Of a stretch of 64,000 bases of DNA, positions 1 to 64,000 are shown one piece after another. A program made the position numbers and the translations under genes. Position 1 is the stretch's first letter. Each line of letters starts with the position of its first letter. This stretch comes from Rhodospirillaceae bacterium (GTDB lineage: Bacteria > Pseudomonadota > Alphaproteobacteria > Rhodospirillales > Casp-alpha2): contig JAERTE010000141.1 in NCBI GenBank assembly GCA_016845145.1, forward strand, positions 1-64,000. The letters run 5' to 3'. The notes beneath the pieces are model-generated. The model was not told the origin of the DNA. It saw only the letters and a program-made list of their open reading frames with translations, and did no database searches.

Positions 1-294
1 TTTCCCGACAATGCGCTTTTGTTGGCGGCTATAAAGGTCGCTGACGAAACCAAAGTAAAAGCCAGTATCGCCGAACTTGCCCCAAAGCGGGCTCAAGTAC
101 AAAAATGAACCGCCCGGAACCTGGCCGCTCAGTTCCATGTCCACTTCCACGGATCGGAATGTGCCGGTATCCGGGTAGCGATGATAAACATCCACAAGAT
201 GCCAAGGCAAAGCGCGCCATTTCGGCGCCGACACATCGGCCGCGACGCCAATGGGCAGGCATGCAAACAAAGCAAGTGCCAGCACCCGCATCAT
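1..294 (-). CDS. Secreted protein of unknown function, C-terminus cut by window edge
   Basis: An open frame runs from a double ATG (294 and 291) to the window edge, giving the first 98 residues. Residues 1-20 (MMRVLALALFACLPIGVAAD) are a clear signal peptide, so the product is periplasmic or outer-membrane associated. The mature part is rich in aromatic residues (KWRALPWHLVDVYHRYP; LYLSPLWGKFGDTGFYFG). I do not recognise the family. It starts 43 bp downstream of the efflux-protein gene on the same strand and is probably the last visible member of the secretion operon. No strong Shine-Dalgarno sequence is visible. Confidence 0.6.
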   Translation of the reverse strand, partial: MMRVLALALFACLPIGVAADVSAPKWRALPWHLVDVYHRYPDTGTFRSVEVDMELSGQVPGGSFLYLSPLWGKFGDTGFYFGFVSDLYSRQQKRIVGK

Positions 295-336
295 TGTCTT
301 CGCCGAAGGGGAGGGGAAAGATATCATGTCATGGCG

Positions 337-2178
337 CTACCGGGTCAGCACCTGGCAGCCGTTCCCTTCCGTTTGGAAAGTGGCACACAAGCTGTTGGCC
401 TCTTGAAGGCCAGCGTATGGGCCGACAAGCACACTGACCCAGGTGCCGCGTTCCCCATGCATGTTCTGGCGTTGGATTTCCGGTTTCACGGTTTTCAACT
501 GATCGGGAAAGCGTTGCTGCAAGCGCCGCCAATGACGCCAAGCCGCGCGCTCGCTCCAAAGCGTCGCCACATGGACCCAATGACCATCCTCGGGAAGATT
601 GGGAACGAGGCCGCGAATCGGATGTTTGGCGTCTTCATCTTGGAAGTACCCAGGCGGGCGGGAGACATGTGGCCGTTCCTGATTGCCGACGACCATGACC
701 GGTTCGGGTTCCATGCTGCCGCCAAGCGCGCGGAACAAATCAACACTGGCCTGAAACCGGGAGAAATCCACTTGGTGGAGTTCATCGCGTTCCGTGAACA
801 ACGTCCGCTCAGTGTCTAGAAGCGTCAGATAGTCTGAGGCGCCTATGCCGTATGACTCCTTGGAGAACCCATAAGCGTCGACCGCCGCGCTGACGGCTTG
901 CTGCTGCAGGTCGCGCCTAAGCGTCAGGTAGTGGATGGATACCAAGGCGTTTTCGACCTCGTTGATGGCGCTATAAATGGATTGTACATAGTTGTGGACG
1001 AGTTCTTGGTGTTGCGCTTCTTCGTATTTGATTTGGCTCTCACGTCGGCCTGCATCGAAGATAATTTGTGCAATTGTCGCGCCTGCCGAAAAAAAGAAGC
1101 TTTCCGGGCTGAACAAGAAATCCAAATGCCGCGCGCCGTATCCAGCCTCGGCGGTGAGATTGACGGCTGGAAACAATTCTGCGCGGGCGGCATCGATATC
1201 GGCGTCGGCGGCGATCAGGGTCGACTCGATCTGGCGGATATCCGGGCGCCGCATAATCAGGCGTGACGGTACGCCGGGATTGACGTTGGGGAACTGAATA
1301 TCAGCCAAGCTGTCACTCTTCAGTTTGACTTTCGAGGGAGGCTGGCCAATCAGCACGGCAATGGCGTTGATCCGTTGTTGGGCCTGTAGTTCAAGAACTG
1401 GTATTACCGCTTTCGACGCTGCCACGGCGGCGCGTTGCTGCGCCAGTTGCAGATTTGTCGCCTCGCCGCCTTCTACTCGCAGGCGCACGGCCTCTTGCAT
1501 GTTTGTCAGTGTAGTTTGAGTCCAATCCGCGGTGCGAATGCGATCTTGCAAAGACAAGTATTCGATGAAGTTTTGGGTGATATCGGCGGTTAAGGTCAGC
1601 GCGACGGTTTCGCGGTCAAAAAGGCTGGCCCAGGCGCGCTCAAGAGCCGCTTGGGTTTTGGCGCGGTTTTTGCCCCAAAGATCGACCTCGTAACTGGCCT
1701 CAATCCCTACTTGGTACAAATGCCGGGATCGGCGGCTCGTGGACGAACCCGGTTCCACAGAGCCGACGCCTCCTTCGGGTTTGTCGACCTCATAGGAACC
1801 CGAGGCGCTGAGTTCGGGCCATTCGTCCGCGCGTTCGACCCCGGCAAGTGCGTGTGCCTGTGCGATACGCGCAATGGCGGCTTTCAGTTGATAGTTGTTG
1901 GCCAAGCCTCGCTCGATCAAATCATTGAGCTCGCTGTTGCCGAAGTGACGCCACCATCGCGAGATCGACTGGGGCACTGTGCCGGGCGCTGTCTCGGCCA
2001 CTTGTTTCGCGTTTTTGGAACCTTCTGGGGCATGCTTGAAGGAGCCCGGCACCTCGATACTGGGCAAATCATATTCGTCACGCTTTCCCAAGCAGCCCGA
2101 AAGCATGCCGGTAACGAACAGTGAAAGCGCAAGCAAGGCCGTGGATTTGGTAGGTTTCAAGGTCATGGTTGTCCGCAT
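337..2178 (-). CDS. TolC/NodT-family outer-membrane efflux lipoprotein with C-terminal SPOR domain
   Basis: This is the outer-membrane channel of a tripartite exporter, 613 residues. An N-terminal lipobox (VTGMLSGC, Cys29) marks it as a lipoprotein of the OprM/NodT type. The body (about 60-500) carries the duplicated OEP repeat, with NYQLKAAIARIAQAHALAG in repeat 1 and the typical MRRPDIRQIESTLIAADADI at the start of repeat 2. The last ~80 residues (HWVHVATLWSERAAWRHW ... WVSVLVGPYAGLQEANSLC) look like a SPOR domain, known to bind denuded peptidoglycan glycan strands. Channel proteins of this family normally stop near 480-500 residues, so the SPOR part is an extra module. The start at 2178 has AGAGG five bases upstream. 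It lies 18 bp after the regulator gene. The channel call is secure; the SPOR call is by pattern. Confidence 0.9.
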   Translation of the reverse strand: MRTTMTLKPTKSTALLALSLFVTGMLSGCLGKRDEYDLPSIEVPGSFKHAPEGSKNAKQVAETAPGTVPQSISRWWRHFGNSELNDLIERGLANNYQLKAAIARIAQAHALAGVERADEWPELSASGSYEVDKPEGGVGSVEPGSSTSRRSRHLYQVGIEASYEVDLWGKNRAKTQAALERAWASLFDRETVALTLTADITQNFIEYLSLQDRIRTADWTQTTLTNMQEAVRLRVEGGEATNLQLAQQRAAVAASKAVIPVLELQAQQRINAIAVLIGQPPSKVKLKSDSLADIQFPNVNPGVPSRLIMRRPDIRQIESTLIAADADIDAARAELFPAVNLTAEAGYGARHLDFLFSPESFFFSAGATIAQIIFDAGRRESQIKYEEAQHQELVHNYVQSIYSAINEVENALVSIHYLTLRRDLQQQAVSAAVDAYGFSKESYGIGASDYLTLLDTERTLFTERDELHQVDFSRFQASVDLFRALGGSMEPEPVMVVGNQERPHVSRPPGYFQDEDAKHPIRGLVPNLPEDGHWVHVATLWSERAAWRHWRRLQQRFPDQLKTVKPEIQRQNMHGERGTWVSVLVGPYAGLQEANSLCATFQTEGNGCQVLTR

Positions 2179-2196
2179 ATGTACCTCTGGTGCCCC

Positions 2197-3918
2197 TTAG
2201 TCGAAAGCCGAATTCTCGGGAAGAAACGCGGAAACCGCGACCCACTTCACCAGCGGGTGCGATATTTCCAGATCACCGGGCTTGCCGCGCCGACCGGGGC
2301 GCTGTCGTAAAACACCGGACGCAACCGCACGCTTGATTTCAGTGTCGAGCATTTCGTTGGTATCGGGCCAGTCCTGTTGCAGCGTCTCAACATCCCGCGC
2401 CACCGGGGCCGATGCCACGGCATGCAGCAATCGGCGGTCGAGATTGTGGGCTTCAATCCTTTCGGCAACGAGCGCAAACATGTCCACGGGCGGCACCGCA
2501 CCGGGGCCGTGTTTCGACCAATTGACGGCATCGTGCACGGATGTGGCGAGCCGCGCTAGAAACCCCGGAACGCCTTGGGCCAAATCCTTGACCCAATTCC
2601 CGGCGGGGTGGTTGCGGCCCAACAGGTTTAACAGTATCTCATCCGCTGTTTCAGGTGTCATGTGGGCGAGGCGCAATTTCTCAACGCTATCAATCCCTGT
2701 GTTCGGCGCGCGGCCTCGGTAGGTCATGGCCACCAGGCGTGGCGAAGAGGGCGTGTCGGATGCATGTTTTGCCAACTGAAAAAAGTTCTCGCGCGGCAGA
2801 AGGTGACAATCTTCGATGATCCAGACCTTGTTCGGCGAACTCTGAATGTGTTTTGCGAAGCTGTCTACATCCAGCAGTTCATCCGAGCCTTCGCGTTCGA
2901 TACGTCCTAATGAGGCGCTGCCGGGTTGGCTGTCCGGTATTGCACAAATCCAGGTCTCCGCCTCAAATCCATCCCGCTGGGCATAGTGCATAAATTGACC
3001 GGCCAGCGTTGTCTTGCCCATGCCGCTTTCACCTTCAATCAGGACGGTATGGGACCCGCCGTTGCGTAGATCGCGCAAATGATGGCGCAGGATATCCGTT
3101 TCCGTTCGAAGACCGCAGGTTATTGCGCGATCGGGCATGACTCGTCGCCACTGAAAATCCCCGTCCAAGGGCACAACCCATGGAATGCCGGCGGCAGTAT
3201 CCAAACGAAGATCCTTGATCACGTTAAGGACAGAGCGATGCAATGCGACGGCGCTGGGTCGGCCCGCCCGGATCATATCGCGTGCGACTGAGATAGCCTT
3301 GCCGCCGATGGCTTCTCCGGTCCACTCGCCTTGCCGATCGGTGCTGGCATAGATATACCCGAATGCAAGACCAGCTTGAATTTCATTCGTTTCGGGCGTC
3401 AGAGACTGTAACGCCTGGGCAACGGCTTTTGCCGCCCGGATTGCCCGCAAGACATCATGCCGACGAACTTTTCGGATGCCGAAAATCATATCGCACCGCC
3501 CACCCATGTGGGAAAGAAACACGGCACCGAAATCGAAAGCGGTTTCTGCAAACACGCGGTAGAGATCGCGATGCAGTTCATTGCCATCGTCGGTTAGCTT
3601 GCTTGTCAGTTCAAGGCTGAGAACAGCGCACGGGCGGCGCTCTATGGCGGTCGAGAATGCCGTTGGTGGAGCTTCCATCGCATCTAAGGGCACAGGCCCA
3701 TCGATGGATAATCCGTCGATAGAAAAACTTTTCGAAATCGCCATTGCGCGATTGGAGACGCCCATTTTCTTGAATAGAGAAACCATGTGCTGTTTGACGG
3801 TGCCAATGCCGATGTTGAGCTCGTGGGCGATTTCCTTATTGGCTTTGCCGTCACGTAGTAATGTCAGAATCTGCCGCTGGCGTGGCGATAGCACGACCGA
3901 TTGGCGGGTTCCGAACAT
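2197..3918 (-). CDS. LuxR-type HTH regulator with cyclase-homology-like and AAA ATPase domains
   Basis: This is a putative transcription regulator of the secretion operon. Residues 9-63 form a LuxR/FixJ helix-turn-helix (LSPRQRQILTLLRDGKANKE ... IGTVKQHMVSLFKKMGV). Residues ~95-240 resemble a class III nucleotide cyclase homology fold (AVLSLELTSKL, GGRCDMIFGI, GEAIGGKAISVARDMI), but no complete set of metal-binding aspartates is evident, so it may be a sensor. A P-loop ATPase follows (VLIEGESGMGKTTLAGQF). LAL/MalT regulators carry the HTH at the C-terminus; here it is at the N-terminus. A TTG at 3966 would add 16 residues, but the ATG at 3918 has AAGGGAAG ten bases upstream, so I chose it. 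The gene lies between the Pro-rich protein and the efflux channel. Confidence 0.75.
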   Translation of the reverse strand: MFGTRQSVVLSPRQRQILTLLRDGKANKEIAHELNIGIGTVKQHMVSLFKKMGVSNRAMAISKSFSIDGLSIDGPVPLDAMEAPPTAFSTAIERRPCAVLSLELTSKLTDDGNELHRDLYRVFAETAFDFGAVFLSHMGGRCDMIFGIRKVRRHDVLRAIRAAKAVAQALQSLTPETNEIQAGLAFGYIYASTDRQGEWTGEAIGGKAISVARDMIRAGRPSAVALHRSVLNVIKDLRLDTAAGIPWVVPLDGDFQWRRVMPDRAITCGLRTETDILRHHLRDLRNGGSHTVLIEGESGMGKTTLAGQFMHYAQRDGFEAETWICAIPDSQPGSASLGRIEREGSDELLDVDSFAKHIQSSPNKVWIIEDCHLLPRENFFQLAKHASDTPSSPRLVAMTYRGRAPNTGIDSVEKLRLAHMTPETADEILLNLLGRNHPAGNWVKDLAQGVPGFLARLATSVHDAVNWSKHGPGAVPPVDMFALVAERIEAHNLDRRLLHAVASAPVARDVETLQQDWPDTNEMLDTEIKRAVASGVLRQRPGRRGKPGDLEISHPLVKWVAVSAFLPENSAFD

Positions 3919-4018
3919 TTTGCGTCCGCTTCCCTTATTGGGTTTGATATCGCGAGCTTGTTTCAATGCACCTGCACACTGGTTCGTTGATGATCAAATA
4001 CGTACGATTCTGACTGGC

Positions 4019-4780
4019 CTATTTTGCGGCCATGGAAGGGCTGCTGTTCGCCGGTTCCGCCGCCGACAAAATGTCGATTTCCGAAACGGCTGCCGCGACT
4101 TTGTCTCGGAGCTCACCTCCACTTCTGCTTGGTGCCGGGGAGGGATTGTTGCTCGGCTCAGGCTGAGACGGGACGGCTGGCGATGGGGCTGGTTTAATCC
4201 CTGTTGGAATTTGCCCGGGGGACTGCTTGATTTGATCCCCGCTAGGCCGGGAAGCTTGCTTGCTCGGGGCGGACGGCGCGTTTTGGCGGGCTTTGCTTGG
4301 TTTCGAAGCCTCGGGGTTGGATAGGCGAGGGGAAACGCGCAATGACGATGGCTTGGTCCCGGCGGATACTGGTGGTTCAGACGGCGGCTTAGATAGCGGT
4401 GCCGACAGCGGTTTTGATGGCGACGTGTTTTTTGGCGCGTCGACGGGAACCGTTTGTTGTGTTGGTGATGCGGAGGCCAAAGCATCGATCTCACGGGTGA
4501 TCGCATTCGCACGTTGAGCAACCATGTCCATCGCACCCGCAATGGCCGGTATGTCCCGGATTTGCTCCATATCAAGCATGGCATTCACGTGCTTGTGGAG
4601 TTGCTCCGCCAACGAAGTCAAATGCGCCAATTGACCCGCTTTCGGCGCGCGAGCCTCGGCATCTTGATCGATGTCCAAGACATCCAGCTCCAGAGCCTTC
4701 GTCACTTCTTGAACCGACGCACCGTCTTGAAACAGAATCTGCAATCTAGCCAAAACAGCGGAGGGGATTTTTATGGTCAT
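4019..4780 (-). CDS. Pro/Ser-rich protein of unknown function in secretion operon
   Basis: A 253-residue protein without signal peptide or membrane segment. The N-terminal ~95 residues are helical (IPSAVLARLQILFQDGASVQ; HLTSLAEQLHKHVNAMLDME). Residues ~100-215 are a low-complexity Pro/Ser/Lys tract (KPLSAPLSKPPSEPPVS), probably disordered, and a short charged helical tail follows (LRDKVAAAVSEIDIL). I do not recognise the family. It starts 26 bp after the HlyD-type gene on the same strand, so it is likely co-transcribed with the exporter and may be a cytosolic accessory factor; that role is only inferred from position. Confidence 0.6.
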   Translation of the reverse strand: MTIKIPSAVLARLQILFQDGASVQEVTKALELDVLDIDQDAEARAPKAGQLAHLTSLAEQLHKHVNAMLDMEQIRDIPAIAGAMDMVAQRANAITREIDALASASPTQQTVPVDAPKNTSPSKPLSAPLSKPPSEPPVSAGTKPSSLRVSPRLSNPEASKPSKARQNAPSAPSKQASRPSGDQIKQSPGQIPTGIKPAPSPAVPSQPEPSNNPSPAPSRSGGELRDKVAAAVSEIDILSAAEPANSSPSMAAK

Positions 4781-4806
4781 GTTTCAAATCTCGCTTTCTG
4801 CAAGTT

Positions 4807-6168
4807 TCATCGCTCGCGGAACGCCCGATCAAGAGCATCCGTCAGCGGTTTTAGGAGATATTCCAAGAGCGTCTTTTGCCCTGTTGCGATGTCGGCCTGA
4901 ACGCTCATCCCAGGCACGACCGTAAACTTACCCGGCGTGTTTCCCACGTGCGGCTTGTCGAGTTTCACCCACCCTTTGAAAAACGCTTCACCATTGTCTT
5001 TGACATGGCTGGAAGCCGACACACGCCGCAAGGTTCCACTTACACCGCCAAACCGGCTGAAATCGTAGCTGCCGACCTTCACCATGACGTCTTGACCGAC
5101 GTTTACGTGGCCGATGTCGTCCGTCAGAATTCGCACCTCTGCTTCGAGGGTTTCGTCTACGGGAACGATGCGCATGATCAACGCGCCAGGCTGAACCACC
5201 TGACCAACCGTCTGCACGCGCAGGTCTTGCACAAGTCCATTGATCGGCGCCGTGAGATGCAGCCTGTTGACGCGGTCCTTGACGCGCGCCATGGCATTGC
5301 GGACCTCGGCGATCTCGGCGGAAACCGAACCCATTTCCGCTAGCGCCTCGCGCCGTGTTTGCGCGCCCAGATCTTCCAGGCGGCGCCGGGACTCGGTCTC
5401 GGTTTGTTTGATCACCTTGATCTGGTCGAGCAAGCGCGAAACTTCGCCGTCAGCGGTTATTTTGGCGCGCTGGGTTTCCAAAAACTCCATGCGCGGGATC
5501 AGTTTTTTGTCGACCATTTTCTTGCGCATAACGACCATTTCGCCAGTGACCTTCTGTTGCTGGCGGGCGACGGAGAGAGATTCGCGCATCTGACGCATCT
5601 CGCGCCCGCGTTGCGCAATCTGGGATTGGATCACCGAGCGGCTGGTGCGCATGGACTCGATCTGATTGAGATAGATTTGCTGCTGATCGGCGACCAATTC
5701 CGGGTGCAGTTCTCCCATCGTACCGAAGTCGGGATCACGGCCTTCGGCGAATGCGCTCAGGCGCTCACCACGCAGCCGCAGAGCGGCAAAGCGAGCCTCC
5801 ATCTGCAACAGTTCAGCATTGTCTTGGGCGCCATCCATTGAGACGAGGTGTTGTCCGGCTTCCACCCTGGAGCCTTCCTCAACCAGAATCTCCGAAATCA
5901 CGCCGCCTTCAAGATGTTCAACCACCTTGACCGATCCGCTCGGAACGACTTCACCGGGCGCCGTCGCCACTTCGCTGATTTCGACAAATGCGGACCAGCC
6001 AATGAACAACCCGACCAACAAGGTAATCGCGAACAGCGCCGGTTTGACGAACTGCGGCACCACCTCTTCTTGCAACTGAATAGCTTCGGACAACAGCCGT
6101 TTGTGGCGTCGTCCGAGAACCACCTTTTGTGCGCTTTGCTGTTGGTCGTCAAATGGCATTATATTCAT
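4807..6168 (-). CDS. HlyD-family type I secretion adaptor (membrane fusion protein)
   Basis: This is the periplasmic adaptor linking the inner-membrane ABC exporter to the TolC-type channel, 453 residues. A single membrane anchor spans about 43-61, followed by the family's typical first biotinyl-lipoyl half (VATAPGEVVPSGSVKVVEHL EGGVISEI split over the strand turn). A long coiled-coil hairpin (about 130-290, with QSQIAQRGREMRQMRESLSV) comes next, then the second lipoyl half and a beta-barrel region ending in VPGMSVQADIATGQKTLLEY, the signature of LapC/PrtE/HlyD proteins. Its start overlaps the end of the ABC exporter gene by 4 bp, which implies translational coupling. Length and domain order are normal for the family. 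Confidence 0.93.
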   Translation of the reverse strand: MNIMPFDDQQQSAQKVVLGRRHKRLLSEAIQLQEEVVPQFVKPALFAITLLVGLFIGWSAFVEISEVATAPGEVVPSGSVKVVEHLEGGVISEILVEEGSRVEAGQHLVSMDGAQDNAELLQMEARFAALRLRGERLSAFAEGRDPDFGTMGELHPELVADQQQIYLNQIESMRTSRSVIQSQIAQRGREMRQMRESLSVARQQQKVTGEMVVMRKKMVDKKLIPRMEFLETQRAKITADGEVSRLLDQIKVIKQTETESRRRLEDLGAQTRREALAEMGSVSAEIAEVRNAMARVKDRVNRLHLTAPINGLVQDLRVQTVGQVVQPGALIMRIVPVDETLEAEVRILTDDIGHVNVGQDVMVKVGSYDFSRFGGVSGTLRRVSASSHVKDNGEAFFKGWVKLDKPHVGNTPGKFTVVPGMSVQADIATGQKTLLEYLLKPLTDALDRAFRER

Positions 6169-9100
6169 CCCAAGTTTGACATAACGACTTGTTTGACGTT
6201 GTCGTTGTCGAAGTTACCCATGGTTCGGATGGCGCCGTGCTCAAGGTAGATAACCTTGTCGGCCAGTTTCAAATGGCTGGGCCGGTGCGATACGATGAAA
6301 ACGGTTGAACGTTGGCGCAGAAACTCCAGTGCCTTGACGAAAGCGTTGTCGCCCTCAGGGTCCAGTCCGTTGCCCGGTTCATCAAACAAGACCAACGAAG
6401 CCGGTTTGAGAAAAGCCCGTGCCAAACCCAGTTTCTGGCGGAACCCGTTTGGCATTTGATCGGCTTGGGAATCGGACAGCCGGAAATCGAACCCGGACCG
6501 TTTCCAATTACCGGAGCCTTGTTCCAGCGCCTCGATCTCTTCGAGAACGTCGGCCTGATCCGCCGCCCAACGAAGATCTTCATCCGTGGCGGTCGGGTGA
6601 ACCAAGCGAAGGTTTTGCGCAATGGTTCCATAGTAAAGTTCGGAATGCTGCGGCATGTAGCTGACTTCCTCGCGCAGCCGTGCCGGCGACATTTGGCGTA
6701 TGTCCGTTCCATCAAGCTTAATACTGCCGGCTTGCGGGTGATAAGCCCTGACCAACAACTTCAACAGGGTCGATTTGCCGGACCCATTGGGGCCGGCTAT
6801 GGCCACAACCTCGCCCGGTTCGATGTCGAACGAAAGCCCCAGCAGTGCCGGATCGGCATTCATCGAGTATCGGAACGACACGCGTGAGAATTCCAGCCCA
6901 CCCTTAGATGTTGGCCGCGTCGCTTGGCGCGATTCGATTTCCTGTTCGGCATCTAGCCGCATGAGATTATCGATCTGGCGCAAACTGTTGAGGACCCGGA
7001 CAATCGTCGATGCCGACATGAAGGCATTTTGGATGGGGCCGGTCAGGCGCCACATAATAATCATCGACGCGATAATGGCGCCGCCTGAAACTTCGGCGTT
7101 CATAGCCCCGATACCGGCAACCGTAAGCGCCGCGATACCGCCGAACGTCGAGATGGCTTGAGACATGGCGGCGACGCGCTCATTGAACTGCAAAGCCTTG
7201 AACTCAGTCATGGCGGCGGCGCCCGACAGATCGGTGAAACGTGCGATCCAGCGGCCGGTGGCATCGGCGGACTTCAGCGTGGTCATATTGTCGAGAGTCT
7301 CTTCGACAAACTCATCGCGCTTCGATTTCAGTCGTGATGCCTTGGTCGTCCGCCTTGCCTGGGGGCCGAATGTCAGGCTGCCCAAGATGGCGTAGGTCGC
7401 CGCGACGAACAGGACCACGACCAGCATCCAAGGATTGATGAGCGTCAGCACGACGACAAAGACCATCGTCGCCGGCAGCTCGTATGCCAGCGTCGCCAGA
7501 GGCCCCATAAAGAAGTCTCGCAGCGCTTCGAGGTCCTTGACCCGCGCAACCTGTTCCGCAACAGGCACCCGCTCGATGGACGGAGGCGGCAGGTTCAGGA
7601 TTTTCTGGAAAATGCTGTTACCGATGATGTATTCGCTGCGACCCGCCATAAACGACATGATTCGCCCCTTGAGGCGTTTCAATTGCCATTCAATTGCAAA
7701 TGCGATGCCGACACCCAGAACCAACAAAGCGCCGATTTGAAGGTCTTTGGTCGGTAGAACGAAATTGAACGTTCCCATGACGAACAACGGTGTCGCCAAG
7801 GAAAGAATGGTGCTCAAGACCGTCAAGCCAAGTGCCAGCGCCATAAAGCCCTTGAACCGCATGATGACCGATCGGGTCCAGCCGGCTTGCGCGCGGTTGA
7901 CTTCGGTTTCTTCGACACGGATTGGTTTGAAGACGTAGGCCTCTCCCGTTCCGTCAGGGTCGGCATGGGATTGAACGGACACGCTCTCACTGTCAAACAC
8001 CCGGAAGCCCTGTTCAGGCGACCAATCCAGCACAACCTTGGCTGCGTTATCATCGGGGACGAACAGGCATGGCAGCAGGCGCGGATCCAGGTTCTTGAGC
8101 TTGGTGCGATAGGAATCGCTCTCGAAGCCAAGGGTCGCCATGATCGAGCGGAACCCCGATAAATCCATTGATTCTGCCAAATGCGGCAGCGATTCCGCGA
8201 CCGTGCGCGACGCGCCCCGCCATTTCAGCCCGGCTAACAAGGCTGGAAGACATAGCGAAAGATCGGAGGCAACCGGGAAATGATGGATGGAATCGGAAAG
8301 TTGCCACTCAGCGCGTGCCGGCGCCTCGTTTTCGGGTTTGTCATTGCCGGCGTCAAGGCGCCCGGATGCCAGATGCTCTTCCAGCGACGTCGGCTCCAGG
8401 TGGCCGTCTTCCAATGAATAGAAGGTATCGGCCATACGGACCAGCGACGGACGGTGGGCGACCAGGATGATCGTAGCCTTCCCTTTCTTGCTCTCAAGGT
8501 ATTCACGCAGCGCTGCATCGCCACGCCCATCCATGGCAATATTGGCCTCATCGAACAGGATGATTTTTGGGTCGAAAATAATCTCCCGCGCGATGGCTAT
8601 GCGTTGGCGGATTCCCGCCGGCATCATATCAACGGCGCCATCGCCAACCGGTGTCTCGTAACCAAGGCGCATGCCGGCAACGACCTCGTCCAGCGCCACC
8701 GCTTCACATGCTCTGATCGCTTGGTCGGTGAGATCGTCGTCAAACATCGTGACGTTTTCTAAGATCGTGCCACCGATCAAGTTGCCACGTTGCGGAAGAT
8801 GGGCGATGCGGCGGTCCAGCTCGCTGGGCGGCACCTTGGAGATGGGCACGCCATCAATGAGAATTTCGCCTTCGTCTTGATCAAGCACACCACCGATCAG
8901 GTTCATCAGGCTCGTCTTGCCCTGGCCGCTATCGCCCAAAATCGCCACGCATTCGCCTGGCGTGATGGTCAGGTTCAAGTTGTCGAATAGAGGTTCCGCA
9001 GCACGTGGGAATTGCACTTTTACGTCCCGTAATTCAATCGCGCCGTCCATGTCTCCGAAATTCGTCACCGGTTCTTCGGGTTCGGCGACCGGTAATGCGA

Positions 9101-10049
9101 ACAAACTGGCCAGACGTTCGCGCGCAACCTTGAAGGATTGATATCGTATCCACATGGAAAGACTGCGGCGCAAAGGCTGCAACGAACGGTTTGCCAACAT
9201 GATGCACGCCGCCAGCGCTCCTGGGGTCATATCATTGTCGACGGCGAGATATGCGCCAGCGGCGACGATCGCGATGGTCATGAATTGCGAAAACAAACCA
9301 CCCATGTTGCTGGCTGTGGCGCTGGCGCCCGCCACATCGGCACCTTGCTCGACATTGGCTTCCTGCAAGCACTCGTAACGGCGGTGCATCAATGGCTCCA
9401 TGGCCATGGTTTTAACCGAATGCACGCCTCTGAACGTTTCGATCAGGAAATTATAGCGGCGATCGTCTTGTTGGGTACGTTCCTTGATTTTCTTGCGCAA
9501 AGAAGACCCATAGAAGGAAGTGACAAGTAGAAATACGCCAATCATGGCAACGGCAATCGCGGCCAGCCAGCCACCTATGAGACCGATAACTGTCACATAA
9601 ACGATGGCGAACGGTAGATCGAGTAGCACCAGAAGGGCCTGGCCCGAGTAGAAATCACGAACTTGGCCTGCAGCTCGCAATTGTTCCGTATAGACACCGG
9701 TTTCCTCAGCGGTGAAATGGCGGGTCGGCACACGTGTCAGGTGATCCAGCGCGGCAACGGAAACCCGATGCTCGAAACGTGCGCCGAGCCAACCCGTGAC
9801 GTGGCTTCGCAAGATGCGCAGCAAGGTCTCCAAGACCACCGCCGCAACGACACCGCCAATCAGTATCGTCAGCGTAGAAAGCGATTTGTTCGGGATGATG
9901 CGATCATACATCTGCAGCAATACCAGCGGAAGCGCCAGCGCCAGGAGATTGATCAGCAGGCCCGATACCAGGAGTTCAAGAAATGCGCTGCGCAAGCCCG
10001 CGTAGCGGAACAATCGCGACGACAGACTTGATGATTGGCTCGCAGACAC
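6165..10049 (-). CDS. Fused double ABC exporter (TMD-NBD-C39-like-TMD-NBD) of a type I secretion system
   Basis: One 1294-residue chain carries two complete exporter halves, where type I secretion exporters are normally ~550-720 residue homodimers. Half 1: membrane domain ~20-310, Walker A GDSGQGKT (372-379), Walker B IILFDEAN, H-loop AHRP. Residues ~590-715 resemble a degenerate C39 peptidase-like domain as in LapB-type exporters, with no obvious catalytic Cys/His pair. Half 2: membrane domain ~730-1030, Walker A GPNGSGKS (1086-1093), Walker B LVLFDEPG, H-loop SHRP. Both signature motifs are atypical (MPAGIRQR and MPNGFRQK in place of LSGGQ). The start is GTG with GAGG ten bases upstream. 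The gene heads the operon with adaptor and channel. Substrate unknown; no RTX protein is visible. Confidence 0.9.
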   Translation of the reverse strand: MSASQSSSLSSRLFRYAGLRSAFLELLVSGLLINLLALALPLVLLQMYDRIIPNKSLSTLTILIGGVVAAVVLETLLRILRSHVTGWLGARFEHRVSVAALDHLTRVPTRHFTAEETGVYTEQLRAAGQVRDFYSGQALLVLLDLPFAIVYVTVIGLIGGWLAAIAVAMIGVFLLVTSFYGSSLRKKIKERTQQDDRRYNFLIETFRGVHSVKTMAMEPLMHRRYECLQEANVEQGADVAGASATASNMGGLFSQFMTIAIVAAGAYLAVDNDMTPGALAACIMLANRSLQPLRRSLSMWIRYQSFKVARERLASLFALPVAEPEEPVTNFGDMDGAIELRDVKVQFPRAAEPLFDNLNLTITPGECVAILGDSGQGKTSLMNLIGGVLDQDEGEILIDGVPISKVPPSELDRRIAHLPQRGNLIGGTILENVTMFDDDLTDQAIRACEAVALDEVVAGMRLGYETPVGDGAVDMMPAGIRQRIAIAREIIFDPKIILFDEANIAMDGRGDAALREYLESKKGKATIILVAHRPSLVRMADTFYSLEDGHLEPTSLEEHLASGRLDAGNDKPENEAPARAEWQLSDSIHHFPVASDLSLCLPALLAGLKWRGASRTVAESLPHLAESMDLSGFRSIMATLGFESDSYRTKLKNLDPRLLPCLFVPDDNAAKVVLDWSPEQGFRVFDSESVSVQSHADPDGTGEAYVFKPIRVEETEVNRAQAGWTRSVIMRFKGFMALALGLTVLSTILSLATPLFVMGTFNFVLPTKDLQIGALLVLGVGIAFAIEWQLKRLKGRIMSFMAGRSEYIIGNSIFQKILNLPPPSIERVPVAEQVARVKDLEALRDFFMGPLATLAYELPATMVFVVVLTLINPWMLVVVLFVAATYAILGSLTFGPQARRTTKASRLKSKRDEFVEETLDNMTTLKSADATGRWIARFTDLSGAAAMTEFKALQFNERVAAMSQAISTFGGIAALTVAGIGAMNAEVSGGAIIASMIIMWRLTGPIQNAFMSASTIVRVLNSLRQIDNLMRLDAEQEIESRQATRPTSKGGLEFSRVSFRYSMNADPALLGLSFDIEPGEVVAIAGPNGSGKSTLLKLLVRAYHPQAGSIKLDGTDIRQMSPARLREEVSYMPQHSELYYGTIAQNLRLVHPTATDEDLRWAADQADVLEEIEALEQGSGNWKRSGFDFRLSDSQADQMPNGFRQKLGLARAFLKPASLVLFDEPGNGLDPEGDNAFVKALEFLRQRSTVFIVSHRPSHLKLADKVIYLEHGAIRTMGNFDNDNVKQVVMSNLG

Positions 10050-10431
10050 CAGAAATTATCCTCAATGCTTCAGCACGCGGCGACAACGCACCCAACACGG
10101 CTCGCGCGTTGGGCCCGCAATTCCAGATCGGAACAAAGGCATGGTGCGGCGAGAAAAAGTTGGCTTTCCGGCTATTCTCCCCGCGAAGTCAGGCTATTGA
10201 TCGTTCGAATTCGACCCTTTCCAACGTTTTTGTCCCGGAAAGCTGTAAACAGCCTTCCCTCCGATCCAGTAACGAATTTACGTTACCTGTATGACCGTTT
10301 CCTGACGCAATGGCATGCGAAAGCGTTTGGAGAACATTCATGCAACATGGATACGCACCGCGCACGGCGTTGTTCTCCATCTGTTACATGGTTTTGGTAG
10401 GGGCGGAACGAAAAGATTTCCGGCCAGATGT
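10050..10431. other. Intergenic region upstream of the secretion operon
   Basis: About 380 bp separate the exporter start from the stop of the next small minus-strand gene, so the promoter of the secretion operon should lie here. The part nearest the gene is GC-rich; the middle is AT-richer around 10140-10260. I see no convincing -35/-10 pair, no strong inverted repeat and no coding frame with a ribosome binding site. Confidence 0.4.
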
Positions 10432-10629
10432 TTAGGTCGTCATTTCCGTTTCAAAAACATAGCCGAAACCTTCCAGGTCGATGAAATCGACACCCCAGAG
10501 TCCCGGCAATACCTTTGCCGAAATGGTGGCGCGACCACGGCTTGCTACGTTGACGCGTTGGCCGATCTGAAAACTGTGATGGATTTTTGCGCTGTCGGCG
10601 CCGGTTCGCGGTTTGATACTGCGTTGCAT
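10432..10629 (-). CDS. Small conserved-looking protein of unknown function (65 aa)
   Basis: A 65-residue frame with a good ribosome binding site (GAGGGAAG, about seven bases before the ATG). It has no signal peptide and no membrane segment. The second half (FQIGQRVNVASRGRATISAK, then LWGVDFIDLEGFGYVFETEM) has a beta-rich pattern like a small SH3-like barrel, which argues for a real protein rather than a chance frame. I do not recognise a family. It sits alone between the exporter promoter region and the next small gene. Confidence 0.45.
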   Translation of the reverse strand: MQRSIKPRTGADSAKIHHSFQIGQRVNVASRGRATISAKVLPGLWGVDFIDLEGFGYVFETEMTT

Positions 10630-10856
10630 GATGATCTTCCCTCGGTTCCATTTGCCGCGATTTTTTGCGGTCGGTTCTGTGGTGTCTTGGCTGTCATCAT
10701 CGGACTATCGCCAAGCGTTCCCATTCTTGAGGCAACATCCACATTGGCACTGAGGGAATTAAGAAAAACTAAACGTGATGCAGTTCTTTCCTGCCGGCGC
10801 CCCCGGTGGGGCTCTTGAAAAAAATGGTCCGCTTGGTTTGAACCATATTGGTGCGA
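10630..10856. other. Short intergenic region
   Basis: This stretch contains a GCCCC-CGGT-GGGGC hairpin near 10799-10812 with an A-run after it and no T-run, so it is not a convincing terminator in either direction. No gene is supported. Confidence 0.3.
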
Positions 10857-11255
10857 TCATTCGATTTGTTTGGTGGATTGGTCTGGGTGGATTGCTGAAA
10901 AAATGGCCAAGCTCCGTGATTTTGCAGACCTGATGTCAGCCAGAATTTCCTTTCCGGCGTTCAGCGCGTCAACAACCGAAACGAGTTTATTCAGTGTGTC
11001 CAACTGCTCGGCACTTGGGGGGGTGATATCGTGCTGATTGGCGTCGAAAGCACGCTTCTTTGCGACGAGAAGTGCCTCATCGGCCTCAATCGCAATCGTC
11101 AGCGCATTGATTTCGCGGACTTCGGATGGGTTGTCCGTAACGCGATCACGTCTGCGCAATTTGGATACGGCGGTGATTAGACACTCTCGCGTCAGTTGTT
11201 GGGCTTCGTAGTACTCGCCGATCTCTATCGCCGGCATTGTCGATTTATTGGGCAT
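10857..11255 (-). CDS. Small helical protein of unknown function, divergent from the YcaO gene
   Basis: A 132-residue soluble, mostly helical protein with a GAGGGAG ribosome binding site ten bases before the ATG. The N-terminal half is charged and probably coiled (EYYEAQQLTRECLITAVSKL), and a segment ITPPSAEQLDTLNKLVSVVD precedes a last helix. It shows a weak resemblance in layout to the small protein at 20693-21073 (VTPLSPEERARIEAGLEALS at the same relative place); distant homology is possible but unproven. It is divergently transcribed from the YcaO gene and shares its ~175 bp upstream region, so joint regulation is plausible. It could be an accessory factor; one cysteine and no clear leader-core boundary argue against a typical precursor peptide. 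Confidence 0.6.
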   Translation of the reverse strand: MPNKSTMPAIEIGEYYEAQQLTRECLITAVSKLRRRDRVTDNPSEVREINALTIAIEADEALLVAKKRAFDANQHDITPPSAEQLDTLNKLVSVVDALNAGKEILADIRSAKSRSLAIFSAIHPDQSTKQIE

Positions 11256-11423
11256 TATGTGGATGCTCCCTCTACACGGGCCAAAATCACTTTTGGTGCT
11301 CTAAGCAAGCGCCTAGCCGATTGGGGTAAAGCGTCATTAGGGTGTTGATATAGACGTGATTTTGCCATTTTGTCATGGTCTCGCCAGTTGATTCTATTTG
11401 ATGCCCGAAAGGTAAGGGGCGAC

Positions 11424-11441
11424 GCGTGAATGCAGCGTGAT
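11424..11441 (+). promoter_or_regulatory. Heptamer direct repeat with 11-bp pitch (GCGTGAA tgca GCGTGAT)
   Basis: Two near-identical heptamers, GCGTGAA and GCGTGAT, start exactly 11 bp apart, and a related single ACGTGAT lies at 11354-11360. SARP-family regulators are known to bind such direct heptamers with 11-bp pitch, and a SARP/BTAD-type gene lies downstream. The pair overlaps the annotated YcaO start codon, so either the true start is further down (ATG 11499) or the pair serves the divergent gene. Speculative. Confidence 0.3.
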
Positions 11442-12806
11442 TCAGGGGTGCCGATACACGTCAATTTAGGCGCGGGCCTTGCGAAGACTACCGGTAATAT
11501 GGAAAATAGAGTGAAGAAGGGAAGCCAAAATGGTATCGTTTCCGTGACAGACCGGGTTGACGCCGTGGCAAGTGCTGCATCCGATATGTCGACGGATGGC
11601 GGGGCTGTTTCTGACACATTTGCACTCATTGCGAAGAAATTTCGATGGATTTCCCAAATCCAGGCGCCAGACGCGCCGGGTTTCGTGTTCTGTGGCGGCG
11701 AGGTCAACGCCAGCGACTTCGAACACCATGACTCGGGCATAGTATCGGCGAGTTTGTCAGGTAAAGGCCTGACCCAGGGGGAAGCCTTCAATAGCTGCGT
11801 GGGAGAAGGAATAGAGCACCTTTCCCGTCTCGAATGGGGGACGGAAGAGATTGTTCATGGCGATGCGGGTTCCGTTTCTCACGGCCTTGATGAGGAGGCG
11901 CTCGAAAATCTTCAATTGTTGTTGGCAGGTCAAGGCGGCCAAGGCGAAAGCCTAGATTGGATGCCGGCGAAGCGCCTGTCGGATCAGGCTGATGTATTAG
12001 TGCCGGTCGGAATTTGTCTTCGCCGGGCCAACAATGGAATAACCCAAGCCTTGCCGTTTGCAATCAGTACCGGTTGCGCTGCCGGTCCGACCCACGATGC
12101 GGCGGTTCTCTCGGCGTTGCTTGAAGTTGTCGAACGCGACGCGGTATCGATGTGGTGGGTCGGCGGACGGCAGGGCGCTCAGGTTTCTCTTGAGACGGTA
12201 GAACTGTCAGGGTCTGGCGACATGATCTCGCACCTCCGGCAAGGCAAGACCGAACGGCATACCTGGCTTTTGGATATCACGACGAAATTTGACATTCCGT
12301 GTGCGGTGGCAATGTCGCTGAATACGAATGGGAAGGGCTTTGCCTGCGGTGTTGCTGCTCGCCCGCACATGAAGGCGGCTGTTCGGGCGGCTCTCCTCGA
12401 ACTTTGTCAGATGGAACTAGGGCATCATCTCGTCGACGCCAAGCGGAAAGCAAGGGGCGAAGATTTCCTCAACGAGAGTGACCGCCGGTCGATACTGCGT
12501 AGCGAGCACTTTGAAGCGGTGGATTGTGCGATCCTTTATCCAGGTCGTGGCCCGCGCGAGACAGCCGGGTCGGCGGAGGCGGATACTAATGAAGCCATCG
12601 ATGAAGTATTGCGAAGGCTCTCGCCAGCCGGGTTCACGCCATTGATCGTAGATCTGACGCGCGAATTTTTGGGCGTTCCGGTCGTGAGGGCAGTCATTCC
12701 AGGTTTACAGCACTTTCCGTCGTCGATTGAGACCGCGCGCCTGCGAAACGCTGCCGCCAGTGAGCGGGCAAGTTCGACGCCACTGCCGGAAGTGCCGCTC
12801 TTTTAG
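11430..12806 (+). CDS. YcaO-domain protein (putative ATP-dependent peptide backbone-modifying enzyme)
   Basis: A 458-residue YcaO protein. YcaO enzymes activate a peptide backbone amide with ATP to form azolines, macroamidines or thioamides in RiPPs, or act on RimO/ribosomal targets. Visible signatures are SGKGLTQGEAFNSCVGEGIE (110-129), the counterpart of the SKGxTxxQAxxSAxxEAIER nucleotide-binding motif, and STGCAAG ... ALLEVVERDA (213-238), the second glutamate-rich motif. The C-terminus reads TPLPEVPLF, close to the PxPxP tail of azoline-forming cyclodehydratases. No E1-like/ocin-ThiF partner, TfuA gene or dehydrogenase is nearby. The N-terminal ~70 residues look unstructured, and the start is uncertain (ATG 11430 or 11499). 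It is followed 51 bp later by a SARP-type regulator gene. Confidence 0.85.
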   Translation: MQRDSGVPIHVNLGAGLAKTTGNMENRVKKGSQNGIVSVTDRVDAVASAASDMSTDGGAVSDTFALIAKKFRWISQIQAPDAPGFVFCGGEVNASDFEHHDSGIVSASLSGKGLTQGEAFNSCVGEGIEHLSRLEWGTEEIVHGDAGSVSHGLDEEALENLQLLLAGQGGQGESLDWMPAKRLSDQADVLVPVGICLRRANNGITQALPFAISTGCAAGPTHDAAVLSALLEVVERDAVSMWWVGGRQGAQVSLETVELSGSGDMISHLRQGKTERHTWLLDITTKFDIPCAVAMSLNTNGKGFACGVAARPHMKAAVRAALLELCQMELGHHLVDAKRKARGEDFLNESDRRSILRSEHFEAVDCAILYPGRGPRETAGSAEADTNEAIDEVLRRLSPAGFTPLIVDLTREFLGVPVVRAVIPGLQHFPSSIETARLRNAAASERASSTPLPEVPLF

Positions 12807-12857
12807 CGCGACCGACAATGGCGAGAATGGGATATATACGGGGACGTCGGGGGCAAA

Positions 12858-14972
12858 ATGCGAGGGGAGAGGAAGCTGCTCGAAACAGTCGAAACCGCAC
12901 CGGTCGAGGCCGGTGGCCGACCGCTATCGCTTTCTCTCTTTGGCGGGTTTTCGCTGCGCCACAATGGGTTTCCAGTCGAAATTCGCAGCCGAAAGGGACA
13001 GATCCTCCTGGCGTATCTGTCGCTCAGCCCAGGGGCGCAACTGACACGAGAGCATCTCGCCGGATTGCTGTGGAGCGAATTTCCCGAATCGCATGCCCGA
13101 GCGTCGTTGCGTCAACTGCTGCGGGGGCTATCTAAGAATTTCGCGGAGAACGGCGCGCCTGGCCTTACTGTCACGCGAACCGAAGTCAGCCTCGATCATA
13201 CGGTGATCGATATTGATGTACGAGGTGTGCTGGAGAGCCTGGAGGAGACCGTACCGCATCCTCTCCTGTTGGAAAGCAAACGTCTGCCGGAAACCCTGCT
13301 TGCCGGGTTCGACGACGTCGATATCTCGGTGCGTTCGTGGCTGATGGTACAGCGCCAAAGCCTGCATGAACGGATTACCTTCGCGCTGGAATCCCGTCTT
13401 GCCGAGAATGGTGAGCCCCAAAGCACGACGAGTCGCCAAGAAGATAAAGGATTGGCGATTGCGTTGTTGAACTTGGATGCGACCCATGAAGTCGCGTGCC
13501 GGCGGTTGATGGTCATCTATGCCAAGGAAGGAGATTCCTCTGCCGCGCTTCGCTATTACAACGTGCTCTGGGAACTCCTGGACAGCGAATACGACATGGA
13601 GCCGTCTTCCGAAACACAAATGCTCGTGGCGCAAATCAAGATGGGGCATTTCGAGCAAGCAGAGTCCGCTGCATTCGAAACGTCTCAAGATCGCCCAGAT
13701 TCAGGGATCGGCGGTGCCGAAACGCCTCTCGTTCCGGCAGAAGGTTTTGCTCGAGGACAGAAGTTGCGCTTAGTCGTCGACCCGTTTGAATTCGACGGAA
13801 TCAAAGAGGATCGCCGCTATCTCGTCAGTGGTTTTCGCCATCAGTTAATTTCCGGCCTGGTAAGGTTTCGCGAATGGTCCATTGTCGATGGTGGCGTCAA
13901 ACCGCCGGCGTCCCCGGTGAGCACCGAGGAGCAGGTGCGCTACCGTATCAATGCGACATCCTATGAGGCGGCTGACCGTATTCAGATCGTTTTGACTCTT
14001 CGCAACCAAGATACGGGTGAGTTCGTCTGGAGCGAAGACCATTCGACCGATCTTGAACATTGGTTCGAGACCCAGAGAATTATCGTGCGGCGCATGGCCA
14101 TGGCGCTCAACGTGCAATTGTCCGCTGATCGCATAATGCGAATCGTCGGTCAGCCCGACGTTGCTTTGCCGGTCTACGACCGATGGCTGAAAGGTGAGGT
14201 GATGGCCAAGGTCTGGCGGCCCCATATTCGTGTTCAAGCGACGGAGATCTTTCGTGCCATTATCGATGACGCGCCGGGATTTGCGCCAGCCTTTTGCAGT
14301 CTCATCAATTTCGCCAACTCGCGGCACCTCATATTTCCAGGCGAGTTCCGCACGGCCGAACGCGAGTCTGAATCACTTGCGCTTGCGAAGCGGGCAGTCG
14401 CCATCGATCCGACAAACTCGCGAACACACCTGACGGCAGCATGGTCCTATGCACTTGGCAGCCAATTCGAGCAGGCGGAATTGAGTTATCGGATGGCGTA
14501 CGATTTGAACGAAAATGACCCGTGGACATTGATTTCGTCAACAATGGGCTTGGCTTTTTGTGAACAGCACGACGAAGCACGGACGCGCGCGGACCTGGCG
14601 CTCGAGTTCAATATGACCGTCGATCCCCGGCATTGGGGATACATCGGCTGTGTCCGGTTCCTGGACCGAGATTATGAAGGCTGTGTACAGGCCATTAATC
14701 TGTCGGAGGATGTTGTCTACAACTTCGCTGGGTGGAAGGCTGCGGCCCTTGGACAGATGGAGCGGACACACGAGGCGCGAGCCGAGTGGGAACGATTTGT
14801 TTCGCTGGTACGCAGTGATTGGCGAGGATCCCGGGACCCGGAAGAGGGCGTCATTGCGGAATGGTTCCTGCATTCATTCCCGATCCGGTCAACGGACGAT
14901 TGGGCGCGCCTGCGCGATGGCTTGATCGCCGCCGGCGCGCCCGTCCGTTATGCGGTTTCCCGCACGTTGTAG
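12858..14972 (+). CDS. SARP/BTAD-type transcription regulator with TolB-N-like and TPR regions
   Basis: A 704-residue regulator. Residues ~25-130 form the winged-helix DNA-binding part of SARP/OmpR-like proteins (SLSLFGGFSLRHNGFPVEIR, then RKGQILLAYLSLSPGAQLTR). Residues ~135-245 are the helical BTAD region (ALLNLDATHEVACRRLMVIY). Residues ~300-430 look like the TolB N-terminal-like domain of CadC-type signalling proteins (GFRHQLISGLVRFREWSIVD). TPR-like helices occupy ~440-690 (LALAKRAVAIDPTNSRTHLT). SARP proteins typically activate secondary-metabolite clusters by binding heptameric direct repeats. The gene lies 51 bp behind the YcaO gene, probably in the same operon. The ATG has GGGGGCAAA before it. 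Architecture secure, target genes inferred. Confidence 0.85.
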   Translation: MRGERKLLETVETAPVEAGGRPLSLSLFGGFSLRHNGFPVEIRSRKGQILLAYLSLSPGAQLTREHLAGLLWSEFPESHARASLRQLLRGLSKNFAENGAPGLTVTRTEVSLDHTVIDIDVRGVLESLEETVPHPLLLESKRLPETLLAGFDDVDISVRSWLMVQRQSLHERITFALESRLAENGEPQSTTSRQEDKGLAIALLNLDATHEVACRRLMVIYAKEGDSSAALRYYNVLWELLDSEYDMEPSSETQMLVAQIKMGHFEQAESAAFETSQDRPDSGIGGAETPLVPAEGFARGQKLRLVVDPFEFDGIKEDRRYLVSGFRHQLISGLVRFREWSIVDGGVKPPASPVSTEEQVRYRINATSYEAADRIQIVLTLRNQDTGEFVWSEDHSTDLEHWFETQRIIVRRMAMALNVQLSADRIMRIVGQPDVALPVYDRWLKGEVMAKVWRPHIRVQATEIFRAIIDDAPGFAPAFCSLINFANSRHLIFPGEFRTAERESESLALAKRAVAIDPTNSRTHLTAAWSYALGSQFEQAELSYRMAYDLNENDPWTLISSTMGLAFCEQHDEARTRADLALEFNMTVDPRHWGYIGCVRFLDRDYEGCVQAINLSEDVVYNFAGWKAAALGQMERTHEARAEWERFVSLVRSDWRGSRDPEEGVIAEWFLHSFPIRSTDDWARLRDGLIAAGAPVRYAVSRTL

Positions 14973-14997
14973 GCATTGTTGGGCTCCATAGGGTTGT

Positions 14998-15374
14998 CTA
15001 TTCGCATTGCCCAGTCGAATAGTCTCCGACACGCGATTGGAATAGCGTAAGTGCGTCCAGGCCGAGATCGCCGGCATCAACTTGGTAGAAGTCCGGCAAC
15101 GGATAGTCCCCTGGTTCAAAAGTTCCACTCGAGGCGCGGTCGACGGATGCCTGGACCATCTCCTTGGGCGGCAGTCTGAACACGGCGACGTCGAGCGGAG
15201 TTTCGACAAACATAACAGCATTCAAACTATCATCGACGGTTACGGCACCGCCGAGCTGCTCTTTCAACTGTTCAACAGTGGTGGGCCTGCTCGCCGGATC
15301 GAATACCCATTCGATCACCTTCGCTCCGACCACTGCGTACTTGCCGGGTACGACCTTTATTTTTTTTCAGACAT
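14998..15374 (-). CDS. Small protein downstream of peroxidase, start frameshifted at an A8 run
   Basis: An ideal start (ATG 15374, GGAG six bases upstream) reads MSEKK and then hits TAA directly after a run of eight A. In the -1 frame the sequence continues without a stop to 14998, reading IKVVPGKYAVVGAKVIEW and on for about 120 residues. A -1 slip on A_AAA_AAA, or one extra A by transcriptional slippage or sequence correction, restores the gene. Without it the only in-frame start is a GTG at 15333 with no ribosome binding site. The protein is soluble, acidic and of unknown family (VDDSLNAVMFVETPLDVAVF). It begins 26 bp after the peroxidase stop, so it is probably a partner in the same operon. 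Confidence 0.65.
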
Positions 15375-15399
15375 ATTCTTCTCCTTCAAGTTTGAGTTA

Positions 15400-17127
15400 T
15401 CAGCTGGAGAACCCGTCATCGGGGGTATCCCAGCCATGTTGTTCGGAAATCCACCGGATCAAGTCCGGCATGGTTTCCATCTTCTTGCCCTCAAGAAGTT
15501 CGTCCCTGAGTTCCAAGAGATCTTCGTTTTTCTCAAATATATTTTGCGTCTCCAGCCGTTCCTTGAAGACGAACTCGGCGAAGATCGCTGAGCCAACAGC
15601 CCCCAAACAGGTGCCGTATTCGGCCTCATCCTCTGCCGCGTCGGCTGGAAGACCGGTCAGGGCTGCTTCGAGAAGGCAGAAAAACAGCAAAGGTGGATTG
15701 CTGGCGATGGTCTGTCGATGCTTGTCGGCTTTTTGTTCATCTCCCAGCGGTTGACGCTCTAGAATCCAAGCATCGATCTTCGCGGTATCCAGTTTGCCAT
15801 TTGTCACTAAGGGTGATTGATCGGAGATATCGCGTGGGAGATTGGCCAGTATTGACGACACGGACCGCAAGCAAGACTCGGCCCCTCGAATGAAGTCCCG
15901 GTAAAACAAACCATCGGCCTCGCCCACTCTGCCAACACCGTCTCTAACCGGACCGAAGTGAGGCAAATGTGAGAATTCGTGGATTGCTGAAGGAGATATC
16001 TTGCGGCTCGATTGGGGCAACTCCGGTGCGGGGTTTCCCAACTCGAACAGAAACGACCAATTCACCAGCCACTTCTTATCCAACGGGAACTTCGTGGGCA
16101 GGTGCGTTGATGTCCGTGTCAGGAAAGAGATGACGCCGTGCCCCTTGCCGTCGACGTTGTCCTTCAGTTCCTTGTTAATGCGATAGCGCCCTCGGACCAT
16201 CGCGTGACCTATCCGCGCGACGCCGTGGGAGAACTCGAGCGGCATGCGACGGTCGTCATGATCGAAAAATTCCTTGGTGGTTTTTTTCGCGTCGTAGGCC
16301 TCATAGACATCCGGATGCAACAATCGGCTCAGGAGGTCTTTGAAAACAATCGTCCGATAGATCAGGGTCACCACGCGACGTGCGCGAATGAACGACCAGA
16401 AGGCCCCCGGAGCCCCACCGCGCTGGTTGCTACCATCGGTAATTTTTTCGTAGAGGGCGTTGTGTAACAGGTGGAACAGCACCGTCATCTGAGAGATGAG
16501 TAGATTGTCGTCGTTTCGCGGATCGGCAATCATGACGTCTGCGCGTGCTTTGGCAGCGTCACCCGGATTGCCGCCCAAATGACGTGTGTCCTCAAGATGC
16601 GGACAGCCGGTACGGAGAAGATCGCGCGATGGTCCCGTATTATCCGGGGCGCTAGGGTCCTTAATCCTGCCTAGCCGCAACAGTGCACGTTCGTTCCGCG
16701 GTTTGCGGTCTATGGCATAAATAAGGGGGTCCGCCTGCGGCCCGCCCCCGTAGATCGTATCGAGGACCAGACGTGACGCCCGGTTGTTGCGCCGCCACGC
16801 GTTATCGCTTTCCAAACTTGGCAGCGGAGCGAGCGTCTGTACGCTGTCGTGAATGAGAATTTGTGCAAGATAGGTGTATCCGGCGGGAATACGAGCGTTT
16901 CGGACCTTGTCGTCGTTGTCGATCTTGTTTGCCATTACCTTGACCAGCCATCGCAGAGACTTCCGATGCTGTTTGCGGCTTGCCGGAGCTGTCGACGGCG
17001 GCGCATAAAACTCATCATCGCCGGCGTCGCCGAAGATGTTTCGATACTCTCGCCGATCCAAGCCAGTGCCTTCTGAAGCATCGCCGTTCGCTAGGTCGAT
17101 TTCGGACGCGGTGCCGTGACCACCCAT
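15400..17127 (-). CDS. Animal-type heme peroxidase (peroxidase-cyclooxygenase superfamily)
   Basis: A 575-residue protein of the animal heme peroxidase fold, oxidising substrates with H2O2. Visible are the distal region AQILIHDSV (His93, counterpart of GQFxDHD), the ADPRNDDNLLISQMTVLFHL stretch (201-220, counterpart of GDxRxNExPxL, with Arg204 as candidate distal Arg), the following HNAL, and the proximal helix EFSHGVARIGHAMV (proximal His308). No signal peptide or membrane segment is present, so it is either cytosolic or exported by a non-Sec route such as the neighbouring type I system. The ribosome binding site is strong (GGGAGGGGAG). Heme peroxidases can cross-link or halogenate tyrosine; a role in peptide modification is inference from the neighbourhood only. 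Confidence 0.88.
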   Translation of the reverse strand: MGGHGTASEIDLANGDASEGTGLDRREYRNIFGDAGDDEFYAPPSTAPASRKQHRKSLRWLVKVMANKIDNDDKVRNARIPAGYTYLAQILIHDSVQTLAPLPSLESDNAWRRNNRASRLVLDTIYGGGPQADPLIYAIDRKPRNERALLRLGRIKDPSAPDNTGPSRDLLRTGCPHLEDTRHLGGNPGDAAKARADVMIADPRNDDNLLISQMTVLFHLLHNALYEKITDGSNQRGGAPGAFWSFIRARRVVTLIYRTIVFKDLLSRLLHPDVYEAYDAKKTTKEFFDHDDRRMPLEFSHGVARIGHAMVRGRYRINKELKDNVDGKGHGVISFLTRTSTHLPTKFPLDKKWLVNWSFLFELGNPAPELPQSSRKISPSAIHEFSHLPHFGPVRDGVGRVGEADGLFYRDFIRGAESCLRSVSSILANLPRDISDQSPLVTNGKLDTAKIDAWILERQPLGDEQKADKHRQTIASNPPLLFFCLLEAALTGLPADAAEDEAEYGTCLGAVGSAIFAEFVFKERLETQNIFEKNEDLLELRDELLEGKKMETMPDLIRWISEQHGWDTPDDGFSS

Positions 17128-17186
17128 AGTATTACTCCCCTCCCGTTTTCACTCGTTGATCTTGATAATGCACGATATGAAACCGA

Positions 17187-17204
17187 ACGTGAACCACACG
17201 TGAA
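17187..17204 (-). promoter_or_regulatory. Direct repeat TTCACGT gtgg TTCACGT upstream of peroxidase gene
   Basis: On the minus strand two identical heptamers TTCACGT start 11 bp apart, about 60-77 bp upstream of the peroxidase start. Nine bases after the second copy comes TATCGT, a possible -10 box. This matches the known SARP operator layout (11-bp pitch, downstream copy ~8 bp before the -10). The SARP-type regulator encoded at 12858-14972 is the obvious candidate ligand. Suggestive, untested. Confidence 0.45.
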
Positions 17205-17352
17205 TCTCAGAATTTCGACCCTCGGGTCGCAACCTTGTGGCAACGCCCCGCAGAGTTGATGCCGATTTCGGCCGCTTGCGGAGCGGCGCCGCAAACGCAC
17301 GCCCAGTCATCGCTATGAGATACGAAACGCTGCTGCGCAGGGACAGGTGTCC

Positions 17353-17423
17353 AGGCGTCAATCACGTTGGAATCACGCTCTGTGGGTAATGGTATCTCCC
17401 AGGCGTCAGCACAGTAGGCGTCA
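17353..17423 (+). promoter_or_regulatory. Three AGGCGTCA direct repeats upstream of membrane-protein cassette
   Basis: The octamer AGGCGTCA occurs at 17353-17360, 17401-17408 and 17416-17423, the last copy 40 bp before the ATG of the membrane-protein gene. All copies have the same orientation; the last two are 15 bp apart. They may be operator sites for the plus-strand operon. No clear -35/-10 pair was identified with them. Confidence 0.35.
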
Positions 17424-17463
17424 ACGAATCGCGAAGTCTCGCAATGATTGGGAGGTCATCACA

Positions 17464-18684
17464 ATGGAAATCTTGAACGCCATCCTGGCTTTTACACTGA
17501 GCATGGTTGTCTTCTCGGCGCTCGTCACGGTGCTTGTTGAGCTGATCCAACGTGGACCGATCGGACGAGGGAAGGGCCTGCAGGCGATGATAGGCAGATA
17601 CTTCGACGATGCGATGAGGGGAAAACTTCGCCTCGGTATTATCGCGAATTGCGCGCCGGGGATGGCTTGGTCGGATGAGGATCTGCGCCGGGATTTCTTG
17701 GAAACTGTCACCAAAGACAGCGGCGGAAGCACACCGTCCAGTTCGACCTTGCCCGGTATGGTGGCGAGGTTCTTCGGTTTCAACACCGTCAAACGGCTAA
17801 CCGTTGGCGAGTTTATCCGGCGTCTTGCGCACACGCAAATTGGTCTGGCCATCTCGCGCTGCGAGGACGGTAACGCAGATAGCTCATCGCTTGAGGCCGT
17901 GATTCACAACTTGGCACACAAATTCGTAGCCCATGGTGAACGGGCCCGCCGAAAGTTCTCCGAACGGGCGCGGATATTTGCCGTCATAGTGGCAATATTG
18001 CTTGCTGGTTGGGCGAATATAGATGTGTTTCGGTTGTTCCAGCAGCTTCAGAGCGACCCAGCAGTCGTTCAATCTCTGCTCGCGGCCGAGTCCAAGCTGC
18101 TGATCGAAAACAAGGTCGTCCAGGACGCACTGAAGAAGGAACTGAACAGTGTTGCCGAAGCCAAAACCGAGGACGATGCGGCGGAGGCTCGGGCGCGTTT
18201 GGCGGCAGTACGCTCTTCGGTCAAGGACCTTGCGAGCACCGGCCTGGCGATTGGCGACGGGTATTACCCGTATTGCACCACCGGGAGCCAAGACCCCGTC
18301 TGCAAACACCTAATCGATAACGCCCAGAAGAAGTGCAAGGCCTCTGCCGCCGGCGATGCCAAGAAGCTGGAGCAGTGTGCCGGGCAGACAGTGAGTGTTT
18401 GGCACGCCTTGAAGAGCTCGAAAGATGACGCGCGGCGATGGTTCTTTCTCATCGTCCTGAGTGGCCTGCTTATCGGGATCGGTGGTCCCTTCTGGTTCAA
18501 TTTTTACACCGGCTTGTCGCGGTGGGTCGGCGTGTTGCGCGGCGCCAAGGCGAAGGATGCCAGCCAACAACTGCTGAGCACCGAAAACGCCCAATCAACC
18601 GACGATACGGTCGTCGATGCCGCGGCGCTGACCGCTTCCTTCAGGAAGGAGATCGCGGCTCGCGGCGCGCTGAATGCAACTTAG
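17464..18684 (+). CDS. Inner-membrane protein of unknown function, first gene of envelope cassette
   Basis: A 406-residue protein. I chose the ATG at 17464 because GGGAGGT lies seven bases upstream and because it opens directly into a membrane segment (ILNAILAFTLSMVVFSALVT). A cytosolic loop of ~150 residues follows, then a second segment (FAVIVAILLAGWANIDVF), a helical region of about 140 residues with four cysteines (CTTGSQDPVC, CKASAAGDAKKLEQC), probably periplasmic, and a third segment (WFFLIVLSGLLIGIGGPFWF). The C-terminal tail is short and polar. I do not recognise the family. It starts a plus-strand operon with two lipoproteins and a small helical protein (gaps of 29, 3 and 14 bp), suggesting a membrane complex. 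Confidence 0.8.
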   Translation: MEILNAILAFTLSMVVFSALVTVLVELIQRGPIGRGKGLQAMIGRYFDDAMRGKLRLGIIANCAPGMAWSDEDLRRDFLETVTKDSGGSTPSSSTLPGMVARFFGFNTVKRLTVGEFIRRLAHTQIGLAISRCEDGNADSSSLEAVIHNLAHKFVAHGERARRKFSERARIFAVIVAILLAGWANIDVFRLFQQLQSDPAVVQSLLAAESKLLIENKVVQDALKKELNSVAEAKTEDDAAEARARLAAVRSSVKDLASTGLAIGDGYYPYCTTGSQDPVCKHLIDNAQKKCKASAAGDAKKLEQCAGQTVSVWHALKSSKDDARRWFFLIVLSGLLIGIGGPFWFNFYTGLSRWVGVLRGAKAKDASQQLLSTENAQSTDDTVVDAAALTASFRKEIAARGALNAT

Positions 18685-18713
18685 TCAATCAAAGAAGAAG
18701 AGAGGGATAGGAC

Positions 18714-20126
18714 ATGACAAATCATTTAAACAGGAAGGGCCTCGGGCGAACGGCGAGAGCTTGTGCGTTGGCCTTGACACTGGCGTCGCTAACGACTGGG
18801 TGCGGCAACCTCTACTTCCATAGCAATGGCTTGGAAGCTCTAGCAACCGACGCGCGCACCGAAGTGCTGGGCGTGTTTGCCAAGAATCTCGCCGGGGATT
18901 TGTCGAATACGATCAAAGGCAACCAGACTTTTGCGCTCGATCTCTTGCGTTCACTTGGTGGTGTAAGCAACGACACCCAGGTCGACACGCTGTTAGCCAA
19001 GAGCTGGAGTGAGCTCGAGGCCGAGCCGAAGACTGCGCTCCATTCTGCGGAGACTGCCAGGGGTTGGGCCTCTGCTCGGATCGGCAAAATCGATACGCAG
19101 TTGATTGCCGCTGTGCAAGAACATGCAGGTGCACGTGAGAAGGTCAAGAACGCCCAAGTCGCATTGCACGAAGCGAATTGTTTTCGGCAACGGTATATCG
19201 AGACCCAGAACCTTCTTGCCGATGTTGTCGCGATCAACTTCAAGCAAGATCGACCAGATATAGCCTCAGCCTTTGAGGCTGTGTTCGATAAGCCGGCGCC
19301 AAGTTTCGAGGGCAAGAGTAAATCCAGTTGCAAAGGCAAAGATACAGTCGCGAAGCTGCTCGGATTGGACGCTTGGCAGGGCTATGCCAAGGCCGTCGCG
19401 ACCGGTGATGAGGTTGCGCTGGTTGAGCGCATTTTCAAACATACCGCGAAACTGCAGCAACTCGGAAAGAAAGCCAAGCTGGCGTTGAGAGACCCGGGGT
19501 TGTCCTCGACTATCCTGGGCCTCGGCTACGATCTGGCGCGGACTTCCGAAATGCACCTCCAGGCCGAGGTCGATTATTGGAAAAAGCTCAAAGCCATTCG
19601 ACAAAGCCAGAAAGAATTCACTACAGAATGGCATGCGCAGATTCAAGAGTCCGTCTCGTCCAAAGGTATCAGCTTGAAAGATTTGCAGGCGAAAGATCCG
19701 ATCAAAAATCATATCTCACGAGCGCTAACTGTCGGCGATTCCCTCCGCGAACTCGGTCTGACTTACTACGGTGCCAAGGAAGCTTACTTCAAGGCCACAC
19801 CCGCGAATAGAGTAGCGGCACAGGAGGCCAGTACACGGGCACGAGAAATGCTGCGTTACGCGTTGATTGCTGTTGCCCGAGTCCATGAGAACATCAACGT
19901 TCGAGCCAGTAAGGCACTAGAGTTCGAGACGCTCGCGACGGCCATGCTGAATACACGAGCAGCGGTTCGTGCGGAGGCAGCGCTCAAGGGGCGTGAGGCG
20001 TTAATCAGCCGCGGTCTCGAGGGACTGGTCGCTTTTCACAAAAACGGCATCACTGCCGACGACATGCGCAGCCTGATCGGGCTTGCTCAGTTCGCCGGAT
20101 TGCTCGCCATTGCAGAAGGATCCTAA
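18714..20126 (+). CDS. Lipoprotein with long helical/coiled-coil body, unknown function
   Basis: A 470-residue protein with a signal peptide and lipobox (LASLTTGC, Cys30), so it is anchored to the inner or outer membrane. The mature protein is almost entirely helical and charged, with coiled-coil-like stretches (ARIGKIDTQLIAAVQEHAGA; HTAKLQQLGKKAKLALRDPG) and a C-terminal hydrophobic helix (MRSLIGLAQFAGLLAIAEGS). I do not recognise the family. It is followed after 3 bp by a second, shorter lipoprotein, and the two probably work together with the membrane protein upstream. Confidence 0.75.
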   Translation: MTNHLNRKGLGRTARACALALTLASLTTGCGNLYFHSNGLEALATDARTEVLGVFAKNLAGDLSNTIKGNQTFALDLLRSLGGVSNDTQVDTLLAKSWSELEAEPKTALHSAETARGWASARIGKIDTQLIAAVQEHAGAREKVKNAQVALHEANCFRQRYIETQNLLADVVAINFKQDRPDIASAFEAVFDKPAPSFEGKSKSSCKGKDTVAKLLGLDAWQGYAKAVATGDEVALVERIFKHTAKLQQLGKKAKLALRDPGLSSTILGLGYDLARTSEMHLQAEVDYWKKLKAIRQSQKEFTTEWHAQIQESVSSKGISLKDLQAKDPIKNHISRALTVGDSLRELGLTYYGAKEAYFKATPANRVAAQEASTRAREMLRYALIAVARVHENINVRASKALEFETLATAMLNTRAAVRAEAALKGREALISRGLEGLVAFHKNGITADDMRSLIGLAQFAGLLAIAEGS

Positions 20127-20129
20127 CTC

Positions 20130-20678
20130 ATGAAAACGCGAAAAAACCTAAAACTGGTGTGTTCCGTCGCGACGGCTGCCCTCGTCTCCGCCTGCGCGGC
20201 CCATGAGAAGGCCAGTGACATGAGTGGTGAGCTCCTGGCCCAGACCATGGCTTACGAAAACCAATTGGTAAATCTTGCCCGCGTAACCGAGAAGCAGGGT
20301 GAACGCGTGGGCGGCTGGGCGAAACAGCAATTCGGTTTCGTGCAGAGCGACCGCCTGGACGCGATTGTTCTTAGTCGTGCTGAGGATACGATCGAATCGA
20401 TTTCGCGGTCGGGTTTTTCGGGTAAGCAAATACGGTCGTTCATTGCCGATTACAGCGACCGCGTTCGCGAAAACGCGGTGCTCGTAAACACCAAGCTCAA
20501 CGAAATCGATGCGCGATCGCGAAAGACGGTGAGCGCCCTGAAGAAAGAGATCAAACCCCTGGCAAGCGTGCGCGCCAAGCTGGAGAAACTTCAGCAAGGG
20601 CTGTCCTTTTCCGATCAGGTCACGGCGCTTCGGCCGATCTTAGAGCTGATCAAAAAGACCCGGAAATCAAATAACTAA
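20130..20678 (+). CDS. Second helical lipoprotein of the envelope cassette
   Basis: A 182-residue protein with a lipobox (AALVSAC, Cys22). The mature part is helical with heptad-like stretches (LNEIDARSRKTVSALKKEIK). Its start lies 3 bp after the preceding stop, with AAGGA upstream, so translation is probably coupled. Family not recognised. Size and helix content suggest a binding partner of the larger lipoprotein. Confidence 0.72.
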   Translation: MKTRKNLKLVCSVATAALVSACAAHEKASDMSGELLAQTMAYENQLVNLARVTEKQGERVGGWAKQQFGFVQSDRLDAIVLSRAEDTIESISRSGFSGKQIRSFIADYSDRVRENAVLVNTKLNEIDARSRKTVSALKKEIKPLASVRAKLEKLQQGLSFSDQVTALRPILELIKKTRKSNN

Positions 20679-20692
20679 GGAGGTACATAGCC

Positions 20693-21073
20693 ATGAATAA
20701 CGACAAAGTAATCGAGGCCCTGGAAATCGCCGTTCAAAACCTGAAGGTCGTGATCAACGAGTTGGAAGACATGAAGCGAAATGTCGGCGGCCCCGTCGAG
20801 GAGCGGGCGACAAAGATCCAGAAGATCATCTCGCTTCGAAGCCGCCTCACCATGAAGGTCGGGCATCTTGAACTGCAGCTCATTGATCGCCAGACCGCGC
20901 GGGATCTCAATGATGCAGTAACGCCACTTTCGCCAGAAGAGCGCGCGCGGATAGAAGCCGGCCTTGAGGCCTTGAGCGCCAGCGTTGCCGCTGTCGGTGA
21001 CTTTACCGCCGCGATCAATCTTGCCAGTGAGATTGCGAATGCTGCCGACGGAATTATCGGTGCCGCGGCGTGA
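20693..21073 (+). CDS. Small soluble helical protein closing the envelope cassette
   Basis: A 126-residue protein without signal peptide, preceded by a perfect AAGGAGG ribosome binding site. It looks like a helical bundle: an N-terminal charged helix (VIEALEIAVQNLKVVINELE), a central helix, then VTPLSPEERARIEAGLEALS and an alanine-rich hydrophobic last helix (INLASEIANAADGIIGAAA). The strong site suggests higher expression than the lipoproteins. It faintly resembles the 132-residue protein at 10857-11255. A terminator follows, ending the transcription unit. Confidence 0.7.
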   Translation: MNNDKVIEALEIAVQNLKVVINELEDMKRNVGGPVEERATKIQKIISLRSRLTMKVGHLELQLIDRQTARDLNDAVTPLSPEERARIEAGLEALSASVAAVGDFTAAINLASEIANAADGIIGAAA

Positions 21074-21127
21074 GCCCGGTCATCGGGCACCAGGAAATTG
21101 AATTGGTCTCCCCCTGGAGCCTCCACT

Positions 21128-21176
21128 GGGACTGCCGCCTCCCTGCCGGTTTCGGCCTATCGGCAGTCCCCTTTTT
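21128..21176 (+). terminator. Rho-independent terminator after the envelope cassette
   Basis: A 10-bp stem (GGGACTGCCG at 21128-21137 with CGGCAGTCCC at 21161-21170) with a 23-nt loop is followed by CTTTTT. It separates the envelope cassette from the tyrosinase-graspetide cassette, so the latter likely has its own promoter or is expressed by read-through. Confidence 0.75.
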
Positions 21177-21228
21177 ATTCATCTCGGGCCGACACCGTCG
21201 CCCGAATTGAGAGATAAGGAACAAGATC

Positions 21229-22461
21229 ATGAACGCATTTGGATACCGAGGCGTCGGAATCAGTGTCGAAGGCGACAACGAGATTTCCATCGAGCTCAAT
21301 GGGTCGCCGATCGATATCGAGACAAACGACGATCAAACCGTTTTCGGATCAGCGCTTACATTTGGTGAATTTGAATCTCCTGAATCCCTGGCGCGCGCAG
21401 TCGTTGATACCCAGGTCGGGTTGGCCAATCCGATGATTGATCTCGGTGACGTTTCTGAGATGTCGGAGGCTTCGGGCCTCGATGTTCGTCGTAACGTCGC
21501 CGAGCTATCGGATGCGGACCGGACGAAGTTCCGAGATGCGGTCTTCTTGCTCAAGGAAAGGGGCGAATACGACAAGTACATCAAGTTCCATGGCTTTACC
21601 GATAACCTCGGTCATTTCGGGCCCGCTTTCTATCCCTGGCATCGCGTGTTCCTCCGCAACTTTGAACTGGAGCTGCAAAATCTCAGTCCGGAGTCTGCCG
21701 ACGTGACGCTTCCCTATTGGGACTACACCTCGGCCAATGTTGACGCGGCGGGCGGCTCGGCGATCTGGCGCGAAGACTTTTTCGGCATGAATGGGTACGT
21801 TGACCTGACCTGGAGCGGTGAAGACGGTACTGAGCAGAAATGGGTGCTGCCCGGGTACGAAGGGCTGAGAGGTCGAATCGAACAACGGGATGGCATTCGC
21901 CGCAACCCGTTCTCACTGACCTCCCGGTTCGTCAATCCACAGGCATTCAACGACGCCCTGCGGCATCGGGACTACCGTCGTTTCGCGCCGGCGTTTGAGG
22001 GCCCGCCGCACGGTGGCGCCCATGTCACCTTGGGTGTTGGAGGCGGCAATGACCAGGGCAACTTCGCCACGGCCGTGAACGACCCGTTCTTCATGCTCCT
22101 GCATTGCAACGTTGACCGGATGTGGGCGAAGTGGCAGGACCTGATGCGCGAAGATTGGTTGGCCGACAATCCGGGCCAATCCTATCCGGCTACGCAATTG
22201 GCCGAGGATTACCACTGGGACAAGTCGGATGTGGCGCACACGGCGCCACACACGGTTCACGCGGCCAGAGCGATGCCCGATAGGCACAATCTCACCGACG
22301 TCATGTGGCCATGGGATGCCTCGAAATCGCATGAGGACCGCCCGGACTCTCAAATGGTAACGGATGCGGATCGCCGGATTTATCGTCCGATCGATACCCT
22401 GAACCATCATGACCTTGGTTACACCTACGACAACATCGACCCGACCGGGTTCGTGGCTTAG
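21229..22461 (+). CDS. Tyrosinase-family type 3 copper protein
   Basis: A 410-residue dinuclear copper enzyme of the tyrosinase/catechol oxidase family (hydroxylation of phenols, oxidation of catechols to quinones). All six copper-binding histidines can be assigned. CuA: His121 (IKFHGF), His129 and His138 (HFGPAFYPWHRVFLRNFE). CuB: His261 and His265 (PPHGGAHVTLG) and His292 (FFMLLHCNVDRMWAKW). The N-terminal ~85 residues are outside the tyrosinase fold; they are acidic, include a beta-rich stretch (GVGISVEGDNEISIELNGSP) and lack a Sec signal. The gene has AAGGAA upstream and is followed by a hairpin and then the precursor gene. Modification of a peptide residue is possible but inferred from context only. 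Confidence 0.93.
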   Translation: MNAFGYRGVGISVEGDNEISIELNGSPIDIETNDDQTVFGSALTFGEFESPESLARAVVDTQVGLANPMIDLGDVSEMSEASGLDVRRNVAELSDADRTKFRDAVFLLKERGEYDKYIKFHGFTDNLGHFGPAFYPWHRVFLRNFELELQNLSPESADVTLPYWDYTSANVDAAGGSAIWREDFFGMNGYVDLTWSGEDGTEQKWVLPGYEGLRGRIEQRDGIRRNPFSLTSRFVNPQAFNDALRHRDYRRFAPAFEGPPHGGAHVTLGVGGGNDQGNFATAVNDPFFMLLHCNVDRMWAKWQDLMREDWLADNPGQSYPATQLAEDYHWDKSDVAHTAPHTVHAARAMPDRHNLTDVMWPWDASKSHEDRPDSQMVTDADRRIYRPIDTLNHHDLGYTYDNIDPTGFVA

Positions 22462-22480
22462 CCCCGGCCGCGAATATGAC

Positions 22481-22505
22481 AACGGCGCGTGTCGAGCGCG
22501 CTGTT
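22481..22505 (+). promoter_or_regulatory. Hairpin without T-run between tyrosinase and precursor gene
   Basis: AACGGCGCG (22481-22489) pairs with CGCGCTGTT (22497-22505) with one G-U pair and a 7-nt loop. No T-run follows, so it is unlikely to be a strong terminator. It could stabilise the downstream mRNA or set the ratio of precursor to tyrosinase transcript. Confidence 0.4.
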
Positions 22506-22559
22506 GAAAGAGACGACCTAGACGAGACTTAAACTTGTAAATACAGGAGGAACTGAACG

Positions 22560-23108
22560 ATGCGTGTATATTCCGTGGACGATGTGAAGCTTTCCGTCAT
22601 GAAATCCAATCCACCGAAACTGTCGATCATTGCCTTAGGCATGGTGACGTCTTCAGGATGGCGAAACCCGCAACTTGTGCCGCTTGAGGAGCAATTGTCC
22701 GCTGACGGTATTCTCGATGTCGAGTTTGTCGCCGATCCGCCGGACGGCATTTCCCTTCCGGTTCTGACATTTATTTCCGGTGATGTGATCTGGGAGGACG
22801 ATGTTGATCGGATCATCGGTGTCCGGGTTGTCGCCCGTACGAACGAGAAGACGGAATTAATGGTCTCTGACCCTGGTGTGACGACAATGGCCATCGGTGA
22901 AGAATCCAATCCGCCGTTGACTACATTAGCCGTTGGTGAAGAGGGTGACGCCCTGACGGTCCCTGATTTCGAGAAATGGCCGATCGGCGAAACACGGGCG
23001 TGGGCTGATATTCACAAGCCGCTCATGAAGGAAAAGCAGCCATTCGGTGAAGACTTCGACAGAATCGAAGCATTGGTCCGGCCCCGAAATCCTTTTGGCG
23101 GGAGGTGA
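22560..23108 (+). CDS. Putative graspetide precursor with TTxxxGEE core repeats
   Basis: A 182-residue protein with a strong ribosome binding site (AGGAGG, seven bases before the ATG). Residues 1-100 look like a folded beta-rich domain (ALGMVTSSGWRNPQLVPLEE) rather than a short leader. It is followed by two repeats, TTMAIGEE (108-115) and TTLAVGEE (121-128), and a degenerate third (WPIGETRAW, 140-148). Plesiocin-group graspetides are known to have TTxxxxEE core repeats in which an ATP-grasp enzyme joins Thr side chains to Glu side chains as esters. The protein contains no cysteine, consistent with this chemistry. An ATP-grasp gene follows immediately (stop overlaps its ribosome binding site). 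A ~50-residue tail after the second repeat is unusual. Motif and neighbour agree, so I am fairly sure of the class. Confidence 0.82.
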   Translation: MRVYSVDDVKLSVMKSNPPKLSIIALGMVTSSGWRNPQLVPLEEQLSADGILDVEFVADPPDGISLPVLTFISGDVIWEDDVDRIIGVRVVARTNEKTELMVSDPGVTTMAIGEESNPPLTTLAVGEEGDALTVPDFEKWPIGETRAWADIHKPLMKEKQPFGEDFDRIEALVRPRNPFGGR

Positions 23109-23113
23109 GTGCC

Positions 23114-24145
23114 GTGTATACGACCGACCTTTTGATTGTCGGCGGGGTAAAGGACCCGAATATCGGTATCCTGGCGTCGGCTGCGCATCATATGGGGTGC
23201 GCAGCCGTGACCCTGGTTTTCGGCGATGACGTCGAACCGGCAGTATCGTGGGATCTGGAAGATGAACAACTGCGTGTCGACGGTCGTTTGATCGTTCCGC
23301 GTGCGGCATTTGTTCGCCAGGACGTATTTTCATTCGGTGATTCGATGCAACCGGAGCGACTAGACAAGGGGCTAGCGTGGCATGCCGCGATCACTGGCGC
23401 ATGTTTTTCGAATGATCGAACCAATGTGTTTAACCGGGCGATGGACTGGCGCACCGCAAGCAAGCCGATCATGCTCAAGCTCGCTCGTTCGCATGGTTTG
23501 CCTGTCCCCGAAACCATCGTTTCAAATTGCGAGGAGGCCATTACGGAGTGGCATGGGCAATCACCGCGGATTGCCAAGCCGGTTGCCGGCGGCGCGTACT
23601 GTTGCGAACTCGAAGAGCTATTGTCGGATACGCTTTGGGAAGGCGGCGTTGCGCCAGCTCCGGCGATCATACAAGACAGGTTGGATTACCCAGAATATCG
23701 CGTCTATATCATCGGCGATCGGCTCCTTGGTTTCGAGGTGATTTCGGAGGTTGTCGATTACCGGATCGATCGGCAATGCCGGATCAAGCCTATACCGATT
23801 GAGGATCTTCCGGTCACGCTACGCGATGGGTTGTCGTCGCTCGCGCGTGAAGTCGGTATTGATTTCGGCGCGGCTGATTTCAAGACCCGCTCTGAAACCG
23901 GGGAAATCTGTTTTCTCGAGCTGAACAATCAACCCATGTTCGCGGCGCATGACCTCGCCAGTGACGGCGAACTTTCAAGACTGATTGTTGAGACGCTCGC
24001 GATCACTGGACCGGAGAGAGCGGCGGATCGCCGTGCTATGGGCAATCCCATACATGAGCATGAGAAAAGGCAGGCTCTAAATCCTAACGTCGCGGATCAC
24101 GGCTGGGGAACAATGGGGTGTCAGACTTCAGCGCCCATGGGATAG
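23114..24145 (+). CDS. RimK/MvdD-like ATP-grasp ligase (putative graspetide synthetase)
   Basis: A 343-residue ATP-grasp enzyme. Motifs typical of RimK-like and microviridin-type ligases are visible: KPIMLKLARSHGLPVPETIV (lid entry), RIAKPVAGGAY (ATP-binding Lys), IIQDRLDYPEYRVYIIGDRL and the metal-binding DFGAADFKTRSE ... CFLELNNQPMF (Glu/Asn pair). Graspetide synthetases activate acidic side chains as acyl phosphates and join them to Ser/Thr/Lys side chains. A GTG at 23105 is possible, but the GTG at 23114 has GGAGG eight bases upstream, within the end of the precursor gene, so I chose it. The C-terminal ~40 residues (after GPERAADRR) are polar and probably disordered. No acetyltransferase or dedicated transporter follows. 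Confidence 0.85.
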   Translation: MYTTDLLIVGGVKDPNIGILASAAHHMGCAAVTLVFGDDVEPAVSWDLEDEQLRVDGRLIVPRAAFVRQDVFSFGDSMQPERLDKGLAWHAAITGACFSNDRTNVFNRAMDWRTASKPIMLKLARSHGLPVPETIVSNCEEAITEWHGQSPRIAKPVAGGAYCCELEELLSDTLWEGGVAPAPAIIQDRLDYPEYRVYIIGDRLLGFEVISEVVDYRIDRQCRIKPIPIEDLPVTLRDGLSSLAREVGIDFGAADFKTRSETGEICFLELNNQPMFAAHDLASDGELSRLIVETLAITGPERAADRRAMGNPIHEHEKRQALNPNVADHGWGTMGCQTSAPMG

Positions 24146-24350
24146 ATGGAGAGGTTTGTACACGGGTGGGGCTTTCTGGCTCATCATTGTGACCGAAGGG
24201 ACTGGAGATAAAGCGGAAATCGATGAGCAAGATAGACCCGACTGAGAAAGAGGCTTGAGGTATCCATCAATATCTCAGGAATCTTGATGTCTAATAATGA
24301 CTTGAAATCGAAAAACCTGCCCAATAAATGGCCTAACCTATTGAAATCAT
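24146..24350. other. Intergenic region between ATP-grasp gene and tRNA-Glu
   Basis: About 205 bp, AT-richer than the flanks. A very short frame at 24223-24258 (MSKIDPTEKEA) is preceded by GGAGATAAAG but is too short to support. No terminator hairpin, integrase remnant or clear repeat is visible. Confidence 0.3.
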
Positions 24351-24426
24351 TGGCGCCCCCTAGGGGACTCGAACCCCTGTTTCCGCCGTGAGAGGGCGGC
24401 GTCCTAGGCCACTAGACGAAGGGGGC
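24351..24426 (-). tRNA. tRNA-Glu(CTC) with encoded CCA
   Basis: Read on the minus strand, the 76-nt gene has acceptor stem GCCCCCT/AGGGGGC, D-arm (TCGTCTAGTGGCCTAGGA), anticodon stem CCGCC/GGCGG with loop CTCTCAC (anticodon CTC), T-arm AGGGG TTCGAGT CCCCT, discriminator G and an encoded CCA. Its 3' end points toward the natural-product-like region, a position often used as attachment site by integrating elements. Confidence 0.95.
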
Positions 24427-24475
24427 GCTGTTGGCATTCTACGCCGGTACTCGTGGGCTGCAAGCGTCCTTGCGG

Positions 24476-25504
24476 TTATCCCGCGTGTTTTTGAGCCGCT
24501 GAAATCAGTGCATCAACGTCAGTCTTTGCTGTATTGAACGCGGTCACCAGCCTGCAAATACCTGGTGCCCAACGGTTGTCATAAAAATGAAATCCATCTG
24601 CGTGCAGCGCGTCCGACATGCCGTCGGGCAGGCGAGGGAATAACATGTTCGCATCCACGGCGTAGGGAAACTCGATCCCCGCGACGTCTTTCAAACCGGC
24701 CTGCAGTTGCGCTGCCATTTGATTGGCATGGCGCGCGTTCTTGAGCCATAAGTCGTCGTCCAAATACGCGGCCATCTGCGCCGACAGCAGCCGCATTTTT
24801 GAGAACAAATGCCCAGCGCGTTTTCGCCGAAAAGCAAATGTGTCGGCCAGCGCTGTATCAAAAATGACCACGGCCTCAACGCCGAGCGCGCCGTTCTTGG
24901 TGGCGCCGAACGACAGCACATCGACACCCAACTTCCAACTCATCTCCGCCGGTGTGCAGCCGAGCCCGACCAAGGCATTGGCAAAACGGGCGCCATCCAT
25001 GTGCACGGCGAGACCATGTTTGCGTCCGATCTCGCTCAGCGTGCGTAATTCATCCAGGCTGTAGACGGTCCCCATCTCGGTGACCTGGGTGATGCTGAGC
25101 GCTGAGGGTTGCAGCATATGAACATCACCCTGGCCATAGGCGGCTTTCTCCGCCAGATCATCTGGGTCGAGTTTGCCGTCGGCCCCTTCGATGGGAATCA
25201 GGCGTGCGCCGCCGGAAAAGAACTCGGGCGCGCCGCATTCATCCTCATAGATATGGCTGGTCCAATGACACAGTACCGATCCATGCGGCGGGGTCATGAC
25301 CGATAGGGCTAGGGAATTGGCTGCCGTGCCGGTGGCAACCAGGAAAACCCGGGCGTCGGTCTCAAAAATATCTTGGATACGCTGTTCCACCGCCAAGGTG
25401 ATTTCGTCGTTGCCATAACCGGGTTGTGAACCGTCATTAGCGGCGAGCATGGCGTCGATGACCTGGCGCGCGGCGCCGGTCGTGTTGTCGCTGGCAAAGT
25501 TCAA
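24476..25504 (-). CDS. ltaE: Low-specificity L-threonine aldolase
   Basis: A 342-residue PLP enzyme of the threonine aldolase/beta-eliminating lyase family, cleaving L-threonine or L-allo-threonine to glycine and acetaldehyde. Visible are the substrate/PLP region FLVATGTAANSLALSVM, the PLP-stacking His in CHWTSHIYEDE, the aspartate of HGLAVHMDGARFANAL, and the Schiff-base lysine in VDVLSFGATKNGALG. Length matches the family. The start overlaps the stop of the JAMM peptidase gene by 4 bp, indicating coupled translation from the upstream pair of minus-strand genes. Confidence 0.92.
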   Translation of the reverse strand: MNFASDNTTGAARQVIDAMLAANDGSQPGYGNDEITLAVEQRIQDIFETDARVFLVATGTAANSLALSVMTPPHGSVLCHWTSHIYEDECGAPEFFSGGARLIPIEGADGKLDPDDLAEKAAYGQGDVHMLQPSALSITQVTEMGTVYSLDELRTLSEIGRKHGLAVHMDGARFANALVGLGCTPAEMSWKLGVDVLSFGATKNGALGVEAVVIFDTALADTFAFRRKRAGHLFSKMRLLSAQMAAYLDDDLWLKNARHANQMAAQLQAGLKDVAGIEFPYAVDANMLFPRLPDGMSDALHADGFHFYDNRWAPGICRLVTAFNTAKTDVDALISAAQKHAG

Positions 25505-25986
25505 GTTGAGATGTCTCCGCTATTTGAGAGTGGCGCAGAAGAATAGGTGGCAGCATCAGCAATGTGCAACGGAATTTCCTGAAATGCACTGGCATCGGGT
25601 AGAACCCTGTGCGCGCGGATGTCCAATACGCCGGCAGTGCCGACCGATACGATGACCCATACGAGATCGGGCTCGTAGGCCATGGTAAGATCGCGCGCTG
25701 AAGGCACCGCCGGGTGATTGGGGTGAGAATGGTAATGCCCCACAATGTGAGTATCACTGCCGTCGTCTGCAAGTTCGCGCATCAGATCGAACCGCACTTG
25801 CGGATCAACCTCGAAACTGTCGCGGATCGAGCCTGTTGCCATGTTGCGACTGGGCACCACCCGCGTGACAGAAATGGCGTCGTCAGAGTCTCGGTTGCCC
25901 GCCAGCAGTCCGCAGCACTCATTGGGAAAGGCTGTGGTGGCAGCAGTGCCAATTTCCTGGGCGGCGTCGTGATTCAACCGGATCAT
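25501..25986 (-). CDS. JAMM/M67-family metallopeptidase
   Basis: A 161-residue Mov34/MPN (JAB1) domain protein. The zinc motif is complete: catalytic Glu in NECCGLLAG and the HxHPx(n)SxxD run GHYHSHPNHPAVPSARD. Stand-alone bacterial proteins of this size are metal-dependent isopeptidases, often acting on ubiquitin-like sulfur carriers (CysO/Mec type); the substrate here is not evident. It overlaps its neighbours by 4 bp on both sides. Confidence 0.9.
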   Translation of the reverse strand: MIRLNHDAAQEIGTAATTAFPNECCGLLAGNRDSDDAISVTRVVPSRNMATGSIRDSFEVDPQVRFDLMRELADDGSDTHIVGHYHSHPNHPAVPSARDLTMAYEPDLVWVIVSVGTAGVLDIRAHRVLPDASAFQEIPLHIADAATYSSAPLSNSGDIST

Positions 25987-26354
25987 GGAGAGAGGCTATA
26001 GCTGCCCAGAACCCGACCGGTTTGCGACTCGAGCACAATGACTCGGTGACAATGACCTGGTGGCCCAATCGTAAGGTAGGCGCGTGGGCCGTCCGGATTG
26101 ACGTCAGTCACCAAACATCCGGCCGGCAGGCCCAGCGAAATGTCCCCAAACGATTGTGGAGGAACCTGCGATTCGGGCGGCGCTATGGAGTTCTGAACAA
26201 CAGGTGTCGCAGTCTCCGACGGGGTATCCACAAACAGATGCGAAAGCCGCCAGTCCGGATTCTGGGATTTCTTATAGAATCCGTAGCCCAGCAGCAGTAG
26301 GCCACCGACAATGAGTATACCAAGCAACGTGACAAGGGACTTGAGCCAACGCAT
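25983..26354 (-). CDS. Single-span membrane protein of unknown function
   Basis: A 123-residue protein with one N-terminal membrane helix (SLVTLLGILIVGGLLLLGYG) followed by a Pro/Ser-rich linker and a small domain with two cysteines (LPAGCLVTDVNPDG, GPPGHCHRVIVLE), presumably periplasmic. The C-terminal part (RVIVLESQTGRVLGSYSLSP) is beta-rich. Family not recognised. It overlaps the JAMM gene by 4 bp and is the first gene of this minus-strand set, divergent from rluD. Confidence 0.65.
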   Translation of the reverse strand: MRWLKSLVTLLGILIVGGLLLLGYGFYKKSQNPDWRLSHLFVDTPSETATPVVQNSIAPPESQVPPQSFGDISLGLPAGCLVTDVNPDGPRAYLTIGPPGHCHRVIVLESQTGRVLGSYSLSP

Positions 26355-26401
26355 CTTTGCGGTCCAGTCTAGTTCCAGTTTCCTCGGAAAGGCGGTTTAG
26401 C

Positions 26402-27376
26402 ATGAGCGGCGGCACTACGTACACCGTAAAGGTGGGAAAAGACGAGACAGGCAAGCGTCTGGACCGTGTCTTGGCCGATGCCCTGCCCGCACTTTCGCGC
26501 ACCCGGATTAGGTCTCTCATGGAAGAGGGCCGTGTGACAGGCGCAACAGGCCGCAAAGCAACCAATCCGGCCGCGAAAGCCAAAATGGGAGAAACCTTCG
26601 TGGTTTTTGAGCCGCCGCCAACACCGGCCGTGCCGATCGCGCAGGATATTCCATTGGATGTGGTGTTTGAGGACGAGCATCTGATCGTTGTCGACAAGCC
26701 TGCTGGGCTGGTTGTCCATCCGGCTGCCGGGCACGGCGACGGAACGTTGGTCAACGCATTGCTGCATCACTGCCGCGGAAGTCTATCGGGTGTCGGTGGG
26801 GTGACGCGTCCCGGGATTGTGCATCGCCTGGACAAGGATACCAGCGGGTTGTTAGTTGCCGCCAAAAGCGATGCCGCGCATCAGGGCTTGGCGGCCCAAT
26901 TCGCCGATCATTCGATAGAACGCGCCTACAAGGCGATGGTCTGGGGTGTGCCGCGGCCCGCAAAAGGAACGGTAAGGGGCAACATAGGGCGCTCTCCTCA
27001 CAACCGAAAGAAAATGGCCGTCGTGCGGCGCGGCGGAAAGGCGGCTGTCACCCACTATCGTGTCGAACGGCGGTTTGGCGATCTGGCATCGCTGGTGGAA
27101 TGCCGGCTTGAGACCGGGCGAACCCATCAGATACGTGTTCACCTGTCGTCGATTTCACATCCGGTGATGGGCGATGCGGTGTATGGCGGTGGTTTGCGCC
27201 GCTGTCCAGCGTCCGCGCCGGAAACCTTACGTCATATGCTGCAGCATATAGAAGCACAGCTGCTCCACGCCGTATTGCTGGGTTTTACCCACCCTATTAC
27301 GCAGCGGCAACTGCATTTTGAATCAAAAAAGCTTAATAAAATCAGCGATATAATAAAAAGTTTAGATAGCATATAG
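26402..27376 (+). CDS. rluD: 23S rRNA pseudouridine synthase RluD family
   Basis: A 324-residue RluA-family synthase that isomerises uridines in 23S rRNA. An N-terminal S4 domain (TGKRLDRVLADALPALSRTR) precedes the catalytic domain with VVDKPAGLVVHPAAGHGDG and the catalytic aspartate in GIVHRLDKDTSGLLVAAKSD, followed by LETGRTHQIRVHLSSISHPV. I chose the ATG at 26402 because GGAAAGGCGG lies just upstream and the S4 domain starts there. The last ~20 residues (KKLNKISDIIKSLDSI) are encoded by strikingly AT-rich DNA, unlike the rest of the gene, and may be a recently altered 3' end. Confidence 0.93.
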   Translation: MSGGTTYTVKVGKDETGKRLDRVLADALPALSRTRIRSLMEEGRVTGATGRKATNPAAKAKMGETFVVFEPPPTPAVPIAQDIPLDVVFEDEHLIVVDKPAGLVVHPAAGHGDGTLVNALLHHCRGSLSGVGGVTRPGIVHRLDKDTSGLLVAAKSDAAHQGLAAQFADHSIERAYKAMVWGVPRPAKGTVRGNIGRSPHNRKKMAVVRRGGKAAVTHYRVERRFGDLASLVECRLETGRTHQIRVHLSSISHPVMGDAVYGGGLRRCPASAPETLRHMLQHIEAQLLHAVLLGFTHPITQRQLHFESKKLNKISDIIKSLDSI

Positions 27377-27388
27377 AAAATATCTATA

Positions 27389-27413
27389 CTTGACTAAACA
27401 AGTCGTGTATTAT
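27389..27413 (+). promoter_or_regulatory. Possible rpoH promoter elements
   Basis: An AT-rich block upstream of rpoH contains CTTGAC (27389-27394) and, 13 bp later, TATTAT (27408-27413). The spacing is too short for sigma-70 but near that of heat-shock (sigma-32) promoters; the -10 part matches poorly. Low certainty. Confidence 0.25.
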
Positions 27414-27488
27414 CCGTTTTGACCGTAAAACGAAGGGCAAATCGAGGCTATGTGCCGACGATATGCGAAATGAGCGGAGGCGAATATC

Positions 27489-28373
27489 ATGGCCACACGA
27501 AACCATCGGGCCAGTTTCTTTCCCGAAGATAATTTGAACTCCTATCTCAGGCGTATCCGAACCTATCCGATGTTGGAAGCGACGGAGGAAGCCGATTTAG
27601 CGCGCAGTTGGCGCGACCGGCAGGATGCGGCGGCAATGGAACGTATGGTAACCAGCCACCTGCGGTTGGTGGCGAAAATTGCCATGGGGTATCGCGGCTA
27701 CGGGTTGCCGGTGGCAGACCTGATTGCCGAGGGCAACGTCGGCATGATGCAAGCGGTCAACAAGTTCGATCCGGAGCGCGGCTTTCGCTTGGCGACCTAT
27801 GCGATGTGGTGGATAAGGGCTTCAATTCAGGAATACATTTTGCATTCATGGTCGCTGGTGAAAATGGGAACCACGGCCGCGCAAAAGAAGTTGTTTTTTA
27901 ATCTACGGAAATTGAAAGCCCATATCGGCGCGCTGGAAGATGGCGATTTGCGCCCCGAACAGGTGAGCGAGATCTCCATGCGCCTGCAGGTTTCCGAAAC
28001 CGAGGTTATCAATATGAACCGCCGCTTGGGTGGTGGTGATCACTCCTTGAATGCGCCGTTGCGCGAAGAAGGCGAGGGCGAATGGCAAGATTGGCTGGTT
28101 GACGATACCGATGACCAGGAAGTTATGGTGGGGGACGCTGAGGAATTCACGGGCCGCCGCGCGCTCCTGCACGATGCGCTAAAAGGTTTGTCGGACCGCG
28201 AGCGCCACATTATCACCGAGCGACGCATGAAGGAGAGCCCGTCGACATTGCAGAACCTGAGTGACCGCTACGGCATTTCGCGTGAGCGCGTGCGTCAGAT
28301 CGAAGTGCGGGCCTTCGAAAAGATTCGGAAAACCGTAAAGAATGCGGTGATCGACCAGCGGATCATGCACTAA
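27489..28373 (+). CDS. rpoH: RNA polymerase heat-shock sigma factor RpoH (sigma-32)
   Basis: A 294-residue group-3-like sigma factor. Region 2 is intact (HLRLVAKIAMGYRGYGLPVA; GFRLATYAMWWIRASIQEYI), followed by the RpoH box (QKKLFFNLRKLK), which identifies it among sigma factors. Region 4.2 ends the protein (LSDRYGISRERVRQIEVRAF). The ribosome binding site is GAGCGGAGG. It directs transcription of chaperone and protease genes. The stand-alone position behind rluD is common in alphaproteobacteria. Confidence 0.96.
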   Translation: MATRNHRASFFPEDNLNSYLRRIRTYPMLEATEEADLARSWRDRQDAAAMERMVTSHLRLVAKIAMGYRGYGLPVADLIAEGNVGMMQAVNKFDPERGFRLATYAMWWIRASIQEYILHSWSLVKMGTTAAQKKLFFNLRKLKAHIGALEDGDLRPEQVSEISMRLQVSETEVINMNRRLGGGDHSLNAPLREEGEGEWQDWLVDDTDDQEVMVGDAEEFTGRRALLHDALKGLSDRERHIITERRMKESPSTLQNLSDRYGISRERVRQIEVRAFEKIRKTVKNAVIDQRIMH

Positions 28374-28384
28374 CGCGCAATAAG

Positions 28385-28882
28385 CTAACCAGCCGGTGCT
28401 GGCGTGGTAGTGGTGCCGCTGGGCTCTTCCATCATTGATACTTCGGGCCCCCATTCCTGGACGATGTCATCTTGCAGGGAGCGTAGGAACATGACCCGGC
28501 GCTCGGCGAGAACTGTCAGAAACGCGCTGACCACGGGTGGGATGGCAAGGAACATCATCCAGCCAAATCCAGCAGCCGAATACATAATCAGAAGCGAAAA
28601 GATGTTGGAAATGATATCTATTGCGCCGGCAATTTCGAGGCCGTCGGCCCATACCTTCATCACATAGGGAAAGACACCGCAAAGATTTAAGCCGCCGACG
28701 CAAAATGTTGCGTATTTTTGATCCGTCCGATCGCAAAGCCATGCAACGCCGGATGGCAGCATACCTGCGGCGAAAACGATAATCGTCGGCATAGAGAAAT
28801 ACATGAGTGGTACGAGTGCTGCCCCAATACCTAGGATCAATGTCCAGTTTCGACCTTCTCCCGTTGCGTTGTTCAGCGCCAT
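28385..28882 (-). CDS. Membrane protein of unknown function, partner of the pseudokinase
   Basis: A 165-residue protein with four predicted hydrophobic segments (WTLILGIGAALVPLMYFSM; TIIVFAAGMLPSGVAWL; ATFCVGGLNLCGVFPYVMKV; FGWMMFLAIPPVVSAFLTVL) and a polar C-terminal tail rich in Thr/Pro. I do not recognise the family. It follows the pseudokinase gene by 9 bp on the same strand and is convergent with rpoH, so a joint role with the pseudokinase is likely. Confidence 0.7.
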   Translation of the reverse strand: MALNNATGEGRNWTLILGIGAALVPLMYFSMPTIIVFAAGMLPSGVAWLCDRTDQKYATFCVGGLNLCGVFPYVMKVWADGLEIAGAIDIISNIFSLLIMYSAAGFGWMMFLAIPPVVSAFLTVLAERRVMFLRSLQDDIVQEWGPEVSMMEEPSGTTTTPAPAG

Positions 28883-28891
28883 TGCATGCCC

Positions 28892-31027
28892 CTACATAAT
28901 TTCCATTACCAGTAGGATCGACACGACAGTCAATCCAAGCATGATCGAAATTGTTGCAGCCGCCTGTTGGCCGGAACGCTCGGCTTTGGTCAACCGTTCC
29001 TCTCCGGCGCCCTCGATATCGCGAACTTCTTCCTCGGCCTCCAACCACTCCTCTTGTGCGGTTCGAAATCCATCTCCGTCTTCTCGCCGTTTCTCCGCAT
29101 CGTCGATCAGGTTGAAGATCTCAGGTAGGCTGCCTTTGCGCACCAGCCTGGGTATTTCTTTTTCCAGTTCGTCCCGTGTGTGGCGGTTGTGATAGGCGTT
29201 GATCGCCGGTCCCAACAGGCCGCCAACCCAACTCGCAAGCGCCAGAACAGACGGCGCGCGGAGTTTCCACTGCAAGAATGCAAGCAGGCTCAACATGCCG
29301 ATTATGGAGGTGTCTTCCTTTGGCGCGGCGAGCGCCTTTAAGTGCGGGTGGATGTCTTGATCAAATCGGGCCGCGATAAAGGCGGCAATATGGCGATCAA
29401 TCGGGCGGCTGGATGTGTCCGCCGAGGTGGCGGCATCCTCCATGGCGGGCAGAAGATGTTCAACGACCATGACGTTGTGCTTGATGATCAGCGGGCTGAT
29501 GCACGCGAAGCCCGGATTGGCTTCGTAAACCACCCGTTCAAGCCCGTATCCGGGGTCGTTGATGGACAGCAAGCCCTTCAATTTCGCAATGTTCTTTTGT
29601 GCATCCAATTGCGCGCGGTTCAACCGATCACGGGATGAAAACCACATCCCCGGCAAATCATGGGCCAATATCTGTGCTGCGGCTTGCGGGTCGCCTTTAC
29701 GGCTCCAATGAATAGCCAGCAAGGGGCCGAAACCATCGGGCATGAACGACATGCCTTTGTATCGAATGGGCGCTTCTGAATCGAGAATCGTTGAGACTTT
29801 AGCGATCAGATAGTCGTCCGATCCTTGATGATTGTCGGTATGGAATTTCGCCGTCTGGATGGCGCCGCGAAGGGTTTCCAGGATGCCCGAGCCTTCGGGA
29901 TATCGTTTGATCCAGTTAACGAAGTCGTCGGATTGTATCGCCTTTACGGCGTCTTGCGGATGCTGGGCGAAATGCCAGGCGAGGGTGCGGAACGTGAGGT
30001 GTTCGCGTTTGCGAAAACGGTAAGGGACCTCGGAGCGTTTGGCCGGGAGTTTTTTGACGGGATTGGTTTTTTGCCCCGTGACCCAGTTATTAACCTCATT
30101 GTAGTTCCAGCGAACCGAAACGTCATCTATGAGCATGCTTCGCAGCGGCTCGATCAGCGCCAGCGGGAGGCGGGTGTTGCCGCAAAGCGCCGTGTAGCTG
30201 CCCATTTCCAAGCGTTGATGTAGTAGAACTTCGGGCTTCACCTTGGCGACCGGATTATACCCGATAACAAGATGAATGATGGTTACGGCCAGCGCGAAAA
30301 TGTCGTCTCGAATATCTCCTGCCCCGCGCCCTTCGGGCTGGCAACTGGCACGGTCCAGGGGTTCGAAATCAGCCGGTTGGTCGAAACCTGGAGGCGCCGT
30401 GACATGCGGGCCGAGCACAATCTCTTCCATATCTTCATCCAGGAAATAGAGATTGTTGGGGCGGACGGCCCGATGCGGCCCAGTTGCCTCGTTGAGGACC
30501 TGCAGTCCTTCGATGATTGGTTCGGCGACTTTGCGGGGAACGTCGTACTCCGTAATCCGCGCTTCTTTTTTGTGCAAACGATCAACAACACGCCCACCCA
30601 GCGGGCGTTCATAAATGATAACCATTGAGGCTTGGCCCAGGGGCGGCCAAAAGACCACGTCCCAATCGACCAACGGCAATAACCCTGCGTGATCTTGCCC
30701 TTTCAGGACTTTGATCGCTTCGATCTGCACAGGCAATCCAGGCGTACATGCGAGCGCGAAAAGCTTGTAAGAGAGATCACGCCGATCTTCGACGGCATAG
30801 GCTTTCGCCGATGGTTGGTCGAACTCTGGCAGTGGGTTTGCCGTGTCGACCAGGTAGCGTTCGCGCAATAATACCGGTCCGCCACGCGCAGCAGACGCGC
30901 CAACAGCCGGTGGTGGCGATAAGCCATCACTTTCGTCCGCGCCGTCCGGCGCGTCAATGTCGGGAGGGACCAAGCCTTCCGGCAGATCCGTGCCCGTTTC
31001 TTCCGTATCCAAAGGCTGTTCTGCCAT
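28892..31027 (-). CDS. Large protein kinase-like (probable pseudokinase) membrane-anchored protein
   Basis: A 711-residue protein. Residues ~60-330 follow the protein-kinase fold: VQIEAIKVLKGQDHAGLLPL, an IIYERPLGGRVVDRL hinge, and a catalytic-loop counterpart HRAVRPNNLYFLD. The HRD aspartate is replaced by Ala and no DFG is visible (IVLGPH at that place), so phosphotransfer is unlikely. A long helical region of unknown fold follows, with a coiled stretch near the end (AQEEWLEAEEEVRDIEGAGE) and a C-terminal membrane helix (TISIMLGLTVVSILLVMEIM). It probably acts as a membrane-tethered scaffold or nucleotide sensor. It is followed by a small membrane protein gene 9 bp downstream. Confidence 0.75.
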   Translation of the reverse strand: MAEQPLDTEETGTDLPEGLVPPDIDAPDGADESDGLSPPPAVGASAARGGPVLLRERYLVDTANPLPEFDQPSAKAYAVEDRRDLSYKLFALACTPGLPVQIEAIKVLKGQDHAGLLPLVDWDVVFWPPLGQASMVIIYERPLGGRVVDRLHKKEARITEYDVPRKVAEPIIEGLQVLNEATGPHRAVRPNNLYFLDEDMEEIVLGPHVTAPPGFDQPADFEPLDRASCQPEGRGAGDIRDDIFALAVTIIHLVIGYNPVAKVKPEVLLHQRLEMGSYTALCGNTRLPLALIEPLRSMLIDDVSVRWNYNEVNNWVTGQKTNPVKKLPAKRSEVPYRFRKREHLTFRTLAWHFAQHPQDAVKAIQSDDFVNWIKRYPEGSGILETLRGAIQTAKFHTDNHQGSDDYLIAKVSTILDSEAPIRYKGMSFMPDGFGPLLAIHWSRKGDPQAAAQILAHDLPGMWFSSRDRLNRAQLDAQKNIAKLKGLLSINDPGYGLERVVYEANPGFACISPLIIKHNVMVVEHLLPAMEDAATSADTSSRPIDRHIAAFIAARFDQDIHPHLKALAAPKEDTSIIGMLSLLAFLQWKLRAPSVLALASWVGGLLGPAINAYHNRHTRDELEKEIPRLVRKGSLPEIFNLIDDAEKRREDGDGFRTAQEEWLEAEEEVRDIEGAGEERLTKAERSGQQAAATISIMLGLTVVSILLVMEIM

Positions 31028-31165
31028 GGTTTAGGTTCCCGGTGGGCACGCTAAAACAGCCAGCATAAGCCGGCAGTTACGTATTTTGACAGATTCTAAC
31101 GGGCAACTCGTTGCTAAACAATGAACTTTTTTCTGCGTGCCCTCATCGGGAACCAGCGGTTAGCG

Positions 31166-32458
31166 TTAGTCGGCGAACGGATCATGCACCAAAACAGTGT
31201 CGTCGCGCTCGGGGCTGGTGGAGAGCAGGGATACCGGCGCCTCGATCAGTTCCTCGATGCGGCGTACGTATTTGATCGCCGTTGCTGGCAAGTCCGCCCA
31301 GGTTCTGGCCCCTTGAGTACTATCCGACCATCCCTCCAGGGTCTCATAGATGGGTTCCACCCGCGCCTGGCCAACCGTCGACGCCGGAAGGTGGTCGAGA
31401 ATCTCACCATCAAGTTTGTACCCTGTGCAGACTTTCAACTCGTCGAAGCCGTCGAGTACATCTAGCTTGGTCAAAGCAATACCATCTATGCCGTTGACCT
31501 TGATGGCTTGGCGGACAAGAACCGCATCAAACCATCCACACCGCCGCGCGCGTCCCGTGACCGTCCCGAACTCGTGACCGCGCTCGCCCAGCATTTGTCC
31601 GATTTCGTTTTCCTGCTCGGTCGGAAATGGCCCGCCGCCAACGCGGGTTGTGTAGGCTTTTGTGATGCCGAGCACGAAGCCGATGGCCTTGGGGCCTTGG
31701 CCGGTGCCGACTGCCGCTTGCGCGGAAACCGTATTTGATGAGGTCACGTAGGGATAGGTGCCGTGATCGATATCCAGCATGGTACCTTGCGCGCCCTCGT
31801 ACAAGATTCGCTTACCATGTTTACGGGCATTGTCGAGAATCTGCCAAGTTGTATCCATAAACGGCGCCATTTTGGGCGCAACTTCGCGCAGTTGCTCCAG
31901 CAACTCGGCCTTGTCGATTTCGTCCATTTCCATGCCACGCAGCAGTGCATTGTGGTGGAACAGCAGCCGATCGATCTTATCTTCCAACACATCTAGATCG
32001 GCAAGATCGCCCAGTCGAATGGCGCGGCGCGCCGTCTTGTCTTCATAAGCCGGGCCGATACCGCGTCCGGTGGTGCCGATTTTGCCTTTGCCGGCGGCTT
32101 TTTCACGCGCCAGATCAAGGTTGCGGTGTAGCGGTAAAATCAATGTGGCGCCCTCGGAGATACGAAGGTTTGCCGGTCCGATCTCAACACCTTTTTCAGT
32201 GACTGTTTCAATCTCGCCCAGCAAGGCCCAGGGGTCCAAAACAACGCCGTTTCCGATGATTGAGAGTTTGCCAGGGCGCACAATCCCCGACGGCAAAAGG
32301 CTGAGTTTGTAGGTGACGCCGTCAATGACCAGCGTATGACCGGCATTATGGCCACCCTGAAACCGCGCCACCACGTCGGCCCGTTCCGACAACCAATCGA
32401 CAATTTTGCCTTTGCCTTCGTCGCCCCACTGGGCGCCGACCACTACGACGTTGGCCAT
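31166..32458 (-). CDS. purA: Adenylosuccinate synthetase
   Basis: A 430-residue enzyme joining IMP and aspartate with GTP, first step from IMP to AMP. Family motifs are complete: [20 protein letters not shown] at the N-terminus, [46 protein letters not shown], and the GTP-site region [12 protein letters not shown]. Length is standard. It lies 22 bp behind hisZ on the same strand, an arrangement seen in many alphaproteobacteria. Confidence 0.97.
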
Positions 32459-32480
32459 GCTTCGTCTCCGTCTTTCTTGG

Positions 32481-33647
32481 TTAATTGATTTCCGTGATAG
32501 TACCGTCTACGGCGAGGTGGGTACATCCCAGGCGCCGCGCTTCTTGAGAATCGTCTGCGACCGCTACCAATCCCGTTACCGTTGCCCGGCCTTCGGTGCG
32601 TAATTTTTGCGCCGCTTGCGGTTCGGTGCCGGCGGGAATGAATATGCGCTCCGGCGGCGCTGGGCGGGGAACCGCTTTCAAAATGGTGTCCATAAACAAG
32701 GTCAAACCCGTTGCCGGCTCGCCGTCCCCGTGTTGCAGGCCTGCGATATATCGCCCCCCGCGTCCAAGTTCGCCACGCACGCTACGGGCAAAAAAGCTAC
32801 ATGTTACGCCGCTATGGTACTCAAACCCGCGGTTCTCCACCGGATCTACGGTAAGCGTCAGGTCCGGTGCCTGATCGCGTACCGCCGAGATCACAGCCTC
32901 CAGCGCGTCTTTTTCCTGGGTGCCCGCGGTCCCGAGGTCCAACTTGGAAAGGATATCCATTGTTTCGTTTGCCGGGCCGGCTGCAGAAAGCATTGTCGTG
33001 AGTGTTTTCGCTGCGGCTTCACCCAGTGATTCTGAAAGAGCGACAATGCCGGCGGCGTCTTTGCGGTCAAGCGCTTGGCGAAGCTCGGTGACAATAGCGG
33101 GCTCTAGCGCCAAGGGCTGGCAGTAGGCGGGCACCAAGGTCGGCATCGACAGATCGATGGATACATCGTCGACGCCGAGCGTCGCGAGCGCTTGTGCCGC
33201 CATAATAATCACTTCGGCATCGGCACTCGGTTGATCGGACCCAATCAATTCGGCTCCGACCTGTGCAAACTGCCGCTCCGGACGAGCGTGTGACCCGCGC
33301 ACGCGAACGATCTGTCCGGCGTAGCTGAGACGCAAGGGGCGAGGAGCGCCACCCAGGCGCGTTGTAGCGATCCGCGCCATCTGTGGTGTCATATCCGCGC
33401 GAACAGCCATCATTCGCTGAGAAACCGGATCCATGAGCCGAAAAGTATCTTGTGTGACGGCGGTGCCGAGCCCGGAAAGCAAAGTCTCCTCGAATTCGAT
33501 CAGCGGCGGCTTAACGCGGTCGTAGCCGAAGCCGGCAAAAAAGCCGATCAAGCGCTCCAGCTGCGCAGCCTCGAAGTCGGCGTCTGGAGCCAAGACATCC
33601 GCAATTCCGGCCGGTAGCAATGCGCTGGCGTCGTTTTCGTTTACCAT
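32481..33647 (-). CDS. hisZ: ATP phosphoribosyltransferase regulatory subunit HisZ
   Basis: A 388-residue paralogue of histidyl-tRNA synthetase lacking the anticodon domain, the regulatory partner of the short HisG in the first step of histidine synthesis. HisRS-like motif 2 ([20 protein letters not shown]) and the region [20 protein letters not shown] are present, and the C-terminal part ([20 protein letters not shown]) corresponds to the HisRS active-site domain. No hisG is visible nearby. Upstream gene of the hisZ-purA pair. Confidence 0.92.
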
Positions 33648-33792
33648 CTTCGACCTTGGTGTTTATCGATAGCCGTAAGTCGTGGGTTGCAAGATATAGG
33701 CAACAAAAGAGGCCGAGACGAGGGCGTCGCGACCTCACAAGTCTTCTTTTGAATTACCTAGCGAAATCGACCGGTAAGAGCAAGAAAATCAC

Positions 33793-33834
33793 GGGGTCAG
33801 AAAGAGCGGGCCACAAAGAGGGGATCAGAAAGAA
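33793..33834 (+). repeat. Short direct repeat GGGG(A)TCAGAAAGA
   Basis: GGGGTCAGAAAGA at 33793 and GGGGATCAGAAAGA at 33820 are near-identical, 27 bp apart, and the second overlaps the stop of the GGDEF-EAL gene. A similar GGGGTCAGAAA occurs at 63369. They may be remnants of a dispersed repeat or mobile element end. Confidence 0.4.
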
Positions 33835-35618
33835 ATGCCGGGCCACTCGTTTAGGAAAACGTCGAGGTCCTGAGCTGTCAGCGGCTTGCTGATCAAGTAA
33901 CCTTGCGCTCGGTCGCAGCCCATGTCGCGAAGAACTCTTGCGTGTTCAATGGTCTCGACGCCCTCGCCGACGACATCGAGGCTAAATGCGTGCGCCATGG
34001 CGATCACGGCCCGGCAAAGCGCTTGGTCTTCGGGTGCGGTTGTTACGTCGTTGACGAACTCCCGATCAATCTTCAGCACATCGACAGGAAATCTCTTGAG
34101 ATAGCTTAACGACGAATACCCTGTGCCGAAATCGTCGAGAGACAGTAAGGTCCCTTTGGCGCGTCGGTTGTGCAGGGCGGTTACCGCAGATTCGTCGGCG
34201 CCTTCGATGAACAGGCTCTCTGTGATTTCAAGCGTGATGCAACTTGGCGGCAATTGGGTTTCCGCCAAAATCCGGTCCACTATTTCTTCAAATCCCGGTT
34301 CTTGGCACTGTCTCGGCGATACATTGATTGCCATTTGCAGGTCATGTCTTCCGGTTTCGCGCCAGTTATGCGCCATCTGGCATGCTTGGCGAAAGACCCA
34401 TTCCCCAATCGGCACGATCAACCCCTGCTCTTCGGCCAGCGGGATGAACACATCCGGCGAGGTAATGCCGCGGGTAGGATGGTTCCAGCGGACGAGTGCT
34501 TCCGTGCCGGTAATCTCGCCTGTCTTCAGATCGATGATGGGTTGGTAGCGGATGTCAAATTCATCGCGCTCAATGGCGGAGCGAAGTTCCGATTCCAATG
34601 CCATTTTCTCTTGTGCCGCTTGGTTCATGTTGGCGGTAAAGAACTTATAGGTGCGCCGCCCGGCCGCTTTGGCTTCGTACATGGCAGTATCCGCGTGTTT
34701 GATCAAGGTTTCTTGATCTTCGGAGTCATCTGGGTAAAGCGTAATACCGATGCTTGCCGACACATACACTTCGCTCTCGCCAAGATAAATCGCTTCGCGT
34801 ACGCGCTCGATGATTTTTTTCGCCACGACCTCCGTATCATTGGGACCGTGGATATTGGGCAAGATTACCGTGAATTCGTCACCGCCGAGCCTCGCGATGG
34901 TGTCATCTTGCCGCACGCAAGCTGCCAACCGAACAGCGACCTCTTTCAGCAAATCATCCCCGGCGTTGTGGCCCAAGGTGTCATTAACTTTCTTGAAGCC
35001 GTCGAGATCGATAAACAAAAGGCCGACTTGATGGCGTTCACGATGGCCTCGCAAAAGCGCGGTCGCCAGCCGGTCCGCAAACATCAATCGGTTTGGAAGC
35101 CCGGTCAGGGTGTCATAGTTGGCTTGGCGGTAGATCGTTTCTTCTTGCTGCTTGCGTTCAGTGACATCATGGCAACTGACCACGACACCTTCTACGCCAC
35201 TCTCTTCCGGCATACATATGGCGGAACCTTCGAAGTACAACCATTTTAGATCCCGGTGCCTGACCCGATGATCATTGATGGGAATGATGGTGCCGGGCTC
35301 GTTGAATGCGTCTGCAATGGCTTCTCTAACCATTTCAACATCATCTACATGGATGAAGGCACTAGGTTCCGCTCGCAAGATTTCGTCCAAGTCGTAATCC
35401 GTCAATTTACAGATGGATGGACTGACAAAGGAGAAGTGGCCGCCGCGATTAACAATGTATGTCATGTCCGACGTGTGCTCGCTTAGCACGGAGATCATTC
35501 CTTCGCTTTGCCGCAATCGGTTTTGTAGATCCAAATGCGCAAGGTTGGCCGTCTCAAGCTGCGCACTAAGCGTGGCAACTTGCTGCTCTAGGTCTGCGAC
35601 CTGTTGATCCGCGCTCAT
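33825..35618 (-). CDS. PAS-GGDEF-EAL cyclic-di-GMP signalling protein
   Basis: A 597-residue cytosolic protein. A short N-terminal coiled coil (VADLEQQVATLSAQLETANL) precedes a PAS domain (~45-160), a GGDEF domain with intact IARLGGDEFTVIL and an EAL domain with GTEALVRWNH, EITESLFIEG, DDFGTGYSSLSYLKRF and GVET. Both active sites look complete, so it may make and degrade cyclic-di-GMP, the PAS domain giving the signal. No membrane segment is present, so it senses a cytosolic cue. It stands alone, 177 bp from hisZ. Confidence 0.93.
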   Translation of the reverse strand: MSADQQVADLEQQVATLSAQLETANLAHLDLQNRLRQSEGMISVLSEHTSDMTYIVNRGGHFSFVSPSICKLTDYDLDEILRAEPSAFIHVDDVEMVREAIADAFNEPGTIIPINDHRVRHRDLKWLYFEGSAICMPEESGVEGVVVSCHDVTERKQQEETIYRQANYDTLTGLPNRLMFADRLATALLRGHRERHQVGLLFIDLDGFKKVNDTLGHNAGDDLLKEVAVRLAACVRQDDTIARLGGDEFTVILPNIHGPNDTEVVAKKIIERVREAIYLGESEVYVSASIGITLYPDDSEDQETLIKHADTAMYEAKAAGRRTYKFFTANMNQAAQEKMALESELRSAIERDEFDIRYQPIIDLKTGEITGTEALVRWNHPTRGITSPDVFIPLAEEQGLIVPIGEWVFRQACQMAHNWRETGRHDLQMAINVSPRQCQEPGFEEIVDRILAETQLPPSCITLEITESLFIEGADESAVTALHNRRAKGTLLSLDDFGTGYSSLSYLKRFPVDVLKIDREFVNDVTTAPEDQALCRAVIAMAHAFSLDVVGEGVETIEHARVLRDMGCDRAQGYLISKPLTAQDLDVFLNEWPGISF

Positions 35619-35833
35619 AGGTCTTGGTCCAAAGTCGAAAAAGCTCCGTTCACGAGTTGATGACGGTTACAATATCTCAGTAAAATCAAGGTTGTGTATA
35701 GAAACTGTTAATTCGAGCATAGTTATTAGGCGCGGTTTTAGCATGATACGCCCGTCTCTTGGTTTCAAGGGGTGTTTGGCGATAAGGTGTTTTGCTTATC
35801 TTTATTATCGGAACCTGACCGGAGGCCAATTCC

Positions 35834-36238
35834 ATGTATCTCCACCTCTTGAACAGTGTGCAAAAAATGGCGCTATTAAAAATTGCCCATCGATTGAGCG
35901 TCGCTGATGGCGAGGATGGGGCTGAAGAGTTAGATGTCTTGGATGATCTGCGGGCCCAACTCGGGATAGAGGTGGCCCCGGATATGGGGGACGTTCTTCG
36001 GGAATTGCCGACCGACGCTTTCGACACCCAGCAATCGCGGACAGTGGCGATGATGGAATTGTTGGTTGTGACCTATGTCGATGGATATCTGCATGAAGCG
36101 GAAGCCAGTCTGATCGGCGAAATTGCCGAGGCATTCGAAATCGAGCAAGCTGCTCTCAACGCCATGGCGGAGTGGGCCATGGACGTGTTGGATCTCAAAC
36201 GAGGGGGGGACGCGGTAATTTCAGGCGCCGTTCAATAG
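35834..36238 (+). CDS. TerB-like helical protein
   Basis: A 134-residue acidic helical protein with a GGAGG ribosome binding site. Residues ~30-120 fit the TerB/DjlA-type fold in length and pattern, with paired acidic helix starts (SVADGEDGAEELDVLDDLRA; VVTYVDGYLHEAEASLIGEI). TerB-like proteins are linked to tellurite or stress responses and metal binding; the role here is unknown. Its last bases overlap the end of the convergent gene. Confidence 0.6.
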   Translation: MYLHLLNSVQKMALLKIAHRLSVADGEDGAEELDVLDDLRAQLGIEVAPDMGDVLRELPTDAFDTQQSRTVAMMELLVVTYVDGYLHEAEASLIGEIAEAFEIEQAALNAMAEWAMDVLDLKRGGDAVISGAVQ

Positions 36239-36828
36239 AGCGGAAATTCAACCTGTTTCGCTGTTTTTCCAATATTGTCGACAATCACGGGAACCATGCG
36301 GCGTGTCAGGTCGCGGTTATCGCCGCCTGTTAACTGCGCCTCGGCCCACGCTTCCCAATGGCGTTTGCCTGACTGACGATTTTCAATCCCGACCTCCAGC
36401 CGGTAAACACTCGGGCGACTTACCCTTGAGTTGCCGACACCCTTGTTAAGCAATCCGCCGTGGTGGCTGTTATAAAAATTGAGCCTGGCTTCGGTGTTTT
36501 CACCGCCACCTCGCCCGCCACGCGTCTCGAATTTGAAGATATAGCGGTTTCCGGCCTCGCTCAGCATTCCCAACCGATCCCGAACTTCGAAACTCAAGAC
36601 AAACGGGGCATCACTGCTGACTTTGATGCCCCGTGCGCGTAAAGAACGTTCGATTTCGGTTTTGATTTCGAGATTGCTGTCGGAATCATCGAAAGGTTCA
36701 ACCGAAATGCTGATGTTGGCTGGAAGTCCTCCGTAAGACATCGCATTGAGGATCCCATCCGCCAATGATGCGGGTGCATAAAAAACCAAAGCGAACACTG
36801 CAGACGTCAAAAATAATGGTAATCGCAT
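36232..36828 (-). CDS. Secreted protein of unknown function
   Basis: A 198-residue protein. I chose the ATG at 36828 because it opens into a clean signal peptide (LPLFLTSAVFALVFYAPASL, cleavage near ADG); an upstream in-frame start at 36876 would put 16 polar residues before it. The mature domain is beta-rich (SISVEPFDDSDSNLEIKTEI; PFVLSFEVRDRLGM; SVYRLEVGIENRQSGKRHWE), resembling periplasmic DUF-type lipoprotein domains of the GNA1162/LptE-like kind in pattern only. Convergent overlap of 7 bp with the TerB-like gene. Confidence 0.65.
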   Translation of the reverse strand: MRLPLFLTSAVFALVFYAPASLADGILNAMSYGGLPANISISVEPFDDSDSNLEIKTEIERSLRARGIKVSSDAPFVLSFEVRDRLGMLSEAGNRYIFKFETRGGRGGGENTEARLNFYNSHHGGLLNKGVGNSRVSRPSVYRLEVGIENRQSGKRHWEAWAEAQLTGGDNRDLTRRMVPVIVDNIGKTAKQVEFPLY

Positions 36829-36978
36829 TGTCAGATATTCCGGCCTGAAACCCAAAGAGACCCAACCATATACCACCGTACCCGAGGATGGAATCTCTTG
36901 TTTCGCTTATCTATCGCCGACATTGCAACAACTTGGCCCTTTGCCCATAATCCGCCGCGCCTCGAAGGAGCCGATATT

Positions 36979-38658
36979 TTGGACGATACCCCGCATTCCA
37001 AACGTGTTGGATTGAGTTCGCACCGCAACGGCTGGATTGCATTGCTCTTGCCGTTTTGTTTCGCGGGCGTGCAGTTCTACATGCGTTCTGAAGCGGGACC
37101 GTTCTGGCAGTGGAACCTGCTTGATCCCGCCTATTTTTACCTGCTGGACGCGTTGAACCTGCTAAGTGGCGATCCACCTGGGCATATATATCACCCGGGT
37201 GTGACTGTGCATGCCTACGGTGCGATTGTGATCGGTTTGGTGAGTCTGTTCGTCGACGGCTCGATCGTCGAAGCCGTACTGGTTGATCCAGAGCGCTATC
37301 TTGGCGTTTTGTCCAACGGCGTCATCGTGGCCAACACGATTGCATTGGCCGTAGTGGGAATCGTGGGTAAACGAGTATTCGGTCATTGGTTGCCGGCGCT
37401 GGCTTTGCAGCTTGCACCGTTCATGTCGACGATAATCCTCAAACACGCTTTCTTGCCCAAACCCGAGTCATTCCTGGTATTCGCAACTTGTTTGTTGATC
37501 TCCTTGGTGCTGGTTGCCTTTCAAGACAATTTGGAATTCCGTGCGAAGACGAAACTCGCAATGGGTTTCGGCATTCTCGCGGGCTTCATCGCCGCAACCA
37601 AAATAACTGCCGTGCCGGTGTTAATCTTGCCGCTGTTTCTATTGCGCGACCCTAAGGTGTTGATGGTGTATGCCGCGATTTCACTGTTCGCTTTGGCCGT
37701 ATTTCTTGTGCCTGGTATTGGTGCGCTTGAGGCTTTCGTTGAGTGGCTGAAACGGGTTGCTCTTGGATCTGGCGCGCACGGCAGTGGGCCGCAAACGATC
37801 ATTGAGTGGCAAGCATATCTAGACGCCTTTGCCAAATTGCTGAAACGCCCAAGCCTGAAAGTCCCCCTGGTTCTTGCATTTATTTCACTGAGTTTGACCC
37901 TATGGCGTAGAAGGACCGGTAGAATCCTGCCCGAGCAGGAGCAATGGATTGTTCTTGGTGTCAGCATGGCGCAGTTGGCTCAGGTGGCGCTGGTCGCCAA
38001 GCAGCCAACCGCATTTTATATGATTCCGTCATATATGTTGGGCGTGGTTAGCGTTGTATTTTCCGTACGGCTGATTTGGGCTTGTCGACCTGATGGTTTC
38101 AATATTCCCATTGATGCACGCACGGCGGCGTCCGTGGTGTTTGCCGGGTTTGTCGCCGCGCAGACAGCAGGCGTAATGCGTGTGACCGACCATTTGATTG
38201 ACCAGCGGCTCAAGGCCGAGGCGATTGACAACGCAGTATTTGCCCATTGCGCCAGGGTTTATATCTACAGCGCGAGCGCGCCGGTATATGCAATGTTTCT
38301 GGCCAACAAAGTCACTGGCGAACGTTTCGCGCCCCAATTGGAGAAGCAGTTCTCCCCGAATGACTATTGGATTGACGATTGGTGGCAATGGGAGCCGGTA
38401 ACCTTTCGAAATTGGCGCGGTGAGAAGGATTTCTCGATTGTTCGAGCCCAATATCCTTGCTTGTTTATGCGCGGGAATCGGCCCGGCGGAATACAGCGGT
38501 TTTTGAATAGGCATGCACCGAATGAGCGCTTTGATACGTCTTGCTCCACGGGTGCCGAGACGGTTATTACGCAGGGCGTTGACTGCCGTGGGAACCTTGT
38601 AGAGAGAACGTCAGGTGGAAATGCACGAGGAGGAAATGCTCTTGGGAGGACGAATTGA
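36979..38658 (+). CDS. Polytopic membrane protein, GT-C-like (glycosyltransferase 39-type layout)
   Basis: A ~559-residue protein. I chose the TTG at 36979 because AAGGAG lies eight bases upstream; a TTG at 36898 lacks such a site. About ten hydrophobic segments (GWIALLLPFCFAGVQFYM; TIALAVVGIVGKRVF; VLILPLFLL; VYAAISLFALAVFLVPGIGA) and early periplasmic loops with acidic residues (LLDPAYFYLLDALNLLSGDP) recall GT-C glycosyltransferases using lipid-linked sugars. The C-terminal 130 residues are soluble with three cysteines. It overlaps the gamma-glutamyltransferase gene by 4 bp. The family is uncertain. Confidence 0.65.
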   Translation: MDDTPHSKRVGLSSHRNGWIALLLPFCFAGVQFYMRSEAGPFWQWNLLDPAYFYLLDALNLLSGDPPGHIYHPGVTVHAYGAIVIGLVSLFVDGSIVEAVLVDPERYLGVLSNGVIVANTIALAVVGIVGKRVFGHWLPALALQLAPFMSTIILKHAFLPKPESFLVFATCLLISLVLVAFQDNLEFRAKTKLAMGFGILAGFIAATKITAVPVLILPLFLLRDPKVLMVYAAISLFALAVFLVPGIGALEAFVEWLKRVALGSGAHGSGPQTIIEWQAYLDAFAKLLKRPSLKVPLVLAFISLSLTLWRRRTGRILPEQEQWIVLGVSMAQLAQVALVAKQPTAFYMIPSYMLGVVSVVFSVRLIWACRPDGFNIPIDARTAASVVFAGFVAAQTAGVMRVTDHLIDQRLKAEAIDNAVFAHCARVYIYSASAPVYAMFLANKVTGERFAPQLEKQFSPNDYWIDDWWQWEPVTFRNWRGEKDFSIVRAQYPCLFMRGNRPGGIQRFLNRHAPNERFDTSCSTGAETVITQGVDCRGNLVERTSGGNARGGNALGRTN

Positions 38659-40226
38659 CGCGAGGTAAAACGGCTCACGGCGCGGTCGCGGCGGGACATC
38701 CCGAGACGGCGCGTGCTGCCATGACGATGTTGGAGGAAGGCGGCAATGCATTTGATGCGGTGATGGCGGCGATGACGGCAGCCTGCGTCACGGAACCGGT
38801 ACTGTGCTCGCTCGGCGGCGGCGGTTTTTTGCTGGCCCAACAGGCCGGCACCAAACCGCGATTGATGGATTTCTTCGTGCAGACACCAGGGCGTCCCGCG
38901 AATCCGGAGAATGCTGATTTTGAGCCGATCCTTTGTGATTTCGGTACTGTCCAGCAGGAGTTTCATGTCGGTCGAGCATCGACCGCTGTGCCTGGGTGTG
39001 CGAAAGGGTTGTTTGAGGTCGTCGAGCATCTTGGTCGGATGCCAGTCAAGCGCGTGATTGAGCCAGCGCTTGAGCTTGCCCGCGAGGGGGTGCAGCTAAA
39101 TCGGTTGCAGGCGTACATTTTCGATGTTGTCGGCCCTATTTATATGATCACCGATGCCAGCCGCAAAATCTTCGAGTCGAAAGATCGTCCCGGTGAACTG
39201 GTGGGCGAAGGTGACAATGTTGCCAATCCGGATTTTGCCGACTTTCTGGAGAACCTGGCTATTGAGGGAGAGGACCTATTTTACCGTGGCGAGATTTCGG
39301 CAGCCATTGATGCTGAAAGCCGAAACGGGGGCGGCGCTCTACGGCGCGCTGATCTCGAGGCCTATGATTTGATGATACGAGATCCGCTGGAGTTCGAATA
39401 CGGAAACGTGAAGCTGTACACCAATCCACCACCGTCAACCGGTGGGATTCTGATCGCTTTTGCCTTGCAGTTGTTTGATGACGTGAAGCAGCGCGATTGG
39501 TCGTTTGGCGATGCCCAAGCATTGCATGCGTTGGTGCATGTGATGGAAGCGACGAACGAGGCCCGCATGGAAAGCGGACTTCACGATGCTGACCCCGATC
39601 AAGCCGTACTTAAGCTGTTGGATTCTGGCTTTGTTGAGCGTTACCGCCAACAAGTCCGGGGACATCCCAAAGCCTATCGCGGCACGACACACATCAGCGT
39701 GATTGACGGTGAAGGAAATGCCGCAGCATTGACTCTTTCCAACGGCGAAGGGTCCGGGCATATCGTGCCAGGCACGGGTATGATGCTCAACAATATGCTC
39801 GGTGAAGAAGACCTCAATCCCGCCGGCTTTCATGCGTGGAAAACCAACACCCGGATGAGCTCAATGATGGCGCCGACAATGGTTTTGGAGCCGCAGGGGC
39901 GGCTGACGGCACTTGGATCGGGCGGCTCGAATCGAATCCGCACGGCAATCTTGCAGGTCTTGTTGGGCCTATTGGATTTCCAATTGGATTTGACCGATGC
40001 CGTTGAGGCGCCCAGGTGCCATTTCGAGCAGGGCCTGTTGAATATGGAATACGGATTCCCGGAGGCTGCGATCACTTCGCTGGCAACGGAATGGCCGGAT
40101 CTAAAGGCATGGGACGAGCAAAATCTATTTTTTGGTGGCGTTCATGCGGTTCGCGCGGATCTATCGACAGGCGAGATGATTGGCGCCGGTGACCCAAGGC
40201 GCGGCGGCGTGGCACTCAATCGTTAG
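38655..40226 (+). CDS. ggt: Gamma-glutamyltransferase family protein
   Basis: A 523-residue Ntn-hydrolase. The nucleophile threonine is at the start of the small subunit (YRGTTHISVIDGEGNAAALT), with SNGEGSGHIVPGTGMMLNNM and the oxyanion-region MSSMMAPTMVL following; the large subunit carries GGGGFLLAQQ. The enzyme cleaves gamma-glutamyl bonds such as glutathione. There is no signal peptide, unlike many periplasmic GGTs, so it may act in the cytosol. The start is TTG (38655), overlapping the preceding stop, with GGGAGGA upstream, so translation is coupled to the membrane protein. Confidence 0.9.
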   Translation: MTRGKTAHGAVAAGHPETARAAMTMLEEGGNAFDAVMAAMTAACVTEPVLCSLGGGGFLLAQQAGTKPRLMDFFVQTPGRPANPENADFEPILCDFGTVQQEFHVGRASTAVPGCAKGLFEVVEHLGRMPVKRVIEPALELAREGVQLNRLQAYIFDVVGPIYMITDASRKIFESKDRPGELVGEGDNVANPDFADFLENLAIEGEDLFYRGEISAAIDAESRNGGGALRRADLEAYDLMIRDPLEFEYGNVKLYTNPPPSTGGILIAFALQLFDDVKQRDWSFGDAQALHALVHVMEATNEARMESGLHDADPDQAVLKLLDSGFVERYRQQVRGHPKAYRGTTHISVIDGEGNAAALTLSNGEGSGHIVPGTGMMLNNMLGEEDLNPAGFHAWKTNTRMSSMMAPTMVLEPQGRLTALGSGGSNRIRTAILQVLLGLLDFQLDLTDAVEAPRCHFEQGLLNMEYGFPEAAITSLATEWPDLKAWDEQNLFFGGVHAVRADLSTGEMIGAGDPRRGGVALNR

Positions 40227-41235
40227 AGGTAAACAAGGCATCGATACGTTGCAGCGGCTCTTCCGGTAGATTTCGGGTGTCGTAGTTCAGAAACGCGATT
40301 AGAGATTGCGAGCCCAAGATGATCGGTAGCGCAGCCAGGATTACCGTCCCAGCCGTGGCTGGAATCCCGGTCTGTTGGCCGTCAATCCAGTTGATTGCGC
40401 CGAACACCACGCCGAAAACAACCAGCGACAAACCGAGTATGAGTTGCAGCGTTGCAATGCTCGTTTCGCGTATGAAATAGCTATACGCCAAGCGCTTGAA
40501 CGTGTTGGCAATATGCTTGAACATGAACTCAGGGACGATTTTTGGAATGTGAATTCCGCTCTCTTCGGCCCCGTAACGGGCTATCATTGGCATGTCGCAG
40601 ACAACCGCGCGGATCAGACCCAAGTGGAACAGCATGTCGGATTCAAAGTAGTACCCATTCGCGATTCGGTCGAATGGTAACTTGTCCAAGGCGGCACGAT
40701 GAATGGCTGTGAAACCGTTGGTTGGATCGCGGATATCCCAATATCCGCTTGAAAACTTCGACGCTAAAGACAAAACCAGATTGCCGAAAATTCGGGTCCA
40801 CGGCATTTCCGATACGCCCCGCAAACCGTGGAACCGGTTCCCTTTGACATAATCGGCGCTGCCGTCAGCGATCGGATTGACAAGGCGCGAAATGAGGCGG
40901 CCGTCCATTTGACCGTCGCCATCGAGCTTGATCACGATTTGGCAACCGTCAACGAGTGCCTGGCGATACCCAGTCATGGTGGCGCCGCCAACGCCGGTGT
41001 TATTGGCTTGGCGCAGAACCTTCACGCGTGGATCCGAGCATTCTCGCTCAACCAAGTCTCCCGTTCCATCAGGACAAGCATCGTCGACAACGTAGATGTG
41101 CCGTACTTCCTGTCCGATACTCTCCAGTACGCCCAAGATGTGCGTCGTTTCCCGGTAGCAGGGGACAACGACACCGAGAACCGAATCTTCGAGGCCATCT
41201 ACGGGATCAGGTGTTTTTCTTGGCTCAGGCTGCAT
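40216..41235 (-). CDS. Family 2 glycosyltransferase with C-terminal membrane helices
   Basis: A 339-residue GT2 enzyme like dolichyl/polyprenyl-phosphate sugar transferases. The GT-A fold shows VLGVVVPCYRETTHILGVLE, IYVVDDACPDGTGDL and the metal-site KLDGDGQMDG, followed by DPTNGFTAIHRAALDKLPFD. Two C-terminal hydrophobic segments (TLQLILGLSLVVFGVVFGAI; GTVILAALPIILGSQSLIAF) anchor it. ATG 41235 is preferred to the GTG at 41247 because GGGA lies upstream of it. It faces the polytopic membrane protein and ggt and may supply a lipid-linked sugar to the former. Confidence 0.88.
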   Translation of the reverse strand: MQPEPRKTPDPVDGLEDSVLGVVVPCYRETTHILGVLESIGQEVRHIYVVDDACPDGTGDLVERECSDPRVKVLRQANNTGVGGATMTGYRQALVDGCQIVIKLDGDGQMDGRLISRLVNPIADGSADYVKGNRFHGLRGVSEMPWTRIFGNLVLSLASKFSSGYWDIRDPTNGFTAIHRAALDKLPFDRIANGYYFESDMLFHLGLIRAVVCDMPMIARYGAEESGIHIPKIVPEFMFKHIANTFKRLAYSYFIRETSIATLQLILGLSLVVFGVVFGAINWIDGQQTGIPATAGTVILAALPIILGSQSLIAFLNYDTRNLPEEPLQRIDALFTSND

Positions 41236-41390
41236 AATGTATCCCACGGGTTAGGGGGGCAGATTAAGCGGCAAGGAAGTGACCTTCAAGTGTGGGGAAG
41301 GCGCGTTGATCCGGGACTCGCCATTCAATTTCCGGCGCGTTAACATGTAGGCAGAAAAATATGGGCGATTGCACGCCGGAGGGAAGATAA

Positions 41391-42089
41391 ATGTCAGAGC
41401 CGGATACCGGGTCATTGAAAGGCGTTGGCCTGTTGCAGGGCTTGCCGATAGACGTTCTCGCGGCAACCGCCAAGGATTGCGGTTGGCGGGCGTTCGCTGC
41501 GCAAGAGCAGATCATCGACCGCCAAAGCGAGACGACCGACGTTTTCTTTGTTGTCGAAGGCAAGGTTCGGGTTGTGAATTATTCCGTATCCGGTCGTGAA
41601 ATAACCCTTGATGATATCGAAACCGGCGGTCATTTCGGCGAGCTTGCGGCAATCGATGGCGCGCCGCGCTCGGCGAGTGTCATGGCGCTCACGCCATGCC
41701 GAGTGGCGCTTATGTCGCAAGATCGGTTTCTCGATCTAATTGAAAGAAACCCAACCGTCGCGCTTCGGGTAATGCGGGATATGGCCGTTATAATCCGAAA
41801 CTCCACTGAGCGGATCATGGATTTGAGTACGTTGGCTGCAAACAACAGGGTTCAGGCAGATTTGTTGCGATTGGCAGTTAACAACATGATCGATGACGAT
41901 AGCGCGTCGATCTCGCCTATTCCGGTTCACGGTGACGTCGCCAGTCGGGTCAGCACCACCCGCGAGACCGTTGCTCGGGTGATGAATGATCTCGCGCGGC
42001 AGGGCGTTGTCGAACGTGGGAAAGATGTGCTTGTAGTCAACGATGTTGAGCGACTTCGGGACATGGTCGAAGAAGTGCGGGGTGAGTGA
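41391..42089 (+). CDS. Crp/Fnr-family transcription regulator
   Basis: A 232-residue regulator with an N-terminal cyclic-nucleotide-binding-type barrel (FFVVEGKVRVVNYSVSGREI; GGHFGELAAIDGAPRSASVM, which keeps the GE...R-SA phosphate-binding cassette, suggesting a real cNMP site) and a C-terminal winged helix (RVSTTRETVARVMNDLARQG). No cysteine cluster of the Fnr type is present. Ribosome binding site GGAGGGAAG. Target genes cannot be read from the sequence. Confidence 0.93.
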   Translation: MSEPDTGSLKGVGLLQGLPIDVLAATAKDCGWRAFAAQEQIIDRQSETTDVFFVVEGKVRVVNYSVSGREITLDDIETGGHFGELAAIDGAPRSASVMALTPCRVALMSQDRFLDLIERNPTVALRVMRDMAVIIRNSTERIMDLSTLAANNRVQADLLRLAVNNMIDDDSASISPIPVHGDVASRVSTTRETVARVMNDLARQGVVERGKDVLVVNDVERLRDMVEEVRGE

Positions 42090-42348
42090 AAACGCTCATT
42101 GCTGCGAGGGACGTGTGCGTGACTTTTTAAATCGATTGTTATTGTAGGCGGGGCGCCGGATTGAGGCGAATTCGTTTTTGAGCTGAGTGTGTCAGCATTG
42201 TTTGACTTGAATTCAGTAATGTACCAATATCGCGTGAGTGCTTGATTTCCGTACATATTCTCGGGACTTAATATCGAGGGCGGAAATTGCATATGGGGGT
42301 GACCAGTTTCCGTGACTCGATCATGGGACGCAATAAATAGGCTGTTGA
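42090..42348. other. Intergenic region upstream of divK
   Basis: About 260 bp, AT-rich toward divK, presumably with the divK promoter. TTAAATCGATTGTTA near 42126 resembles a CtrA half-site pair (TTAA-N7-TTAA) with one mismatch; not strong enough to call. No coding frame is supported. Confidence 0.3.
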
Positions 42349-42717
42349 ATGTCAGCAAAAACCGTACTGATTGTCGAAGACAACGACCTGAATATGAAGC
42401 TCTTTAATGATCTTCTTCAGGCGCACGGCTATAACACCATCCAGACAATGGATGGCCGAGACGTGTTGAAACTGGCGCGGGAGAATCGACCCGATTTGAT
42501 TCTCATGGATATTCAGTTGCCGGAAATTTCTGGACTCGAAGTCACCAAAATGTTGAAGGCCGATGACGACTTGAAGAGTATTCCTGTGGTTGCCGTGACC
42601 GCCTTCGCCATGAAGGGCGATGAGGAGAAAATTCGAGAGGGTGGTTGCGAGGGATATATCGCAAAGCCGATCTCAGTGCCGACATTTCTTGAAACGGTGT
42701 CGAAACACCTTAGCTGA
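42349..42717 (+). CDS. divK: Single-domain response regulator DivK
   Basis: A 122-residue receiver domain with all catalytic residues: acidic pair in [18 protein letters not shown], phospho-acceptor Asp in [18 protein letters not shown], the Thr of [16 protein letters not shown] and the Lys of [12 protein letters not shown]. The sequence, in particular [20 protein letters not shown], is that of DivK, the alphaproteobacterial cell-cycle and polarity regulator working with PleC/DivJ kinases. The gene ends before a bidirectional terminator shared with rpmG. Confidence 0.95.
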
Positions 42718-42768
42718 CGCCAACGATGTGCAGAGCACAGGCGCCTGAGCGTCTGTATGCGGATAGCA

Positions 42769-42793
42769 AAAAGGCCGGTTTAACCGGCCTTTT
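42769..42793. terminator. Bidirectional terminator between divK and rpmG
   Basis: AAAAGGCCGG (42769-42778) pairs with CCGGCCTTTT (42784-42793) around a TTTAA loop. The stem is flanked by A on one side and T on the other, so it works in both directions for the convergent genes. Confidence 0.9.
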
Positions 42794-42817
42794 GTCATTT
42801 AGAAATCCTGGTCGGAA

Positions 42818-42985
42818 TTATTTGATCTTCGCTTCCTTGAACAGGACGTGCTTGCGGGCAACCGGATCGTATTTCCGGAATTCCATTTTCTCGGTCTGAT
42901 TACGCGGATTCTTCTTGGTTACGTAATAATAACCGGTGCCCGCGGTGCTTTCGAGTTTGATTTGAATGGTCGCTGGTTTTGCCAT
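42818..42985 (-). CDS. rpmG: 50S ribosomal protein L33
   Basis: A 55-residue protein, basic and typical for L33: [20 protein letters not shown], then [20 protein letters not shown] and a final [11 protein letters not shown]. It lacks the zinc-binding cysteines, so it is the C-minus type. A large-subunit protein near the E site. Stand-alone transcription unit sharing a terminator with divK. Confidence 0.97.
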
Positions 42986-43068
42986 TGGATAGGTCCCGGC
43001 TTTTTGGTCAACTAAACTGGAGCGCGGAAGATAGCGTTTATCGGTCTGAAGTCAAGAGGGAAGGATGA

Positions 43069-44631
43069 CTATTTGTGAGCTTCCGCAGTGGATGACGAGA
43101 TATCCAGCGCGCGTAGATACAATGCGTGATTTTTCGCGAGATGTTTGGCTATTCGAACATCCGTATAGGCTTTTCGGCGTTCCGGTGGGCAAGTGTCGCG
43201 GAGCGCCTTGCGACGCTGTTCTTCCTGAATTCCCGGAGTGCGCCATGACGAAAACGTAACTTGTGCCTTGAGCCGCCCGGAGATTGCGTTGTCGATGACC
43301 GGCTGCAAGCCCGACTTCAACTGGCTTGTGCATACGACCGGGCGTACGCCGAGACCGTGCAATGCATAGCCCGACGGGGCCATGAAGCGTGACCAGGTAA
43401 GGGTGATCTCTCCGTCGTTCGGCAGCCTGATCACCGTTTGCACAGATCCCTTGCCGAACGATGCCGTGCCGACAATCACCGCTCTATCCCGGTCCTGCAA
43501 TGCAGCGGCGACAATTTCCGAAGCTGAGGCGGATTTCCCGTCGATCATGACGACCACCGGCACCCCGTCTGCCAAATCCCGCCCGCCGGCCTCGTAGTGA
43601 TGCAGACTATCGGGATGCCGTCCGCGGGTGGTCAGGATATGACCATGTGTCAGCATCAGATCGGCGACTTTGATGGATTGTTTGAGAAGCCCGCCCGGAT
43701 TGCCGCGAAGATCGAGAACGATGCCGGCCAACCCGTCTTTTGCCGCCATTTTGGCACCTTCTATTTCGTCTCCGACCGATCGCGCCGTGCCTTGATTGAA
43801 ATTGGAGACTTTTAAGTACAAAAGGTTGCCTTCAAGCCGGGCGGTTACGGTGTTCGGTACAATATGTTGGCGCTCCATGACGACACTGAGAGAGCGTTCC
43901 TCCGATGGGCGGAACACGGTCACACGCACCTCGGAATTGGTCGGGCCGCGTAACTTCGACACCACCTGTTTTGATTCGTGGCCGATCGGAGTTTCGTCGA
44001 TATGTGTGATCCGGTCTCCTTTTTGTAATCCGACATGATGGGCTGGTGTGTCGGGCGTGACGCCGGTAATCGTCGCTATCCGATCTTTCATCTTGAAGCG
44101 GATGCCGATACCGCCGAAACCGTCACGGCGCGCACGGTTTCTGCGGGCTTCCGACGCACCGGCATAGCGCGAGTACAAGTCCAGTCCCGATAAAGCACCG
44201 TCAAAAACCGCCTCGTAAAGCTTTTCGGCACTGGCATTGTGCATTTCCCGTGAGCGGACTCGTGCGGCTGTAGCAAGATTGACTGTCAACGCGGCCCATC
44301 CGTACGCGTCATTGTGCTTGGGGCGCGGCAGGCTCGCGATTTCTCCGCCTGCCAGGCTCAACCGTATGGTTTGCTGGTCTTGAACGACCGTTAACCCGGG
44401 ATCGATCGCGGCAAAGCCCTTTATTCCCTCCAGCGCCACGAATTCGATATCGACGGGATTGATATATTTCTCAACGATACCGCCGTATCCGGCTGAAAAG
44501 ACCTCCAGTGCCTGTGGAGAATGCGGTTTTGGCGGGCTTGAGGTGATCGGAGGCGGCGCGCCGCAGGCGGCCAATGTCAGCACCAAGATACATGCTGGCC
44601 ACAAAGATAAGCGCTGGAAAGAATTCACCAT
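43069..44631 (-). CDS. S41-family C-terminal processing protease, lipoprotein
   Basis: A 520-residue protein with a lipobox (LVLTLAAC, Cys23), so membrane-anchored in the periplasm. A PDZ domain (~185-260, PAHHVGLQKGDRITHIDETP) precedes the S41 peptidase domain with GIVLDLRGNPGGLLKQSIKV, the catalytic Ser in MIDGKSASASEIVAAALQD and the Lys in GTASFGKGSVQTVI, the Ser-Lys dyad of CtpA/Prc. It degrades or trims periplasmic proteins. The C-terminal ~80 residues after the peptidase core are polar. It follows rnr by 70 bp. Confidence 0.93.
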   Translation of the reverse strand: MVNSFQRLSLWPACILVLTLAACGAPPPITSSPPKPHSPQALEVFSAGYGGIVEKYINPVDIEFVALEGIKGFAAIDPGLTVVQDQQTIRLSLAGGEIASLPRPKHNDAYGWAALTVNLATAARVRSREMHNASAEKLYEAVFDGALSGLDLYSRYAGASEARRNRARRDGFGGIGIRFKMKDRIATITGVTPDTPAHHVGLQKGDRITHIDETPIGHESKQVVSKLRGPTNSEVRVTVFRPSEERSLSVVMERQHIVPNTVTARLEGNLLYLKVSNFNQGTARSVGDEIEGAKMAAKDGLAGIVLDLRGNPGGLLKQSIKVADLMLTHGHILTTRGRHPDSLHHYEAGGRDLADGVPVVVMIDGKSASASEIVAAALQDRDRAVIVGTASFGKGSVQTVIRLPNDGEITLTWSRFMAPSGYALHGLGVRPVVCTSQLKSGLQPVIDNAISGRLKAQVTFSSWRTPGIQEEQRRKALRDTCPPERRKAYTDVRIAKHLAKNHALYLRALDISSSTAEAHK

Positions 44632-44701
44632 ATTGGGATTTTCTCATGAAACCGGGCTTGGCGTCACTCAAAAAGCCGATTTGTCGGCATACTTGGGCCA
44701 A

Positions 44702-46945
44702 TTAACCGCTTTTGCCTCGATTTCTGGCCTTTCGGCGGGCGCTGCGGCTTCGTCCCTTGGCTTTTGGCTTGGAGCCTCGGGCGGGGCCGTTTCGCCGCTG
44801 CGGTGGTGGTGCACCCGAATCCAACACACTGAAAATCATACCGCCGGTAACCGGCACGGCCTCCATCAACATGACATCAATAGGTTGACCCAAACGGTAG
44901 GTCCGGCCCGACCGCCGGCCAACCAGAGCATGCAGTTTGTCATCATGGGTGTAATAGTCATCGGGTAAGCTTCGGATCGGCACCAGTCCGTCGGCACCGG
45001 TTTCTTCCAGCGTTACGAACAAGCCGGCACGTGTGACACCATTGATACGCCCATCAAATGTCGCGCCGACCCGGTTTGCTAGGTAGCGGGCCGTATAGCG
45101 GTCAACGGCATCTCGTTCGGCCGCCGAGGCGCGGCGTTCAAGTGTCGACAATTCTTCCCCCAAGTTACTCAGGTCCTCAAACTCCTCCACGGCGCCGCCA
45201 TCGCCCAGATCAAGGCCGGCAATCAACGTGCGATGAACCACCAGATCGGCATAGCGGCGGATTGGTGATGTGAAATGGCAGTAACGCCGGAGCGCCAAGC
45301 CGAAGTGACCAATGTTTTCAGGGTTGTATTCCGCTTGCGCCTGGGAGCGCAGTACCACTTCGCTGACCATGTGACGGTGCGGTGTGTCGGCGACCTTTTT
45401 CAAGATTTGATTGAATTGTATCGGTTTGACGGTCTGCCCCTTGGAAAACCTCATGTCCAAAGATGCAAGGAACTGGGACAGCGCCTCGATTTTTTCCGCC
45501 GATGGTTGGTCGTGAATACGGTACATGCAGGGCAGTCGTCGTTTTTCCAGGGCTTCCGCCGCAGCGACGTTAGCTGTTACCATAAATTCTTCGATCAACT
45601 TGTGGCTGTCCAACCGATCGCGTTCGCGAATGGCGGCGACGCTGCCATCGTCAGCCATGATGACTTGCCGTTCCGACAACTCCAGCTGCAAGGCATTGCG
45701 GTCGCGGCGAAATGTGTCCAGGGCGTCGAATGCGCCATAGAGCGGCGAGATTACAGTCTGCAAAAGCGGTTCGGTCGATTCGTCGGGGGTACCATCGCGG
45801 GCCTGCTGGACTTGTTCGTAGGTTAATCTCGCAGCCGATCGCATCAATCCGCGCACGAATTTATGGCGTGTCAGATGTCCGTTTGCATCAATCCAGAAGT
45901 GAACGGCTAAGCACGGTCTGTCCTCATCCGGAACAAGGGAGCACCATCCGTTGGATAGAGCTTCCGGCAGCATGGGGACGACACGATCCGGGAAATAGAC
46001 GGAGTTACCTCGTTTGCGGGCCTCGTTGTCCAGCGCCGAGTGCGGGCGGACATACCACGACACATCGGCGATGGCGACCAGGCAATGCCAGCCACCGGGA
46101 TTCTCGGGGTCGGGCTCCGCCCATATGGCGTCATCGAAATCTCGCGCGTCGGCGCCGTCGATGGTGACGAGCGGAAGTGCGCGCAAATCCTCCCGCGCGC
46201 CCAACGGTACTCCAATTGCGCCGTCCGCTTCGGCTTCCGCGTCGGGTGGAAAGACATAGGGAATCTCGTGTTGATGGATGGCGATCAGACTGATCGCGTT
46301 GGGATCATCCATGTTTTCGAGGCGCTCGACCACCTTGGCGCGCCGCAGGCCTAAGTGTTTGCCAGGTAGAATTGAGGCGCGGACCAATTCGCCATGTTCC
46401 GCGCCGGCGGAATCGCCGGCTTGAACGATAAACTCGCCACGATCACGGCGATTGGTGGGGCGAATGCGGTCTTCGCGTTCGGTTTTCTCTAAGATTCCCA
46501 ATATCTGCGCGGGCGCTGACGAAATTCGGCGAATGGTTTTGGCTCGGTATCCGGTCCGGGTCGGCGTTAGCCGTACCAGCACCTGATCACCAACACCCAA
46601 CGCAGGGCGGCCACGAGGCTCGGGCACCATGATGATGGCCGGGGGCGTGTCGTCGACCTCCCAGTTCATGGGCGTGGCGAACAGATCGCCGTCATCATCG
46701 ACTCTGGATATCTGCACCAAGATGACTTCGGGCAGGCGTCCTGCATCGCCGAAGCGCCGGCCGCGGCCTTTGCGCAGCGAGCCATCCTGATGTAGTTCAC
46801 GCAGGACTTTTTTTAACAGCCGTTTTTGTTCCGCATCCATGCCGAAAGCCCGCGCAATTTCGCGTTTACCCACGTCTTTCGGGCTGTCCTGGATGAATTC
46901 GAGGATTTCCTCTCGGCTCGGGAAAGGGGCGGGGGGCTTCGCCAA
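44702..46945 (-). CDS. rnr: Ribonuclease R
   Basis: A 747-residue RNase II-family 3'-5' exoribonuclease. An N-terminal winged helix (REEILEFIQDSPKDVGKREI) and cold-shock domains precede the RNB domain with its catalytic aspartates (LVTIDGADARDFDDAIWAEP); HFTSPIRRYADLVVHRTLIA is the conserved RNB end. An S1 domain (GATFDGRINGVTRAGLFVTL) and a strongly basic tail follow (GRSRSARRKARNRGKSG), which helps it unwind structured RNA. The gene lies 20 bp after topA on the same strand. Confidence 0.96.
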   Translation of the reverse strand: MAKPPAPFPSREEILEFIQDSPKDVGKREIARAFGMDAEQKRLLKKVLRELHQDGSLRKGRGRRFGDAGRLPEVILVQISRVDDDGDLFATPMNWEVDDTPPAIIMVPEPRGRPALGVGDQVLVRLTPTRTGYRAKTIRRISSAPAQILGILEKTEREDRIRPTNRRDRGEFIVQAGDSAGAEHGELVRASILPGKHLGLRRAKVVERLENMDDPNAISLIAIHQHEIPYVFPPDAEAEADGAIGVPLGAREDLRALPLVTIDGADARDFDDAIWAEPDPENPGGWHCLVAIADVSWYVRPHSALDNEARKRGNSVYFPDRVVPMLPEALSNGWCSLVPDEDRPCLAVHFWIDANGHLTRHKFVRGLMRSAARLTYEQVQQARDGTPDESTEPLLQTVISPLYGAFDALDTFRRDRNALQLELSERQVIMADDGSVAAIRERDRLDSHKLIEEFMVTANVAAAEALEKRRLPCMYRIHDQPSAEKIEALSQFLASLDMRFSKGQTVKPIQFNQILKKVADTPHRHMVSEVVLRSQAQAEYNPENIGHFGLALRRYCHFTSPIRRYADLVVHRTLIAGLDLGDGGAVEEFEDLSNLGEELSTLERRASAAERDAVDRYTARYLANRVGATFDGRINGVTRAGLFVTLEETGADGLVPIRSLPDDYYTHDDKLHALVGRRSGRTYRLGQPIDVMLMEAVPVTGGMIFSVLDSGAPPPQRRNGPARGSKPKAKGRSRSARRKARNRGKSG

Positions 46946-46965
46946 TGCGTGCTCGCTGAAATCGC

Positions 46966-49566
46966 TTACGCGGATTTTTTGCGGGTTGAGGTTCCGGACT
47001 TGGCCTTGGTCGTTTTGGCTTTCGTGGTCTTGGCCTTGCCGCCTTTGCCGCTTTTCCCCGCTTTGGCGTCCAGTAGCTCGACTGCCTGTTCCAGCGTGAC
47101 ATTGTCCTTGTCCATGTCCTTGGGCAAGGTCGCCATCAATTTACCATGTTTGACGTAAGGGCCCCATCGTCCTGTTCGTTGGGTGATGGGCTTGCCGTCC
47201 TTGGGGTGGTTCCCCAGTTCTTTCGGTGGGTCTTTGCGGGGCGCGTTGGCAAACAAGTGTACGGCGCGATTAAGGCCCACGGTTAAGACATCGTCGTCAC
47301 CCTTCAGCGAAACGTAAGTTGCCCCCATCTTGATGTAGGGACCAAAGCGACCGATGGCAGCGGTGATCATCACGTTTTCATCCGGATGCATGCCAACGTC
47401 CCGTGGCAACGCCAGCAGCCCGACGGCTTTGTCCAGATCGACATCGGCCGGGTCCAGGGTGCGCGGCAGCGACGAGCGTTTCGGTTTGCTCTTCTTCTTG
47501 CCCTCACCTTCCGGCTCGCCCAATTGCACGTACCATCCATACGGGCCCTGGCGCAGAGTGACCATGATCTGGCTTTCCGGATGCAGGCCGAGTTCTTTTG
47601 GTCCGCCGCCGTTACCGGCAGCATCGGTGTTCTCGTCGTTAACGGCCAAGGGCCGAGTGTAACGGCATTCGGGGTAATTTCCGCAACCGATAAAGGCACC
47701 GAATTTTCCGAGTTTTAAATTCAAACGACCGTCATCGCAGCTGGGGCACTTCCGTGGATCCTTGCCGTCGCCCAGGTCGCGGAAAAAATGCGGCCCTAAA
47801 AGTTCATCAAGACGATCCAACACGGCGGAAACACGAAGATCCTTGGTATCGTCAACCAACGACGAGAATGGATCCCAGAAATCGCGCAAAACTGTCTTCC
47901 AGGCAATACGGCCGCCGGAAACATCGTCCAGTTTCTCTTCCAGGTCAGCGGTGAAGTCATAGGCGACGTAGCGGGTAAAATAACTCTCCAGGAATGCCGT
48001 CACCACGCGGCCGCGGTCTTCGGGCGTGAACCGGCGCTTTTCCAGCACAACGTAATTGCGGTCCTGCAAAACGGAAATGATGCTGGCATAGGTCGACGGG
48101 CGGCCAATACCTAATTCTTCCAGTGTTTTGACAAGGCTTGCTTCGGAGAAACGCGGCGGTGGTTGCGTAAAGTGTTGTTCGGGCGTCACATCGCCGCGTT
48201 CAACCGCATCCTTCTCATTCAGCGGCGGCAAAATGCGATCTTCACCGATACTCTCTTTACCACTCTGCTCATCGCGGCCTTCGCGATACAGCTTGAGGAA
48301 GCCATCGAACGCGATGACGGAGCCGGTCGCGCGCAACTGTACGTCTGTGTCGCCGGCGTTGAGGTCTACGGCCACTTGGTCAAGGACGGCCGATTCCATC
48401 TGACTGGCAACGGTGCGCTGCCATATCAGCCGATAGAGCGCCATCTGGTCATCGTCGAGATAGCTCTTCATTTCCGGCGGGCGTCGGAACAGGTCTGTCG
48501 GGCGGATCGCTTCGTGCGCTTCTTGTGCGTTTTTGGCCTTGGATTTGTAGACCCGTGCACTATCCGGCACGTAATTATCGCCATAGTCTTTTGCGATCAG
48601 AGCGCGGCTTGCGCCAATGGCTTCGCCAGCCATTTGCACGCCGTCGGTCCGCATATAGGTGATCAGGCCAACGGTTTCGCCACCGATGTTAACCCCTTCA
48701 TAGAGCCGTTGCGCAACCTGCATCGTGCGTTTGGCAGAGAATCGAAGCTTTCGGGAGGCTTCTTGCTGAAGGGTCGAGGTTGTAAACGGCGGGGCCGGGT
48801 TGCGGCGAGATTTTTTGCGTTCGATTTTGGCGACTGAAAAGTCCCGCGACTCGATAGCGGCGACAGCGCGTAGGGCAGTTGCCTCATTGCCAATATCTAG
48901 CTTGTCGAGCTTTTTGCCGTCGAAATGCGTCAGGTTAGCATCAAACGCAGCGCCATCGGGTGTGCGGAACTGCGCTTTTACGGACCAGTATTCCTGCGCG
49001 ATGAAATTCTCGATCTCGGTCTCGCGTTCGCATATCAACCGAAGTGCGACGGATTGCACGCGCCCAGCCGACCGGCTGCCCGGGAGTTTGCGCCACAACA
49101 CCGGCGATAACGTGAAGCCAACCAGATAATCAAGCGCCCGGCGGGCCAAATAAGCTTCAATAAGTTCACTGTCGAGTTCGCGTGGATGGTTGAACGCCTC
49201 TAAGATAGCGTCCTTGGTGATTTCGTTAAACACCACGCGTTTGACGTCAACGCCTTTGAGCTTCTTGTCGTTTTCCAGCAATTCCCGAACATGCCATGAA
49301 ATCGCCTCACCTTCGCGGTCGGGGTCAGTGGCCAGGTAAAGTTTGTCGGCGCCCTTCAAGGCCTGAGCGATTTCGCGCACATGCTTTTTCGCTTTGCCGT
49401 CGACCTCCCAAGCCATGGAGAAGTCCTGGTCAGGCTGAACGGAGCCATCCTTCGCCGGCAGATCACGCACGTGGCCATAGCTGGCGAGCACGGTGTAATC
49501 GCTGCCGAGGTATTTGTTGATGGTCTTGGCCTTGGCTGGCGATTCGACAACAACAACGCTACTCAT
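46966..49566 (-). CDS. topA: DNA topoisomerase I
   Basis: An 866-residue type IA topoisomerase relaxing negative supercoils. The TOPRIM domain is present (VVESPAKAKTINKYLG; acidic triad in ATDPDREGEAISWHVRELL), as is the active-site tyrosine in VGLITYMRTDGVQM. One zinc ribbon remains (KCPSCDDGRLNLKLGKFGAF, then IGCGNYPEC), followed by repeated C-terminal TOP domains (GRFGPYIKMGATYVSL; GRWGPYVKHG) and a Lys-rich tail (KAKTTKAKTTKAKSG), as is usual in alphaproteobacteria. Followed directly by rnr. Confidence 0.97.
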   Translation of the reverse strand: MSSVVVVESPAKAKTINKYLGSDYTVLASYGHVRDLPAKDGSVQPDQDFSMAWEVDGKAKKHVREIAQALKGADKLYLATDPDREGEAISWHVRELLENDKKLKGVDVKRVVFNEITKDAILEAFNHPRELDSELIEAYLARRALDYLVGFTLSPVLWRKLPGSRSAGRVQSVALRLICERETEIENFIAQEYWSVKAQFRTPDGAAFDANLTHFDGKKLDKLDIGNEATALRAVAAIESRDFSVAKIERKKSRRNPAPPFTTSTLQQEASRKLRFSAKRTMQVAQRLYEGVNIGGETVGLITYMRTDGVQMAGEAIGASRALIAKDYGDNYVPDSARVYKSKAKNAQEAHEAIRPTDLFRRPPEMKSYLDDDQMALYRLIWQRTVASQMESAVLDQVAVDLNAGDTDVQLRATGSVIAFDGFLKLYREGRDEQSGKESIGEDRILPPLNEKDAVERGDVTPEQHFTQPPPRFSEASLVKTLEELGIGRPSTYASIISVLQDRNYVVLEKRRFTPEDRGRVVTAFLESYFTRYVAYDFTADLEEKLDDVSGGRIAWKTVLRDFWDPFSSLVDDTKDLRVSAVLDRLDELLGPHFFRDLGDGKDPRKCPSCDDGRLNLKLGKFGAFIGCGNYPECRYTRPLAVNDENTDAAGNGGGPKELGLHPESQIMVTLRQGPYGWYVQLGEPEGEGKKKSKPKRSSLPRTLDPADVDLDKAVGLLALPRDVGMHPDENVMITAAIGRFGPYIKMGATYVSLKGDDDVLTVGLNRAVHLFANAPRKDPPKELGNHPKDGKPITQRTGRWGPYVKHGKLMATLPKDMDKDNVTLEQAVELLDAKAGKSGKGGKAKTTKAKTTKAKSGTSTRKKSA

Positions 49567-49800
49567 GATGCAAGCCGGCTCCCCGGAATTGGTGAAAACT
49601 GTAGTGCGCCCGTCTGACCACCCCTATGGCAGCGTCGTGCGGGATGGGAGAATTGGCTACTTCTCGGTCGGTTGTCAACCAATGGATCATTGCTGGCGAA
49701 AACATAACCGATCTGCAAACAGCCCGATCACAATTTTGTGACATATAAATTAACACAGTGTTTCTTTCGGAATATCAAGTGGTTCGCTATATATGAGAAC

Positions 49801-50193
49801 ATGTTTAAGAAAGGCATCACCGAAGACCAGATCATTGCCAATATGCGCGATGATTTTCTTGCGGACGCAACCAAACGCTTGGCGCTGCTGCGTGAAAATC
49901 TTGCTGCGGCCCGTCGCCGAGATTGCGAAAACAACCCAATTGTGACCTTCCGTGCCGAGGTTCACACCCTCAAGGGCATGGGACAGGCCTTCGGGTTTCC
50001 TTCGCTGACCTTGATCAGCCGTCGGCTGGAAGGGTATCTCAGAAATCATTCGCCGGAGGCATTTGCCGGTGACGCCGACATTGATGGTTTTCTCGATTCT
50101 ATCGCAGACGTAATTGCGGCAGGCGAGGAGCCCGATGATGATAAACTGGACGATATTCTCGATAGCCTGCCGCCGCCGGTACCCGAGGAATAA
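49801..50193 (+). CDS. Hpt-domain phosphotransfer protein
   Basis: A 130-residue helical protein with the phosphotransfer motif VHTLKGMGQAFGFPSLTLIS; His55 is the candidate phospho-acceptor. The helices before and after fit an Hpt four-helix bundle; the C-terminus is acidic (EEPDDDKLDDILDSLPPP). I chose the ATG at 49801 since residues upstream of it are not Hpt-like. It lies alone on the plus strand between topA and dprA; no kinase is adjacent, so it must relay phosphate for a remote histidine kinase. Confidence 0.82.
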   Translation: MFKKGITEDQIIANMRDDFLADATKRLALLRENLAAARRRDCENNPIVTFRAEVHTLKGMGQAFGFPSLTLISRRLEGYLRNHSPEAFAGDADIDGFLDSIADVIAAGEEPDDDKLDDILDSLPPPVPEE

Positions 50194-50211
50194 TCACAAA
50201 ACAGTCGACGC

Positions 50212-51369
50212 CTAAACGGCGGCGCGCAGCGATATGCGCCCACCGGGATGACGCTCCAGGCGTCCGCCCAGTTCCAATTCCGTGAAAACCATTTGTGCCG
50301 TATCGGACGGCACACCCGTATGGCGAACGATATCGTCGATACTCGAGGGCGTCGTGCCCAGTGCTGCGACAATATCGCGCCTGGCCTCATCAGATGTGGC
50401 CGCATCCTGTGGGGCTGATTGCGGGTTGAGATGCTTGTGAATATCAAGAGCCGGTAGTCTTGTCGGCGGGTTCCGCTGCACTTGTGCGTGTTGCCAATTT
50501 CCCGACCAGGCGGAGCTTACATCCTCTGCGCTTTCGGTCAGAATAGCACCATCGCGCAGCAGTTGGTTGGTGCCGCGCCCGCGCGGATCATGGGCAGCCC
50601 CGGGGGCGGCGAATACGTCACGCCCTTGCTCCCCGGCTAATCTTGCGGTGATCAACGATCCGGAACGGAGCGATGCCTCGACGACGACGACGCCCCGTGC
50701 CATGCCGGAGATGATCCGATTGCGGCGGGGAAAATGCCGTGCCGTGGGTGCCTCACCGGGGCGGACTTCCGAAATCAGCGCACCGGATTCGGCGATGGCA
50801 TCGTAGAGTTTTCGGTTTTGGCGCGGATAGATGACGTCGACGCCACCACCCAAAACCGCCACTGTGCCGCTGGCCAATGCGCCGCGATGCGCTGCCGCGT
50901 CAATACCAAGTGCCAGGCCCGACACCACCGCTAATCCAGATTGCCCTAAGTCCGTCGCCAGGGATTGGGCGAGTTGCTGAGCGTTGGCCGATGCGTTGCG
51001 CGCACCAACGACGGCAATGGATTTTTTGCCAAGCAATGCCTTGTTGCCACGTACCGATAAGAAGGCCGGCGCATCCTCGATCATGGCCAGAAGGGGTGGG
51101 TAACCCTCTTCACCGTGGAACACGAGGTCTGCGCCAACGTTTTCGTGGCTTTCATATTCGCGCTTGGCTGCGTCTTCACTGCAAAGGCGAGGAGCCTTGC
51201 CGCCGGCGCGTCTGGAAATATCGGGTAAGGCACGTAGGGCTTCGCCGGCGTTTCCAAACCGCTGAACCAGCCGGTGGAAAGTGACCGGCCCCACGTGTTG
51301 GCTGCGAATCAATCGAATCTGATCAATTTGATCTTTTTTAGAGAACAAGTTTGACTTATAAACACTCAT
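50212..51369 (-). CDS. dprA: DNA processing protein DprA/Smf
   Basis: A 385-residue protein that loads RecA on incoming single-stranded DNA. The Rossmann-like domain shows SIAVVGARNASANAQQLAQS, VVSGLALGIDAAAHRGALAS, GTVAVLGGGVDVIYP and RNRIISGMARGVVVVEA, and the C-terminal winged helix is present (IDDIVRHTGVPSDTAQMVFT). Start chosen at MSVYKSNLF (51369) rather than the longer frame from 51405. Position between gst and topA fits the conserved alphaproteobacterial order. Confidence 0.94.
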   Translation of the reverse strand: MSVYKSNLFSKKDQIDQIRLIRSQHVGPVTFHRLVQRFGNAGEALRALPDISRRAGGKAPRLCSEDAAKREYESHENVGADLVFHGEEGYPPLLAMIEDAPAFLSVRGNKALLGKKSIAVVGARNASANAQQLAQSLATDLGQSGLAVVSGLALGIDAAAHRGALASGTVAVLGGGVDVIYPRQNRKLYDAIAESGALISEVRPGEAPTARHFPRRNRIISGMARGVVVVEASLRSGSLITARLAGEQGRDVFAAPGAAHDPRGRGTNQLLRDGAILTESAEDVSSAWSGNWQHAQVQRNPPTRLPALDIHKHLNPQSAPQDAATSDEARRDIVAALGTTPSSIDDIVRHTGVPSDTAQMVFTELELGGRLERHPGGRISLRAAV

Positions 51370-51440
51370 AAAGAGTATTTGATCGCACGCGGACTGTTTT
51401 GTCAATCTTGTTTACGGCGTGTGATTGTTGGCTTTTTCGA

Positions 51441-52070
51441 TCAGGCCTTTGCGCTGGGACGTGCCGACACGGTATCGTGCCACCGCTGCAAAGCCGTTTG
51501 GTCTTCACCAATGCGCTTTTTCAGCACGCGCGCGAAATCAATGGCACACAAGGCGGCAATATCGGCAATGGTGTAGTCGTCTCCGGCGATGAACGGGCTT
51601 TCATTGAGCCGTTCATTAAGGGTGTCATAGAAGATATCAACGCGCTTCATGCCGCGTTCGGCGAGTGCCGGGATTTGCTCGAAATCGTGCGGTCCGGCCA
51701 AGGCACGACCGGCGAAGAACTCAACCGTGTTGCGTACGCTGTCGGCGACGGGCTGAAGACCCTCAATCTCCATGCGGCGGTGCCACATTTCCACGTTGGC
51801 CTTGCCCACGGCGCCGGTGCCGAACAAAGCCGGTTCCGGTTGAATTTCATCGAGATAGCGGCAGATGGCGACGCTTTCACAGATGACCGTTCCGTCGTCG
51901 AGTTCCAAAGCCGGCACGCTGATGCGCGAGTTGATCGCTTTGTAGTCGTCGCCCATCTGTTGCTTGGTGCCCAGATCGATGTTGACCTTCTCCAACTCAA
52001 TGCCTTTTTCGGCGGCAAAAATGCGAACTCGGCGCGGGTTCGGCGCCCGCTCATAATCGTATAGCTTCAT
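51441..52070 (-). CDS. Glutathione S-transferase family protein
   Basis: A 209-residue GST. The thioredoxin-like domain has the usual MKLYDYERAPNPRRVRIFAA start and VPALELDDGTVICESVAICR (cis-Pro and Glu-Ser contacts to glutathione). The helical C-domain ends with PFIAGDDYTIADIAALCAID (N-capping box). The long frame extending upstream to 52346 lies inside plsY in another frame, so the ATG at 52070, overlapping plsY by 4 bp, is right. Substrate unknown. Confidence 0.93.
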   Translation of the reverse strand: MKLYDYERAPNPRRVRIFAAEKGIELEKVNIDLGTKQQMGDDYKAINSRISVPALELDDGTVICESVAICRYLDEIQPEPALFGTGAVGKANVEMWHRRMEIEGLQPVADSVRNTVEFFAGRALAGPHDFEQIPALAERGMKRVDIFYDTLNERLNESPFIAGDDYTIADIAALCAIDFARVLKKRIGEDQTALQRWHDTVSARPSAKA

Positions 52071-52708
52071 GGTGTTTCCCCATTGTCTTGAACTGTATCG
52101 GCTTGATCCGTCTTTTTGGCGCCGATTTTGGATTCCTCGCCCTTCATAAGGCGCGCGATGTTTTCGTGATGGCGCACGAAGCCCAGCATCGCCAATCCGC
52201 CTGCCATCAGCGAGACCGCTGGCATGTCCAACCAATAGGCGTAGGCCGGCGCCGCCGCCAGTGTGACCAATGCCGCCAGCGATGAGTATCGAAACACGCC
52301 TGCCGTCAACAACCATGTGGCGCAGGCGGCAACTCCGATAGGCCATGCGGTAAACAGCAAAACGCCAAGCGTCGTGGCGAAACCCTTGCCGCCCTTGAAT
52401 TTGAGCCAGACCGGGAAGTTGTGCCCGAATACCGCCATGAAACCCGCAATCAATCCGGCTTCAGCATTCCAAATGTACGCCGCCGTCACCGCCGCCGCGG
52501 CACCTTTGCCCGAATCACAAACCAGGGTCAGGAAGGCGATGAATTTGTTGCCCGTGCGCAGCACATTGGTCGCACCGATGTTGCCGGACCCGATATCGCG
52601 GATGTCACCCATACCGGCAAGGCGCGTCAACACCAATCCGAACGGCACAGACCCCAGCAAATAACCGAGTGCTGCGGCGAGCGCCTGATAGGGTTCAAAC
52701 GCGCTCAC
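52067..52708 (-). CDS. plsY: Glycerol-3-phosphate acyltransferase PlsY
   Basis: A 213-residue inner-membrane enzyme transferring acyl from acyl-phosphate to glycerol-3-phosphate, first step of phospholipid synthesis. Motifs: GYLLGSVPFGLVLTRLAGM, DIRDIGSGNIGATNVLRTGN, GHNFPVWLKFKGGKGFATTL and a final HHENIARLMKGEE. Five to six membrane helices. Lies 3 bp after pyrC and overlaps the gst gene. Confidence 0.97.
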   Translation of the reverse strand: MSAFEPYQALAAALGYLLGSVPFGLVLTRLAGMGDIRDIGSGNIGATNVLRTGNKFIAFLTLVCDSGKGAAAAVTAAYIWNAEAGLIAGFMAVFGHNFPVWLKFKGGKGFATTLGVLLFTAWPIGVAACATWLLTAGVFRYSSLAALVTLAAAPAYAYWLDMPAVSLMAGGLAMLGFVRHHENIARLMKGEESKIGAKKTDQADTVQDNGETP

Positions 52709-52711
52709 GGT

Positions 52712-54025
52712 CTAAAGCTCGCGTGTATAGACGGTGCGCCCGTCGACAACGGTGCGCAGGACTTGTCCCTGCACCGGCCTGCCATCGAACGGCGAGTTCT
52801 TGGATTTGGAATGCAGCCGTTCTTCGGTGACTTTCCAGCCCGCGTCGGGGTCGAACATCATCAGGTCGGCTGGCGCACCTGCCGCCAACCGGCCGCCCTT
52901 CAGCGCCATCAACCGGGCCGGTTTGACGGTGATCAGGCTGAGCGCCGCCAGTAAATCCATCTGGCCGTTGTGCACTAGTTCCATGGTGATGGGCAAAAGC
53001 GTTTCCAATCCCGTGCCACCAAAGGCGGCTTCGGCGAAGGGGAGGCGCTTCGATTCTTCGTCTTCCGGCAGATGGTCCGACGCGATGGCGTCGATGGTGC
53101 CATCCATCAACCCGGCAATGACCGCTTGACGGTCTGCTTCCGAGCGCAACGGCGGCGACAATTTGGCGAACGTCCGGTAGTCGCCGACGGCCAGTTCGTT
53201 CAATGCGAAGTACGGCGGCGCCGTGTCACAGGTGATGGCCAATCCCCGCGCCTTGGCCCGGCGCACGGCATCGATGGCTTCGGCTGTCGAGAGATGCGCG
53301 AAATGCAATCGGCCCGCGGTCATCTCCACCAATCGGATGTCGCGCTCGACCATGATGATTTCCGCCTCGGGCGGCATGCCCGATAGGCCTAGGCGGGTGG
53401 CTGTTTCACCGGGGTTCATCATCCCGCCCTTGGTGAGCGAAGGTTCTTCCGCATGTTGCACGATCAAGAACCCGAAGGTTCCCGCGTAGGCGAGTGCGCG
53501 GCGCATCACTTGTGCGTCGGCAACCGGCTGCAGGCCGTCGGTAAAAGCAACGGCGCCCGATTCGGCCAGCATCCCCATTTCGGTAAGCTCCACGCCGGCA
53601 AGGCCTTTGGTCACGCCGCCGTAACAGTAAACCTTGGCCAGCCCATGCTTGCGCGCGCGCCTGGCGACGAACTCCACCGTCGACATGTCGTCGATGACGG
53701 GTTCCGTGTTGGGCAGGCACACCATGCTTGTAACGCCGCCCGCGACGGCGGCGCGCCCGGCTGTCGCCAGCGTTTCCTTGTGTTCCTGGCCGGGCTCGCC
53801 CGTATGCATGCGAATGTCCACCAGGCCCGGCGCAATGCAGATACCGGCGCAATCGATAATCTCGGCATCCGCCGGGGTGCCGTCGCTGAACAGCCCGGCT
53901 TCGGCGGCGACGATTTGTTCGCCATCGGTCAGCACGCCGCCGGGCGCATCCAGGCCGCTGGCCGGATCGAGCAGGCGTGCATTGACGTAGGCTTTGGGCC
54001 CTGGGATATCGTCGGTCACCGCCAT
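52712..54025 (-). CDS. pyrC: Dihydroorotase-like protein (PyrC'), zinc-binding HxH motif missing
   Basis: A 437-residue amidohydrolase of the type I dihydroorotase family, adjacent to pyrB (1 bp gap). Active enzymes have DxHxHxREPG after the first beta strand; here residues 70-79 read DIRMHTGEPG, so the first metal His and the carboxylate-binding Arg are absent. ASDHLPEDEE keeps the aspartate but not the usual ASDHAPH. HAEE and HLSTAEAID are retained. In pseudomonads an inactive PyrC' of this sort is needed to assemble aspartate carbamoyltransferase. I infer that role here; a genuine dihydroorotase should be encoded elsewhere. Confidence 0.88.
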   Translation of the reverse strand: MAVTDDIPGPKAYVNARLLDPASGLDAPGGVLTDGEQIVAAEAGLFSDGTPADAEIIDCAGICIAPGLVDIRMHTGEPGQEHKETLATAGRAAVAGGVTSMVCLPNTEPVIDDMSTVEFVARRARKHGLAKVYCYGGVTKGLAGVELTEMGMLAESGAVAFTDGLQPVADAQVMRRALAYAGTFGFLIVQHAEEPSLTKGGMMNPGETATRLGLSGMPPEAEIIMVERDIRLVEMTAGRLHFAHLSTAEAIDAVRRAKARGLAITCDTAPPYFALNELAVGDYRTFAKLSPPLRSEADRQAVIAGLMDGTIDAIASDHLPEDEESKRLPFAEAAFGGTGLETLLPITMELVHNGQMDLLAALSLITVKPARLMALKGGRLAAGAPADLMMFDPDAGWKVTEERLHSKSKNSPFDGRPVQGQVLRTVVDGRTVYTREL

Positions 54026-54026
54026 C

Positions 54027-55007
54027 TCAGAGGTTCCTCAGTTCCGGCCGGTCGAGGTTTTCCGTCAGCACTTCCAGGCACGCCATGCGCACCGCGACAC
54101 CCATCTCGACCTGTTCGCGGATGACGCTGCGGCCGAAATCGTCGGCCACCTCGGCATCGATCTCGACGCCTCGGTTCATGGGGCCGGGGTGCATGATCAG
54201 TGCGTCGGCCTTGGCGTTGGCCAGTTTGGCGTAATCGAGACCAAAGAAGGTGAAATACTCCCGCACGGACGGGAAGAAACCGCCCTGCATGCGTTCTTGC
54301 TGCAAGCGCAGCATCATAATGATGTCCACATCCTTGAGGCCGGCGTTCATATCGTGGAACACTTCAACGCCCAATCGCTCGACGCTCGACGGGATCAGCG
54401 TCGCCGGTGCGATCAGGCGCACGCGCGCGCCCATGGCCAACAGCAGGTGAATGTTCGAGCGCGCGACGCGTGAATGGGCGATGTCACCGCAAATGGCGAC
54501 CAGCAATCCTTGCAGCGTGGCGCGCCGGCGGCGGATCGTCAGCGCGTCGAGCAGGGCTTGGGTCGGGTGCTCGTGAATGCCGTCACCGGCATTGATGACC
54601 GCGCAATTGACTTTCTCGGACAGCAACTTCACGGCGCCGGAATTGGGGTGGCGGACGATCAACACGTCGGGGTGCATGGCATTCAGCGTCATCGCCGTGT
54701 CGATCAGGGTTTCGCCTTTTTTGATCGACGAGGTCGATAGCGACATATTGATGACATCGCCGCCCAGCCGTTTACCGGCCAGCTCGAACGACGTGCGCGT
54801 GCGCGTCGAGTTTTCGAAAAACAGGTTGATGATGGTGCGTCCGCGCAGCAACGACTTCTTCTTGTCAGCCTGGCGGTTTTGCTCCACATAGGCCTCGGAG
54901 CGATCGAGCAGCACGGTGATTTCATCGGGGGATAGGCCTTCGATGCCGAGTAAATGGCGATGGGGAAATGGAACCCGATCCGAAGTACCGTCTTGCATGG
55001 GCCGCAT
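54027..55007 (-). CDS. pyrB: Aspartate carbamoyltransferase catalytic subunit
   Basis: A ~326-residue enzyme making carbamoyl-aspartate from carbamoyl phosphate and aspartate in pyrimidine synthesis. The carbamoyl-phosphate loop ([20 protein letters not shown]) and [20 protein letters not shown] are complete, and [20 protein letters not shown] closes the aspartate domain. The start is uncertain (55007, 54998 or 55061), as no ribosome binding site is evident; the conserved part begins about residue 15. First gene of the pyrB-pyrC-plsY-gst-dprA run. Confidence 0.96.
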
Positions 55008-55085
55008 AATAGGAGCGCCGGCCCACCCAGGCAAGTCCAGAAGATCACTCGACGTCCGCAATGTTTGAACCTAAAGTCCTGAGCC

Positions 55086-55955
55086 ATGAACGGCTTCCGC
55101 GACATGCAAAACCAAGTGGCCGACGTGCTCGACGGCGGTGTTGCTTTCATCGTCGGCGCGACGCGCTGGGGACCGGCGTGGCTGCAGCAGTGCCTGGACG
55201 CCTACCCCGACATTTGCGCACAGGGCGAGGCGCATCTGACCGATCTGTTGTTCCCGCGCATGGGCGAGGTGATCTCCGATTACAATGCCCAGGCCGACAA
55301 GATCGGCAACCGCCTGCAAGTGGCGGGGCTGCCGGGAAACGCCGCGGGGCTGGAATTCGAAGACATCGACCATCTTCTGCGCAGTGCGGTCGGTTTGATG
55401 TTCCGCCGTTGGGCCGCACGCGCCGAGCGCCCGCCGTTTGTCATCGTTGAAAAAACGCCGGAGCACGTGACGTCGCTCGATATCCTGCACCGCATCTTGC
55501 CCGAGGCGCGCATCATCCACGTTTACCGCGATGGCCGTGACGAGGCTGTGGCCGCGTGGGAGTTCAATTTAGGCCTGTCCAAGGGCGAGTTTCCGCGCGC
55601 CTATCCGAGCTTCGCCGATTATGCCGAAGTGTTCGCCGGCAACTGGAACCGCGCCATCGACGCCGCGCGCCGCTACCAGCGCACCCGCCAAGCTGATCAC
55701 ATGGGCAATTACCTGGAGGTGCGGGTCGAGGATTTGGTCGCCCACCCCGACGCGACGGCCCGTCAGGTTTTCCAGTTCTTGGGGCTGGATATCGACAACG
55801 ACTGGCTGCGCGCGTGTCTCGACACCGCCTGGGACGTCGCCCCCCTGGACCTGGAGCCCGGCGCCTGGCGCCAGACGTTCGACGCCGACGCCGAGCGCCT
55901 GTTCAACCGCCAGGCCGGGGAGTTGTTGAAGCTTCTGGGGTATGAGACGAGCTAG
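55086..55955 (+). CDS. Sulfotransferase-family protein
   Basis: A 289-residue PAPS-dependent sulfotransferase-like protein. The 5'-phosphosulfate loop reads AFIVGATRWGPAWLQQCLDA, degenerate at the usual SGTT positions, while the 3'-phosphate region RIIHVYRDGRDEAVAAW is typical. The C-terminal part (YLEVRVEDLVAHPDATARQV) is characteristic of bacterial sulfotransferase_3 proteins. Acceptor unknown. It lies divergent from pyrB, 78 bp away, at the left edge of the segment inserted between pyrB and ruvX. Confidence 0.8.
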   Translation: MNGFRDMQNQVADVLDGGVAFIVGATRWGPAWLQQCLDAYPDICAQGEAHLTDLLFPRMGEVISDYNAQADKIGNRLQVAGLPGNAAGLEFEDIDHLLRSAVGLMFRRWAARAERPPFVIVEKTPEHVTSLDILHRILPEARIIHVYRDGRDEAVAAWEFNLGLSKGEFPRAYPSFADYAEVFAGNWNRAIDAARRYQRTRQADHMGNYLEVRVEDLVAHPDATARQVFQFLGLDIDNDWLRACLDTAWDVAPLDLEPGAWRQTFDADAERLFNRQAGELLKLLGYETS

Positions 55956-56656
55956 CGCCTTGAGGTAATCTATTCTACAGTTCCCGCATTGCAGGTACGG
56001 TTCCATCGGAAGGAACGCTTGGCGAAAAGTGCGGGTTGGAAGCCATTGATTTTATTCAGAACTAAAAAAAATCTGGGGAGCGAACCCAATTTTATCAGTA
56101 ATGAGACGGGGGGTTCGCTTCCAGCATACCCCCCACCCTATAACCTGGGCTTACGCCGCGCCACCGGCGCGACGGTCCCAGAACAGCCCCCACAAGGGGG
56201 GAGGGGACGCTGTAGCAACCACCTCCCCCTAACTCCTTCCCCCTTGATGGGGGAAGGTTGGGATGGGGGTGTGCGGTTGCAACAAAGACAACCTACGGAA
56301 CGCAATTGGCCCCGCAGGCTTCACCCGTTTTTCCACAACCGAACCCAACTCGCTCGCTCATCAGCAAGCATCAGCCCCGGCCAAATACATATTCGAATGT
56401 CTAATAGCGTGCCGTCATCGGCGAAGCATATGTGCCAGCCGATGATGTGGAATACCTGTATCATAAATTCTAAAAAAGTCAATAATTTCCTATTTTAATA
56501 GTATGCCTGCTGCTATAGAGAGCGTGAGAGGAGGCGGGCATCCACACTGTCTCCCAAAATCTTCTCCAGAATGTGAATTCTCGCTGTCCCTCTAACTCCA
56601 TTAGACACGAATACTAGCACCCTCTAAATTCATAGGAGTTGAACTAGGTATACAGA
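55956..56656. other. 700-bp gene-free region with inverted repeats
   Basis: No coding frame is supported. The first half is GC-rich and holds hairpin-forming repeats (56183-56270); the second half (from about 56400) turns AT-rich, running into the low-GC TIR-like gene. The change of base composition near 56400 is a possible transfer boundary. Confidence 0.5.
56183..56270. repeat. REP-like palindromic repeat block
   Basis: Two adjacent palindromes: GCCCCC-ACAA-GGGGGG near 56186-56201, and a perfect 9-bp stem CCTTCCCCC (56235-56243) with GGGGGAAGG (56249-56257) around TTGAT, flanked by imperfectly complementary ACCTCCCCC and GATGGGGGT. Such blocks occur as dispersed intergenic repeats in many alphaproteobacteria. 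Confidence 0.6.
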
Positions 56657-58020
56657 ATGACGTTTAAAGTTTTTTATGCTTGGCAGAGTGATCGACCAAA
56701 TAACCTGTGCAGGGGGTTAATAAAGAAAGCCCTTGAGAAAGCTGTCAGCGACTTGAACTCTGACCCGGTAATTGATGACGCTGGGCGAGAAATTGAGATA
56801 GACCAAGATACTCAGGGGGTTGCTGGAAGCCCTTCAATTGCTGAAACAATTTTTGAGAAAATCCGAAAATGCGATGTATTTGTTGCGGACTTATCCTTTG
56901 TTCCAACCGGCGAGGGTATGAGGCTAGTTCCCAATCCAAACGTTACGCTTGAGTATGGCTACGCACTGCATGCGCTTGGAGATACGCGGATCATTGGCGT
57001 TTTCAATGAAGCTTTCGGCTCCACGGATTTTCTCCCGTTTGATCTGCGCCACAAGAGATGGCCCATCAAATATCATGCTGATGATTCTCGCGATGGAGAG
57101 TTAGCTCAATTGCAACGCAAAGAGGCAAGAGAGGGTCTGACAAAGAAATTAACAGGAGCAATCCGAGACGTTATTCGCGTCGTCGCAGAAAACGAGAAAC
57201 TGGAACAGCAACCCAAACCGGTTCTCCAATCTATGGACGGGTTTGTAACAGGCGATAGTTTTTCGAATCCTACGATGAGATTGAAATATGACCCGGTAGG
57301 TTACGTAACCGAACCATTTCAATATCCGTGGGATCGTGGCGCGGTCGGTGTCTTGGAGGATTTAGATCAGAACGGCGAAGAGCAGTATGTAAATCTTATC
57401 GATGGACCATCATTTTTTCTCAATCTGAAATCACGAACGAATCAGCCGAGATTGAGTCGGGTGGAAAACATAAGAATTGCTCAGAAAGCTTTGAAGCCAA
57501 TGGCGCACAATCGTTCGACAGGTTGGAGTTCAGCACAAGTGAACAAGGTTCCACCGTCTATGTGGCAAGACATGAGGACCAGACAACTGCACTAACTGCC
57601 AGCCTCCTATCCCGAAATGGCGAACTTTTTGGTATCGACTGTCGTCATTTACAGGCATGGCGATTTGGAAGTTCACCAAATAAGAACTACATACCCACTG
57701 CCGCTATCGAAGAAATTCTTATAGATACGCTGATAAGTTTCCTCAGCGTAGCCAAAAATGATTTGGCATTAAAGCCACCACTTGAGGTCAGTATCGGTTT
57801 TAATGGAATCAAAGGTTATCGGCTCGCCGTGGACCGCATGCATTTCGGTGATGATATGGTTGGTCGCATCTTCATTGATTCAATCGGAAAGATTTTTTCG
57901 ATACAGAATTATGAAGAGGATCCATTCGATATGCTATTGCCGGTATTTGAAGAAATTTATGATTCTGCTGGTATAAAACGACCGGATTCTCGGACAATCG
58001 GCAGGAGCCAAAGGGAATAG
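56657..58020 (+). pseudogene. TIR-like/nucleotide-hydrolase-fold protein gene, broken by a frameshift
   Basis: The first frame (56657-57595) starts with a TIR-like flavodoxin-type domain: FKVFYAWQSDRPN, IDQDTQGVAGSPSIAETIFE, CDVFVADLSFVPTGEGM and PNPNVTLEYGYALHALGDTR, the pattern of TIR/deoxyribosyltransferase-like sensors found in bacterial defence genes. The second frame (from about 57420 to 58020) reads naturally (QTTALTASLLSRNGELFGID; VAKNDLALKPPLEVSIGFNG) where the first becomes basic and unstructured. The shift lies at or just after a T6 run (57413-57418). One full protein of ~450 residues would result if corrected. The gene is much lower in GC than all neighbours and sits between pyrB and ruvX, so it was probably acquired. 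It may be a pseudogene or a sequence error. Confidence 0.7.
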
Positions 58021-58154
58021 GCGATCCAAGAATAGCATAACTAATTCTCAGGAGCGGAGATTACACGCCCCTAATTCTCTCCTGAATCTGGAATGCCCGA
58101 GATCAATATTCCTGCCTCAAAGCGCTCTTTTAGCACCACCTAAACCAACCCAAC

Positions 58155-58616
58155 CTACCCCACCGCATCCATCGCCCCCTGCAAAATATAAGCCGCCGCC
58201 ATTTTATCCACCACCTCGGCGCGGCGTTTGCGGGTCATGTCGGCTTCCTGGATGAGTACGCGCTGCACCGCCGCTGTCGATAGCCGCTCGTCCCACAATG
58301 CGATGGGGATATCGGTGACCTTTAGGAGATTGGCGGCGAAGTCGCGGGTGGCTTGGCAGCGCGGGCCCTCAGAGCCGTCCATGCTGACGGGCAGACCAAG
58401 CACGATGCCACCGACATTTCGCTCTTGAAACAACTTCAGCAGCTTCGCCGAATCGTCGCGGAACTTGCCGCGCTTGAGCGTTTCCAGCGGGCTGGCGATG
58501 ATGCGCGAGGCGTCCGACAGCGCCATGCCGATGGTTTTCGAGCCCAGATCAATACCCAGCAGGCATTGCCCGGGCGCGAGGGCGGCGTTGAGTTCGTGTA
58601 GGGTGACGATGGACAT
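58155..58616 (-). CDS. ruvX: Holliday junction resolvase-like protein RuvX (YqgF)
   Basis: A 153-residue RNase H-fold protein with GQCLLGIDLGSKTIGMALSD, VGGIVLGLPVSMDGSEG, IALWDERLSTAAVQRVLIQE and the final DKMAAAYILQGAMDA, retaining the catalytic Asp/Glu/Asp set. Acts in 16S rRNA 5' processing and possibly DNA repair. The ATG at 58616 (MSIVTLHELN) is the true start; the longer frame upstream lies in the divergent gene. In many alphaproteobacteria ruvX directly neighbours pyrB; here ~3.1 kb separate them. Confidence 0.93.
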   Translation of the reverse strand: MSIVTLHELNAALAPGQCLLGIDLGSKTIGMALSDASRIIASPLETLKRGKFRDDSAKLLKLFQERNVGGIVLGLPVSMDGSEGPRCQATRDFAANLLKVTDIPIALWDERLSTAAVQRVLIQEADMTRKRRAEVVDKMAAAYILQGAMDAVG

Positions 58617-58707
58617 GGGTCTGTTTACCTCGGCAGGTGCCCTGAGAAAAGAGTTTGGAACCGTTCGCATCAGTTCGGTATCATGCTTGCGGGAGGAGAG
58701 TCGTTTG

Positions 58708-59481
58708 GTGCCACGTTTCCGTGTGATGATTTTGGCGGCCTTGATGCTGCCCATCTTGATGGTATCGGTCTCGATCGTGCCGGTTCGCGCCGAGCAGGTG
58801 CTGGGCGTCGAGGTCGAGACGCACATGGGCACATATCTGGTGTTGAAGGACGCCAACGTGCGGGCCGGGCCGCAAACGCGCTCAAAACGCGTCGGGCGGC
58901 TGAAGGCCGGTGAACTGGTGGAGGCCGTTGGGCGGGTCAAGGGCCCGTGGATCGCGGTGCGCGTCGGCGACAAGGTGCTTGGGTTTGTGTACGGGCCGAT
59001 CATGATGCCGCTTGTCGACGGCACGCTCTCAGAGCCCTTGAAGGGGGCGACCGCAAACGGCACGTGCCAGTACGTTTTGGAATTTCAGGGCAAGACCGGC
59101 GGCGAGAAACAACGCTTTGAGTTCGCCGATTACAATGTCGAATGGACCTGCATGCGGGACGGCGCAAAGATCGTCTTCCACACACCTTTGTTTTTCACCG
59201 AAGGCCCACACCAGGGCACGCAAAAACCCGTGCATCAGATTACGGTCGATCTGCTGGACCTGGAGGGCGGGTTGGAAGAGGTGTTCTCGGTGCATTTCCT
59301 TTGGGACCGGGACAAAAAGCAGGTGCGCTACGATTCGGCCTCGGTGAAGAAATTCATCCGTGCCGCGCCGCCGAAACCGATGTCTGTCGAAAACCTCAAA
59401 CAGGCGCTGAAGGCGGCCTTGCATCTGGTGCCCATGGTGTGGACGTCCGGTGTCTGGAAGGCCTTGGCCAAGAAGTCTTAG
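58708..59481 (+). CDS. Secreted protein with bacterial SH3 domain
   Basis: A 257-residue protein. GTG 58708 is preferred, with GGGAGGAG nine bases upstream, and opens into a signal peptide (RVMILAALMLPILMVSVSIV, cleavage near VRAEQ). Residues ~30-95 are an SH3_3 domain (DANVRAGPQTRSKRVGRLKA; VKGPWIAVRVGDKVLGFVYG), often binding cell wall. The rest is beta-rich with one cysteine pair (TCQYVLEF, VEWTCMRDG), unknown. Located 29 bp before the lyase gene. Confidence 0.8.
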   Translation: MPRFRVMILAALMLPILMVSVSIVPVRAEQVLGVEVETHMGTYLVLKDANVRAGPQTRSKRVGRLKAGELVEAVGRVKGPWIAVRVGDKVLGFVYGPIMMPLVDGTLSEPLKGATANGTCQYVLEFQGKTGGEKQRFEFADYNVEWTCMRDGAKIVFHTPLFFTEGPHQGTQKPVHQITVDLLDLEGGLEEVFSVHFLWDRDKKQVRYDSASVKKFIRAAPPKPMSVENLKQALKAALHLVPMVWTSGVWKALAKKS

Positions 59482-59510
59482 ACCAACCAAACCCCCAGGA
59501 GAACACCCAG

Positions 59511-60872
59511 ATGAGCGCCTACGTAATGGACAGCGAACTGTTTCGTGACCAATTCAGCACGGAGGAGACACGCGGCATTTTTTCTGACCGCACCACGGTA
59601 CAGAAATGGTTGGATTTTGAATTGGCGCTGGCCCAGGCGGAAGCGGAACTGGGGCTGATCCCGAAGGCCGCGGCCGAAGAAATCGCCCGCATCGCCGACG
59701 CGGAACTCTACGACCTCACCGCCATGAAGGCCGAGATGGACCGCACCTCGCATCCCATCGTGCCGTTGGTGCGCGCCATGGAGGAGAAGTGCGCCAAAGG
59801 GGGGGGCGGTGATGGGCTTGATGCGGGCGGCTACATCCACTGGGGCGCCACGACCCAAGATGTCATGGATAGCGGCCAAATTCTGCAGATCAAGGACGCC
59901 TGGGCGGTGATCGGCGCCGACCTCGAGGCCTTGACGGAGAACCTAAGCGCCCTGGCGCGCGAGCACCGCACCACGCCCATGGCCGGGCGCACCCACGGCC
60001 AGCAGGCGCAGCCCATCACGTTCGGCTACAAGGTCGCCATCTGGCTTGATGAAGTGCGCCGCCACCAAGCGCGCATGGCAGACGCCGCCGAGCGGGTTTT
60101 CGTCGGTCAGTTCTCAGGTGCCGTGGGCTCGCTTGCCGCCATTGAAGACCATGGATTGGCCGTCCAGACACGCATGATCGAGATTCTCGGCCTCAAGCAA
60201 CCCGCCATCTGTTGGCATGTGGCCCGCGACAGCATGGCCGAGGCGGCATCAACCATGGCGATGATCGCCGGCACCATGGGCAAGATCGCGCACGAGGTGT
60301 ATGTCATGCAAAAGACCGAAACCGCCGAGCTGGAAGAACCCATGCCGCCCGGCAAGGTGGGCTCGTCGACCATGCCGCACAAGCGCAATCCCGCGATTTG
60401 CGAGGGCATCGTTGCCTTGGCCAAGGCGGCGAAAGCGTGCGTGGTGCCGGCGTTCGAGAACATCGTCGCAGAGCACGAGCGCGACAAGATCGGCCTGCAG
60501 GCGGAGCGTGAATACGTCGCCCGCCTGCACGGCATGACCCACGCGGCGGTAAAGAAAGTCACCTTCGTGACCGGCGGGCTCAATGTGCGCGCCGACAATA
60601 TGCGCCGAAACCTCGATATCACCCTTGGCCTGACGCTGTCGGAGGCGGTGATGATGCGCTTGGCGCCGGTCATCGGCCGCCAAGAAGCGCACGAGGTGGT
60701 CTACCAGGCGTCTCAACAGGCGGCCATTGACGGGCGCCCCATGAAAGAAGCGCTGATGGCGGACGCCGGCATTTCCGCGAAACTGAGCGAGGCGGAGATC
60801 GATGCGCTGTTGGACCCCGCGGCCTACACCGGACTGTGCGCCGAGTTCGTGGACCGGGTTTTGGAAAACTGA
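59511..60872 (+). CDS. Fumarase/aspartase-superfamily lyase (PcaB/PurB-like)
   Basis: A 453-residue lyase with the superfamily signature GSSTMPHKRNPAICEGIVAL and the substrate regions GAGGYIHWGATTQDVMDSGQ (reading DAGGYIHWGATTQDV) and AGRTHGQQAQPITFG. It most resembles 3-carboxy-cis,cis-muconate cycloisomerase/adenylosuccinate lyase relatives, but no protocatechuate genes are near and it differs from typical bacterial PurB. ATG 59511 has AGGAGA upstream. The next gene encodes diaminopropionate ammonia-lyase, suggesting C-N lyase action on an N-carboxyalkyl amino acid; this is inference. Confidence 0.82.
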   Translation: MSAYVMDSELFRDQFSTEETRGIFSDRTTVQKWLDFELALAQAEAELGLIPKAAAEEIARIADAELYDLTAMKAEMDRTSHPIVPLVRAMEEKCAKGGGGDGLDAGGYIHWGATTQDVMDSGQILQIKDAWAVIGADLEALTENLSALAREHRTTPMAGRTHGQQAQPITFGYKVAIWLDEVRRHQARMADAAERVFVGQFSGAVGSLAAIEDHGLAVQTRMIEILGLKQPAICWHVARDSMAEAASTMAMIAGTMGKIAHEVYVMQKTETAELEEPMPPGKVGSSTMPHKRNPAICEGIVALAKAAKACVVPAFENIVAEHERDKIGLQAEREYVARLHGMTHAAVKKVTFVTGGLNVRADNMRRNLDITLGLTLSEAVMMRLAPVIGRQEAHEVVYQASQQAAIDGRPMKEALMADAGISAKLSEAEIDALLDPAAYTGLCAEFVDRVLEN

Positions 60873-60896
60873 TCTGTGCTCGTGCCGCCTCGGGTG

Positions 60897-60935
60897 TTGA
60901 ACTGGGGCATTGAACTGGGGCGTTGAACTGGGGCG
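60897..60935 (+). repeat. Three tandem 13-bp repeats TTGAACTGGGGC(A/G)
   Basis: Copies at 60897-60909, 60910-60922 and 60923-60935 differ only in the last base, followed by a decayed fourth (GTGAACAGGCC). They lie between the lyase and dpaL and probably arose by slippage. Confidence 0.9.
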
Positions 60936-60990
60936 GTGAACAGGCCAGATTAGCGCGGTACGTTTTCAACGGAGATGGAAGTAGAACGCC

Positions 60991-62151
60991 ATGTCGCTCG
61001 CCGCGGACGATCCACTGGCACCTTTTGAAGCGGCTGTGAACTATCACGACTGGACACCGTCGAATGACGGCGCTCAGGTCATTTCTGCCGACATGTTTGC
61101 TGCGGCACGCACATCGATTGCCGATTGGCCGAACTACGCGCCGACACCCTTGTACCAGCTTCCTGCCCTGGCACGGCGGACCGGCATCGCCGAGGTGATG
61201 TTCAAGGACGAAGGGCCGCGCTTTGGGTTGAAAAGCTTCAAGGCGCTGGGCGGGGCCTATGCCGTGCAGGCCTTGTTGGCTGAACACCGCGGAGAGGCCG
61301 AGACCGGCGCCGAGAATATAACCGTGACATGCGCGACGGATGGCAACCATGGGCGCTCCGTCGCCTGGGGCGCGCAGACGTTCGGCTGTGCTTGCGTCAT
61401 TTTTATCCATGCCGAAGTGAGTGAGGGCCGCGCCCGCGCGATTGAAGCCTATGGGGCACGTGTGGTGCGCGTGGATGGAAACTACGACGATTCGGTTCAT
61501 GCCGCTGCGAGCGCGGCAGAGGAAAACGGCTGGTACGTGATTTCCGACACATCTTACGAAGGCTATATGGAGGTGCCCAAGCGTGTGATGGCCGGTTATG
61601 GCGTTATCGCCGCCGAGATCATTGCCGAGATCGGTGACGCGCCGCCGCCGACGCATACCTTCTTGCAAGGCGGGGTCGGCGGGTTCGCGGGCGCCATGGC
61701 CGAAGCGTTTCATCAGCATTGGGGCGATGGCGCGCCACGTATGATCATGGTCGAGCCTGAACTGGCCGCGTGCCTGTACCGGAGCGCGGAGGCGGGGCGG
61801 ATGACGGAGATTCCGGTTGATGAGGAAACGCTGATGGCCGGCTTGTCTTGCGGTGTGCCGTCGGTTGTGGCCTGGGATATTCTCGCGGCCCGCGCGGGTG
61901 GTTTCATGACCATACCGGAAAGCATGGTGGCGCCGGCCATGCAATTGATGGCCAACCCCTTGGACGGGGACCCGTCAATCGAAGCGGGCGAATCGGCTAT
62001 CGCCGGATTGGCCGGGTTTGTGGCCGGCACCAGAAAAACCGAAATCAAACAGGCTATAGACCTTGGCGCGGAGAGCCGGGTGTTGTTGATCGGCACGGAG
62101 GGCGCAACGGACCCGGACGTCTATGCAGCGTTGCTGGCGCAATCGGGCTGA
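60991..62151 (+). CDS. dpaL: Diaminopropionate ammonia-lyase
   Basis: A 386-residue fold-type II PLP enzyme converting 2,3-diaminopropionate to pyruvate and two ammonia. The PLP lysine lies in EGPRFGLKSFKALGGAYAVQ, typical of DpaL; CATDGNHGRSVAWGAQTFGC and LQGGVGGFAGAMAEAF (phosphate-binding glycines) follow. Length is near the family norm (~400). ATG 60991, 118 bp after the lyase gene. Probably a catabolic pair with it. Confidence 0.92.
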   Translation: MSLAADDPLAPFEAAVNYHDWTPSNDGAQVISADMFAAARTSIADWPNYAPTPLYQLPALARRTGIAEVMFKDEGPRFGLKSFKALGGAYAVQALLAEHRGEAETGAENITVTCATDGNHGRSVAWGAQTFGCACVIFIHAEVSEGRARAIEAYGARVVRVDGNYDDSVHAAASAAEENGWYVISDTSYEGYMEVPKRVMAGYGVIAAEIIAEIGDAPPPTHTFLQGGVGGFAGAMAEAFHQHWGDGAPRMIMVEPELAACLYRSAEAGRMTEIPVDEETLMAGLSCGVPSVVAWDILAARAGGFMTIPESMVAPAMQLMANPLDGDPSIEAGESAIAGLAGFVAGTRKTEIKQAIDLGAESRVLLIGTEGATDPDVYAALLAQSG

Positions 62152-62179
62152 GTTGATTGCGCACGCCCAAGGTTTGCCG

Positions 62180-62734
62180 TTATTTCGGCTCCGTCGAGCG
62201 GCGTAGAAAATAGTCGATGTGGGGATCGCCATCCATGGCACGGAAGTAGGCGGGGGAAAAAGAACGCGGCGCGCCGACGCCGATAATTTTCTGAACGGTC
62301 TTTTCGTCCGGACCCAACGGTAAACGCAGGCTCTCCCAGGATATCTCGTCGCCGTCGGGAAAGGTAAACTGAGTAACGAAAAACAGCGGCTCGGGTGTTT
62401 CCAATATGGCCAGGAACTCGTCACGCACCTTGTCGGCGACCTTTGCTGGCTTAATTTCCGACACGGACTTTCCCGTCATCTCAAGTCCTTGGAATTCTGC
62501 TCGCGCGGTGCCCCAGAAACGGTAAACAAAGTCAATTTCACCGTCATTGCCGGTTACGACATCGGCGACCACACACCAAGGGATGACATGTGCTGGTAAG
62601 CTCTCGAGCCTGAAGGTGTCCCATGGCGGAAAAATGCTTGCGCCACGGATGGCGTTCCAGTGGTCCAGTACAGCAACCAAGGGTTCGGGCATTTCCTGCC
62701 CGTCGACCGGTGATTTGGATATCTGAAATTCCAT
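62180..62734 (-). CDS. PAS-like domain protein of the Rhodospirillales type
   Basis: A 184-residue soluble protein. The central part (RLESLPAHVIPWCVVADVVT; DFVYRFWGTARAEFQGLEMT; GKSVSEIKPA) fits the PAS_5-type family, common and often multicopy in Rhodospirillales. ATG 62734 chosen over a TTG at 62755. No output domain is present. Function unknown, probably sensory. Confidence 0.75.
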   Translation of the reverse strand: MEFQISKSPVDGQEMPEPLVAVLDHWNAIRGASIFPPWDTFRLESLPAHVIPWCVVADVVTGNDGEIDFVYRFWGTARAEFQGLEMTGKSVSEIKPAKVADKVRDEFLAILETPEPLFFVTQFTFPDGDEISWESLRLPLGPDEKTVQKIIGVGAPRSFSPAYFRAMDGDPHIDYFLRRSTEPK

Positions 62735-62845
62735 GACGCCAGCACACTGACGCAATCAAATTAAACAACGAATCCAGGTTTTTCGGCAGCTCACAACGAC
62801 ACTTGCCCAGAACCCATTGCCTAAGCTGTGGGGTTCGATCGTGCG

Positions 62846-63271
62846 TTATTGAAAACCCATCATGTTCTGCATAAAGCCGAACGGTGACGAGAAGGCGCGA
62901 GTGCCGCGATTGACGTCGTGGGCCAAGTGCCCGACCTGGCCGTTCATGACGCGGAAACTCTCGCTCATGTGATGCATGTTCTGGGACATGTTGACCATGC
63001 GCTTCGACACCTCGCTCATGTTGGTGCCGACGCCGGCCACGTGGGCCGACACATTGTTGATCGAGGTGCGCATACCGGCAACGTTCTCGGCCATGGCTTC
63101 CTGGGTTTGCGCCATATCGGCCAAATTGTGGGCAACGCCGGCCATCACGGTCGTCATGGTGTCGAGGTTTTTGGCAATGCCGTGCACCGTGTAGGTGAAG
63201 AAAGCCATCACGCACAACATGCCGACCAGAGCCAGGCCCTGGACCGGATTTTGGCAAATTCTGTTGAACAT
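62846..63271 (-). CDS. Small membrane protein with methionine/asparagine-rich coiled coil
   Basis: A 141-residue protein. ATG 63271 (MFNRICQNPV) has GGGGG upstream. One membrane helix (GLALVGMLCVMAFFTYTVHG) is followed by a ~90-residue helical stretch with regular repeats (NMSEVSKRMVNMSQNMHHMS), likely a periplasmic coiled coil, and a Phe/Met-rich end (FGFMQNMMGFQ). It lies between a PAS-like gene and a solute-binding protein gene. Family not recognised. Confidence 0.7.
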   Translation of the reverse strand: MFNRICQNPVQGLALVGMLCVMAFFTYTVHGIAKNLDTMTTVMAGVAHNLADMAQTQEAMAENVAGMRTSINNVSAHVAGVGTNMSEVSKRMVNMSQNMHHMSESFRVMNGQVGHLAHDVNRGTRAFSSPFGFMQNMMGFQ

Positions 63272-63361
63272 CCATGTCCCCCGAATCACTTTATATTTAT
63301 GTATAATATACCAATGCGCCTTAAATGACAGTGTTTCCGTTATCGTCACGCATAATTCGTT

Positions 63362-64000
63362 TTAGCGCGGGGTCAGAAACGCCAGTCCGCGCTCCAGGCA
63401 GGCGTAATCCCTAAGGCAGGCGGCTTTCGCATCAGAGGCGGGTTCGAGCAGCTTGGAAATAACGTGGTCGCGGATCGCGCGTAGCTGTCCGGCTTGCTGC
63501 ATGTTTGAGAACACCGCAGATAGGCGGGGCGCCAGTGCGGCGTTCTTCTGGTGCACATAGTGGAACAAGTCGAACCGGGCGACAGCCGGGCGAAGCTCGC
63601 TGATGCCTTCGATCCCCAGCGTTTTCATCTGGTAGCGGCCGTTGAGGCTCGGCGACACGGCCATGTCGACGCGTTTTTTGTGCAGCATCTTGAACAGTCC
63701 GGCGTAATTCGAGGCCAGATATCGGTCCATGCCCTTGGTGCCGCCTTCGGCAAACTTGATGCCCCGGATAATGCCGATGCGATATGGTTTCAGGTCGGCC
63801 CAGGTGCGGGCGGAGAGTGACGGGTCAGTGACGAACACCGCCGCCTCGATATAGTTGATGGCCGGCTTGATCTGCACCAGGTTGGGATACTTCGCCGAAA
63901 GCTTGTCGATGCGTTGCACGTCGCCTGCGACCTTGCCGCCGTTCGCCAATTTCAAGGCGCGCTCGCCGGGGAATTTCTTGATCACGACATCGATGCCCAG
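63362..64000 (-). CDS. Extracellular solute-binding protein family 3 (N-terminus cut by window edge)
   Basis: The last ~212 residues of a periplasmic binding-protein-like domain. It enters at LGIDVVIKKFPGERALKLAN, typical of family 3 proteins of the stand-alone type found in many Rhodospirillales, followed by VFVTDPSLSARTWADLKPYR and IGIIRGIKFAEGGTKGMDRY. The N-terminus with the expected signal peptide lies outside the window. No permease genes follow, so it may be an orphan binding protein. Confidence 0.82.
   Translation of the reverse strand: MGIDVVIKKFPGERALKLANGGKVAGDVQRIDKLSAKYPNLVQIKPAINYIEAAVFVTDPSLSARTWADLKPYRIGIIRGIKFAEGGTKGMDRYLASNYAGLFKMLHKKRVDMAVSPSLNGRYQMKTLGIEGISELRPAVARFDLFHYVHQKNAALAPRLSAVFSNMQQAGQLRAIRDHVISKLLEPASDAKAACLRDYACLERGLAFLTPR

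Follow-up and report, generated by a model that had tools for sequence, protein, structure and literature searches.

A probable two-gene plesiocin-type graspetide system with a folded N-terminal domain and a conserved C-terminal tail in an alphaproteobacterium

The window analyzed in this work is a stretch of 64,000 nucleotides from contig JAERTE010000141.1 of a Rhodospirillaceae bacterium. On its plus strand, an ORF of 182 aa with an ATG start (22560–23108), which was identified as a graspetide precursor gene from the reading frame, its homologues and its selection pattern, is preceded by the Shine-Dalgarno sequence AGGAGG (22545–22550, plus strand), 9 nt upstream. The initial annotation had described a protein free of cysteine carrying the motifs TTMAIGEE and TTLAVGEE, and both were found in the 182-aa product as core repeat 1 at residues 108–115 (22881–22904, plus strand) and core repeat 2 at residues 121–128 (22920–22943, plus strand), supported by sequence and alignment; the number of Cys residues was zero. 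When the residues of the precursor were shuffled 200,000 times, 44 of the shuffled sequences contained TTxxxGEE at least once and none contained it twice, ruling out that the two repeats are chance matches. Comparison with the nearest homologue, in locus L033, gave a pS of 0.64 and a pN of 0.17, indicating a coding gene under purifying selection. Neither the precursor nor its N-terminal domain matched any family in Pfam and NCBIfam searches. An ATP-grasp gene had been said to begin at the stop codon of the precursor, and the 346-aa ORF with a GTG start at 23105–24145 (plus strand) indeed overlaps that stop. A tRNA-Glu (CTC) gene lies just 3′ of it on the minus strand (24351–24426).

The 346-aa product was assigned as a PsnB-like ATP-grasp graspetide synthetase by NCBIfam, PDB profile, AlphaFold and Foldseek results. 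It matched the NCBIfam model TIGR04187 (ATP-grasp ribosomal peptide maturase) at 8e-16, which is below the family cut-off, and had no match in Pfam. The first match in a PDB sequence search was 7drm, named PsnB in the Foldseek listing; PsnB is the synthetase of plesiocin. A PDB profile search using 28 relatives ranked PsnB (3.5e-35) before CdnC (3.7e-19), PruB (9.5e-18), MdnC (1.2e-16) and RimK (4e-4), with no glutathione synthetase listed among the matches. The AlphaFold model had a mean pLDDT of 87, with low confidence at residues 326–346, and a Foldseek search with this model placed PsnB chains at all of ranks 1–14 (PsnB, 6.8e-19). A grouping with RimK or glutathione synthetase, which had been named as the outcome that would overturn the annotation, was ruled out by the profile search and these Foldseek ranks. 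The enzyme is thus an ATP-grasp synthetase of the MdnC/PsnB kind, as expected of graspetides, rather than of the RimK or GshB kind. Closeness to PsnB is a trait of the plesiocin group, whose published boundary lies at SSN score 70; for this enzyme it was established among solved structures. K158, D258, E272 and N274 were invariant in an alignment of 42 synthetases.

The GTDB genome collection was scanned with the synthetase alignment, which yielded 43 loci. A TTxxxGEE-type precursor was located upstream of the synthetase in 30 of the 34 nearest relatives, with leaders ranging from the ~100-residue domain to Nif11, short GG-type, Lys/Arg-rich and lipoprotein-like forms; the leaders of the Paenibacillus relatives were short, and a Nif11-type precursor with seven repeats adjoined a related synthetase (41% over the best segment). 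In the tree, the synthetases of precursors with the N-terminal domain formed a single clade (support 98/95) of 14 alphaproteobacterial members, including that of the window, hosted by Kiloniellaceae, Magnetovibrio, and rhizobial and rhodobacteral genomes. All 14 precursors begin with the same ~100-aa beta-sandwich. Strict TTxxxGEE was present in 1–11 copies in 11 of the 13 others, L039 and L040 carried only degenerate repeats (TTLALGEQ, KTMAIGED), and one alphaproteobacterial precursor with the same domain had about 15 repeats. The alignment confirmed that homologous precursors retain both the TT and the EE residue pairs. Accordingly, the window holds both the adjacent precursor with conserved core Thr/Ser and Glu/Asp residues that characterizes graspetides and, in two exact copies, the TTxxxxEE hairpin repeats of the plesiocin group. 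Among 385 sampled alphaproteobacterial genomes, a synthetase match with E < 1e-50 was obtained in two, that of the window and one other, making the system a rare one.

Several further loci were recorded during this survey. The precursors L047 5445–5981 and L110 944–1396 combine TTxxxGEE repeats with an N-terminal hydrophobic stretch, a lipobox-like Cys (LSGCS and ASGCA) and a core at the end of the protein, and are possible surface-anchored graspetides. No adjoining precursor was found for the Neomegalonema synthetases in L049, L050, L054 and L057. A Croceicoccus plasmid protein (L128 1879–2403) with repeated Thr-/Asp-rich motifs (such as TKVRQESADDD and TKTFNNVEGDDDD) adjoins an MvdC/MvdD-like gene and is probably a further multi-repeat graspetide precursor.

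Residues 1–101 of the window precursor (22560–22862, plus strand) constitute the N-terminal beta-sandwich domain, delimited by AlphaFold and homologues. Seven strands were predicted with a block pLDDT of about 78–91, followed by disorder. The initial annotation had suspected that a folded-looking N-terminal part marks a separate subgroup in an alphaproteobacterium, and both the 98/95 clade and this confident prediction bear it out. A Foldseek search of the domain against the PDB returned no confident match (best E 0.3), and the best VIA-align hit was to the NigD-like 4pqx with a Z of 7.1. Since this value is too low to indicate more than a common arrangement, the fold is called only an Ig-like beta-sandwich. 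Relatives from the same beta-sandwich sequence family also occur alone: proteins of 112 aa in L028 and 216 aa in L030, further copies in L078 and L079, and, more distantly, Rhodobacteraceae lipoproteins. Unlike the window precursor, these stand-alone relatives are without core repeats and PFG tail, both of which were absent from all four complete homologues examined (L028, L030, L078 and L079). Because the same domain exists without core or synthetase, we regard it as a fused module rather than an ordinary leader. The L030 copy lies in a Mesorhizobium plasmid cluster (1563–10010) together with a multicopper oxidase, a tyrosinase, a cytochrome P460, an M4 peptidase and an emfourin inhibitor.

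The core is followed by a conserved tail of residues 138–182 (22971–23105, plus strand; EKWPIGET...KQPFGEDF...RNPFGGR). The segment WPIGETRAW, previously taken for a decayed third repeat, turned out in the alignment to be an element of this tail that is conserved among relatives. Eight members have the GE[TS] element after the core, namely that of the window and those of L033, L034, L035, L037, L042, L043 and L044, with ET/EK variants at this position in L036, L038, L039 and L040. E164 is invariant among the N-domain precursors, as are P178, F179, G180 and R182 in the tail alignment, and PFG stands inside the last seven residues of 14/14 N-domain precursors. When 385 non-overlapping ORFs from the same loci were inspected, only precursors had P[FW]G among their final nine residues.

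On the basis of this PFG conservation, the C-terminal RNPFGGR (residues 176–182; 23085–23105, plus strand) is proposed as a synthetase recognition motif, that is, a follower. The tetrapeptide RPFG is a key recognition sequence in the leader of ThfA, this leader still functions when relocated to the C-terminus, and a C-terminal follower has so far been known from engineering only (PMC13003496). Three tgmA precursors carry N-terminal PWGLRRMAPY and APWGxTRMAPY, with PWGxxR in the leader. Fuscimiditide ThfA/ThfB and the actinobacterial tgmA/tgmB systems therefore resemble the window in conserving a P-aromatic-G motif outside the core (PMC13003496). While the motif of ThfA and tgmA is situated in the N-terminal leader, that of the window stands at the C-terminus, like the motif in engineered constructs whose leader was turned into a follower, and no such motif occurs in the folded N-terminus of the window precursor. 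The likeness to RPFG and PWGxxR, a match of three residues, is why PFGxR is put forward as a natural follower docking the synthetase, a possibility that we hold tentatively from sequence comparison. The tail has a second PFG at residues 161–163, so that docking might occur at either of the two. The L045 precursor ends in NPFGSF, has no N-terminal domain, and belongs to a synthetase that branches outside the clade, so the motif may track the synthetase and not the domain; this decoupling is seen in one sequence only, and within the clade both always occur together, which leaves room for a role of the tail in secretion or stability.

Conversely, the folded N-terminal domain itself might dock the synthetase, with the tail serving stability or export only, an arrangement that we consider possible, though somewhat less likely. 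Every member of the synthetase clade has the domain, and other RiPP classes include folded leaders (PMC13003496). In addition, the domains of the precursors differ from the stand-alone copies at S16, E43, L46, S47, R84 and R93, and these precursor-specific residues could equally mean synthetase docking. However, the domain also occurs without any synthetase, the tail is no less invariant, PFG is likewise present at the end of the L045 precursor, which does not have the domain, and the characterized graspetide leaders are docked through short motifs (PMC13003496, PMC8939145). A separate observation concerns the short GG-leader TTxxxGEE precursors of Rhizobium, Paracoccus, Halomonas and Aureimonas, which carry L[DE][AI]xxH near the C-terminus in 9/9 cases (L048 5711–5908, L052 5722–5919, L055, L059–L063 and L066); this motif is perhaps another follower.

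The precursor–synthetase pair closes a run of seven genes, a tyrosinase among them, an arrangement present in the window and L033 only; since no operon is more closely related than that of L033, the run may be shared by descent. The tyrosinase (PF00264; 21229–22461, plus strand) lies just upstream of the precursor and was identified by Pfam, with a counterpart at the same place in L033 only. The four plus-strand ORFs upstream of it (17467–21073) have no family match, two of them have lipoprotein-like signals, and their order is the same in L033: a 405-aa ORF (17467–18684), kept in L033 and L034, and, kept in L033 according to the flank comparison, putative lipoproteins of 470 aa (18714–20126) and 182 aa (20130–20678) and a 126-aa ORF (20693–21073). 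A tyrosinase directly upstream of the pair, as seen in the window and, at 68% identity, in L033, would suit a tailoring enzyme in a multi-enzyme RiPP cluster. This is unlikely, however, as the flanks retrieved for the other N-domain loci have no such gene and Tyr is absent from both core and tail; as a general partner, the tyrosinase was thus discarded. No tailoring, protease or transport gene common to the clade was found in the fetched flanks, sharing being limited to small subsets. An NHLM-type peptidase-transporter is a common, though not strictly required, companion of the plesiocin group, but such frequent co-occurrence was not seen for this pair. A whole-genome search for Peptidase_C39 gave no match in 9 of 13 genomes with the pair, and the genome of the window had one weak match on a different contig (C17). 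A C39 leader peptidase was consequently rejected as a partner, being not found in most host genomes.

Taken together, the PsnB-like enzyme and the TT and EE residues retained in homologous precursors support the reading of the initial annotation, and the locus very probably encodes a two-gene plesiocin-type graspetide system. It is highly unlikely that the enzyme instead makes amide linkages or bonds of another kind, or attaches amino acids by RimK-like ligation, without Thr-Glu stapling, since the chemical diversity of the ATP-grasp superfamily and the weak RimK profile match are outweighed by the much greater nearness of PsnB in both profile and Foldseek searches, by TTxxxxEE repeats without Lys at donor positions, and by the recurrence of the same repeat across several leader types.

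In the proposed plesiocin-type mechanism, the PsnB-like enzyme would use ATP to activate Glu side chains within every TTxxxGEE repeat and would link them to the hydroxyl groups of Thr. Each repeat would thereby gain two nested omega-esters, which makes four in total and a mass change of −72 Da. The repeats would be held between the folded ~100-residue beta-sandwich, a fused module that would serve as a carrier or for targeting, and the ~45-residue conserved tail ending in PFGxR, which would be the docking segment of the synthetase and a natural follower. It is possible, and no firmer than that, that docking on the C-terminal PFGxR frees the N-terminus for an attached folded domain, in which case a stapled protein would be made rather than a peptide that is released. 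The stapled product probably stays attached to the N-terminal domain. By analogy, such a protein-peptide conjugate might inhibit serine proteases through the hydrophobic loops MAI and LAV. According to PMC8939145, every graspetide characterized up to its publication is a protease inhibitor, and serine-protease inhibition is therefore the first function to consider. We infer the ester formation, the follower role, the lack of processing and the inhibitory function from these comparisons.

Among known systems, plesiocin (PsnA2-PsnB, graspetide group 2) shares with the window the TTxxxxEE hairpin repeats and a single synthetase gene. In contrast to plesiocin, the window adds a beta-sandwich before the core and a 45-residue conserved tail after it, and most hosts of the window-type pair are without a Peptidase_C39 gene. 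With its folded module and its recognition-like tail at the C-terminus, the system is a distinct variant of the plesiocin-like graspetides. Graspetide groups 34, 35 and 41 (Carter et al. 2026, PMC13097080) have long or large precursors and are likened here by description only; groups 34 and 35 have repeat precursors, and group 35 clusters consist of synthetase and precursor only (PMC13097080). A literature search of limited coverage found neither a TTxxxxEE alphaproteobacterial family nor a tyrosinase-linked graspetide. The subgroup may already be present, unnamed, in published graspetide datasets such as that of PMC13097080, which has 21,584 members.

Efforts are under way to engineer graspetide synthetases for stapling proteins, and in 2026 the relocation of the leader to the C-terminus was put forward as an engineered layout. 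If the reading given here is true, the clade would supply ready follower-directed enzymes together with natural fusions of repeats to a folded domain, and would allow the site at which synthetases read their substrates to be tested directly. The GG-leader relatives with L[DE][AI]xxH would then be a second case of the follower layout.
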